Positions 1-37,282 of a DNA stretch of 37,282 bases are shown piece by piece (the stretch's first letter is position 1; every line of letters begins with the position of its first letter). Source of the DNA: a virus; the IMG/VR virus record IMGVR_UViG_3300045912_000186, positions 1 to 37,282 of that record. One strand, written 5' to 3'. Under the pieces are notes generated by a model, which did not search any database, was not told the DNA's origin, and was given only the letters and a program-made list of their open reading frames with translations. A program made the translations under genes and the position numbers.

Positions 1-298
1 GCCGTCGGAGGAGCTCTCGCGACGGTCCTCGACCTCTTCACGAAGATTCCAGCCCCAGCACAGGGACTCGTCATCATCTTCGCCACGCTTACCGCCGGCA
101 TCATCGGTTTCGCCGGGCCGATCCTGAAGGCGATCGAGGTGTTCCGGATGCTCGGCACGACCATGAGTGTCCTCGCTGCGAACCCGGTCGTCCTGGTCCT
201 CCTCGGCCTCGCCGCCGTAGCGTTCGTGATCTACAAGAACTGGGACACCGTGAAGCAGCTTCTCGGCGCAACGTGGGACGCGATCCAGACCGCCGCTC
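1..298. repeat. Contig-end overlap, left copy
   Basis: Bases 1-298 match 36985-37282 without gaps, with four mismatches at 127, 128, 201 and 225. The match ends exactly at the window end and is in frame inside one gene. This is what a circular or circularly permuted genome gives when assembled slightly past one unit. The unit length would be 36,984 bp. Confidence 0.93.
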
Positions 299-1158
299 AA
301 GCTCTGGCGTCGTCGTTCACGGCCATGTGGCGTGCGGTAGCGGCCACCGTCGCCGCAGTGTGGGAGGCGATCACGTCGACGATAGCGAACGCTGTCGAGA
401 CCATACGCGCCGTGATCGTGGCAGGGTTTGAGGCCGTGCGGACCGTCGTCGAGACCTACCTCACTGTCTATCGCACGATCTTCGAGACCATGTGGAGAGC
501 GATAACCGTCGTCGTCGAGACCGTGTGGCAGGCGATAACCGTCGTCGTCGAGACCGCCGTCGACACCGTCCGGACCGTCATCGAAACAGCCTGGAACGCG
601 GTGGTCACCGTCACCGAGACAGCGTGGAACACAGCGCGCACGGTGGTCGAGTCCATCGGCGGCGGCATCGTAGGGTTCGTAACCGGCATCCCCGAGACCA
701 TCGGATCGGCGTTTTCGACGCTCGCAGAGATCATCGCAGCGCCATTCCGTGTCGCGTTCCAGGGCATCGTCACCGCGTGGAACAGCACCGTCGGAGGGTT
801 CGGGTTCACCGCCCCGGGATGGGTGCCCGGCCTCGGCGGCAAGGGGTTCACGATCCCCAGCATGGCAACCGGAGGAATCGCGTCAGAGCCGATGATCGCT
901 CAAATCGGAGACGCCGGCCGGGACAACCCCGAGATCGTGTCCCCGGTCGCCCTCATGCGGGAGACTGTCGCCGCTGCCATCGTCGACGCCGGCGGCGGCG
1001 GCTCTACGATCTCACTCACGATGAACGTCGACGCCGAGGTGCGAGATCCCCGGTTCTTCGAGGAGCAAGCGACCGAGATCCTCCGCGTCGTGCAACGCGA
1101 GCTCGATCGTGCGGCAACCGGCGCAGGTCGGCCGAGCACCAGGATCGCAGTCGCATGA
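1..1158 (+). CDS. Tape measure protein, C-terminal part (continues from the window end)
   Basis: The frame is open from base 1 and is the same gene that begins at 35896. Joined across the circular end the protein is 748 residues, of which 385 are here. Tape measure proteins fill the tail tube, set its length and help DNA entry. This part holds two hydrophobic segments (around bases 67-117 and 181-231), a YKNWDTVK stretch typical of these proteins, seven 11-residue repeats (424-654), and a Gly/Pro-rich segment near the C-terminus (GFGFTAPGWVPGLGGKGF). By the usual rule of about 1.5 Angstrom per residue the tail would be near 110 nm; that is inference. Its stop overlaps the next start by 4 bp (ATGA). 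Confidence 0.93.
   Translation, partial: AVGGALATVLDLFTKIPAPAQGLVIIFATLTAGIIGFAGPILKAIEVFRMLGTTMSVLAANPVVLVLLGLAAVAFVIYKNWDTVKQLLGATWDAIQTAAQALASSFTAMWRAVAATVAAVWEAITSTIANAVETIRAVIVAGFEAVRTVVETYLTVYRTIFETMWRAITVVVETVWQAITVVVETAVDTVRTVIETAWNAVVTVTETAWNTARTVVESIGGGIVGFVTGIPETIGSAFSTLAEIIAAPFRVAFQGIVTAWNSTVGGFGFTAPGWVPGLGGKGFTIPSMATGGIASEPMIAQIGDAGRDNPEIVSPVALMRETVAAAIVDAGGGGSTISLTMNVDAEVRDPRFFEEQATEILRVVQRELDRAATGAGRPSTRIAVA
424..654 (+). repeat. Seven tandem 11-residue repeats in the tape measure protein
   Basis: Seven consecutive 33-bp units encode GFEAVRTVVET, YLTVYRTIFET, MWRAITVVVET, VWQAITVVVET, AVDTVRTVIET, AWNAVVTVTET and AWNTARTVVES. All end in E-T or E-S, and an aromatic residue commonly sits at unit position 2. 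Units three and four share a 25-bp exact DNA match (499-523 and 532-556). Eleven-residue periodicity with regular aromatic residues is a known feature of siphovirus tape measure proteins. Confidence 0.9.
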
Positions 1159-1955
1159 GCCCTCCGGTCGACCTCACCTACAACGCCGTCGCCTTGTCGA
1201 GCGCGGTGCCAGCCGCGAACGTCGTGCAAGTGTCCCGGCAGCTCGTCGGCCGACGCCGCCACGAACGCGTGCAGGTCCCGGGACGCGCCGGGTCGTGGTT
1301 CTTCCCGGAGGAACCCGGCGACCGGGACCTCGTCGCCGAGCTCGTGATCGTCGCCGACGGCCTCGACGACAGGCGCGCCAGCGTCCGGGCCCTCGCCGAC
1401 TGGGCGGACCTCCCGAGCCCAGCTCGTCTCGTCCTCTCCGACGAACCCGACCGGTTCCACGAGGCGATCCTCGACCGCTCCGCCGACCCGGCGGAATGGC
1501 TCACCGCTGCGAAAATCTCGCTCCCGTTCTCGGTCGGCCCCTACGCCATCGCCCTCGCAACCTCCGAACAGGTCCTATCGATCTCCGGGTTCCCCGCCGG
1601 CGGAACGTTCGAGATCCCCGACGAGGTGAACGCCCTCCCGGTCGTCGAGATCACCCCGACCAACGGAACGCTCACGTCGTTCACGTTCGCGGTGAACGGC
1701 TACGCGATCTCGTGGGCTGGGAACCTCACCAGCGGCAACACGATCACAGTGTCGAGCCTCTCGGACACCGTCACCACCGGCCCCAACGGAGACGTCAACC
1801 TCACCGGCGCGTTCGACCGAACGGCGCTCACGATGGCCGACGTCTCCGGAGAGTTTCCGCTCCTCCTCCCCGGCGCGAACCCCTGGACCATGACGCGCAC
1901 CGGGACAGCCACAACCGCTACCGTTCGTCTCCTCTGGCGAGAAAGGTTCCGATGA
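1155..1955 (+). CDS. Distal tail protein (Dit-like)
   Basis: This 266-residue protein directly follows the tape measure gene, the standard place for the distal tail protein that joins tube to baseplate hub in siphoviruses. The N-terminal half has the look of this family (RHERVQVPGRAGSWFF, then a segment about averaging over ranges, LADWADLPSPARLVLSDEPD). The C-terminal half is a beta-rich galectin-like segment with many Thr, Val and Gly residues. The ATG at 1155 overlaps the tape measure stop as ATGA, which fixes the start. Family assignment rests on synteny plus general sequence character; no catalytic motif is expected. Confidence 0.75.
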   Translation: MSPPVDLTYNAVALSSAVPAANVVQVSRQLVGRRRHERVQVPGRAGSWFFPEEPGDRDLVAELVIVADGLDDRRASVRALADWADLPSPARLVLSDEPDRFHEAILDRSADPAEWLTAAKISLPFSVGPYAIALATSEQVLSISGFPAGGTFEIPDEVNALPVVEITPTNGTLTSFTFAVNGYAISWAGNLTSGNTITVSSLSDTVTTGPNGDVNLTGAFDRTALTMADVSGEFPLLLPGANPWTMTRTGTATTATVRLLWRERFR

Positions 1956-1956
1956 C

Positions 1957-2721
1957 ATGGGCAGCCCGCAGTCGACAGACCTCAACACCGACACGAACGC
2001 GGTTCGCACCTCCGGCGAGTTCGGCGACCGAGGGGACGGCACGAACCGGTGGATTCACTGGTTCCGCATAGCGGACGGAGGCGACGCGGCGACCGGCCAG
2101 ACCGCAGACGCCGCGGTCACCGACCCGACCGCCGCCGGTACCCTCATCGCCCTCGCGAAGGGGATCCTGACCCGGCTCGCTCTCTCGCCGTCCGGTCTCC
2201 TAAAAGCCGAGGACGCAGTAGCAGCATCCGGCGACTCCGGTGTCATGGCTCTCGCCATCCGTCGCGACACCCCCACCTCCGACGCCGCCGCCGGCGACTA
2301 CCACGCTCTCCACGTCGACAACCTCGGCCGGCTCCGGACCATCGTCGGGAACGTCCCCGGATACCCGCCGGCCGCTACCCCACTAATCGCCGGCTCCGGC
2401 GTGGTAGCGAACGCGTCGGCCGTCGCCACACTCAGCGGAGCGGCATCCGTGACAACGCACCTCACCGGGTTCGAGATCACCGCCGGAGGAGCAACCGCTT
2501 CCGGTCTCGTCGAGGTCGTCGTCTCCGGTCTTCTCGGCGGCTCAAGGTCCTACGTGTTCGGGGTCCCCGCCGGCCCAACCGTTCCGGCCGTTCCGCTCAC
2601 CGTCGACTTTTCCGCTGCTCTCCCAGCGTCAGCCGTGAACACGTCGATCGTGGTCACGGTTCCCGCTCTCGGAGCCGGCAACACTCATTGCGCGGTCGTC
2701 GCCCGCGGCTACCGCATCTAA
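1957..2721 (+). CDS. Virion structural protein, probably tail tip or fibre component
   Basis: A 254-residue protein rich in Ala, Gly, Val and Thr. The segment GDSGVMALAIRRDTPTSDAA followed by GDYHALHVDNLGRLR (about residues 87-120) is a pattern I know from phage tail-associated proteins, where 'xLAVRxDTP...GDYxxLxVDxxGRL' recurs. The C-terminal half alternates beta-strand-like stretches and probably forms a sandwich domain. It starts one base after the Dit stop, so the two are likely co-translated. No enzyme motif is visible. It may act in adhesion or as a small tail fibre; the exact role is unknown. Confidence 0.6.
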   Translation: MGSPQSTDLNTDTNAVRTSGEFGDRGDGTNRWIHWFRIADGGDAATGQTADAAVTDPTAAGTLIALAKGILTRLALSPSGLLKAEDAVAASGDSGVMALAIRRDTPTSDAAAGDYHALHVDNLGRLRTIVGNVPGYPPAATPLIAGSGVVANASAVATLSGAASVTTHLTGFEITAGGATASGLVEVVVSGLLGGSRSYVFGVPAGPTVPAVPLTVDFSAALPASAVNTSIVVTVPALGAGNTHCAVVARGYRI

Positions 2722-2742
2722 CCGAGAAGGGAGCTCTCGACA

Positions 2743-3111
2743 ATGAACCTCACCCCGTGGGCAGCGAACGCCATCCTCAACGGGACAGCGATGCCGGCAA
2801 CGTTGTGGGTGCAGCTCCACACCGGCGACCCCGGCACCGACGGCACGGCCAATGTCGCCGACGATGACCGGCGGAGGTCGTTCACGCGGACCACCGCCAC
2901 CGGCGGCACATGCTCGAACGCAGCCCTGATCGAGTGGCTCTCCGCGCCAGCGACAGAGGACCTCACTCACATATCGATCCACGACGCCTCAACCGCCGGC
3001 AACGCGTGGTGGGTCGGAGAGATCAACGATGCCCCGGTGTCGGCGGTCGCTGGGCAGGCAACCGAGATCGCGCTCGGCGACCTCACGCTGACGCTGGCGG
3101 TGTGGAGCTAG
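2743..3111 (+). CDS. Small tail-tip or fibre-associated protein, LHTGDPG type
   Basis: A 122-residue protein preceded by a purine-rich ribosome site (AGAAGGGAG, 2726-2734). The motif WVQLHTGDPGTDGTAN near residues 22-37 belongs to a recurrent small phage protein type in the tail-fibre region ('LHTxDPG...'), whose members are annotated as tail fibre or minor tail proteins. The rest is beta-rich and ends in an alternating hydrophobic strand (TEIALGDLTLTLAVWS). No signal peptide or enzyme motif is seen. It lies between other virion genes, so a virion role is likely; the precise function is not shown by the sequence. Confidence 0.6.
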   Translation: MNLTPWAANAILNGTAMPATLWVQLHTGDPGTDGTANVADDDRRRSFTRTTATGGTCSNAALIEWLSAPATEDLTHISIHDASTAGNAWWVGEINDAPVSAVAGQATEIALGDLTLTLAVWS

Positions 3112-3115
3112 TCGC

Positions 3116-4054
3116 GTGCCCTACTTCACCGGCGGATCCGTCACGGAATCGGGCGGTTTCCGCACGCACATTTTCACCAGTAACGGCACCCTGATTGTGG
3201 TCGATGGTGGAGACGTCGAGGCGGAGGTCATCGCCGGTGGTGGTGGAGCTGGTGGTGGCTCGGTCGGCGGCGGGGGTGGTGCGGGCGGATACCGGTACTC
3301 GGCAGCCCTGACGATCACAAGCGACCAGACCATCACCGTCGGCGCTGGCGGCGCAGGCGCTCCGGGCAGTCACGCTCGGGGTTCGGACGGAGGCGCGTCC
3401 AGTATCGGGTCGCTGCTTGTCGCGACTGGTGGTGGCGGTGGCGGCTCCGCTAACAGCGGACAGCGAAACGGCAGAAGCGGCGGCTCAGGTGGTGGCGGTG
3501 GAAGCGGCGCAGTCTCCGGTGGCGGCGCGGGCGGTGCGGGAACCTCCGGGCAGGGACATGCCGGTGGAGCTGCTTACGACAGCGCGATCGTCGCTAACCG
3601 GCGCGGTGGCGGTGGCGGTGGCGCTGGCGGGGCTGGCGGCAACGGTGCGCCTGGGGTGCGTGGTGCTGGTGGCGCAGGCGTCATCTGCATGGATGGCGTC
3701 GAACGCTGTCAAGGTGGCCTAGGGTCGGACAACACAGGGAGTCCAACGGCTAGTCCTGCAAACAGCGGGAAAGGTGGGGAGGCTCGTCCCGGTCCCGCGG
3801 CTGGCGGTTCCGGCATCGTCATCATCCGCTACGCGGTCCCGGTCACCTCAGTTGCCGCCGACTTGTCCTCGGCCGGCACCCTCTCCGTCGACGTCACAAT
3901 CAGCAACCCCAAAACGCAACTCTCCGCCAACTTGTCCTCGGCCGGCACCATCACCGCGCACGGCCTCTCGCGTGTGTCCCGCCGGTACCCGCCACGACGC
4001 GAGTACGTGTGGGTCTACGGCCTCGACGGCACCCAACGCGGGGTGATCTCGTGA
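3116..4054 (+). CDS. Glycine-rich tail fibre/adhesin-like protein
   Basis: A 312-residue protein with a GTG start 4 nt after the preceding stop. Residues about 5-35 form the lead-in SGGFRTHIFTSNGTLIVVDG typical of a phage glycine-rich domain (Gly_rich_2 type). About 190 residues of Gly clusters with Ala and Ser follow, then a closing strand (GSGIVIIRYAVPV). Such domains can fold into packed polyglycine-II helices at phage fibre tips and bind receptors. The C-terminus has two LSSAGT units and then a basic, aromatic end (RRYPPRREYVWVYGLDGT) that may dock it to the tail. Gly codons are largely GGT and GGC, unlike the GGA-rich glycine domain of the next gene. Confidence 0.72.
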   Translation: MPYFTGGSVTESGGFRTHIFTSNGTLIVVDGGDVEAEVIAGGGGAGGGSVGGGGGAGGYRYSAALTITSDQTITVGAGGAGAPGSHARGSDGGASSIGSLLVATGGGGGGSANSGQRNGRSGGSGGGGGSGAVSGGGAGGAGTSGQGHAGGAAYDSAIVANRRGGGGGGAGGAGGNGAPGVRGAGGAGVICMDGVERCQGGLGSDNTGSPTASPANSGKGGEARPGPAAGGSGIVIIRYAVPVTSVAADLSSAGTLSVDVTISNPKTQLSANLSSAGTITAHGLSRVSRRYPPRREYVWVYGLDGTQRGVIS

Positions 4055-6267
4055 GCATCGCCGGCGGATTCCTCGACCTCTACCACGACGAGCGGCTCGA
4101 CCAGTCCGAAGAGCTCTACTTCGAGATCGCAGCAGGACACCCGAAGAGCTACCTGCTCGACCCGGATTGTGAGCTCCGCTGGGACGGCCGACGGTTCTAC
4201 GTCGTCGAGCTCGAAGCCGGCCGACGCGGGTCGACAGCGACAATCACCGTCCGAGCGAACGCGCTGTGGTATCGGCTTGCCGAAGTAACCCGCGTGGGTT
4301 CCACCGTCCTCGACGACCTCACCCCGCGACAAGGCCTAGCCGAGATCCTTGCCGGCACCGGATGGACAACCGGGCCCGGCACCACGGACAGCTCCGACAG
4401 GTTCTCGCTCGAGCAGCAGGACGCAACGGTTCTCGGTCTCCTCCGGTCGTGGGCGCGTGTGACCGGTCGGACCTTGAGCTGGGACACCTCCACGAAGGAA
4501 GTGACGCTCGCCGACCGGCGCGGCCGAGACCTCGCCCTGGCGTTCCGCTATGGGCGGAACCTGACCGGGGTTCGCCGCCGGCGCACGCCGCCGGCGCTCA
4601 CAATCCTGTATCCCTACGGTGCCGACGGTCTCAGCATCGCCGGTGTGAACGGAGGCCTCGAATACATCGAGGACTTCACCTACTACACCTCGCAAGGTCT
4701 GTCGCTGGCCCAGGCCCGTGCCCGCTACTCCAGGTCCGCAGTGTGGAGCGATAGCCGGTTCCTCGTCGACTCGCAGCTCCTCGCCGCCGCCCAGGAGCAG
4801 CTAGCCAGGCTGTCGGGTGGGTCGGCCACCTACGAGCTACAGGTAGTGGACCTCTCCGAGCTGTCGTTCATGTCGGGACGCGTGCAGGTGGGAGACACGG
4901 TGCGCGTGTCGGACCCCGACTTCGCCGCCGACTTGCGCGTCTCCGTCGTTCGGCTCAAGCGATACCCGCTGCAACCGTGGCGAAACGAGGTCGAGCTAGC
5001 CGGCATCCCCGACCCGATGTTCTCCGGCGACGGGAACGCTCGAGCTTCGAGCTCGCAAGAGTGGCTCCAGTTCGTCGGCCCCGTCGGCACGACCTACCCC
5101 GTCCGCAACGACGGGACCTACACCGTCGCCCGGATCCCTCTACAGTTCCGCGAGGGAGGCCGAGCGAACTACCACCTCGACCTCTTCGCGACCGGGGTCG
5201 GCGCGGGATCGTTGCTCGTCGAGGTCTACGAGGCCGTCTCCGAGCTCGTCGTGTTCCGAGATCTCTCGATCCCCTACACCGACGGCCAGCAGATCCGAGC
5301 GACGCTCTCGTGGGCCGCGGAGGGGCTCTCCGGCCAGACCGACTACCGGATCCGGGTTACCACGATCGCCGACGGAGGCCCGTCGCCGACGGCCGGGGTC
5401 GACATTCTCGAGGACAACGCCGGTGAGGCCTCGTGGTGGATCCTCGCCCAGGGAGCGGTTCGGCAGAGCCCGACGGCTCCCAACAGCCAGACCTTCGAGT
5501 TCACCGGCGCGGTTCAGACCTTCACCGTCCCCGACAACGTCTCCGAGATCACGATCACCGCCCGAGGAGCTCAGGGAGGCGGAACGAAGGGAGGGAACGG
5601 AGCCGAGGCCACCGCGACGTTCCAGGTCGTCCCCGGGACCGTCCTCGACGTGTACGTCGGAGGCCAGGGAGACTACGGAAACTCCTCCTCGACCGGGGTC
5701 GGGGGATGGCCGAACGGAGGCCTCACCCCGGCGACCGCGCCCGGGAACGTCGCCGGAGGCCAGGGAGGAGGCTCGTCTGACGTCCGTCCGCAGGGGTCCG
5801 GGATGGCGTCTACCCTCCTCTGCGCGGGAGGAGGCGGAGGCTCGAACCGGACCGGGTCGTCGAGGAACGCGACCGACGCGCAAGGCGGAGCCGGCGGGTT
5901 CTTCGCCGGCACGGACGGCTGGGGTCTCTCGCCGGCGCAGACCGAAGGGGTCGCCCGAGCGGGTCTCGGAGCGACGCAGTTCGCCGGAGGAGCGGCCGGA
6001 GCCGGCGGGACGGCCGGCGCGTTCAATCAGGGAGGCGACGCCGGCACGACCTCTAACTCGTTCCACTTCGCCGGCGGCGGCGGCGGCGGCGGCTACTACG
6101 GCGGCGGCGGAGCCGGGACCCCGGTCCTCTTCGGCGGAGGTTCCTACGCCGGCGACGGAGGCGGCGGTTCCGGATGGGTCGACCCCGCCGGCTACGACCT
6201 CAACGTGACCGACGGAGCTCGTTCCGGGAACGGCCAGGTCGTGATCTCGTGGGACACCCCCGAGTAG
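4051..6267 (+). CDS. Tail hub (Tal-like) with C-terminal glycine-rich receptor domain
   Basis: A 738-residue protein. The GTG at 4051 overlaps the upstream stop as GTGA and is preferred to farther upstream starts. Residues about 1-340 resemble the prophage tail/endopeptidase hub family, with TLTILYPYGADGLSIAGVNG and YIEDFTYYTSQGLS as recognisable pieces. Residues about 345-500 look like a beta-sandwich. From about 485 to the end there is a glycine-rich domain opening with FEFTGAVQTFTVPDNVSEI and containing repeated CAGGGGGS- and GGGGGGGYYGGGG-like loops. It resembles the ALK/LTK-type glycine-rich domain. The hub part would cap the tail tube and the glycine domain would contact the host. Domain boundaries are by eye. 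Confidence 0.75.
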   Translation: MSIAGGFLDLYHDERLDQSEELYFEIAAGHPKSYLLDPDCELRWDGRRFYVVELEAGRRGSTATITVRANALWYRLAEVTRVGSTVLDDLTPRQGLAEILAGTGWTTGPGTTDSSDRFSLEQQDATVLGLLRSWARVTGRTLSWDTSTKEVTLADRRGRDLALAFRYGRNLTGVRRRRTPPALTILYPYGADGLSIAGVNGGLEYIEDFTYYTSQGLSLAQARARYSRSAVWSDSRFLVDSQLLAAAQEQLARLSGGSATYELQVVDLSELSFMSGRVQVGDTVRVSDPDFAADLRVSVVRLKRYPLQPWRNEVELAGIPDPMFSGDGNARASSSQEWLQFVGPVGTTYPVRNDGTYTVARIPLQFREGGRANYHLDLFATGVGAGSLLVEVYEAVSELVVFRDLSIPYTDGQQIRATLSWAAEGLSGQTDYRIRVTTIADGGPSPTAGVDILEDNAGEASWWILAQGAVRQSPTAPNSQTFEFTGAVQTFTVPDNVSEITITARGAQGGGTKGGNGAEATATFQVVPGTVLDVYVGGQGDYGNSSSTGVGGWPNGGLTPATAPGNVAGGQGGGSSDVRPQGSGMASTLLCAGGGGGSNRTGSSRNATDAQGGAGGFFAGTDGWGLSPAQTEGVARAGLGATQFAGGAAGAGGTAGAFNQGGDAGTTSNSFHFAGGGGGGGYYGGGGAGTPVLFGGGSYAGDGGGGSGWVDPAGYDLNVTDGARSGNGQVVISWDTPE

Positions 6268-6294
6268 GTCCCGGGCCCTCCGCCGAGCTCCGGG

Positions 6295-6300
6295 TACCCT
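6295..6300 (+). promoter_or_regulatory. Possible -10 element for a leaderless endolysin mRNA
   Basis: TACCCT (pattern TANNNT) lies exactly 7 nt before the ATG at 6308. There is no Shine-Dalgarno sequence in the 40-nt gap. No good -35 hexamer is visible 16-18 bp upstream, so the call is weak by itself. It gains weight from the same spacing at 17433, 20627 (minus) and 20802. Confidence 0.3.
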
Positions 6301-6307
6301 GGCCCTC

Positions 6308-7474
6308 ATGGCGACACCCTTCGACCCTCCGGAGTGGGCCCGTCGAGCTCGCCCGGCGAACGTCCGAGCGACCGGCTCCGCCGCCCCCGAACAGTACGCG
6401 CCGATCCCCACGATCCCAGCCGGGTCCGTCTACACACACCGGGGACACGCCGCCCAGTACGGCCGAGGCCGACGGAACGGCCGCACCATCCGAGCGATCG
6501 TGCTGCACACAACCGAGAGTGGCACACCGGAGCCGACCGCCGGCCAGTTCGCGAGCTCCATGACCTACGACGCGTGGAGACCGGACCAAGTGAGCGCAAC
6601 GGCATACGTCGGAGCTCTCGGCGAGATCGGCTACACCGTCCCCGAGACTGACCGGCCCTACACCACCGGCCGCTGGAACGACGAGACGCTCTCCGTCGAG
6701 ATCGTCGGACGCGCCGGATGGACCCCGGCACAGTGGAACGCCCGGCCGGCGCAGCTCGCCGCCGTCGTCGATCTGCTTGTCGACTGGTGCCGACGGCACT
6801 CAATCCCTCCGGTGTGGCTCAGTGAGGAAGAGTTCGCCGAAGGCGCAAGCCGACACGGCCAACCCCCTCGGCAGGGGACGCGTCGAGGGATCGTCGACCA
6901 CCTCGAAGCGAACCTGGCCGCTCGGCGGCTCGGCGGCACGTCCGGCCTCTCACACACCGATATCGGTCCCGGTCTGCGCGCCGTGTTCTTCGCGTCGATC
7001 CTGCCAGTAGTCGCCGCTCGGCTCGCGCCAGCCCCGCCGACGCCGCCACCCCCTACACCGCCACCCCCCCCGCCGGTCCCCGAGCTGCCGACGCGGCCAG
7101 CACCGCCGTACGTCCCGCCGACGGCCTCCCCGGTCTCCGACCGGTTCGAGCTCGTCTCTCAGTCCCGGATTGTGGACACGAGAGCGGACCGCTACGGCAA
7201 GGTCACGCCGGCCGCTCCCCTGACTGTCACCGTCCCCGACGCCGCCGGCGCAGTCGCCGCAACCGTGACAGTGACCGTCACCGGAGCGGAAGCAGCCGGC
7301 TACGTCACCGCGTGGGCAGGCGGTCCCCGACCGAACGTGTCCTGTCTCAACTACGCCGCCGGCCAGGCCGCAGCGAACACTCTGCCGGTACAGCTCGACG
7401 GAGCCGGCCGGTTCCGCGTGTTCGTCGCTGCGCCGGCGCACCTCGTCGTCGACGTCGTGGCGTTGCACCGGTAG
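6308..7474 (+). CDS. Endolysin: N-acetylmuramoyl-L-alanine amidase
   Basis: A 388-residue protein with an Amidase_2 type catalytic domain (about residues 60-235), which cuts the bond between N-acetylmuramic acid and L-alanine in peptidoglycan. Likely zinc ligands are H67 (AIVLHTTES), H198 (GIVDHLE) and D218 (SHTDIGPG). A proline-rich linker (about 242-282) leads to a beta domain beginning RIVDTRAD and ending HLVVDVVALHR. That domain is of the 'DTR...VDVxGYY' type found in secreted actinobacterial proteins and is probably the wall-binding part. No signal peptide is seen, so release needs the holin-like proteins that follow. There is no SD before the ATG, so a leaderless start is possible. Confidence 0.9.
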   Translation: MATPFDPPEWARRARPANVRATGSAAPEQYAPIPTIPAGSVYTHRGHAAQYGRGRRNGRTIRAIVLHTTESGTPEPTAGQFASSMTYDAWRPDQVSATAYVGALGEIGYTVPETDRPYTTGRWNDETLSVEIVGRAGWTPAQWNARPAQLAAVVDLLVDWCRRHSIPPVWLSEEEFAEGASRHGQPPRQGTRRGIVDHLEANLAARRLGGTSGLSHTDIGPGLRAVFFASILPVVAARLAPAPPTPPPPTPPPPPPVPELPTRPAPPYVPPTASPVSDRFELVSQSRIVDTRADRYGKVTPAAPLTVTVPDAAGAVAATVTVTVTGAEAAGYVTAWAGGPRPNVSCLNYAAGQAAANTLPVQLDGAGRFRVFVAAPAHLVVDVVALHR

Positions 7475-7486
7475 GAACGGCACGCT

Positions 7487-7924
7487 GTGGAGCTCATCAC
7501 CTTGCTAGAGATAGCGGCGGTCGTGCTTGGCATCACCGTCGGGTCCGGCGGCATCCTGGCGACTCTGTGGGCAGTCGGCAAGGTGCGAGGCGTCGAGACC
7601 TCGATCGACCTACTCTCGTCCGCGAACGAGGCGCTCCGGTCAGCGAACGAGGACCTACGCGTCGAGCTGTCGCTATCGGAACGGGATTGTGGGGAACGGA
7701 TCGCCCGGCTCGAAGGTCAGAACGCTGCGCTCCTCGACGGCCTCGGCGACAAGCTCGCCCACGCGATCGCCGGACGGCTCGAGTCGATCCTGTCCGAGCT
7801 CTCGTGGAACATCGTCGAGCGCATACAGCAGCACCGCCCGCCAGAATCTCGGACGAGGTCGACTGACGACGCCGGCAACATCACCCGCAGAGGTGACGTA
7901 GGCGCGCGAGACTCTCGGCCATGA
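7487..7924 (+). CDS. Membrane-anchored coiled-coil protein, lysis-associated
   Basis: A 145-residue protein with a GTG start 12 nt after the endolysin stop. One N-terminal membrane segment (LLEIAAVVLGITVGSGGILA, about residues 5-30) is followed by a long charged helix rich in Leu, Ala and Glu (about 35-110) that looks coiled-coil. The tail is polar and basic. Such proteins next to endolysin and holin genes are common in actinobacteriophages and may act as a holin, a holin partner or a spanin-like factor. No lipobox is seen. It overlaps the next gene by 4 bp, so the two are translated together. Confidence 0.6.
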   Translation: MELITLLEIAAVVLGITVGSGGILATLWAVGKVRGVETSIDLLSSANEALRSANEDLRVELSLSERDCGERIARLEGQNAALLDGLGDKLAHAIAGRLESILSELSWNIVERIQQHRPPESRTRSTDDAGNITRRGDVGARDSRP

Positions 7925-8208
7925 AGCTACGCGACGCCCTCGAACGACTCCTGTGGACCTTCGTCGCCGCGTTCGTCGGCGCTCTCCTCGGCTCCCCGCT
8001 CCTCCACGCGGTGATCGAGGAGACGGCCGACGTCTCCGTCGACCTGTCCCTCCTCGGAACCGCGCTCGTCTCGGCGGTCCTGGCCGGACTAATCGCCGTC
8101 GCGAACGCCGTCCTCATCATCGCCCGGTGGCGGCTCTCCGTCCTGCCAAACCCCGGCGACGGACCTCCCGGTCTGCCGCTGCCCCCTCCGCCGGCTCCGC
8201 TCGACTAG
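7921..8208 (+). CDS. Holin-like protein with two membrane segments
   Basis: A 95-residue protein with two hydrophobic segments (about residues 10-32 and 45-68) separated by a short acidic stretch, then a basic residue pair and a proline-rich tail. Size, topology and place directly after the endolysin cluster fit a class II holin, which forms lesions in the membrane so the endolysin can reach the wall. The ATG overlaps the preceding stop (ATGA). Its TAG stop lies in a CTAG that also supplies the stop of the opposing minus-strand gene. Which of this and the previous protein makes the lesion cannot be told from sequence. Confidence 0.65.
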   Translation: MKLRDALERLLWTFVAAFVGALLGSPLLHAVIEETADVSVDLSLLGTALVSAVLAGLIAVANAVLIIARWRLSVLPNPGDGPPGLPLPPPPAPLD

Positions 8209-8405
8209 CGCAGACGCGACAGCAGCACGTCGGCCGGGATCCCCGAGAGAATCTCGCCGGCCTCGGCGAGGCCGCGAGCTCGGTCGAGTTCGCCGACCCG
8301 CAACGCAACCCTGGCTGCGTGCATCACCTCGCCGAACAGCATCGCCGACACCTCGCCGCGCTCGGCCCGTGTCGTGGTAGTGGTGGTGGTCTGTGTGTTG
8401 AGCAT
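8205..8405 (-). CDS. Small protein of unknown function on the minus strand
   Basis: A 66-residue frame starting MLNTQ followed by seven Thr, then a helical Ala, Arg, Glu, Leu-rich body (EVMHAARVALRVGELDRARG and LAEAGEILSGIPADVLLSRL). On its own strand the ATG has GAGGTGGGC directly upstream, a fair ribosome site. It ends tail-to-tail with the holin gene, the two TAG stops sharing one CTAG. It is one of only two likely minus-strand genes. Its start faces the first early gene, so the 115-bp gap would be a divergent control region. I do not recognise a family; a small regulator is possible but unproven. Confidence 0.5.
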   Translation of the reverse strand: MLNTQTTTTTTTRAERGEVSAMLFGEVMHAARVALRVGELDRARGLAEAGEILSGIPADVLLSRLR

Positions 8406-8431
8406 GCCCACCTCATCGGCGCAGTCTCGCA

Positions 8432-8448
8432 GGTTCTTTAGTAGAACC
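8432..8448. promoter_or_regulatory. Inverted repeat, candidate operator in the divergent gap
   Basis: GGTTCT and AGAACC are 6-bp inverted arms around a 5-nt spacer. The repeat lies between the minus-strand start (8405) and the early-gene start (8521), just upstream of a candidate -35 element. The spacing fits a dimeric repressor or activator site. No binding protein is identified. Confidence 0.4.
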
Positions 8449-8449
8449 C

Positions 8450-8479
8450 TTGAGGAACCCAGCGGGCGCGGTGTACGGT
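8450..8479 (+). promoter_or_regulatory. Candidate early promoter
   Basis: TTGAGG (8450-8455) and TACGGT (8474-8479) are separated by 18 bp, a plausible sigma-70 type arrangement upstream of the first early gene (ATG 8521). The resulting leader of about 35 nt includes an SD-like AGGAAGG (8507-8513). The -35 and -10 match consensus only in part. Confidence 0.45.
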
Positions 8480-8520
8480 CCGTGCCCTGACCACGACGCC
8501 CAGCAGGAAGGCGCACCAAC

Positions 8521-8793
8521 ATGACGGACCCGCTCGAACAGCTCCTCGCCGACCTCGCGCGCACCTCCGACCCGCGCGAGCGGCTCCGCCGTATCGCAGA
8601 GGCCCGCGTCGACGTCACCGAGATCGAGCACCGGTACGTGATGCTGCGCCGCTCGGCGATCGTCGAGGCCAGGAGCGGCCAACCCCGGCTCAAGTGGCGC
8701 GAGATCGGAGAGATCTTCGGAGTCTCCCCGCAGCGCGCCGAGGCCATGTCGCGACACGAGATCCGAACACAACCCGAAAGGACAGACCAGTGA
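8521..8793 (+). CDS. Helix-turn-helix DNA-binding protein, sigma region 4-like
   Basis: A 90-residue protein. The segment LRRSAIVEARSGQPRLKWREIGEIFGVSPQRAEAM (about residues 42-77) has the spacing of a helix-turn-helix of the sigma-70 region 4 type, in which 'WxEIGxxxGVSxQRA' forms the turn and recognition helix. Small proteins like this are common in actinophage early regions. As the first gene behind a candidate promoter and inverted repeat it may regulate the early operon; that is inference. It has a good ribosome site (AGGAAGG) and overlaps the next gene by 4 bp. Confidence 0.65.
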   Translation: MTDPLEQLLADLARTSDPRERLRRIAEARVDVTEIEHRYVMLRRSAIVEARSGQPRLKWREIGEIFGVSPQRAEAMSRHEIRTQPERTDQ

Positions 8794-9830
8794 CCGAGCA
8801 CACCGAACCGACTACGGAGGTCGAGGACCAGCCGGCACTCCCGACGCTCGAGCTTCCCGACTACCACGGACGGAACCCCGTCGCCATGCGAACCGCTCTC
8901 TCCGGTGCTGGAAACCGTGTCACCCGACCTCATGGGATCGGGGACCGCGTCGTGCTCGTGATCGAGACCCGAGTGAAGAAAGCCGGCCACGAGGACACCG
9001 ACGACGGTCTGGTCTACGTCGAGTCCCACAAGGTTGTCGACCTCTTCGAGCTCGACCGAGACCCCGGAGCCCGTCTCCTCTCTCACCTCCGCTCGCAGTA
9101 CCGGCAAGCGAAAGACGCCGCCGCCGGCCGCGTGCCGATCCCCGAGCTCGGCGACGAGGGATGGACCGACGCGAACGGGGTCGTCCTGACCGCTCAGGAG
9201 CTCGCCGAGCGTCGAGGGGATCCGGTGGCTCTCCTCGGAGCCGACGACCAGACGCCGGCCGTCGTGGTCTACGACAACGGAGAACGAGCCCTCTGGCCCG
9301 ACGAGTACGCTCGCGGCTTCCCCCGCCCACACGCCGGCGACCAGCACGACGCCGGCACCGTCGTCGAGCTCCTCCACCACGAGACCGGCGAGACCCTTGA
9401 GGACCTCCGTCGCGCCGCCGCCGAGGTCCGCAAGCTCGAAGAGGAGATCGCCAACCTCACCTCCGACGCCGAGCCCGACGACGTCGACCCGTTCGACGAC
9501 GAGGTGGAGTCCTACGCTCAACCGGACGACGCGCCCACCGACTACGACGACGTCGACCCGTTCGACATGCCCGACCAAGCTCCGCAACCGCCGGCGCTTC
9601 CCGGCGAGGAAAAGCTCTTGAGGCGACTCCCGACCTCCGCCGACTTCGCGTTCGTCGACACGACGGTTCCGCTCCTCGTCGCGAGGATCTCCGAGATCGT
9701 CGACGTCGGCCACCTCCGCCGGCTCGTCGAGGCGGAGAAGCAGGGACGGGGTCGAGGCCTCGCGGCCCGAAAGGGAGCCCTGGACGCCCTCTACAACCGG
9801 CTGGCCGAGCTGGGAGAGGTGAGGTCCTGA
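8790..9830 (+). CDS. Conserved-looking early protein of unknown function
   Basis: A 346-residue protein starting at GTG 8790 (GTGA overlap, with GAAAGGA 8776-8782 as ribosome site). Residues about 20-90 look like a compact beta domain (GIGDRVVLVIETRVKK, GLVYVESHKVVDLFELD). The middle has an acidic linker with two DVDPFD motifs (about residues 229-260), and the C-terminus is helical and basic. It sits directly before the exonuclease and the annealing protein, so a role in DNA recombination, such as a partner or regulator, is reasonable but unproven. The duplicated DVDPFD could be a docking motif for a DNA-associated protein. I do not recognise a family. Confidence 0.7.
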   Translation: MTEHTEPTTEVEDQPALPTLELPDYHGRNPVAMRTALSGAGNRVTRPHGIGDRVVLVIETRVKKAGHEDTDDGLVYVESHKVVDLFELDRDPGARLLSHLRSQYRQAKDAAAGRVPIPELGDEGWTDANGVVLTAQELAERRGDPVALLGADDQTPAVVVYDNGERALWPDEYARGFPRPHAGDQHDAGTVVELLHHETGETLEDLRRAAAEVRKLEEEIANLTSDAEPDDVDPFDDEVESYAQPDDAPTDYDDVDPFDMPDQAPQPPALPGEEKLLRRLPTSADFAFVDTTVPLLVARISEIVDVGHLRRLVEAEKQGRGRGLAARKGALDALYNRLAELGEVRS

Positions 9831-10765
9831 TGGCCCGCAAGGCTGCGCCGCCGACCCGGATCCAGAAGAGCGGGAACGGCCACACGTACTACCTCGACGG
9901 GGAGTGGTGCCCGGGAGTGACCACGATCCTCTCGAACGGGATACCCAAGCCCGGCCTCGTCGGATGGGCCTCGAAGGTTCCGGCCGAGTTCGTCGCCGAC
10001 CGGCTCACCGTCGCCAAGACCGCCGACGGCCGGACGAGGATCGTCGCCGACGACCTCGTCGAGGACCTTCGGAGGTGGCAGGAGTCGCGCACCGGAGGGA
10101 AGGTCGTCAAGTGGTCCGACTCGACACCGCTTCCGCGAGCGGCTCTTGCCGACGCACTGGCGAACGTCCGGTTCCTCGACCTCGGCGAGGCTGCGGCGAA
10201 GGGGACCGACGTCCACAACATCGCCGAGGCTCTCGCCCGCGGCGAAGAGGTCGAGGTCTCCGAGGCGCTCCGAGGCCACGTCGACGCCTACGTCCGGTTC
10301 CTCGACGAGTGGGAACCGGCGAACGCCCGGCTCGAGCTGGTGGGGATCAACCGCCGATGGCGCTACATGGGGAAGATGGACCTCCTCGCCGAGTTCCCCG
10401 GGAAGGTGTGGAGCTCCGGCCCGTGGGCAGGCCGGCCCGTCGGCCGAGGCCTCCTCGATATCAAGACCTCCCGCTCCGGAATCTTCGCCGAGGTCGCCCT
10501 GCAGCTACAGGCGTACCGGTTCTTCGAGACGATCCTCGGTCCCGACGGAGAGGAGCCCATGCCCGCCGTGGACTTCGTTGCAGCGGTCCACGTTCGCGCC
10601 GACGGCTACGACGTCATCCCGTTCGACGTCACCGGAGACCCACGGACCGACGCCGCCTACCGGACGTTCCTCTACGCGAAGCAGGTCGGGGAGTGGCTCG
10701 ACTGGAAGAGCGGAGGCGCGGCGACTGTGAAGCTCGACGCCGCGGAACCGCCGACGGAGGGATGA
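9830..10765 (+). CDS. PD-(D/E)XK exonuclease, Cas4/RecB-like
   Basis: A 311-residue nuclease. Core motifs are in order: GTDVH (H129), GKMDLLAE (D184), GLLDIKTSRSG (D210 and K212), then LQLQAYRFFE (Q227, Y229). These match the Cas4-like branch of the PD-(D/E)XK fold, which resects double-stranded DNA with metal ions. The neighbouring RecT-like protein at 11097 would anneal the strand it exposes, giving a phage recombination pair like RecE/RecT or lambda Exo/Beta. No four-Cys iron-sulfur set typical of full Cas4 is seen. The ATG overlaps the upstream stop by one base (TGATG). Confidence 0.87.
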   Translation: MARKAAPPTRIQKSGNGHTYYLDGEWCPGVTTILSNGIPKPGLVGWASKVPAEFVADRLTVAKTADGRTRIVADDLVEDLRRWQESRTGGKVVKWSDSTPLPRAALADALANVRFLDLGEAAAKGTDVHNIAEALARGEEVEVSEALRGHVDAYVRFLDEWEPANARLELVGINRRWRYMGKMDLLAEFPGKVWSSGPWAGRPVGRGLLDIKTSRSGIFAEVALQLQAYRFFETILGPDGEEPMPAVDFVAAVHVRADGYDVIPFDVTGDPRTDAAYRTFLYAKQVGEWLDWKSGGAATVKLDAAEPPTEG

Positions 10766-11100
10766 TGGAACACAAGCCGATCACGCGCCAGCGGTCCCCG
10801 TGGACCCAGGCCAGCTCGCCGATTCCCGGAGTCATCGCCTACTACCGGCGCGTCAGCGACGGGACGCTCCGGGCCCTCGTCGCGAACGAGCCGGCCGGAT
10901 GGCACCTCTCGATCTCGTTCGTCGACCACCGCGGCAGAGCCTCCCAGTACCCGCAATGGGACGAGATCTTCCACGCCCGCCGGCACCTCCTCCCGGCCGA
11001 CCTCGCGTTCGTGATGCACCTCCCAACCGACCACGAGTACGTCGCCGTTCACGACTCAACATTCCACCTCCACCAGCACCCCGAAAGGCCCCGACCATGA
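10762..11100 (+). CDS. Small protein resembling DUF7694
   Basis: A 112-residue protein. The body WHLSISFVDHRGRASQYPQWDEIFHARRHLLPADLAFVMHLP followed by EYVAVHDSTFHLHQHPE has the layout of the DUF7694 family, in which a 'HxS...PxWDEI...R..LLP' segment precedes 'Y.N.H...FHL'. Function is unknown. The double ATG at 10762/10765 allows either start; 10762 gives the ATGA overlap usual in this genome. Its place between the exonuclease and the annealing protein suggests a role in the same recombination step. Confidence 0.7.
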   Translation: MMEHKPITRQRSPWTQASSPIPGVIAYYRRVSDGTLRALVANEPAGWHLSISFVDHRGRASQYPQWDEIFHARRHLLPADLAFVMHLPTDHEYVAVHDSTFHLHQHPERPRP

Positions 11101-12407
11101 GTACCAACATCGTCCCGTTCCAACCTCCCCGGAGCTCGTCGAGCTCCCTCGAACTAGCGCCCGAGGCGTGGAAGCTCGCGAGCCGGGTAGCCGATACCGA
11201 CTTCGTCCCGAAGGCGCTCCGAGGGAAGCCCGAGGCCGTCCTCGCGTGCATCCTCGCCGGCCACGAGGCCGGAATCTCCCCGATGCAGTCCCTCGCGAAG
11301 ATTCACGTCGTCGACGGACGCCCAGCGATGGCAGCGGAGCTCATGCGCGGGCTCGTCCTCCGAGCTGGTCACGAGATCTGGATCGAGGAGAGCACGTCGA
11401 CCCGTGTCATCGTCGCCGGACAGCGCGCCGGGTCCGAGCGCGTGTCGCGTGTCGCGTGGACGATGGACGACGCGAAGCGCGCCGGCCTCGCCGGCAAGAA
11501 CAACTGGCGCAGCTACCCCCGCGCGATGCTCCTCGCCCGAGCGACGGCCGAGCTCTGCCGCGCGCTCTTCCCCGACGTCCTCGCCGGGATCTCACACACC
11601 ATTGAGGAGCTCGCCGACGGAGACGACGTCGACCGCCCGCTCGAACCCGAGGACGCCGGCGAGGCGACGATCGCTCCGCCGACCACGAAGGCCCGGGCCC
11701 GGCGCGCGGCGACGGCTCCCGGCGCAGCCCCGGCGATGGAGCCCGAGGTCGTCGACCGGCCACGAGGTGACGTCCCCGGTCTCCCCGGCGAGGACGACAT
11801 CATCGAGGCCGAGGTCGTCGACCCCGAGGAGGTCGAACCCGCGCACGAGCTCGACGAGCCGGAGGCCGAGCCCGTTGAGGAGATCGAGCAGGAGTGGGAC
11901 ACCGAGGAGTGGGACGGAGATCCGGACCCGCCGAACGAGGTCGACCCCGGCCCCCGGTACTCCGGCCCGCAGATCATCGCGATCAAACTCGCCGCGCACG
12001 GAGTCCACGAGCGGCCCGACCGGCTCCGAGCGATCTCGGCGCTCCTCGAGCGGGAGGTGACGTCCTCGAAGGACCTCACCGCCGACGAGGTCTCCGCCGT
12101 GATCCGAGCCCTCGACGAGCTCCCGGAGGGGATGATGCTCCTCGCCGGCCAGGCCGAGCCCGAGCCGGCCCCCGAGCCCGCTCCGCCGAGACGAACGACC
12201 GCGGTCACGCCGCCGGAGGAGTGGACCGGCGACCGTTGGCGCGAGTTCCTCCGTCAGCGGAAGGCGAAGGTGGCGCAGGTCCTCAAAGAGGCGCAGCGGA
12301 TCGGAGCGGAGCAGTCCCCGCCCGTCACCGTCGCGACGCTCGACGACCTCGCCGGCTCCGGTATCTGTTCGGACCTCGTCGGATGGATCGAGGAGAGCTC
12401 GTCGTGA
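11097..12407 (+). CDS. RecT-like single-strand annealing protein
   Basis: A 436-residue protein. Residues about 20-180 carry the RecT-type core: GKPEAVLACILAGHEAGISP, then MQSLAKIHVVDGRPAMAAEL, RVAWTMDDAKRAGL, and KNNWRSYPRAMLLARATAEL. Proteins of this family coat single strands and anneal complementary ones. A long acidic linker (about 190-290) leads to a helical C-terminal domain with EREVTSSKDLTADEVSAVI, a segment also seen in other actinophage annealing proteins. It follows the Cas4-like exonuclease, so the pair probably repairs or circularises phage DNA. The ATG at 11097 has CCGAAAGG 7 nt upstream of the ATG. Confidence 0.85.
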   Translation: MSTNIVPFQPPRSSSSSLELAPEAWKLASRVADTDFVPKALRGKPEAVLACILAGHEAGISPMQSLAKIHVVDGRPAMAAELMRGLVLRAGHEIWIEESTSTRVIVAGQRAGSERVSRVAWTMDDAKRAGLAGKNNWRSYPRAMLLARATAELCRALFPDVLAGISHTIEELADGDDVDRPLEPEDAGEATIAPPTTKARARRAATAPGAAPAMEPEVVDRPRGDVPGLPGEDDIIEAEVVDPEEVEPAHELDEPEAEPVEEIEQEWDTEEWDGDPDPPNEVDPGPRYSGPQIIAIKLAAHGVHERPDRLRAISALLEREVTSSKDLTADEVSAVIRALDELPEGMMLLAGQAEPEPAPEPAPPRRTTAVTPPEEWTGDRWREFLRQRKAKVAQVLKEAQRIGAEQSPPVTVATLDDLAGSGICSDLVGWIEESSS

Positions 12408-12628
12408 TGTTCCTCCGACCCGAGGCCCACCGCTACAGCGGAGGCCGGCCGGAGATCTCCGTCGACCTCGACGACGACCACGGGACGACCGTCGTCCTCA
12501 CGATCGAAGCCGGCCCCGGCGAGACGTTCGACGACCGGGATCTCTGGCGCTCCCTCACGCCGACCGAGGCCCGGGAGCTCGCCGCGATGCTCTGGCACCA
12601 GGCCGACGCCGCGGAGCGGTACTCGTGA
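12407..12628 (+). CDS. Small early protein of unknown function
   Basis: A 73-residue protein. The first half is beta-like (GRPEISVDLDDDHGTTVVLT). The second half ends in a helix with TPTEARELAAMLWHQADAAE, a pattern common in short actinophage proteins. Start choice is ATG 12407 (TGATG overlap); GTG 12404 is in frame and equally possible. Tight packing between annealing protein and resolvase supports translation. No known family is recognised. Confidence 0.6.
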   Translation: MFLRPEAHRYSGGRPEISVDLDDDHGTTVVLTIEAGPGETFDDRDLWRSLTPTEARELAAMLWHQADAAERYS

Positions 12629-13131
12629 GGATCGCCGGCCTCGACCTCTCGACGTCCCGTATCGGCTACGCAGCCCCCGAGGGAGGCCTCCACAGCCTCT
12701 CGGCGAGAGCGAAGGCCGACGACGTGCCTCGCCGGCTCTACGAGCTCCTGACCGGCCTCGAGCGGCTCCTCCGGCTCTACCCACCGCTCCCCGACCTCGT
12801 CGCCGTCGAGGGGTACTCCCTCGCGTCGCCCGGGAGGATCTCCCTCGTCCGGCTCGGCGAGCTCGGAGGCGCGGTCCGGCTCCGGCTCTTCGAGCTCGAC
12901 GTCCCCTACGTCGAGATCCCCCCGAGCTCCGTCAAGCGACACGCGACCGGAGCAGGGAACGCCGACAAGTACCGGATGACGGCCCGAGCGATCGAGCTCG
13001 GAGCCCGTGGATCCGTGAACGACGACGAGGCCGACGCGTTCCTCCTCCGCCGGATGGCGCGGCAGGCCCACGGCCTCGAGACCGCCGAGCTCGATCACGA
13101 GCGCGACGCGATCGCGAACCTCTCGTGGTGA
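12625..13131 (+). CDS. RuvC-like Holliday junction resolvase
   Basis: A 168-residue nuclease of the RNase H-like fold. Acidic catalytic residues are visible: D7 (AGLDLSTSRIGYA), E62 (VAVEGYSLASPG), and D133/D134/D137 (VNDDEADAFLLR). The segment SSVKRHATGAGNADK (about 101-115) is the basic junction-binding motif typical of RuvC. It would cut four-way junctions made by the recombination pair or branched DNA before packaging. The start is GTG 12625 (GTGA overlap), and the 3' end overlaps the methyltransferase by 4 bp. Confidence 0.88.
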   Translation: MRIAGLDLSTSRIGYAAPEGGLHSLSARAKADDVPRRLYELLTGLERLLRLYPPLPDLVAVEGYSLASPGRISLVRLGELGGAVRLRLFELDVPYVEIPPSSVKRHATGAGNADKYRMTARAIELGARGSVNDDEADAFLLRRMARQAHGLETAELDHERDAIANLSW

Positions 13132-13847
13132 TCCCGATCTACCGCTCGGAGCTCGCCGAGGTCTACGCCGGCGACGCCCTCGACGTCCTCCCCGAGCTCG
13201 CGACCGAGTCCGTCGACCTCGTGATCGCCGACCCGCCCTACGGGGTCGAGTGGCGCTCGAACCGTCGCGCCGAGACCTTCGAGGAGCTCCTCAACGACGC
13301 GCCGGCCGACCGGGAGGGGATCCGGAAGGTCCTCGCCGAGGCCGTCCGGCTCGTCGGCCAGCACCGGCACCTCTACGTGTTCGGCCCCGACGACGTCCTC
13401 GCCGGCCTCCTCGTGAGCGAACGAGCCGAGCTCGTGTGGGACAAGGCCCGGCCCGGGATGGGGGACCTCTCGGCCCCGTGGGGACCCGCGCACGAGCTCC
13501 TCTCGTTCGCCGTCTCGAAGCACCGGCACGCCGGCAAGCGCGACGCCCCAGCCCTCCCCGTTCGGATGCGGAAGGGATCGGTCCTCCGATTCACGCCGCC
13601 GACCGGCCGGAACGTCCGACACCCCTCCGAGAAGCCCGTGGCGCTCCTCCGGGAGCTCGTCGAGTCGAGCACCCGCGCCGGCGAGCTCGTCCTCGACCCG
13701 TTCGCCGGAGTCGGCTCGACCGGGGTCGCCGCGATCCTCGCCGGCCGGAGGACGATCCTCGTCGAGCTCGACGACCGGTACGCCCGGATCGCCGTCCAGC
13801 GGATCCAGGACGCCGAGAAGCTCGCACGCGACGCCGCGAACGTGTGA
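13128..13847 (+). CDS. Site-specific DNA methyltransferase (adenine-type, DPPY)
   Basis: A 239-residue N6/N4 methyltransferase. The catalytic motif DPPYGVEWR is near residues 35-43 and the AdoMet-binding motif DPFAGVGSTG near residue 196. This order, catalytic motif first, marks the beta group. DPPY is commonly found in adenine-N6 enzymes, although N4-cytosine activity cannot be excluded. The target recognition part lies between (about 60-165). No restriction enzyme lies beside it, so it probably protects phage DNA from host restriction or marks it. GTG 13128 gives the usual 4-bp overlap; GTG 13125 is also possible. Confidence 0.87.
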   Translation: MIPIYRSELAEVYAGDALDVLPELATESVDLVIADPPYGVEWRSNRRAETFEELLNDAPADREGIRKVLAEAVRLVGQHRHLYVFGPDDVLAGLLVSERAELVWDKARPGMGDLSAPWGPAHELLSFAVSKHRHAGKRDAPALPVRMRKGSVLRFTPPTGRNVRHPSEKPVALLRELVESSTRAGELVLDPFAGVGSTGVAAILAGRRTILVELDDRYARIAVQRIQDAEKLARDAANV

Positions 13848-13857
13848 CCCTCGTCCG

Positions 13858-14052
13858 ATGATCTCCGTCTCTCTGCCCCTCGTGATCGGCGCGGTCGCCG
13901 CGGTGTACGCCGTGGCGCTCGTGTTCGTCGTGGCGCTCTGCCGCGCCGCCGCGCCGCCGTGGTGGGAGAGGACAGCGGAGGAGATCTCCGACCTCCCGGA
14001 GGCCGACCCCGAGGATCCCCGGGGTCGGCCGTCACAGGACGGTCGGACATGA
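13858..14052 (+). CDS. Small single-pass membrane protein
   Basis: A 64-residue protein with one long N-terminal hydrophobic segment (LVIGAVAAVYAVALVFVVAL, about residues 8-27) and then an acidic, proline-containing tail (EEISDLPEADPEDPRGRP). It lies between a methyltransferase and the helicase and overlaps the helicase start by 4 bp (ATGA). No family is recognised. An inner-membrane peptide in a replication operon could affect the host envelope or superinfection; this is only a suggestion. Confidence 0.6.
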   Translation: MISVSLPLVIGAVAAVYAVALVFVVALCRAAAPPWWERTAEEISDLPEADPEDPRGRPSQDGRT

Positions 14053-15692
14053 CGGACCACGACAGGAACCGACCGAGCGCGAATCGTAGCAACCGAGCCG
14101 GAGATCACCGAGTCCCCCCGCACAACCTCGACGCCGAGGAGAGCTCCATCGGAGCGGCCCTCCTCTCGATGAAGGCCGCGACCGACATCGTCGAGGCGCT
14201 CGAGGCCGGCGACTACTACAAGCCCGCCCACCAGCACATCTTCCACGCCGTCCGCTCGATCGTCGCCGCCGGCTCCCACGTCGACATCGTCACCGTAGGA
14301 GACGAGCTCCGCCGCGCCGGCCTCCTCGAAGAGATCGGAGGGAGTGAGTACCTCGCCGAGCTACAGAACGCGACGCCCTCGATCTCGAACGCCCACCGGT
14401 ACGCGAAGATCGTCCGCGACTGCGCGGTGCTCCGCCGGATGCTCTACGCCGCCGCGGACATCGCCGAGGCCGCGTACTCCCACGCCGACCCCGCCGAGGC
14501 CGTCGCCCGAGCTCAGGACGCCCTCGTCTCCCTCGCGCAGGTCGGGGACCCGTCGGCCGGCTCGACCCTCGACGTCGCCGACCTCGCCGCGCTCCTCGAG
14601 ACCGACCTCGAGCCGGAGTCCGGGACCTTCCTCACCCGCACCGACGGGACCTCCCTCCTCTACGCCGGCAAGATGCACGTCTTCCAAGCCGAGCCGAGCT
14701 CCGGGAAGTCGTGGATCTCCCTCCACGCCGTCCGCGAGGTCCTCGACATCGGCGGAGCAGCGATCTACCTCGACTTCGAGGACACCCCCGCCGGGATCCT
14801 CCGCCGGCTCCGCAACCTCGGCTGCAGTGTCGACGCGATGCGAGACCGGCTCGTCTACGCCCGACCCGTCGGCCGGTACGGAACGGCCGAGCGGCTACAG
14901 GTCGACCGGCTCCTCGACCGACTGAACCCCGACCTCGTGGTGATCGACGGAGTCGGAGAGTCCCTCTCCCGGAACGGCCTCTCGGAGGACAAGGCCGACG
15001 ACGTCCTCCGATGGTTCGACCTCTTCCCCCGCCCGATCGCCGAGACCGGCGCGGCCGTCCTGATGATCGACCACGTCGCGAAGGACCCCGAGCAGCGCGG
15101 CCGATGGGCCCGAGGCTCCGGAGCGAAGCTCGGCGCGGTCGACGGCGCGTCCTATCAGGTGAAGGTCCTCACCCCGTTCTCCCGGCACCGCTCCGGCGCG
15201 GTGAAGCTCGTCGTGGCGAAGGACCGGCCCGGCCAGTTCTCGATCGGCGAGACCGCCGCGATCGTCAAGATCGAACCGCACGCCGCCGGCGAACGCGTGG
15301 TGCTCACCGTCGAGCCCGACGGAGCAGACCTCGCGATCACCGACACACACAAGCCGACTCAGGTCATGGCGATGATCTCCGCCGAGATCGCCGGCGCGAA
15401 GGTCCCGCTCACCGCGAAGGCGCTCGAGGCGATCGTTCACGCGAAGCCGAGGACGATCCACGAGGCGCTCGCCCGACTGATCGCCGAAGGGTACGTCACG
15501 CAGTCCTCCGGCCGCGTGAAGAGCCTCCGGAACGTCCGCACGTACTACGGACCGTCGGCCCGCGAGGAACCGCCCGGCCTCGTCGAGGAGGAGCCTCCGC
15601 CGACCCTCTTCCCCGACGAGGCCGAGCCCGAGGAGAACCTCGAAGCTCGCCGCGCCTACCTCGACTCCATCATCCACGACCCCGAGTTCTAG
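14049..15692 (+). CDS. Replicative helicase chimera: DnaB N-domain plus RecA-like ATPase
   Basis: A 547-residue protein. Residues about 20-125 match the DnaB N-terminal domain (PPHNLDAEESSIGAALLS, ARFSE-like helices, LLEEIGGSEYLAELQNATPS). The ATPase part (about 195-400) has Walker A AEPSSGKS (214-221, K220), LDFED (241-245) and Walker B LVVID (296-300). It looks more like the compact RepA/AAA_25 hexameric ATPases than DnaB's own C-domain. A winged-helix-like segment (about 430-490, TAKALEAIVHAKPRTIHEALARL) follows. It would unwind phage DNA ahead of host polymerase. No primase or polymerase gene is present. Confidence 0.82.
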   Translation: MTDHDRNRPSANRSNRAGDHRVPPHNLDAEESSIGAALLSMKAATDIVEALEAGDYYKPAHQHIFHAVRSIVAAGSHVDIVTVGDELRRAGLLEEIGGSEYLAELQNATPSISNAHRYAKIVRDCAVLRRMLYAAADIAEAAYSHADPAEAVARAQDALVSLAQVGDPSAGSTLDVADLAALLETDLEPESGTFLTRTDGTSLLYAGKMHVFQAEPSSGKSWISLHAVREVLDIGGAAIYLDFEDTPAGILRRLRNLGCSVDAMRDRLVYARPVGRYGTAERLQVDRLLDRLNPDLVVIDGVGESLSRNGLSEDKADDVLRWFDLFPRPIAETGAAVLMIDHVAKDPEQRGRWARGSGAKLGAVDGASYQVKVLTPFSRHRSGAVKLVVAKDRPGQFSIGETAAIVKIEPHAAGERVVLTVEPDGADLAITDTHKPTQVMAMISAEIAGAKVPLTAKALEAIVHAKPRTIHEALARLIAEGYVTQSSGRVKSLRNVRTYYGPSAREEPPGLVEEEPPPTLFPDEAEPEENLEARRAYLDSIIHDPEF

Positions 15693-15701
15693 GAGACCCC
15701 G

Positions 15702-16304
15702 ATGCCGATCCACCCCGACAACCGCGACCGGTACCCCGCCGAGTGGCCCGAGATCTCGAAGAGGATCCGAACCGAGCGCGCCGGCGACCGGTGCGAGTGT
15801 CGCGGCCAGTGTGGACACGACCACCGGCTCGAGGCCGGCCCGACCTCCGGCGAGCGATGCACGGCCCGGAACCGGGAACCTCACCCCGTCACGACCTCGA
15901 CCGTCGTCCTCACCGTCGCCCACCTCGACCACACTCCGGAGAACGTCGACGAGGCGAACCTCCTCGCCCTCTGCCAGCGATGCCACCTCGCATACGACCG
16001 GGACCACCACGCCGCCGAACGAGCTCGACGCCGGAACCCCGTCGACCTCACGAGCTCGAGCCCGCTCGTCCTCGCCGGCGACTGCCGCGACGTCCTCCCG
16101 ACGCTCCCGACGGCCTCCGTCGACGCCGTCGTCACCTCGCCGCCCTACTTGAAGCAGCGCGCCTACGGACAGGACACCGCGCACGAGCTCGGCCTCGAGG
16201 AGACCGTCGCCGACTACGTCCGGAACCTGGTCGGGATCGAGCTCTACGCCGACCGGCCCGAGCTCCTCCACAAGGCCACAACCCGAAAGGACTCCCCGTC
16301 GTGA
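15702..16304 (+). CDS. HNH-type protein fused to a truncated methyltransferase
   Basis: A 200-residue protein. Residues 1-110 look like an HNH nuclease with zinc ligands (C31, C33, C37, the H74/H77 of AHLDH, and CQRCH at 91-95). Residues 121-177 read as the N-terminus of an N4-cytosine-type methyltransferase: LAGDCRDVLPTLPTASVDAV, then TSPPYLKQRAYG. After YVRNLV it jumps to GIELYADRPELL (178-189), which is how such enzymes end. The AdoMet motif FxGxG and target domain are missing, so the enzyme half cannot work alone. An in-frame internal deletion explains this best. SD GGAG is at 15691-15694. Confidence 0.72.
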   Translation: MPIHPDNRDRYPAEWPEISKRIRTERAGDRCECRGQCGHDHRLEAGPTSGERCTARNREPHPVTTSTVVLTVAHLDHTPENVDEANLLALCQRCHLAYDRDHHAAERARRRNPVDLTSSSPLVLAGDCRDVLPTLPTASVDAVVTSPPYLKQRAYGQDTAHELGLEETVADYVRNLVGIELYADRPELLHKATTRKDSPS

Positions 16305-16450
16305 AGAAGATCCCGCTCTGGCCCCTCTTCCTCCTCGCTCTCGCCGCCGTCGTCGCGTGGTACGGAGAGCCGAAGCCCGTCGCCCTCGTCGTCGCCGGCC
16401 TCGGAGCTCTCACCGCCGCCTACGACCTCTTCCGCGAGCTCGACCGATGA
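16301..16450 (+). CDS. Very small membrane protein
   Basis: A 49-residue protein with GTG start, overlapping both neighbours by 4 bp. Two hydrophobic stretches (PLWPLFLLALAAVVAWYG and PVALVVAGLGALTAAYDLF) are separated by the charged EPKP, suggesting a two-pass hairpin with a short basic N-terminus. The ribosome site CCGAAAGGA (16283-16291) lies in the end of the upstream gene. No family is recognised. It is below the size usually annotated, but the coupled overlaps and clean topology support it. Confidence 0.6.
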   Translation: MKKIPLWPLFLLALAAVVAWYGEPKPVALVVAGLGALTAAYDLFRELDR

Positions 16451-17400
16451 CCCTCGACCTCGACGCCCCGTGGAACCTCGTCACCGGCGACGCGCTCCGA
16501 GTCCTGATGGACCTCCCGACCGGATGCGCGGACGCGGTGGTCACCGACCCGCCGTACTCCTCCGGCGGATTCACCCGCGGCGACCGCATGGGGTCGACCA
16601 CGAACAAGTACGTCCAGACCGCGACGCAGATCGAGCGGCCCGACTTCGCCGGCGACAACCGCGACCAGCGCGGCTACCTCGTGTGGTGCTCCGTGTGGAT
16701 GGAGGAGGCGCTCCGAGTCGTGAAGCCCGGCGGCTCGATCCTCACGTTCACCGACTGGCGACAGCTACCGGTCACGACCGACGCCGTCCAGAGTGGCGGC
16801 TGGGTCTGGCGCGGCATCGTCCCGTGGGACAAGGGAGAGGGGACGCGCCCGAGGCGAGGAGGGTTCCGAGCTCAGGCCGAGTACGTCGTGTGGGGGACCG
16901 CCGGCCACCTCCGAGAGGACCACGAGGAGTACCTCCCCGGGTTCCTCCACGTCGCCGGCGACGAGTACGCGACCGGCTCCCTCGTCGTCCCGATCCGGCA
17001 GGCCGACAAGCACCACATCACCGGCAAGCCGACCGACCTCATGCGCGAGCTCGTGAGGATCGCACCTCGAGGAGGTCTCATCGTCGACCCGTTCGCCGGC
17101 TCCGGGACGACCGGGGTCGCCGCAGTCGAGCAGGGGAGGAGGTTCCTCGGAGTCGAGAAAACCGCCGAGTACGCCGAGATCTCCCGGGCCCGGATCGAGG
17201 CCGCGGCGAGCTCGCCGACCCTCTTCGAGCTCCCCTCGATCACCGAGGCCGAGCGGCCCGCGGCCCTCTTCGAGCTCGAGCCCGATGTCTGCCCGCGATG
17301 CAACGGGGAGCAGGTCGTCGAGCGGCTCGCGACGCCCGACGAGGTCGACGAGGGGTACGAGCTCGGCATCGCCTACGACCCGTGCCCCGCGTGCTCGTGA
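16447..17400 (+). CDS. Second DNA methyltransferase (DPPY) with C-terminal zinc ribbon
   Basis: A 317-residue enzyme of the N6/N4 family. DPPY is at 34-37 and the AdoMet motif DPFAGSGTTG at 214-223, again the beta-type order. The C-terminal tail adds a likely zinc ribbon: CPRCNG (about 282-287) and CPACS at the very end. That tail is unusual for such enzymes and could aid DNA binding. It resembles many phage-encoded solitary methyltransferases that guard against host restriction. Its sequence differs clearly from the enzyme at 13128, so the two probably have different target sites. ATGA overlap at the start. Confidence 0.87.
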   Translation: MTLDLDAPWNLVTGDALRVLMDLPTGCADAVVTDPPYSSGGFTRGDRMGSTTNKYVQTATQIERPDFAGDNRDQRGYLVWCSVWMEEALRVVKPGGSILTFTDWRQLPVTTDAVQSGGWVWRGIVPWDKGEGTRPRRGGFRAQAEYVVWGTAGHLREDHEEYLPGFLHVAGDEYATGSLVVPIRQADKHHITGKPTDLMRELVRIAPRGGLIVDPFAGSGTTGVAAVEQGRRFLGVEKTAEYAEISRARIEAAASSPTLFELPSITEAERPAALFELEPDVCPRCNGEQVVERLATPDEVDEGYELGIAYDPCPACS

Positions 17401-17409
17401 CGCTTTAGG

Positions 17410-17438
17410 TTGACGCCGTTACGGGATGGGTATACGCT
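17410..17438 (+). promoter_or_regulatory. Strong candidate promoter for a leaderless early unit
   Basis: TTGACG (17410-17415) and TACGCT (17433-17438) are 17 bp apart, the ideal sigma-70 spacing. The GTG at 17446 follows the -10 after 7 nt, so transcription would start on or beside the start codon. No SD is present. The promoter occupies the only noncoding gap in the early region. Confidence 0.7.
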
Positions 17439-17445
17439 CGATCCC

Positions 17446-17748
17446 GTGACCACGACACCATCACCAACCAGCCCCGACTACGGCCGACTGATCGACGAGC
17501 TCGCCGCGGCCGGCTACAGCCCCGCCGACACCTTCGAGGAGCTCTCCTCGACCGTCGCCTACTTCGCCCGCCGCGGATGGGACGCCGTCCGGCACAACGG
17601 GGACAGCCTCTCGTTCGCCCGGTTCTCCGACGAGGGAGCTCGTCTGATGACGACGACCCTCTCCGGAGTGATCCAGACCGAGGCCTCGTTCTCGACCGAC
17701 CGGCACGGCCTCCGCATGTTCACGACGGCCGCGGAGCTCCTCCCGTGA
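17446..17748 (+). CDS. Early protein of unknown function, likely leaderless
   Basis: A 100-residue protein. The GTG at 17446 is chosen because the region upstream is a promoter; starting farther upstream would place coding sequence over the -35 and -10. Residues about 11-45 are helical (YGRLIDELAAAGYSPADTFEELSSTVAYFA). The rest is beta-like with conserved-looking GWDAVRHNGDSLSFARF and a final strand (FSTDRHGLRMFTTAAEL). It looks like a compact alpha/beta fold. No known family is recognised. It heads a run of small genes to 20276 and overlaps the next by 4 bp. Confidence 0.65.
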   Translation: MTTTPSPTSPDYGRLIDELAAAGYSPADTFEELSSTVAYFARRGWDAVRHNGDSLSFARFSDEGARLMTTTLSGVIQTEASFSTDRHGLRMFTTAAELLP

Positions 17749-18284
17749 ACGGCCCCCACGTCGTCCTCGTCGGATGCACGAAGAGCAAGAGGACCGAGCC
17801 CGCGGCCGGCCGGGACCTCTACGACCCGTCCGACCTCTTCCGTCGCCGGCGCGCGTACGCCGAGTCGACCGGCCTCCCGTGGGGGATCGTCTCCGCCCTC
17901 TACGGCCTCGTCGAGCCGACGCAGGTCGTCAAGCCCTACGAGATGACGATCGCCCAGCGCGCCACCGCCGAGCATGGCGGCACCCGCCATTGGGCCCGCT
18001 CCGTCCTCCGGCGCTCGTTCGAGCTCGCCGGGATGACCGCGACCGCCCGGGACGCCCGAGGGTTCGCCTACTTCCCCGAGCACCTCGTCGTCGAGGTCCA
18101 CGCCGGGATCGACTACGTCCGGGCCCTCCGAGACGTCGCCGGCGACTACCGCTCCGGAGTGACCGTCCTCCACCCCGTCGCCGGTCTGATGATCGGCCAG
18201 CAGAAGCAGCACTACGCCGGCCTCCTCGCCGAGCCGGCCGACGAGATCCCGACCACCTACGGCCAGCTTGCCCTGGCACTCTGA
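17745..18284 (+). CDS. DUF6884-like protein
   Basis: A 179-residue protein beginning NGPHVVLVGCTKSKR, followed by DLYDPSDLFRRRRAYAE and GIVSALYGLVEPTQVVKPYEMTI. This is the signature of the DUF6884 group, found in many phages and mobile elements. The N-terminal GCTKSK loop and the later SALYGL and KPYE segments look like a small-molecule or nucleotide-binding site, but the reaction is not known to me. GTG 17745 overlaps the previous stop. Its presence near two methyltransferases is compatible with a role in DNA or nucleotide modification; that is inference. Confidence 0.8.
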   Translation: MNGPHVVLVGCTKSKRTEPAAGRDLYDPSDLFRRRRAYAESTGLPWGIVSALYGLVEPTQVVKPYEMTIAQRATAEHGGTRHWARSVLRRSFELAGMTATARDARGFAYFPEHLVVEVHAGIDYVRALRDVAGDYRSGVTVLHPVAGLMIGQQKQHYAGLLAEPADEIPTTYGQLALAL

Positions 18285-18296
18285 AAGGACCACGAC

Positions 18297-18533
18297 ATGA
18301 CCGACCACCTCGACCCCGAGCTCCTCGCCCGGGCCCTCGCCTACTCCGACTCCGTCGGCCTCTCCGACGGCACCGACCGGCCGGCCTCGACCGTCGCCGA
18401 GCTCGACCCCGACTTCGAGCTCTGCCAGGACTGCGCGGCCCCCGTCGAGTGGGACGAGGCCTCCCTCACCTACCGGCACCACGGCCCCGCGTGCTACCTC
18501 GCGACGACGTCCGGCTGGATCCTCGTCCCGTGA
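18297..18533 (+). CDS. Small putative zinc-binding protein
   Basis: A 78-residue protein. CQDCAAPVEWDEASLTYRHH followed by GPACYL gives a C-x2-C ... H-H ... C set (about residues 42-65) that could bind one zinc ion. The N-terminal half is acidic and helical (DPELLARALAYSDSVGLSDG). The ribosome site is GAAAGGA (18282-18288), part of a recurring motif in this genome. Function unknown; zinc-ribbon peptides of this size in phages often bind DNA or a host protein. Confidence 0.6.
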   Translation: MTDHLDPELLARALAYSDSVGLSDGTDRPASTVAELDPDFELCQDCAAPVEWDEASLTYRHHGPACYLATTSGWILVP

Positions 18534-18617
18534 CCTCGACGCTCCGGCTCTTCGAGGTCGGCCCGGAGCAGATGACGCTCGACCTCGACCCGACCCCAAC
18601 CCAGGAAAGGCCAGACC
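18530..18617 (+). other. Coupled GTG start with no stop before the next gene
   Basis: A GTG at 18530 overlaps the previous stop (GTGA) and opens a frame reading TSTLRLFEVGPEQMTLDLD. This looks like a short phage peptide, but it has no stop before the gene at 18618 and stays open to 19030, in frame with the gene at 18812. The part overlapping 18618-18811 is Arg/Pro-rich and looks like an unused frame. It may be a small gene that lost its stop. Confidence 0.4.
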
Positions 18618-18815
18618 ATGCAAACGAACTACCCGCGAACCGCCCACCAGGAGATCGCCGAGATCGCCGCCCGGCACCTCGGAATCGAGGAGCTCGAGGA
18701 GCAGCGATCCGACTCCCTCGACTTCCACGAGGTCGCCGTGTGGGACGTCCGAGCAGCCCTCGACGCCGCATACACCGCCGGCCGAGCCTCCGTCTCCTCC
18801 GGGAGCTCGTCATGA
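18618..18815 (+). CDS. DUF6900-like small protein
   Basis: A 65-residue protein. The string IAARHLGIEELEEQRSDSLD followed by FHEVAVWDVRAALDAAYTAG is characteristic of the DUF6900 family, widespread in phages and plasmids of many bacteria. The SDSLDFHEVAVW core is nearly always kept. Function unknown. GGAAAGG (18603-18609) is a good ribosome site before ATG 18618. The gene overlaps the next by 4 bp. Confidence 0.8.
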   Translation: MQTNYPRTAHQEIAEIAARHLGIEELEEQRSDSLDFHEVAVWDVRAALDAAYTAGRASVSSGSSS

Positions 18816-19030
18816 GTTGGGCCGAACGCCGCGCCCGCCGAGCCCGAGCGAAGGCCGTCGAGGAGGCCGTCGCCGACGCCCAGGCCGGAGGCCTCGAGCC
18901 GATCACCCCGGCCGACCTCCGAGTGATCTCCCTCGCCCTCGAGGACCGCGAGGCGAAGTACCCCGCCCAGCCCGCCGGCGAGGCCGCGGCCCGCGTCCGC
19001 GCCAAGATCGCCCGGAACATGATCCGATGA
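18812..19030 (+). CDS. Small basic helical protein of unknown function
   Basis: A 72-residue protein. The first 20 residues are very basic (SWAERRARRARAKAVEEAVA) and predicted helical. The middle LEPITPADLRVISLALEDREAKYPAQ and the basic C-terminal helix (RVRAKIARNMIR) complete it. The charge suggests nucleic acid contact. ATGA overlap with the upstream gene supports the start. No family is recognised. Confidence 0.55.
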   Translation: MSWAERRARRARAKAVEEAVADAQAGGLEPITPADLRVISLALEDREAKYPAQPAGEAAARVRAKIARNMIR

Positions 19031-19233
19031 GCGCGCTCACCCCGGCCGAACGCGCCCGGCTCTACCGTGAACGTCAGCGAGGAGGACCACCCCGGACCCT
19101 CTCCGACGACCCGCTCGCCCGAGCGAAGAGGCGCATGCGGAAGGGAGCGAAGGTCGCCGACCTCGACCCCGCCGAGGCCGAGGCCCTCCGCGCCTACCAG
19201 CGCGAGCAGGCCCGGAAGCGGAGGACGTCGTGA
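19027..19233 (+). CDS. Small basic protein of unknown function
   Basis: A 68-residue protein that is rich in Arg and Ala. It begins SALTPAERARLYRERQRGGP, a start common to small actinophage proteins. A helical end follows (DLDPAEAEALRAYQREQARKR). It overlaps the previous stop as ATGA and the next start as GTGA. The charge and helicity suggest nucleic acid binding, but no defined domain is visible. Confidence 0.55.
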   Translation: MSALTPAERARLYRERQRGGPPRTLSDDPLARAKRRMRKGAKVADLDPAEAEALRAYQREQARKRRTS

Positions 19234-19568
19234 CCCCCCAGCTCCTCGCCCGACTCATCGCCGGCGCTCGAGCCGGTTCACTCACCCTCACCAGGACAGA
19301 GGCGATCACCCTCCTCGAAGAGCTCACCCCCGCCGCCGCCGTGATCGTCGACGGCCGACCCGTAGACCTCCGCAAGATCCCCTGGCACGTCCTCCCCGAC
19401 ACTCCCGCCGACCTCCCCGAGCTCGACCCGTGGCGCAGACAGGTACACGAGAGCCTCGTAGAAGGCCTCATCGACGGAGACGACCAGCGTCGGCTCTTCC
19501 GGTCCACCGGCCGAGGAAAACCCCGCCGGTTCCGCCGCGACACAACCGACGGAGACCCGCATGCGTGA
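19230..19568 (+). CDS. Early protein of unknown function
   Basis: A 112-residue protein with GTG start overlapping the upstream stop. The N-terminus is helical (LLARLIAGARAGSLTLTRTE). A short segment DGRPVDLRKIPWHVLPDTPADL follows, then a helix and a basic C-terminal tail (RRLFRSTGRGKPRRFRRD). Nothing points to an enzyme. It overlaps the next gene by 8 nt. The codon pattern and tight packing favour a real gene; the role is unknown. Confidence 0.55.
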   Translation: MTPQLLARLIAGARAGSLTLTRTEAITLLEELTPAAAVIVDGRPVDLRKIPWHVLPDTPADLPELDPWRRQVHESLVEGLIDGDDQRRLFRSTGRGKPRRFRRDTTDGDPHA

Positions 19569-19875
19569 CCCGCTCCGCCGCCGAGACCCCGAGCTGGTGC
19601 GCGCCATCCTCGACGCGGTCTACGTCGACAACACCGACAGCGACCCCGAACCCACCCCGTGGAACGAGCTCGTCGAGGCGTTCACCTCACCCGCCCACCA
19701 CTGGCGCACCGTCGAGAACGTCCTCTACGAGCTCGTCGCCGTCGGCGCACTCCACCGCGTCGGCAAGCCCAGCGCACGAGGCCGACCCGACACGAGAGCA
19801 CTCCTCCCAACCCTCCTCGGCCGAGCATGGCTCGCCGGCGAGCTCCACCCCATCCCCGAGAGGTCCACGACATGA
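19561..19875 (+). CDS. Putative winged-helix protein
   Basis: A 104-residue protein. The segment PAHHWRTVENVLYELVAVGALHRVGKPSARGRPDTRALLPT (about residues 40-80) has the rhythm of a winged helix: helix, turn, recognition helix, then a beta wing with R-G-R-P-D-T. WxxVENVLYELVxxGALxR resembles transcriptional regulators that read DNA as dimers. It lies near the end of the second early unit and could regulate phage promoters. ATG 19561 is preceded by GGAG (19552-19555). Confidence 0.55.
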   Translation: MRDPLRRRDPELVRAILDAVYVDNTDSDPEPTPWNELVEAFTSPAHHWRTVENVLYELVAVGALHRVGKPSARGRPDTRALLPTLLGRAWLAGELHPIPERSTT

Positions 19876-20276
19876 CCAAGAGCAGCAACCCCGACCCCGA
19901 GCTCCGAGCGTTCCTCGCATCGTTCCACGGGAAGCGCGCCCGGATCTTCCTCACCTCCGGCCAGGACACGACCGGGATCGTCAACACGACCACCTGGGAC
20001 GAGGGACGACCCTCCTCGATCTACCTCGTCTCCACCGAGGACCCCGAGCTCGCCGCCGTCCTCATCCCCTGGCACGCCGTCGCCGCCGTCGGGAAGCTCC
20101 TCGACCCGACCCGACCTCGCGCACGAGGGGACGAAACCGGCATCACCCCGCCGGCCGGAGTCCCCGTCCTCGACCCCGCGCACGAGCTCACCGACGCCGA
20201 GGCCGACCGACTGATCGAGGCCCTCCGAGCAGAGAACCCCGCACCGGGCCCGATCTCCGGAGGGTTCCGACCGTAG
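19872..20276 (+). CDS. Protein of unknown function with a small beta-barrel look
   Basis: A 134-residue protein. Residues about 10-65 (FHGKRARIFLTSGQDTTGIV, SSIYLVSTEDPELAAVLIPWHAV) alternate strands in a way that recalls Sm-like or SH3-like barrels, but I see no diagnostic motif. A Pro-rich linker and a short acidic helix (LTDAEADRLIEALRAENP) end the protein. It is the last + strand gene of this unit; a long hairpin 80 nt downstream probably ends the transcript. ATGA overlap at the start. Confidence 0.55.
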   Translation: MTKSSNPDPELRAFLASFHGKRARIFLTSGQDTTGIVNTTTWDEGRPSSIYLVSTEDPELAAVLIPWHAVAAVGKLLDPTRPRARGDETGITPPAGVPVLDPAHELTDAEADRLIEALRAENPAPGPISGGFRP

Positions 20277-20355
20277 ACCCCGGCCGGCTACAGTCGACCA
20301 CGACCGACCGCCCTCCCGGTACCAGGAGGCGCTGCAGACCGAGCGGCCGGCGCAC

Positions 20356-20401
20356 GAGATCCCGACACCTCCCCCCCGCCCGGGAGGACCGTCGGGATCT
20401 C
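20356..20401. terminator. Long perfect hairpin between convergent genes
   Basis: GAGATCCCGAC (20356-20366) pairs perfectly with GTCGGGATCTC (20391-20401). The interior adds CCTCCC against GGGAGG. The + strand early unit ends at 20276 and the minus-strand gene ends at 20444, so the hairpin sits where a two-way terminator would be. There is no U-run, which is common for actinobacterial terminators. The 20277-20443 gap holds nothing else I recognise. Confidence 0.6.
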
Positions 20402-20443
20402 GCCGCGTCCGGCCCTCATCCCGACGCGAGAAACCGGAAGAGC

Positions 20444-20620
20444 TCAGGCCACCGCCGGCTCGAGGTCCGGCAGGCCCAGCACCACCACGAGATCGAGGAG
20501 CTCCACCGGCCGGCCCGTCTCCCGCTCCACCAGCACACCGTCGGCGCGCTCGACCACGGGGACCACCACGGCCCCACCGTCAACCGTGACCACAGCCACC
20601 GGGAGCTCGACACCGAACAT
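20444..20620 (-). CDS. Small minus-strand protein of unknown function
   Basis: A 58-residue frame, rich in Val, Leu and acidic residues: FGVELPVAVVTVDGGAVVV, PVVERADGVLVERETGRP, then VELLDLVVVLGLPDLEP. Alternating hydrophobic residues suggest a small beta domain rather than a membrane protein. The ATG at 20620 is preferred over GTG 20626 because a -10-like TACGCT ends 6 nt before it, as for a leaderless mRNA. It points away from the terminase genes and ends toward the 20356-20401 hairpin. No family is recognised. Confidence 0.5.
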   Translation of the reverse strand: MFGVELPVAVVTVDGGAVVVPVVERADGVLVERETGRPVELLDLVVVLGLPDLEPAVA

Positions 20621-20626
20621 ACCCAC

Positions 20627-20632
20627 AGCGTA
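20627..20632 (-). promoter_or_regulatory. Candidate -10 element for the minus-strand gene
   Basis: On the minus strand TACGCT occupies 20632-20627 and the ATG begins 6 nt later at 20620. This is the same hexamer and nearly the same spacing as at 17433. No convincing -35 is seen, and the upstream bases overlap a DnaA-box-like site, which could let DnaA affect this promoter. Confidence 0.45.
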
Positions 20633-20641
20633 ACGAAATCC

Positions 20642-20791
20642 TGTGGATAAGGCCAGGGACTACCCGACCTCGAGGGGACCGAGTGGGCTGCGCTCCCGGC
20701 CCCGGTGCTCCCCTCCCAGGACGGGGAGCATACCGAGGACGTCAAGGACTCCGCAAGCACACCCCCTCGTCCCCTCGCGCCCTGTGGACAA
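20642..20791. other. Candidate replication origin with two DnaA-box-like sites
   Basis: TGTGGATAA at 20642-20650 is the complement of TTATCCACA, and TGTGGACAA at 20783-20791 is the complement of TTGTCCACA. Both are perfect DnaA-box 9-mers (the second is the usual actinobacterial form). They lie in the same orientation 141 bp apart, in a 195-bp gap between a minus-strand gene and the HNH gene. The gap is not AT-rich, so this remains a proposal. Confidence 0.4.
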
Positions 20792-20801
20792 CCCCCTCGG
20801 C

Positions 20802-20807
20802 TACCAT
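20802..20807 (+). promoter_or_regulatory. Possible -10 element before the HNH gene
   Basis: TACCAT (TANNNT) ends 8 nt before the ATG at 20816. No SD is visible in front of that ATG. No -35 consensus is seen at the right distance, so support comes only from the shared arrangement with three other starts. Confidence 0.3.
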
Positions 20808-20815
20808 CCCCCAAC

Positions 20816-21322
20816 ATGCCAACCACCCCGGCATCCCCCTGTGCCACCCCCGGCTGCCCCAACCTCCGCCCCTGCCCCACACACACAGTCACAGCGTGGG
20901 CAGGCGCACGAGATCGCCGCCGCCAACGGACAGGCCTCAGCGGCTCGGCCGAACAGAAACGCAACCGGCGCATCCTCCGCCGCCATCGCGGGATCTGCCA
21001 CGTCTGCCAGATGCCAGGAGCCGACCAAGTCGACCACGTCATCCCTCTCGCCGAGGGAGGACCCGACACGGACGACAACCTCGCCCCGGTCCACGCCGTG
21101 CCATGTCACCAGCGAAAGACCGCAGAGGAGCGCGCACGAGGACGCGCACGAGCTCGAGGAGGGGGTGGGGAGGAGCGCGCACGAGGACGCGCACGAGCTC
21201 GAGGAGGGGGTGGGGTGGCACCGCGGTCAGGCGGAGCCGGGGGGTCGGAGGGGGCTGCGTCCGCGCCCGAGGACAGGTTTCGAGGCCGCTTCCCCGGACG
21301 GTCGGGGTCGTGGGATGGGTAG
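20816..21322 (+). CDS. HNH endonuclease next to the terminase genes
   Basis: A 168-residue protein. HNH signature: CHVC (61-64), DQVDHVIPLAEGG with D73/H74, DDNLAP with N88, and CHQRK (97-101). Extra N-terminal Cys residues (C9, C14, C20) may bind another zinc. In cos-type siphoviruses an HNH protein beside the terminase helps the large terminase cut genome ends; its location fits that role. After residue 102 the protein turns into a low-complexity Arg/Gly tail with two identical 15-residue units encoded by a 45-bp tandem repeat. The tail may be dispensable. ATG 20816 is preferred over an in-frame start at 20705. Confidence 0.8.
   Translation: MPTTPASPCATPGCPNLRPCPTHTVTAWAGARDRRRQRTGLSGSAEQKRNRRILRRHRGICHVCQMPGADQVDHVIPLAEGGPDTDDNLAPVHAVPCHQRKTAEERARGRARARGGGGEERARGRARARGGGGVAPRSGGAGGSEGAASAPEDRFRGRFPGRSGSWDG
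21125..21214 (+). repeat. Perfect 45-bp tandem duplication
   Basis: Two identical adjacent 45-bp units (21125-21169 and 21170-21214) encode EERARGRARARGGGG twice in the tail of the HNH protein. The period is a multiple of three, so the frame is kept. Exact identity suggests a recent slippage or duplication. Confidence 0.85.
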
Positions 21323-21386
21323 GAAGAACCGGCCACGCCACCTCCCGCCGGGGAGGAACCGGAGCAGGCGGTCGGTCGCCGAATAA

Positions 21387-21635
21387 GCAGCGCTCCGGGA
21401 GCTCAAGGGAAAGGCCTCTCCTTCGCGAGCTCGACGGGCTGCGAGAGAGGCTCCGCCGCCGGCCGGGAGCTTCGTCGTCCGGTGCTCGTCGGGGAAGTCC
21501 GGGTTTTCCGAGGAGGAGGCCCGCCGCCGGCTCGCCAACTACGCCGGCGGGAACCGACGCACTCGGCCGGTGCGCGTCTACTCTTGCCCCAAGTGCGGAG
21601 CCTGGCACCTCACTAGCTCGAGCCGTAGGGAGTAG
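21387..21635 (+). pseudogene. Start-less zinc-ribbon protein remnant before the terminase
   Basis: The 318-bp gap between the HNH gene and the terminase contains a frame open from 21387 (after a TAA at 21384) to a TAG at 21633-21635. Its C-terminal part reads CSSGKSGFSEEEARRRLANY, then RTRPVRVYSCPKCGAWHLTS. This is the pattern of a small actinophage protein often found near the terminase (Cys..., 'RVYxCPxCGxWHLTS'). No ATG, GTG or TTG occurs in frame before that region. It may be a decayed gene, use a rare start such as CTG, or have lost its start by a frameshift. The rest of the gap shows nothing recognisable. Confidence 0.5.
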
Positions 21636-21640
21636 GAGCG

Positions 21641-22114
21641 ATGGGACAACGAGGCCCGGTCCCGATGCCGGACAACGTTCGGCGGATTCGAGGGATGAAA
21701 CCTCTCCGGGATGCTGAGACCGGCGAGAAGGTGAAGCGGCTAGTGCTTCCGCCTGTTGCGCCTAAGCCTCCGGAGGGACTGTCGAGGAAGGCGGCGGCGG
21801 AGTGGCGGCGGGTAGTGCCCGAGCTTGAGCGGGCGGGGGTGGTCGCCGAGATCGACCGGGGGGTGCTGACTGCGTACGTCACGGCGTGGGCGCACATGCA
21901 AGAGGCCGAGGAGATCCTCAAGCGCGAAGGTTTGGTCAGGGATACGAAGGATGGCGCAGCTCGTCACCCGGCGTGGATCGTGTACCGGGAAGCGAACCGG
22001 ACGATGATCGCCGCAGCTCGGGAGCTCTACCTCACGCCGACGAGCCGGCTCCGGTTCCCCGTCCCTCGAGGAGCTGCGGCGGATGACGGTTCCGGCGACG
22101 ATCTGTTCGACTGA
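21641..22114 (+). CDS. terS: Terminase small subunit, P27 family
   Basis: A 157-residue protein. GQRGPVPMPDNVRRIRGMKP at the start and PPVAPKPPEGLSRKAAAEWR, then ERAGVVAEIDRGVLTAYVTA, EEILKREGLV and HPAWIVYREANRTMIAAARE are the standard P27-family segments. The small subunit binds the packaging site and delivers DNA to the large subunit. TAGGAG (21633-21638) lies just before ATG 21641. Codon choice differs from the early genes, with more GCG, CGG and CCT. Its end overlaps the large subunit start by 32 nt. Confidence 0.93.
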   Translation: MGQRGPVPMPDNVRRIRGMKPLRDAETGEKVKRLVLPPVAPKPPEGLSRKAAAEWRRVVPELERAGVVAEIDRGVLTAYVTAWAHMQEAEEILKREGLVRDTKDGAARHPAWIVYREANRTMIAAARELYLTPTSRLRFPVPRGAAADDGSGDDLFD

Positions 22115-23882
22115 GGCCGAGGTCTGGCAGGCGATCGGCGCTCACCTCGTCGAGCTTGTCGAGGCCGGCGAGGTGATCGCGACGGGATGGCTCGAGGGGA
22201 ACGCACCGGCGATCGTGACGCCGGTTCCGGCCGGTCCTGACGTTCACTACTCACGCGCCAGAGTCGAGAAGGTGGTCCGGACCCTCGCTCAGTTCGAGCA
22301 GATCAAGGGGCGGTGGGCTGGCAGGCCGCTCCGGCTCCTCGACTGGCAGTTCTTCTACGAGATCGCACCAGTGTTTGGCCTCGTGCGATGGCACAAGCTC
22401 GACCATCGGGACGACGCCGAGCCGGCCGGCGAGTGGCGACGGATCATCAGGACAGCGTGGTTCGAGAAACCTCGCAAGAACGGGAAGAGCACCGAGTGTT
22501 CCGGCCTCGGGCTCGTCCTGGCGTTCGCCGATGACGAGCCGGGAGCCGAGGTCTACGCCGCTGCGCGTAACAAGGACCAAGCCCGGATCGTGTTCACCCC
22601 GGCTAAGACGATGGCGGAGCGGTGCGGCCCGCTCCGCCGCAAGCTGGGCCCGCGTGGGATCCAGCGGAACCTCCTCGAGAACCCGTCGACGGCCGCTATC
22701 TTCCGGCCCCTCGCATCGGACCTCGGTGGTTCGCTGCACGGACTCAATGTCCACGGAGGAATCATCGACGAGGTTCACGTCCACAAGACCCCCGACACGA
22801 TCGACGCAATCGAGACCGGCACCGGGTCAAGGACGCAGCCTCTCGTCGTGTTCATCACGACGGCCGATGAAGGGGTGACGGGGAGCATCTACGATACGAA
22901 GAGGAGCTACGTCGAGAACCTCGCCGACGGCCACACCGAGGACGAGACGTTCTACGGGGTCGTGTTCGCGGCCTCCGCAGAAGCAATCGAGCTCCGCCCG
23001 TTCGAGACGTCGACCCTCATCGCAGCGAACCCTGGGGTCGGGTACACAGTCGAGCTCGACTACCTCCGCTCGAAAGCCCGGGAGGCGAAGAGCTCGCCGG
23101 CGCAGCTCAACCGGTACCTTCGGCTTCATCTCGGCAAGCGAACCAAGCAGTCGGTCGCGTGGTTCACGATGACACAGTGGGACACCTCGATGGGTGTCAC
23201 ACCGACGGCCGACGAGTGGAAGAAGGCGGTCGCCTACGCCGGGATCGACCTCTCGGCAACGACGGACTTCACCGCCGCGGTGATTATCGCTCCTGACCCG
23301 GCGAACGACGGAGCCGGCTACATCGGTCGCGCTCTGTTTTGGATCCCCGAGCAGCGCGTCGAGGAGCTCGAAAAGCTGACCGGAGTCCCGCTTCGCCGCT
23401 GGGCCGACGAGGGATGGATCCACCTCACCGAGGGGAACGTGGTCGACTACGCGCGGTTCCGGGAGGACCTATCCGCCGAGATCTCCCGGCTCGGTTGTAC
23501 GGTCGCGGAGGTTGGCTACGACCCGTGGAACGCGGCGGAGACCGTGCAAGAGATGCAAACGCAACGACGCAACCCCTACACGATGGTCCCGATCCGGCAG
23601 GGGTACGCGTCGCTGTCCGGGCCCTCCAAAGAGCTCGAGCGGCTCGTGATGGGGTCGACGCCGGAGGTTCCGCTCCTCCGGTTCGGCTGGAACCCGGTTC
23701 TCCGGTGGATGGCCGACTGTGTCGAAGTGATGCAGGACCCGGCCGGGAACATCAAGCCGACCAAACCCGACCGGCGGAAGAGCGCAAAACGGATAGACGG
23801 CATAGCTGCGCTCGTGAACGCGCTCGCCCGCGCGATGCTCCGGGCCCCAAAGAGACGACGCCGCGCCGGTGGCGCAGCGTGA
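22083..23882 (+). CDS. terL: Terminase large subunit
   Basis: A 599-residue DNA-packaging motor of the HK97-like Terminase_1 group. ATPase domain: FEKPRKNGKST with Walker A RKNGKST (131-137), Walker B GGIIDE (225-230) and a coupling FITTADE (258-264). Nuclease domain: YAGIDLSATTDFTAAV with D389 and D395, then the later KRIDGIAALVNALARAM acidic site. It pumps DNA into the prohead at the portal and cuts genome ends. The first ATG (22083) overlaps the small subunit by 32 nt, more than usual here, but GAGGAGCTGCGG just upstream supports it. Confidence 0.96.
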   Translation: MTVPATICSTEAEVWQAIGAHLVELVEAGEVIATGWLEGNAPAIVTPVPAGPDVHYSRARVEKVVRTLAQFEQIKGRWAGRPLRLLDWQFFYEIAPVFGLVRWHKLDHRDDAEPAGEWRRIIRTAWFEKPRKNGKSTECSGLGLVLAFADDEPGAEVYAAARNKDQARIVFTPAKTMAERCGPLRRKLGPRGIQRNLLENPSTAAIFRPLASDLGGSLHGLNVHGGIIDEVHVHKTPDTIDAIETGTGSRTQPLVVFITTADEGVTGSIYDTKRSYVENLADGHTEDETFYGVVFAASAEAIELRPFETSTLIAANPGVGYTVELDYLRSKAREAKSSPAQLNRYLRLHLGKRTKQSVAWFTMTQWDTSMGVTPTADEWKKAVAYAGIDLSATTDFTAAVIIAPDPANDGAGYIGRALFWIPEQRVEELEKLTGVPLRRWADEGWIHLTEGNVVDYARFREDLSAEISRLGCTVAEVGYDPWNAAETVQEMQTQRRNPYTMVPIRQGYASLSGPSKELERLVMGSTPEVPLLRFGWNPVLRWMADCVEVMQDPAGNIKPTKPDRRKSAKRIDGIAALVNALARAMLRAPKRRRRAGGAA

Positions 23883-23895
23883 GGAGAACCCCACG

Positions 23896-25356
23896 ATGAA
23901 CCTCGACGACCCGACCGACGTCATTCGGACCATGTATGCCGAGCTGGTGCGCCGCCGGCGAGTGATCGAAACCGCAACCGCCTACTACGACGGGGACCAC
24001 CGGCTGGCGTTCGCGTCGGAGAAGTTCCTGGAGGCGTTCGGCGGTCTGTTCGGAGCGTTCGCCGACAACTGGTGCGCGCTCGTCGTCGACGCCGTGGAGG
24101 AGCGGCTGCATGTGCAAGGGTTCCGCGTCGGGGAACAGGTGGAGGCCGACACAGCGGCGAAGCGACTGTGGGAGGAGAACGAGCTCGACCTGCAGTCGGC
24201 GATGGGTCACACGGACGGCCTCATCCAGGGAGCGTTCTACGTGACCGCGTGGCAGCGCGGTGACGCCGGTTCCGACGAGGAGAACATCCCCGAGATCACG
24301 GTCGAGAGCGCGACGAGCGCCATCGTGCTCGCTCACCCGAAGATCCGACGTCGCCGGACCGCTGGGCTCCGTGTGTGGACCGACGAGGAAGGGTACGAAC
24401 ACGCCGAGCTCTTCCGACCGGACCGCGTGTACCTCTTCCGGAGCCGGGCGAAAAGAACCGGCGCGATCGTCGACCCGTTCCGTGTCCAGTGGGTCGCCGA
24501 GACCCACGCCGACCTCGCGCCGAAGCTCGACGAGTCGTCGTCAATGCCGAACCCGCTCGGCGTCGTCCCGATGGTCGAGTTCCTCAACCGTCCACGGCTC
24601 ACCCTCTCCCGCCGAGTCGGGTGGGCAGCTCACTCCGAGCTCGCCGCGGTCATCCCGATTCAGGACGCAGCGAACAAGCTCCTCGCCGACATGCTGGTGG
24701 CCTCCGAGTTCGCGGCGTTCCCCCAGCGGTTCGTCACCGGATGGGAGCCGGACGTCGACGAGGAGACCGACGAAGTCATCCCGCCCAAGTTCCGGAGCGG
24801 CCCCGGCAAGACGTGGTGGACAGAGTCCGCCGAGGCCCGGTTTGGTGCGTTCCCGACCGTCTCAATCGACCAGTACGTGAGCGCGATCGAGCTCCTCGTC
24901 CAGCACATCGCCAGCGTGAGCAGCACCCCGCCTCACTACCTTCGAGCCTCCGCCGACAGGCTCTCCGGCGAGAGCCTCAAGAGCGCAGAGACCGGCCTCG
25001 TCGCGAAGGTCCGGCGCAAGCAGCGACACTTCGGGGCAGGTTGGGAAGAAGTGATGCGGATCGCCGGCAAGATCGCCGGGAACGCCGAGCTCGCGAACGC
25101 GCAGCAGATGGAGACGATCTGGAGTGACCCTGAGACTCGCACGGAATCCGAGCACGTCGACGCCGTGATGAAGAAGCAGACGCTCGAGGTTCCTGCCGAG
25201 CAGCTATGGGAGGAGCTCGGCTACAGCCCGGAGCAGATCGCCCGGTTCCCCGCAATGCGCGCCCGGTCGTCGCTCCAGCAAGCCGCGGCGCTCGCCGAGC
25301 TGCGGAACCCTCAGACACCTCGCCCCGACCTACTGCCTAACCCGGCCGAGGTGTGA
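23896..25356 (+). CDS. Portal protein (SPP1 gp6-like)
   Basis: A 486-residue protein when started at ATG 23896, chosen because AGGAG (23882-23886) lies 9 nt upstream; an in-frame GTG at 23869 would overlap the terminase. Features: N-terminal helices and YYDGDHRLAFASEKFLEAFG, then NWCALVVDAVEERLHVQGF, a central region with NPLGVVPMVEFLNRPR and HSELAAVIPIQDAANKLLAD, and SSTPPHYLRASADRLSGESL before the long C-terminal helices. These are hallmarks of the SPP1-type portal family. Twelve copies form the ring through which DNA passes and the tail attaches. Confidence 0.94.
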   Translation: MNLDDPTDVIRTMYAELVRRRRVIETATAYYDGDHRLAFASEKFLEAFGGLFGAFADNWCALVVDAVEERLHVQGFRVGEQVEADTAAKRLWEENELDLQSAMGHTDGLIQGAFYVTAWQRGDAGSDEENIPEITVESATSAIVLAHPKIRRRRTAGLRVWTDEEGYEHAELFRPDRVYLFRSRAKRTGAIVDPFRVQWVAETHADLAPKLDESSSMPNPLGVVPMVEFLNRPRLTLSRRVGWAAHSELAAVIPIQDAANKLLADMLVASEFAAFPQRFVTGWEPDVDEETDEVIPPKFRSGPGKTWWTESAEARFGAFPTVSIDQYVSAIELLVQHIASVSSTPPHYLRASADRLSGESLKSAETGLVAKVRRKQRHFGAGWEEVMRIAGKIAGNAELANAQQMETIWSDPETRTESEHVDAVMKKQTLEVPAEQLWEELGYSPEQIARFPAMRARSSLQQAAALAELRNPQTPRPDLLPNPAEV

Positions 25357-25359
25357 CCG

Positions 25360-27450
25360 GTGGCGGTGGTCGACGACCTCGCCAGGATCCAGCAGGCACA
25401 CCACGCCCAGCTCCTCGCTATCCGTCAGACCGCCGCCGGTCTCGTCGAGGACGCGTGGGACGCGTACGCCGGTCTGGACGCGGTGTCCGCTGCGAGGTTC
25501 TCGGCCGAGGCCGCACGGATCTCGGTTGCAGCACAGCAGCAGACCGCCGCTCTCGCAGCCGGCTACCTCGAAGCGAACGACCTAGTGCTCGGCCACCGGT
25601 CGACGGTCACGCCGACGCTCCCGCCGATCCGCAACGGGATGGACCCGGTGCAGGTGTACGAGCGGAGCATCGTGCAAGCGCGCCGCACCGTCTCCACTAC
25701 CGGCGACGTCGACCAGGCGCTCGCCGCCGGCCGGTCCCGTGCCAGGCAGACCGCACAGACCGACGTCATCCTCGCTAACCGCTCCGCAATCTCCGCCGGA
25801 GCCGACGGCCGCCCGTGGGTCGTCGGCTACCGGCGCGTCCTGACCGGACAGAGCTGCGCCCTCTGCGCCGCCGCATCCACCCAGCGTTACAAGATCGCCG
25901 ACCTACAACCGATTCACGCGTCATGTGACTGTGACGTCGCCGAGATCTACGGGACCGCCGACCCCGGCCGAATCATCAACTCCGATCTGCTGGCCGACCT
26001 CAAGGCGGCGGGAGCCGCCGACAACGTGCCCGACTACTGGAACGGCCGGTACCTCGTCGACGCCGACGGCACAATCTCGCGCGCACGAGTCGAGTACCTC
26101 CGCGACCCCGACACCGGGGCTCGGCTTCTCACCCCGTCGGGTTCCCCGGTTCGTCGAGTGGTGCCCGACGGTCCGGTAGTACCGCAGGTGAGAACACACG
26201 GGGAGCTCGGCAGAGTCCTGACCGACAGTCGTCACGCGTTCACCTCCGCCGACGACATTGCCGACCTCGAGCTTCCCACCGCTCGGCCGGCGGCGACTGT
26301 CGACCAGCTCGACGACGTGGCAAGGACCGCTGCACGCGTCACCTCACAAGTCGACGAGCTAGCGCGCACCCCGGCGAGCATCGCAGAGGAAGCGATCGCC
26401 GACGCTCCTAAACACCGGATCAAGCCGACCGACCCGAAGTCGACCAGTGTGCAACGTGAAGCAGCCCGGCGGAACGTCTCCCCCGAACAAGTAGCTGCCG
26501 AACGCGACGCGAAGAAACTCGCCCGAGCACAAGAACAGCGCGCCGCCCGGGAGGCCCGGAAGTCCTACACCGTCGACTCCCCCGACGTGATCGAAGTCGC
26601 AACGAGGAACGGAGTCACTCCGGACGAGGTGCTAGCCGCGCTCGAACGCATCCCGGCCGTCCGGAAAGAGATCGCCGAGCAGGCCGCCCGCACCCAGGCG
26701 GAAGCGTTCGACATTCTCTACAGCTACAACGACGCGTGGAAGATCCAGCGGCCCCCACCGGCCGGAGCTCGCACACCGCAAGGAACCCGGGTCAGTCGCG
26801 CTAGCTGGGACTGGCTAGAGCAGATCGACGCTCGAGAACGAGCTCGGCTCTCGCGCCGATGGTATGACGACTCCCCGACCTCGGCTCCCGACCTCGTGGC
26901 GGAGGCCATCGGACGAGTGAACCCGCAGTACGCCGGCGACCAGGACAAGGCCATCCGACACTGGCTCGACCTCACACGGCAGTACGAAGCGGCCGGAGCG
27001 ATCCGACGAGGGAAGCTGCCAAGCGATCGTGCCTACTCCGGAGCGATCGACCCTGACCACCTCGTCGCCGACGTCCGCTACTCCGTCCGAGCCGTTCTCG
27101 GCTCCGACGACCTCAACGCCGCCGGCCACATCGCAGCCCGTGACGCCGAGGACCTCGCGCAGGACGCCTACCAGTTCCTCGGCCGGCAATCCACGAACCC
27201 GCAGCATGGACCGTCCCCGTACCGCATGAGCTACCAGTCGTGGGAGGAGGAGGTCCGAGAGCTCGAATACGGCCTCCGCAACTACCCCAGCGAAATGCCC
27301 CCGAACGCCTACGCCCGATACCGGGAGCTGGTCCCCGAGAACATTGACGAGCCCGGCCTCACGTTTGAGGACCTGTACGCTCGCATCGTGACGACCGCAC
27401 GACAGGCCGGAGAGGAGGTCCCCGACTATGCCAGGATCCCGTGGGAGTGA
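25360..27450 (+). CDS. MuF-like minor capsid protein with long C-terminal extension
   Basis: A 696-residue protein, GTG start 3 nt after the portal stop. Residues about 1-200 form the MuF-type minor head protein, with a zinc-like set GQSCALCAAAS (C166, C169), H186 and HASCDCDV (C189, C191). Such proteins lie inside the head at the portal. The remaining about 480 residues exceed the usual size. Residues about 290-430 are helical and charged, and the last 230 (from SYNDAWKIQ) look like a separate alpha-helical domain with RDAEDLAQDAYQFLG and PPNAYARYRELVPENID. Some MuF proteins carry effector domains at this end; I cannot identify one here. Confidence 0.85.
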   Translation: MAVVDDLARIQQAHHAQLLAIRQTAAGLVEDAWDAYAGLDAVSAARFSAEAARISVAAQQQTAALAAGYLEANDLVLGHRSTVTPTLPPIRNGMDPVQVYERSIVQARRTVSTTGDVDQALAAGRSRARQTAQTDVILANRSAISAGADGRPWVVGYRRVLTGQSCALCAAASTQRYKIADLQPIHASCDCDVAEIYGTADPGRIINSDLLADLKAAGAADNVPDYWNGRYLVDADGTISRARVEYLRDPDTGARLLTPSGSPVRRVVPDGPVVPQVRTHGELGRVLTDSRHAFTSADDIADLELPTARPAATVDQLDDVARTAARVTSQVDELARTPASIAEEAIADAPKHRIKPTDPKSTSVQREAARRNVSPEQVAAERDAKKLARAQEQRAAREARKSYTVDSPDVIEVATRNGVTPDEVLAALERIPAVRKEIAEQAARTQAEAFDILYSYNDAWKIQRPPPAGARTPQGTRVSRASWDWLEQIDARERARLSRRWYDDSPTSAPDLVAEAIGRVNPQYAGDQDKAIRHWLDLTRQYEAAGAIRRGKLPSDRAYSGAIDPDHLVADVRYSVRAVLGSDDLNAAGHIAARDAEDLAQDAYQFLGRQSTNPQHGPSPYRMSYQSWEEEVRELEYGLRNYPSEMPPNAYARYRELVPENIDEPGLTFEDLYARIVTTARQAGEEVPDYARIPWE

Positions 27451-27622
27451 CCCGAGAGGAGCCCGGACGGAGCGGCTCGCCGAGTGGCAGACCCGCCGGC
27501 TCGCCGCGCTCCGAGGCCGGCCGGCGCGCGCCGTGAGCTACGACGACGAGCTCCCCGAGGACCTCCTCGCCGACCCCGAGGAGACGCGCCGGATCCTCGA
27601 CCGGCTCCGCTCCGCCGAGTAG
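27428..27622 (+). CDS. Small protein of unknown function in the head module
   Basis: A 64-residue protein whose ATG overlaps the end of the MuF gene by 23 nt in another frame; GGAGAGGAGG (27410-27419) is a strong ribosome site. It is basic in the first half (RTERLAEWQTRRLAALRGRP) and acidic in the second (SYDDELPEDLLADPEETRRI), ending in a short helix. Small proteins between minor capsid protein and scaffold are common. No family is recognised; it could aid scaffold or capsid assembly. Confidence 0.6.
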   Translation: MPGSRGSDPRGARTERLAEWQTRRLAALRGRPARAVSYDDELPEDLLADPEETRRILDRLRSAE

Positions 27623-27708
27623 ATACCAACACGCGGGCCCCGTGCGCGCGTATCCTCTGCCACGAGGGAGCCGACAGGGATCCCCCGAGCACGGAGGACG
27701 TAGCCGAC

Positions 27709-28266
27709 ATGGCGACGGAGACCACGACCAGCGAAGAGACCGAAGATCCCTCGACGAAGGACCCCGACACGGGAGCCGGCGGCAAGGGTCCCGAGGGAGC
27801 CGGAGACGAAGAGCTCACCGCAGAGAACGCGGCGAAGTGGCGCGAGATGGCTCGCAAGCACGAACGGCAGAACGGGAAGCTCCAGGCCGAGCTCGACAGG
27901 ATCAAGGCCGAGAGCATGACCGAGACCGAGAAGGCGATCGAGAAGGCGAAGGCAGAAGCACGCGAGGAAGCTCGCGCTGAGATGCTCGCCGAAATGGTCG
28001 GCCTCGCGGTCGAGACTGCGGCCGGCGAGAAGCTCGCCGACCCTTCGTTCGCTCGACTCCTCACGGAGGATGATCGCGAAGGGTTCGTGACCGACGGCAA
28101 GGTCGACCGCAAGGCGATCGCCGCAGCTCTCGACAATCTGGTCAAGCGATACCCGAACCTCGCGAAGAGCGCGAAAGCGGGATCGCTGCCCGGTGGCGGG
28201 AGGAAGCCCGCGTCCGGGTTCTCGATGAACGACGAGATCCGCCGGCTAGCAGGCCGACGGTCCTAA
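27709..28266 (+). CDS. Scaffolding protein
   Basis: A 185-residue protein directly before the major capsid gene. An acidic disordered start (TETTTSEETEDPSTKDPDTG) leads to a long charged helix (about residues 40-110) rich in Lys, Glu and Ala with KWREMARKHERQNGKLQAEL, typical of phage scaffolds. The C-terminal part has KRYPNLAKSAKAGSLPGGGR and a basic end (EIRRLAGRRS) that likely binds capsid protein. Scaffold guides procapsid assembly and then leaves. The 86-nt gap before it has CGGAGGA (27692-27698) as ribosome site; no clear promoter is seen in the gap. Confidence 0.85.
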   Translation: MATETTTSEETEDPSTKDPDTGAGGKGPEGAGDEELTAENAAKWREMARKHERQNGKLQAELDRIKAESMTETEKAIEKAKAEAREEARAEMLAEMVGLAVETAAGEKLADPSFARLLTEDDREGFVTDGKVDRKAIAAALDNLVKRYPNLAKSAKAGSLPGGGRKPASGFSMNDEIRRLAGRRS

Positions 28267-28287
28267 CCCTCCGAGGAGGAACCCAAG

Positions 28288-29256
28288 ATGCCCACCTACT
28301 CCGACATTGTGGACCGCGGCGACGCGAGCCCCCTCATCCCCGAGGAAGCTTCCCGAGAGATCCTCGGTAGCGCCGCCGAGCAGTCCTCGGTCCTCTCCCT
28401 CGCCCGGCGACTCCCGGACATGGCTCGCAACCAGCGCCGGCTCCCGGTGTGGAGCTCCCTCCCACACGCGTACTTCGTCGACGGGGACACCGGCCTCAAG
28501 CAGACGACCGACGCCCGGTGGCGGAACGTCTACGTGAACGCCGAGGAGCTCGCCGTGATCGTCGTGATCCCGGACAACGTCCTGGACGACGTCGACTACG
28601 ACTTGTGGTCCGAGATGCGGCCCGGCATCGTCGAGGCGTTCGGCCTCGCCGTCGACCAGGCGATCCTCTACGGGATCAACGCGCCGGCCCTCTGGCCCGA
28701 AGGCGTGGTGGAGGTCGCCGAGCAGGCCGGCCACGTCCTCGAGCTGGGCACCAACGGGGACCTGTACGACGACATTCTCGGCGAAGGCGGGATCCTGTCC
28801 TTCGTCGAGGAGGACGGCTACATGGTCTCCGGCCACATCGCGTCGCTCTCCATGCGTGCCAAGATGCGCGGCCTCCGCGACCAGGACGGCCAGCCCGTGT
28901 TCCGCGCCGGCCGGCAGGCAACCGAGGGAGGTCGCTCGACCTACGAGCTCGACGGGGAGCCCGTGCAGTTCCCGAAGAACGGCGCGATCGACCCGACCCG
29001 AAGCCTCCTGATCTCCGGCGACTGGTCGCAGCTCGTCTACGCGATCCGCAAGGACATTACCTACAGCGTCCACACTGACGGGGTCCTCACCGACGCCGAC
29101 GGGAACGTCCTGCTCAACCTCATGCAGCAGGACTCCACGGCGCTCCGGTGTGTGTTCCGGCTCGGCTGGGCGCTCCCGAACCCCGTGAACCGCGTGAACG
29201 AGGACGACGAGACGCGCTACCCGTTCGCCGTGCTCGAGCCCGCCAACGCGTCCTGA
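28288..29256 (+). CDS. Major capsid protein, HK97 fold
   Basis: A 322-residue protein with a strong ribosome site (GAGGAGGAA, 28272-28280). It lacks a long delta domain before the fold, which fits a separate scaffold gene. Recognisable capsid-family parts: EEASREILGSAAEQSSVLSL (N-arm), LPVWSSLPHAYFVDGDTGLK, TDARWRNVYVNAEELAVIVV followed by IPDNVLDD, FGLAVDQAILYG, and the late WSQLVYAIRKDITYSVHTDG. About 300-420 copies would form the icosahedral shell. The five glycosyltransferase genes that follow make it a likely glycosylation target; that is inference. Confidence 0.95.
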   Translation: MPTYSDIVDRGDASPLIPEEASREILGSAAEQSSVLSLARRLPDMARNQRRLPVWSSLPHAYFVDGDTGLKQTTDARWRNVYVNAEELAVIVVIPDNVLDDVDYDLWSEMRPGIVEAFGLAVDQAILYGINAPALWPEGVVEVAEQAGHVLELGTNGDLYDDILGEGGILSFVEEDGYMVSGHIASLSMRAKMRGLRDQDGQPVFRAGRQATEGGRSTYELDGEPVQFPKNGAIDPTRSLLISGDWSQLVYAIRKDITYSVHTDGVLTDADGNVLLNLMQQDSTALRCVFRLGWALPNPVNRVNEDDETRYPFAVLEPANAS

Positions 29257-29260
29257 GCGC

Positions 29261-29938
29261 ATGACGAGCGGGCCGACCGTTCTCCTCGTCCCGGTTCTCC
29301 GCCGGCCGAGGAACGTCGGCCCGCTCGTCCGCTCAGTCGCCGAGAACACCCCGGAGCCTCACCGGCTCCTGTTCATCGCCACCGCCGGCGACTGGGACGA
29401 GATCGCCGCTATCGAAGAGGCCGGCGCAGAATACCTCACGGTGCCGCCAACTCCCCGAGGTGACTACGCCCGGAAGATCAACGCCGGGTACGCCGCAACG
29501 TCAGAGCCGTTCCTCTTCCTCGGAGCCGACGACCTCCGGTTCCACCCCGGATGGCTCTCCGCCGGCCTCGCCCTCTTCGCCGACGACAGGATCGGAGTCG
29601 TCGGAACCCAGGACCTCGCGCCGACCGAACGCGCCAGGACCGGACAGCACGCGACGCACTCGCTTGTCCGGCGAACCTACGTCGACGAGTGCGGCACGAT
29701 CGACCGGCGAGGCCTCGTTCTCCACCCCGGCTACTGGCACGAGTACGTCGACGACGAGCTGATCGCCACAGCCCGAGCTCGTGGCGCGTTCGCGTTCGCC
29801 GAGCACTCCGTCGTCGAGCACCTCCACCCGTCGTGGGGAAAAGCCCCGACCGACGAGCTCTACCAGCAGCAGCGCCGACGCATGAGTCACGGCCGCGCCC
29901 TGTTCGCCCGCCGGCGGAGGCTATGGACGTCGCGGTGA
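29261..29938 (+). CDS. Glycosyltransferase 1 of 5, GT-A type
   Basis: A 225-residue protein starting 4 nt after the capsid stop. GT-A fold features: VLLVPVLRRPRNVGPLVRSV with the N-terminal nucleotide-binding strand, LLFIATAGDWDEI, GDYARKINAGYAATSEPFLF followed by LGADDLRF (GADD at 88-91, the metal and sugar-nucleotide site). A later segment VDDELIATARARGAF provides acidic residues that may act in catalysis. It transfers a sugar from an activated donor. Phage enzymes next to capsid genes are known to glycosylate virion proteins. It overlaps the next gene by 16 nt. Confidence 0.82.
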   Translation: MTSGPTVLLVPVLRRPRNVGPLVRSVAENTPEPHRLLFIATAGDWDEIAAIEEAGAEYLTVPPTPRGDYARKINAGYAATSEPFLFLGADDLRFHPGWLSAGLALFADDRIGVVGTQDLAPTERARTGQHATHSLVRRTYVDECGTIDRRGLVLHPGYWHEYVDDELIATARARGAFAFAEHSVVEHLHPSWGKAPTDELYQQQRRRMSHGRALFARRRRLWTSR

Positions 29939-30540
29939 TCGTCGCGACGTTCGGCGAGCTCCGATGGGCAGAGCTCGCCCATCGTCGAGCGAAAACCTCC
30001 GCCGAGAGGGAGGAGCCGGCCGACCTCGTCGTGTTCCACGGAGGGAGCTCGGTGGCCGAGGCCCGGAACACAGCGGCCGCGATGACCGCCGCCCCGTGGC
30101 TCTGCTTCCTCGACGCCGACGACGAGCTCGAACCCGGCTACCTTCGAGCGATGCGAGCCCTCCGAATGAACCGCGGCCTCCTCGCTCCGGCAGTCCGCGA
30201 GGTCGTCGACGGCATCCCGGGCCCCGCGCGCACCCTCGACGACGATCGCCGCAACATCGACCGCGGATGGAACCCGTGCGTTGTGGGAACGCTCATCCGT
30301 CGGGACACGTTCGAGCGCGCCGGCGGCTTTTGGTCCGAGCGCGCGTGGGAGGACTGGTCCCTCTTCCGGCGAGCCTGGCTCCTCGGCGAGCCCGTGGTCC
30401 ACGTTCCCGACGCTGTCTACCGGGTCCACGTCAACCGCTCGGGCCGGAACGCGACGGTCCGGAACCCGGTCGGCCTTCGCTCCGAGATTCTCCGCAGACA
30501 CGCCGCATGGTTCCGCAGACAGGGAAGGACACTCCGATGA
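29923..30540 (+). CDS. Glycosyltransferase 2 of 5, GT2 family
   Basis: A 205-residue protein, a compact GT2 enzyme. DVAVIVATFG opens the fold. GGSSVAEARNTAAAMTAAPW, then LCFLDADDELEPGYL (DADD at 64-67), is the classic GT2 core that binds metal and nucleotide-sugar. GGFWSERAWEDWSLFRRAWL carries the E-D pair that usually supplies the catalytic base. It lacks membrane helices, so it probably acts in the cytoplasm on a soluble acceptor such as capsid protein. Donor and acceptor cannot be read from sequence. Confidence 0.88.
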   Translation: MDVAVIVATFGELRWAELAHRRAKTSAEREEPADLVVFHGGSSVAEARNTAAAMTAAPWLCFLDADDELEPGYLRAMRALRMNRGLLAPAVREVVDGIPGPARTLDDDRRNIDRGWNPCVVGTLIRRDTFERAGGFWSERAWEDWSLFRRAWLLGEPVVHVPDAVYRVHVNRSGRNATVRNPVGLRSEILRRHAAWFRRQGRTLR

Positions 30541-31208
30541 CGATCGCTCTTCTCGTGATGACCGACGGCCGGCGAGACTGTATCGAGAGGACCGTCCCGT
30601 CGGCGCTCGCCCAGCTCTTCGGCCCGGTCTCGGAGATCTGGATCCACGACGACTCTGGCGACCCGGAGTACCGGCGATGGCTCGCCCGGTTCGGCGGGAA
30701 AGTGATCGGCCCACCGGCCGGCCGGAGTGGGTTCGGCGGAGCGATCCGGTCGGCGTGGGCCCACCTCCGCGAGCACTCCTCCGCGCGGTTCGTGTTCCAC
30801 CTCGAAGACGACTTCGTGTTCCGCCGGCGAGTCGAGCTCGTCGACATGATGGCCGTTCTCCTCGCTAACCCCGAGCTCGTGCAGCTCGCCCTCCGGCGGC
30901 AACCCTGGAACGACGCAGAGCGCGCCGCCGGCGGGATCGTCGAGCAACATCCGGACGCCTACGTCGAGCAGACCGACGGCCGCGGCCGGGCCTGGCTCGA
31001 ACACCGTCTGTTCTTCACGACCAACCCGAGTCTGTACCGGATGGCCCTCGTCCTCGACCACGAGTGGCCCGACGGAGCCCGGTCAGAGGGAGTGTTCTCT
31101 CACCAGCTCCTCGTCGACGACCGGCTCCGGTTCGGCTATTGGGGAGCGCGCGACTCCGGGGAATGGGTCGAGCACATCGGCCACCATCGCGTCGGGACCG
31201 GCTACTGA
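30537..31208 (+). CDS. Glycosyltransferase 3 of 5, GT-A type
   Basis: A 223-residue protein. TIALLVMTDGRRDCIERTVP and SEIWIHDDSGDPEYRRWL form the donor-binding half. FVFHLEDDFVF (LEDD at 89-92) replaces the usual DxD. A later acidic segment, EHRLFFTTNPSLYRMALVLD and SEGVFSHQLLVDD, precedes a His-rich end (GEWVEHIGHHRVGTGY). It is divergent from the two preceding enzymes, so the block is not a simple duplication. ATGA overlap upstream and TGATG overlap downstream indicate coupled translation. Confidence 0.8.
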   Translation: MTIALLVMTDGRRDCIERTVPSALAQLFGPVSEIWIHDDSGDPEYRRWLARFGGKVIGPPAGRSGFGGAIRSAWAHLREHSSARFVFHLEDDFVFRRRVELVDMMAVLLANPELVQLALRRQPWNDAERAAGGIVEQHPDAYVEQTDGRGRAWLEHRLFFTTNPSLYRMALVLDHEWPDGARSEGVFSHQLLVDDRLRFGYWGARDSGEWVEHIGHHRVGTGY

Positions 31209-32041
31209 TGACCGTCGTCGCCGTGGCAATGGTCCGGGACGAGGCGGACGTGATCGGCTCGACGGTTCGGCACATGCTCGACGAGGTCGACGCAGTGGTC
31301 GTCGCCGACAACCTCTCCGTCGACGCAACCCGAGAAGTCCTCGAGGAGCTCCGAGCCGAACACCGGGCCCGGCTCGTGGTCGTCGACGACGACGACCCCG
31401 CTTACGTTCAGAGTCGGAAGATGACAGCCCTCGCCCATCGCGCCGCCGAAGAGTTCGGCGCAACATGGATCGTCCCGTTCGACGCCGACGAGTGGTGGTA
31501 CACCCCGCACGCCGACCGGCTCGCAGACGTCCTCGAGCCGGTCCCCGCCCGGTGGCATCTTGTACCCGCCGAGCTCTACGACCACGTCTCGACCGGCCTC
31601 GACCCCGACGAAGAGGACCCTGTCCGCCGGATCGGATGGCGGAGGCGGTCGCCGGCTCCGCTCCCGAAGGTTGCCGTCCGCTATCGACCCGACCTCGTGA
31701 TCGAGCAGGGGAATCACGGAGCCCACTACGAGGAGTTCACGCCGGCCCCGTTCGACCCGGTCCTCGTCGTTCGGCACTACCCCTACCGGTCCCTCGAACA
31801 GTTCGTCCGGAAGGTCCGCAACGGTTCCGCCGCGTACCGCGCCGCCGGCGACCGGCAGGCCCCGGACCACGGGGCACACTGGCGACAGTGGGGAGACCTC
31901 CTCGACCAGCACGGCCCCGAGGCCCTTGAGGAGATCTTCCGCCGGTGGTACTGGCGCGCCGACCCTGGCAAGCCGGTCACGATCGAGGGAGAACGACAGC
32001 CCGCCCTCCTCTACGACCCTCCCCCGGGGGTCCTCAGATGA
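31208..32041 (+). CDS. Glycosyltransferase 4 of 5, Glyco_tranf_2_4 type
   Basis: A 277-residue protein. AMVRDEADVIGSTVRHML (about 7-24) and VVVADNLSVDATREVLEELR are characteristic of the Glyco_tranf_2_4 branch. IVPFDADEWWYTP (DADEWW at 92-97) is the metal-binding and sugar-binding site. A C-terminal helical part (RSLEQFVRKVRNGSAAYRAA, EIFRRWYWRADPGKP) is typical for these enzymes. It would add one sugar in a short glycan. Members of this branch are frequent in phage and capsule gene clusters. Confidence 0.86.
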   Translation: MTVVAVAMVRDEADVIGSTVRHMLDEVDAVVVADNLSVDATREVLEELRAEHRARLVVVDDDDPAYVQSRKMTALAHRAAEEFGATWIVPFDADEWWYTPHADRLADVLEPVPARWHLVPAELYDHVSTGLDPDEEDPVRRIGWRRRSPAPLPKVAVRYRPDLVIEQGNHGAHYEEFTPAPFDPVLVVRHYPYRSLEQFVRKVRNGSAAYRAAGDRQAPDHGAHWRQWGDLLDQHGPEALEEIFRRWYWRADPGKPVTIEGERQPALLYDPPPGVLR

Positions 32042-32934
32042 CCGCGAAAAACCGGAAACGCGCCCGTTCCGTCGGCGTCGTGGTCCCGACCCGCGCCGGC
32101 GACGAGTGGCGCGCCCGGGCCCTCTCGTTCGTCCTCAAATGGTACGCCGACAAGCACCCCGAGCTCCCGGTGGTCCTCGGCGAGATCGAAGAGGCCGAGG
32201 AGTGGTCGAAGGGAGCGGCCGTCGCTAACGGCCTTGAGCGGCTCGGACCCGTCGACGTCCTGGTGGTCGCCGACGCCGACTCGTTCATCACCGACCCCCG
32301 GGTCCTGTCCGAGGCCGTCGAGCTGGTGAGCTCCGGCCGGTACCCGTGGACCATCCCCCACCGGGCTGTCTACCGGCTCCGAGACCGGGAAACGGAGCGG
32401 CTCTACTCCGACCCGACCCGCCGACCCCGTATGGCCGTCGTCGCCCGGACCCCGTACGTCGGACCGGCCGGCGGAGGGATCACCGTCGTCTCCGCCGACG
32501 CGTTCGAGCTCGTGGGCGGAATCGATCGCCGGTTTCTCGGATGGGGAGGCGAGGACGTCGCGTTCGGATGGGCGCTCGAGACGCTCGCCGGCCCCGGCCA
32601 CCGGCTCGCCGGCCGTCTCTGCCACCTCTGGCACCCGCACCCCGCCCCAACCCTTCGAGGCTCCCCAGCATCCGAAGAGCTCGTCGCCCGCTACCGCAAT
32701 GCCCGAGGCTACCCCCGACGCATGGCCGCAGTAGTCGCCGGCGCAGAGTGGAAACCTCTGCCCAAGCTTGCAAAACCGGTACGGTTCCGGATGACAGCGA
32801 ACCGACGGACGCTCCGGCTCTTCGGCTCCGACCTCGTGATCCGGTTCCACGACGGGATCTACGAAACCTCGGACCCCGACGAGGTGGAGGCGCTCCGCCG
32901 GCACAAGATCATCCGAGAGGAGCGCAGACGATGA
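32038..32934 (+). CDS. Glycosyltransferase 5 of 5 with galactosyltransferase-like motif and C-terminal fusion
   Basis: A 298-residue protein. The N-terminal half is GT-A: VGVVVPTRAGDEWRARALSF, then VDVLVVADADSFI (DAD at 79-81). Residues 147-180 read GITVVSADAFELVGGIDRRF then LGWGGEDVAFGWAL, the Glyco_transf_7 C-terminal motif in which GWGGED provides the catalytic base. The last about 50 residues (TLRLFGSDLVIRFHDGIYET, SDPDEVEALRRHKIIREE) resemble a small separate phage protein often coded just after the capsid gene. The fusion may bring the enzyme to its virion substrate. Confidence 0.84.
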   Translation: MTAKNRKRARSVGVVVPTRAGDEWRARALSFVLKWYADKHPELPVVLGEIEEAEEWSKGAAVANGLERLGPVDVLVVADADSFITDPRVLSEAVELVSSGRYPWTIPHRAVYRLRDRETERLYSDPTRRPRMAVVARTPYVGPAGGGITVVSADAFELVGGIDRRFLGWGGEDVAFGWALETLAGPGHRLAGRLCHLWHPHPAPTLRGSPASEELVARYRNARGYPRRMAAVVAGAEWKPLPKLAKPVRFRMTANRRTLRLFGSDLVIRFHDGIYETSDPDEVEALRRHKIIREERRR

Positions 32935-33548
32935 CCTCGTTCGCCACACCGCAAGAGCTCCGAACCTTCCTCACCGGCGAAACGCTCGCACCATCGCCCG
33001 GCGTCGACGACGAGTGGATCGCACAGGCCGAGCTCCTCCTGGAGCTCGTCTCCGCCGACATGCAGACCGCAGCTCGGAATCGGATCATCGCCGGCACCGA
33101 GACCGCGAAGCTCGCCGGCACATGGTCCCGGGACCTCCTCCTGCCACGTCGGCCAGTGGTGGATGTTACCGGCGTCGCGCTGAACGGCTACGAGCTCGCC
33201 ACCGGCCTCTACCAGTGGAACGAACGGAGCCTGATTCGTTCCGGCCCGCTTGACGCCGCCGGTGGCGCACATTGGGGAGGCCCGGCGTCGACCGTCACCG
33301 TCACCTACAGCTACGGATACACCGCCGAGAACGTCCCTCTGAGTGTGAAAAGCCTCGCCCTCCGGGTCGCCGCTCGAGTAATCGGCAACCCCGGCGGAGG
33401 GATCTCGCAAGAGACTCTCGGCCCGTACTCCGTGAGCTACCGCAACACGCTCGACGCCGGCGGCTCGCACCTCACCGACTCCGAGGCGAAAATGCTCCGT
33501 CGGAGGTTCTCGACGACCGCCGGCACGATCACCGCCGGGAGCCTGTGA
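32931..33548 (+). CDS. Head-tail connector (adaptor) protein
   Basis: A 205-residue protein, first of the neck genes. The N-terminal helical part (TPQELRTFLTGETLAPSPGV, QAELLLELVSADMQTAARN) and the central RRPVVDVTGVALNGYELATG followed by VTVTYSYGYTAENVPLSVKS fit the HK97 gp6 / SPP1 gp15 adaptor family, in which 'YxxGY...P..vk..al..aar' is a usual signature. It would form a ring under the portal. ATGA overlap with the glycosyltransferase upstream. Confidence 0.78.
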   Translation: MTSFATPQELRTFLTGETLAPSPGVDDEWIAQAELLLELVSADMQTAARNRIIAGTETAKLAGTWSRDLLLPRRPVVDVTGVALNGYELATGLYQWNERSLIRSGPLDAAGGAHWGGPASTVTVTYSYGYTAENVPLSVKSLALRVAARVIGNPGGGISQETLGPYSVSYRNTLDAGGSHLTDSEAKMLRRRFSTTAGTITAGSL

Positions 33549-33549
33549 A

Positions 33550-33891
33550 ATGCGGCCCGAGCGGCTCTTCCCCTCGGACGTCACCGTTCATCGCGTCACT
33601 CAGGACGGCCCGCCCGACGAAATGGGAGACCCGACAGAGCAGACCATCTCGACCGAACACCCTCGCGCCGGCTCCGTGTGGCAGGTGCAACGCAGCGAAG
33701 AAACCGCGAACACAGACGTCCAGCTCGAGCAGTGGCGCGGCGTTCTCCGCCGAGACCTCGTCGTCGACGGAACGGACCGCATCGAGGTCGAGGGAATCAC
33801 GTTCGAGCTCGACGGCCCCCCGTGGCCGGCGCGCAACCCGAGGACTGGTCGTGTCGAGTTCCTCGAAGTAACCCTGCGGAGGTCGCGATGA
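33550..33891 (+). CDS. Head closure protein (stopper)
   Basis: A 113-residue protein between adaptor and neck genes, the usual place of the head closure protein that keeps DNA in until the tail attaches. It is beta-rich: SDVTVHRVTQDGPPDEMGDP, then RRDLVVDGTDRIEVEGITFE, LDGPPWPARNPRTGRVEFLE, and VTLRRSR. 'GxPWxARNP.tG...fleV' is commonly found in actinophage head closure proteins. Start ATG 33550, one base after the previous stop; it overlaps the next by 4 bp. Confidence 0.72.
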   Translation: MRPERLFPSDVTVHRVTQDGPPDEMGDPTEQTISTEHPRAGSVWQVQRSEETANTDVQLEQWRGVLRRDLVVDGTDRIEVEGITFELDGPPWPARNPRTGRVEFLEVTLRRSR

Positions 33892-34226
33892 GTTCGCCGA
33901 GCTCCTCCCAGTTCCGGTTCGAGCGGGACGACCGCGGCATCGCCGACGTTCTCGAAGGCCCCGGAGTGGCGAAGGCGCTCACAGCGGCAGCGGCCAGAGT
34001 ACGCGAGCGGATCCAGCGGTGGGCCCCTCGAGGGTTCATGGGCTACTGGCGGTCGGTCCGGTACGTTCCCGCGCAGCCAGGACCCGACGGACTGGAAGCA
34101 TGGGCAGGGGTCGACTCCCCGGTCTGGCACCTCCCCGAGTACGGGACCGCGAACTACCCGGCCCGAGCTCCAATCCGCAAGGCAGCGCGAGAGGTTCTCT
34201 CCGACTTCGAGGAAGGTGGATCGTGA
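33888..34226 (+). CDS. Neck / tail completion protein, HK97 gp10-like
   Basis: A 112-residue protein. AAAARVRERIQRWAPRGFMG (helix), YWRSVRYVPAQPGPDGLEAW, then WHLPEYGTANYPARAPIRKA are the hallmark of the HK97 gp10-like family, in which a 'h.vEyGT....arPflr.A' segment ends the fold. It joins the head-side connector to the tail terminator. ATGA and GTGA overlaps on both sides point to strict co-translation. Confidence 0.82.
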   Translation: MSSPSSSQFRFERDDRGIADVLEGPGVAKALTAAAARVRERIQRWAPRGFMGYWRSVRYVPAQPGPDGLEAWAGVDSPVWHLPEYGTANYPARAPIRKAAREVLSDFEEGGS

Positions 34227-34657
34227 CCGACCAGCTCGTGACCCTGCCGAACATGGAGGCCGTTGTCTCGCAGTTCTACCGAGACCAGCCCGAGCTCGTC
34301 GACCTCGTCGGCGACCGCGTGTGGACTGCGATCCCGAAGGGAGCCGGAGGCGAACCCATGATCCGGGTAACCCTCCTCGGCGACGAGAAGCTGACGAGCC
34401 GGCCACTATGGATCTTCCGAGCTCAGATCCAGACGGAAGCCTACGGAGGCTCAAAGGCGCAGGCCCACGAGCTCGCCCGCACAGCCGAAGGTCTGCTCCA
34501 CGCCCGGGCCCTCGGACTCCAGGACACAGCCGTGATCGTCGGCGTGGACGCGGGCCCGATGATCGACCTCCCCGACGAGGACTACACACCGGCCCGGCCG
34601 CGGTTCCTCTTCACGTCCGCGATTACCGCCTACCCGTCGGCTACCGTCGCGAGTTGA
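34223..34657 (+). CDS. Tail terminator protein
   Basis: A 144-residue protein placed between neck protein and tail tube, as expected for the tail terminator that caps the growing tube. ALPNMEAVVSQFYRDQPELV-like start, DLVGDRVWTAIPKGAGGEPM, a strand LWIFRAQIQTEAYGGSKAQA and ELARTAEGLLHARALG match the usual plan: a helix, 'R.p...e...iqvdvwg.sr..A..la..v...l'. The GTG at 34223 overlaps the previous stop. Confidence 0.78.
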   Translation: MTDQLVTLPNMEAVVSQFYRDQPELVDLVGDRVWTAIPKGAGGEPMIRVTLLGDEKLTSRPLWIFRAQIQTEAYGGSKAQAHELARTAEGLLHARALGLQDTAVIVGVDAGPMIDLPDEDYTPARPRFLFTSAITAYPSATVAS

Positions 34658-34705
34658 CGGCCGGAGACGCCCTCCGGCCGACTGGAAGAACGGAGGATGC
34701 CCCTC

Positions 34706-35275
34706 ATGCCCAACAACCCCGCCGAGATCCTGATCGCCGGAACCGGCACCCTGTGGACCGCTCCGGAGGGTACGCCGCTCCCGCAGTACCTCTCCGATGC
34801 TCTCGACCCCGCGTTCGTCGAGCACGGTTTCATCACCGAAGATGGAGCGAAGTTCACCGACTCGAAGAGTGTGCAGGAGGTCCGGGCATGGCAGGCGTTC
34901 TACCCGGTCCGCAAGTACCTCGACGGCCGCACGGGGACACTCGAGCTCACCCTCATGCAATGGAACGCTGAGAACCTCCTGGTCGCGTACGGCGGCGGAG
35001 CAATCACCGAACCGCAGCCCGGCGAGTACCGCTACGAACCCCCGGAGCCCGACGAAGTGAACGTGCGAGCCGTGGTCCTCGACATGACCGACGGCCTCCG
35101 CAGCTTCCGGTTCTGCGCCGGCCGGACGTTCGTCACGAACGACGTCGAGAGCACCTTCGCCAAGAGCGGACCCGGTCTCCTCCCGCTCACGCTCGAGGTT
35201 CTCGACGACGCCGACAACGGCAAGCCGTGGCGCTACGACTCCGACGACGCGGCGTTCGCGCCGATCGGCTCGTGA
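34706..35275 (+). CDS. Major tail (tube) protein
   Basis: A 189-residue protein. ATG 34706 is preferred over ATG 34697 because the ribosome site GGAGG (34692-34696) touches the first ATG but stands 9 nt from the second. AEILIAGTGTLWTAPEGTPL, FVEHGFITEDGAKFTDSKSV, QEVRAWQAFYPVRKYLDGRT and LELTLMQWNAENLLVAYGGG are typical tail-tube segments. The strand-rich middle (YRYEPPEPDEVNVRAVVLDM) fits too. Hexameric rings stack to form the tail tube. It is likely among the most abundant virion proteins and a second possible glycosylation target. Confidence 0.88.
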   Translation: MPNNPAEILIAGTGTLWTAPEGTPLPQYLSDALDPAFVEHGFITEDGAKFTDSKSVQEVRAWQAFYPVRKYLDGRTGTLELTLMQWNAENLLVAYGGGAITEPQPGEYRYEPPEPDEVNVRAVVLDMTDGLRSFRFCAGRTFVTNDVESTFAKSGPGLLPLTLEVLDDADNGKPWRYDSDDAAFAPIGS

Positions 35276-35616
35276 GCCGGCTCGCCGTCACGATCGCCGG
35301 GGAGACGCATACCGTCAAGCTCGGAGCGTTCTCACAGATCGCCGCCAAGCGCAGAAGCTACGACGGGATCCCCGGCATCGAAGCCCTCAAGGCCGGCGAC
35401 CCCGAGGCGTTGCTCTACGCGACGTGGATCGAGCTCGTCGGCCCGCGACCGAAGAACGAGAGCCGGGACTTCGAGGACCCGAATCACCCGTTCAACGCGT
35501 GGCTACGCACCGTCGAGAACTTCCAGCTCGCCGAGGAGGGACCCGAAGATGACGAGGACCCTACGGAGGCGGAGTCGAGCGCACCGTCGCCCGTCTCTCC
35601 GCCGACCTCGGAGTAG
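35272..35616 (+). CDS. Tail assembly chaperone, first frame (gpG-like)
   Basis: A 114-residue protein, GTG start overlapping the tube gene stop. It begins SRLAVTIAGETHTVKLGAFS with a beta start, then helices (EALKAGDPEALLYATWIELV) and an acidic, Ser/Pro-rich end. Position between tail tube and tape measure is diagnostic for the chaperone that coats the tape measure during tail assembly. In this class a minority of ribosomes shift frame near the end to make a longer protein; the next frame here is clearly coding. Confidence 0.8.
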   Translation: MSRLAVTIAGETHTVKLGAFSQIAAKRRSYDGIPGIEALKAGDPEALLYATWIELVGPRPKNESRDFEDPNHPFNAWLRTVENFQLAEEGPEDDEDPTEAESSAPSPVSPPTSE

Positions 35617-35882
35617 ACCCGAGCTCCGTCGCCGAGCTCCCCGGCGAACTGTTCGCCGAGCTGGTGCGCGCTCATCGGTTCCGATGGACGCACTCCGACG
35701 AGATCCTGGCGCTCATCCTCGAACGGCTCGACGCCCTCTACAACCTGACCGAGTTCATCCACACCGACAAGCAGCGCCGCCCCAGCCGGCTACCGAAGCC
35801 GCTCCGCTACCCTCGGCCCACACCCCGGCCGAAACCGCGGTACTCCACGCCGGACGAGGTTCGGCGGTTCTTCGCACGATGA
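35553..35882 (+). CDS. Tail assembly chaperone, frameshift extension (gpT-like)
   Basis: The -1 frame is open from 35553 to the TGA at 35880-35882 and reads TVARLSADLGVDPSSVAELP, then GELFAELVRAHRFRWTHSDE, ILALILERLDALYNLTEFIH. This is a typical second chaperone domain. It has no ATG or SD; the first GTG (35664) would remove about 30 good residues. A -1 shift must fall between 35553 and 35616. The only place where a tRNA can re-pair fully is the Pro codon CCT at 35560-35562 sliding to CCC (35559-35561). That would give a 203-residue fusion. Confidence 0.78.
   Translation, partial: RGPYGGGVERTVARLSADLGVDPSSVAELPGELFAELVRAHRFRWTHSDEILALILERLDALYNLTEFIHTDKQRRPSRLPKPLRYPRPTPRPKPRYSTPDEVRRFFAR
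35559..35562 (+). promoter_or_regulatory. Candidate -1 frameshift site
   Basis: The zero-frame codons are GAC CCT ACG. The Pro tRNA on CCT can slide one base back to CCC with full pairing. No X-XXY-YYZ heptamer is present in the window where the shift must occur. An SD-like GAGGAGGG (35533-35540) lies about 19 nt upstream, farther than the usual stimulatory distance. Confidence 0.4.
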
Positions 35883-35895
35883 CCCGGAGGACGGC

Positions 35896-37282
35896 ATGCA
35901 ACTAGGAGGGTTTGGCGGCGGCGGCGGGAAGGTCGGGACCGGCTACGTCAAGATCCGGCCGGACGCGGAAGGGTTCGGCCGAGAGCTCGACTCGGAGGTC
36001 GGACGCGAGGCGGAGACCTCCTCCGGTCTGATCGGTGGCCGAGCTGGCAAGGCGTTCCGCGGCGCGTTCCTCGCCGGCACCGCAGCGATGGCGAAAGGCG
36101 TGTTCGACTTCGCGTCGTTCGACCAGGGGATGCGCGAGGTGTTCACTCTGCTACCCGGGATCTCTGGTCCGGTCATGGCGGAAATGACTTCGCAGGTCAA
36201 GGACTTCGCCGGAGAGTTCGGGGTGCTCCCGAACGAGGTGATTCCGGCGCTCTACGACTCCCTCTCGGCCGGCGTCGACCGAGACAACGTGTTCACGTTC
36301 CTTGAGGACGCGCAACGTCTCGCGAAGGCGGGAGCAACCGACCTCGCTACCTCCGTCGACGGACTGACAACCGTCCTCAATGCCTACGGCATGGAAGCGA
36401 CGGAGGCCGAGCGCGTCTCCGACGTGCTCTTCACCGCGATGCAAGCAGGCAAGACGACGATCGGCGAAATGAGCTCGGCCATGTTCCAGGTCGCGCCGAT
36501 CGCGTCGTCGTTCGGGGTGTCCATTGAGGACGTCGCCGCCGCGACAGCCACGCTCACCGCTCAAGGCACCCCGACGTCGGTCGTGATGACACAGCTCAAG
36601 GGAGCGATCTCCGAGCTCGGCAAGGAAGGCACGAAGGCCAGCAAGAACTTCCAGGAAATGAGCGGCCAGACGTTCCCGGAGTTCATCGCCTCCGGCGGGA
36701 GCCTTGTCGACGCCGCCGAACTGATGAAGCGCGGAGCCGACGAGCTCGGTCTGTCCGTGGTCGACCTCTTTGGCTCGATCGAAGCCGGACAAGCGTTCGT
36801 CGGTCTCTCGAACGACCTCGAGACCGCCGCCGCGAACCTTGACGCCACACGCACGAGCGCCGGCGCAACGGCCGAAGGGTTCGAGATGATGGACCAGGGA
36901 CTTGCCGCCACGATGGAAAAGCTCAAGGCGAGGTTCGCGGTCGTGTTCCTCAACCTCGGCGAGACTCTCGCACCGTTCGTCGGAGCCGTCGGAGGAGCTC
37001 TCGCGACGGTCCTCGACCTCTTCACGAAGATTCCAGCCCCAGCACAGGGACTCGTCATCATCTTCGCCACGCTTACCGCCGGCATCATCGGTTTCGCCGG
37101 GCCGATCCTGCGGGCGATCGAGGTGTTCCGGATGCTCGGCACGACCATGAGTGTCCTCGCTGCGAACCCGGTCGTCCTGGTCCTTCTCGGCCTCGCCGCC
37201 GTAGCGTTTGTGATCTACAAGAACTGGGACACCGTGAAGCAGCTTCTCGGCGCAACGTGGGACGCGATCCAGACCGCCGCTC
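35896..37282 (+). CDS. Tape measure protein, N-terminal part (continues at base 1)
   Basis: Start ATG 35896 with CGGAGGA (35885-35891) as ribosome site; the frame is open to the window end and continues in frame at base 1. The 363 residues before the repeated segment include a Gly-rich start, then VKIRPDAEGFGRELDSEVGR. A TP901-type tape measure core follows (MREVFTLLPGISGPVMAEMT, then FGVLPNEVIPALYDSLSAGV, AMQAGKTTIGEMSSAMFQVA, and TAQGTPTSVVMTQLKGAISE), the domain that usually spans the first 350 residues. The last 298 bases duplicate bases 1-298, so this and the first entry are one gene. Confidence 0.95.
   Translation, partial: MQLGGFGGGGGKVGTGYVKIRPDAEGFGRELDSEVGREAETSSGLIGGRAGKAFRGAFLAGTAAMAKGVFDFASFDQGMREVFTLLPGISGPVMAEMTSQVKDFAGEFGVLPNEVIPALYDSLSAGVDRDNVFTFLEDAQRLAKAGATDLATSVDGLTTVLNAYGMEATEAERVSDVLFTAMQAGKTTIGEMSSAMFQVAPIASSFGVSIEDVAAATATLTAQGTPTSVVMTQLKGAISELGKEGTKASKNFQEMSGQTFPEFIASGGSLVDAAELMKRGADELGLSVVDLFGSIEAGQAFVGLSNDLETAAANLDATRTSAGATAEGFEMMDQGLAATMEKLKARFAVVFLNLGETLAPFVGAVGGALATVLDLFTKIPAPAQGLVIIFATLTAGIIGFAGPILRAIEVFRMLGTTMSVLAANPVVLVLLGLAAVAFVIYKNWDTVKQLLGATWDAIQTAA
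36985..37282. repeat. Contig-end overlap, right copy
   Basis: Matches bases 1-298 over its full length (294 of 298 identical). The differences change one Lys codon to Arg (AAG at 127-129, CGG here) and are otherwise silent (CTC/CTT and TTC/TTT). The silent bias suggests natural variants rather than read error. Confidence 0.93.

Follow-up and report, generated by a model that had tools for sequence, protein, structure and literature searches.

Some actinophages make abundant RNAs at the right end of the genome that have no known role. In the Cluster A mycobacteriophages L5, D29 and StarStuff, a leftward non-coding stretch (Pleft) lies near the right end, and Rhodococcus phage WC1 has a non-coding RNA at its far right; the available parts of the papers on these phages give the roles of the RNAs as not known (PMC5712189, PMC10986025). 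According to the available sections of the paper on RNA-based Cluster A prophage origins, non-RepA prophages of this cluster replicate from a reverse-strand non-coding RNA region that is necessary and sufficient, and the term DnaA is absent from the main text of that paper (PMC7157519). The start of replication often goes unexplained in phages that lack a recognisable initiator. In E. coli, repression of the mioC promoter acts through the promoter's own DnaA box, as stated in the accessible part of PMC5835720, and the HNH protein gp74 of phage HK97 promotes cos cleavage, as stated in the accessible part of PMC9410871. We found no description of the element reported here in the literature searched on DnaA boxes as phage origins, on structured or right-end phage RNAs, and on HNH proteins and cos.

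We analysed the IMG/VR virus record IMGVR_UViG_3300045912_000186 over its whole length of 37,282 bp (the window). Both ends of the window carry parts of a tape-measure gene (35896-37281 and 1-1158), so the record is most simply read as a circularly permuted complete genome. The gene order is tail, lysis, recombination and replication (including a DnaB-like helicase), the gap under study, HNH, TerS, TerL, portal, protease and capsid. The gap extends from the start of a leftward 58-aa ORF at 20620 to the start of the HNH gene at 20816, and the bounds given in a preliminary description (20627-20815) were thus correct to within a few bases. The same description had pointed to a helicase without an initiator. 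The DnaB-like helicase gene is indeed present (13959-15692), and no initiator was matched among the proteins scanned, which were a subset of the ORFs (30 with PHROGs, 20 with Pfam); these scans matched no ParA or ParB either. The helicase gene and a second HNH gene (15702-16304) are flanked by two DNA methyltransferase genes (13125-13847 and 16357-17400).

Two DnaA-type 9-mers lie in the same direction on the minus strand of the gap, where they had been reported. Box1, TTATCCACA, occupies 20642-20650, directly upstream of a -10-like hexamer of the 58-aa gene, and box2, TTGTCCACA, occupies 20783-20791, its end 5 nt short of the 5' arm of the outer helix in the RNA described below. The reported spacing of 141 bp is right when counted from start to start; 132 bp lie between the boxes. 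The pattern TTRTCCACA matches the window at just these two places (expected 0.05), and at least two matches were obtained in 1 of 100 shuffles. Genome G001 (37,862 bp) also has exactly two such sites, both at this locus, and G002 (40,042 bp) has a single one, which is box1.

We fetched 12 loci by TerL relationship. The element was present in seven other contigs and, with the window, in six distinct sequences that stem from about three lineages, which we count as a limit on reading the gap as a control locus. The five besides the window are L003, L004, L007, L010 and L011 (TerL identity to the window 91, 91, 90, 67 and 66%, respectively); L005 and L018/G001 are identical to L004 here. Retention of the boxes in relatives had been proposed as a check, and both were retained 141 bp apart in all six sequences. 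Indels between them are compensated: the window splits the distance into 64+77, the other five into 63+78. Box1 reads TTATCCACA in the window, L003 and L007, TTGTCCACA in L004 and L011, and TTATCCCCA in L010; for box2, the four close sequences have TTGTCCACA, and L010 and L011 have TTTTCCACA. As a sequence match, TTRTCCACA was found in 9 of these 12 box copies and TTDTCCACA in 11. The 11 copies differ at position 3 alone (A, G or T), where DnaA boxes tolerate change. The exception, box1 of L010, departs from the pattern at position 7; this change should weaken DnaA binding and counts against control by DnaA. In the available part of PMC5835720, TTTTCCACA corresponds to the R5-type DnaA box of E. 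coli mioC, an E. coli-type match from which the specificity of the host's DnaA may differ. Host DnaA is the presumed binder of both boxes.

The stretch between the boxes had been described as a noncoding gap. The boxes and their spacing were borne out, but an RNA-like structure between them had been overlooked. The predicted RNA is 112 nt long in the window and runs on the minus strand from 20779 to 20668. Its outer helix, P1, pairs approximately 20750-20777 with 20671-20699; a 3-bp mini-hairpin (GUC-CUU-GAC, 20741-20749) sits at the junction, and a hairpin, P3, with a conserved UA bulge pairs approximately 20701-20713 with 20723-20738. When folded, all six sequences gave this shape on the minus strand, with outer helix, junction, mini-hairpin and bulged hairpin. 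Pairwise identity among the six falls as low as 0.60 across the element; when the distant pair is compared with the close group, the hairpin and GTCAAGGAC reach 1.00, more than the boxes themselves.

Covariation supported the fold. In an alignment fitted to the structure, which leans towards the structure by construction, 97.2% of 251 cells were paired and double changes occurred in 11 pairs (18 cells); the covariation score was 0.290 vs 0.112 after shuffling, and none of 500 shuffles equalled the pair count or the score. A MAFFT alignment, which was not fitted, gave 91.8% paired cells and double changes in 8 pairs (11 cells), the pair count being reached by 3 and the cell count by 0 of 500 shuffles. 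The minus fold of the window (−74.7 kcal/mol) lies below all 1860 sampled 112-nt windows of the genome and has a z of −4.7 against dinucleotide shuffles.

The minus strand has 25 G-U cells vs 1 A-C cell, and this asymmetry picks it as the putative single-stranded form. Individual folds gave 42-45 pairs with 3-8 G-U on the minus strand and 34-41 pairs with 0-2 G-U on the plus strand, and RNAalifold gave −53.6 and −38.1, respectively. The column-shuffle control was done on the plus strand only, where the value of −38.1 was reached by 0 of 200 shuffles. With the plus fold weaker and G-U almost absent from it, we rejected a plus-strand RNA or a cruciform. Protein coding across the gap was also rejected, because open frames are expected at such GC and their phase relative to HNH and the small gene varies. 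We infer that the structured RNA is transcribed leftward. No Rfam family matched at gathering score (one scan gave two chance-level matches, the other none at E 0.5), and we looked for a tRNA or tmRNA and found none. On the minus strand upstream of the RNA, no sigma-70-type promoter site was seen and nothing is conserved beyond box2, which counts against the gap being a control locus.

The 58-aa gene (20444-20620, minus strand) encodes a valine-rich, conserved protein whose homologues are 43-95% identical, with 3-bp gaps in frame. Sequence searches of Pfam, phage records and the PDB assigned it to no known family, and its AlphaFold model was poor (mean pLDDT 65.4). A -10-like hexamer, TACGCT (20627-20632, minus strand), stands 6 nt before the start codon. 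In all six sequences, the small gene is preceded by the pattern TANNNT at a distance of 6-7 nt from its start (background 0.0017 per position). This suggests that the gene may start leaderless and that its -35 zone would contain box1; a conserved ribosome site was not seen for this gene. A transcript driven by TANNNT would exclude the RNA, so that the RNA and the 58-aa gene may be separate units. Beyond the end of the gene, between convergent genes, lies a 12-bp perfect inverted repeat (20355-20402). By eye, a similar stem is present in L003, L004 and L010 (four of six sequences with the window), with changed but still pairing bases in L004 and L010, and it was not seen in L007 or L011. The stem is likely a two-way terminator that ends the leftward unit.

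On the other side of the gap, the HNH endonuclease gene (20816-21322, plus strand) has its domain at approximately 20816-21142, and its frame continues through a cos-like stretch. A -10-like TACCAT (20802-20807, plus strand) stands 8 nt before its start; it is kept only in the close group (L003, L004 and L007) and is absent from L010 and L011. In the window, 45 bp are perfectly duplicated in tandem in the C-terminal tail of HNH (21125-21215); this duplication is absent from the aligned L003, L004 and L007. Another locus, L009, begins directly before the HNH start codon with TCCGATCT (positions 1-8), which we take to be the tail of a widely used Illumina adapter; the start of L009 is probably an untrimmed read end.

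After the HNH domain, a conserved G-rich non-coding stretch at 21243-21258 is the presumed cos region. The contigs of L002, L006 and L008 all begin at one aligned place, window 21246-21258, and the right end of G001 crosses the presumed cos place, giving two copies. Of five named phages that we inspected, three (RootBeer, Elener and Zirinka) have HNH as their last annotated gene and Rowa has it as the penultimate one; in SF1 an HNH annotation is absent from the last 751 bp. The three with HNH last have their terminase genes at the opposite end, and Elener has a methyltransferase first. The phage thus looks cos-type, and its genome probably ends near 21250, after the HNH gene, although contig starts may also be assembly effects; the exact cos position given here is putative. 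Since HNH is terminal or near-terminal in four of the five named phages, and since three contigs start past the HNH domain (21246-21258), we rejected the gap, which lies upstream of HNH and not between HNH and TerS as a cosN would, as cosN. The distance of the gap to the presumed cos is ~450-600 bp; relative to the presumed right end, the gap lies ~0.5 kb inward.

The module was narrowly distributed in our searches. DNA-pattern searches of viral contigs returned the same seven contigs both times. A looser 17-mer pattern gave 17 stretches, 10 of them new, of which one scored E 0.92 and the other nine nothing. A covariance model of the structured RNA (R1) recovers the six sequences and their copies; applied to 62 sources and 25 whole records, it found nothing that passed E 0.06 beyond these six and identical copies. 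The sources included those chosen for their upstream flank from 80 loci listed with a TerL profile. GTDB contigs gave 0 matches. An HNH profile gave 14 loci, and R1 matched none of the six that were searched with it; a small-protein profile gave five loci, all known already. L127 has an HNH with 57% identity, and the RNA cassette is replaced there by a gene that is WhiB-like by its motif only (L127:2650-3010) and runs directly into HNH; no boxes, RNA or small gene were seen upstream of HNH. The module is also absent from RootBeer, Elener, Zirinka, Rowa and SF1. Judged from L127, which is without boxes, RNA and small gene, the module appears to be a dispensable cassette across the wider group; this argues against an indispensable universal origin, not against an origin within this clade.

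We consider that the gap is best explained as a leftward RNA and small-protein locus near the presumed right end of a cos-type genome, with the two DnaA-type boxes as control sites, and we give this reading a probability of about one half. In leftward order, it would comprise box2, the structured RNA of ~112 nt, box1, the TANNNT promoter element, the 58-aa gene and the hairpin terminator. Host DnaA or another protein with similar specificity would bind the two boxes at their fixed distance; at box1, binding would overlap the -35 zone of the small-gene promoter, and at box2 it would sit at the 5' edge of the RNA. DnaA could in this way switch the leftward unit, and any direction assigned to this regulation would be our inference from the sequence. 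The RNA itself would be a stable non-coding RNA, comparable to the leftward RNAs that Cluster A mycobacteriophages have at their right end.

The preliminary description had proposed that host DnaA starts replication in the gap. In a fuller form of this proposal, DnaA would bind the boxes, the flank of box1 would melt, the helicase would be loaded and the leftward RNA would prime or control initiation, as in RNA-based prophage origins; we regard this as possible but tentative. The boxes are unique, conserved and fixed at 141 bp, a helicase is present while an initiator was unmatched among the scanned proteins, and the RNA-dependent replication of non-RepA Cluster A prophages offers a precedent. 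GC skew, which had been suggested as a check, also has a minimum nearby: after detrending, it is found 369, 369 and 359 bp away from the core of three genomes, but these genomes are related and the minimum falls where late genes, early genes and the presumed cos meet. A 50-mer at 20616 in the flank of box1 is in the top 0.13% of the genome for AT content; at 48% AT, this best candidate is low in absolute terms and makes no clear unwinding element. There are also just two boxes, the module is missing from L127 and the five named phages, and parABS was unmatched among the scanned proteins, unlike in known RNA-based origins. An origin made of boxes only would moreover leave the conserved RNA structure and the leftward gene with its promoter-like signal unexplained, so that the original proposal stands only in part. 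We find it doubtful, more so than an origin in general, that the two boxes frame a leftward RNA that primes or licenses replication beside the genome end under the control of DnaA. If this were true, a phage without an initiator would tie its replication to host DnaA, and the origin would be neither iteron/Rep, nor lambda-O-like, nor a parABS-linked RNA origin.

Two further explanations seem improbable to us. The boxes and the fold might serve DNA packaging or end processing as sites for a phage protein such as TerS or HNH, with the fold acting as single-stranded DNA, a cruciform or a packaging RNA. The place of the element immediately before HNH-TerS-TerL, within 600 bp of the presumed cos, fits such a role, and so does a box distance that is strictly kept while the intervening sequence changes. 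However, cos itself appears beyond the HNH domain, named relatives with the same end layout do not have the element, dominance of G-U on one strand is not expected of a cruciform, and the adjoining leftward gene has a promoter-like signal. This signal also bears on the second explanation, in which the RNA would serve the 58-aa gene as its 5' leader or as a riboswitch and the boxes would be incidental repeats: in all six sequences the RNA does share the strand of the gene and lie upstream of it, but TANNNT just before the start codon predicts that transcription begins after the RNA. Moreover, we saw no conserved ribosome site at the gene, and the boxes are too conserved and too exactly spaced for incidental repeats.

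The segment offers a compact predicted RNA whose fold can be tested, together with a partner gene and two DnaA-type sites that are unique and constant in their spacing. One small piece of DNA would thus allow control by DnaA of phage RNA expression or replication to be asked about. In position and direction, the RNA/small-protein unit resembles the right-end RNAs of L5, D29 and StarStuff, where, as described in the available parts of PMC5712189 and PMC10986025, the non-coding stretch also runs leftward upstream of a small leftward gene. With filters off, R1 found nothing convincing at the right end of D29 (best E 0.27), and the D29 right-end stretch that we searched contains no DnaA-type boxes. 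Unlike in those phages, only the RNA/58-aa unit runs leftward here, and the RNA is putative. The likeness to the far-right RNA of WC1 is one of position alone, as far as the same sources describe it.

The boxes TTATCCACA and TTTTCCACA match the strong and the mioC-type box among the oriC R1-R4 and mioC R5 boxes in the available part of PMC5835720; unlike those boxes, the two putative ones here lie 141 bp apart around a predicted structured RNA. HNH, TerS and TerL occur together, as at HK97-type cos ends, but here the boxes and the RNA are located upstream of the HNH gene, away from the presumed cos. As in the origins of Alma, LadyBird and RedRock, a reverse-strand RNA (predicted here) is a candidate for the element that determines replication in an actinophage lacking an initiator gene. 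Those origins are central and parABS-linked according to the available text of PMC7157519, whereas the present locus lies near the right end and parABS was unmatched among the proteins scanned.
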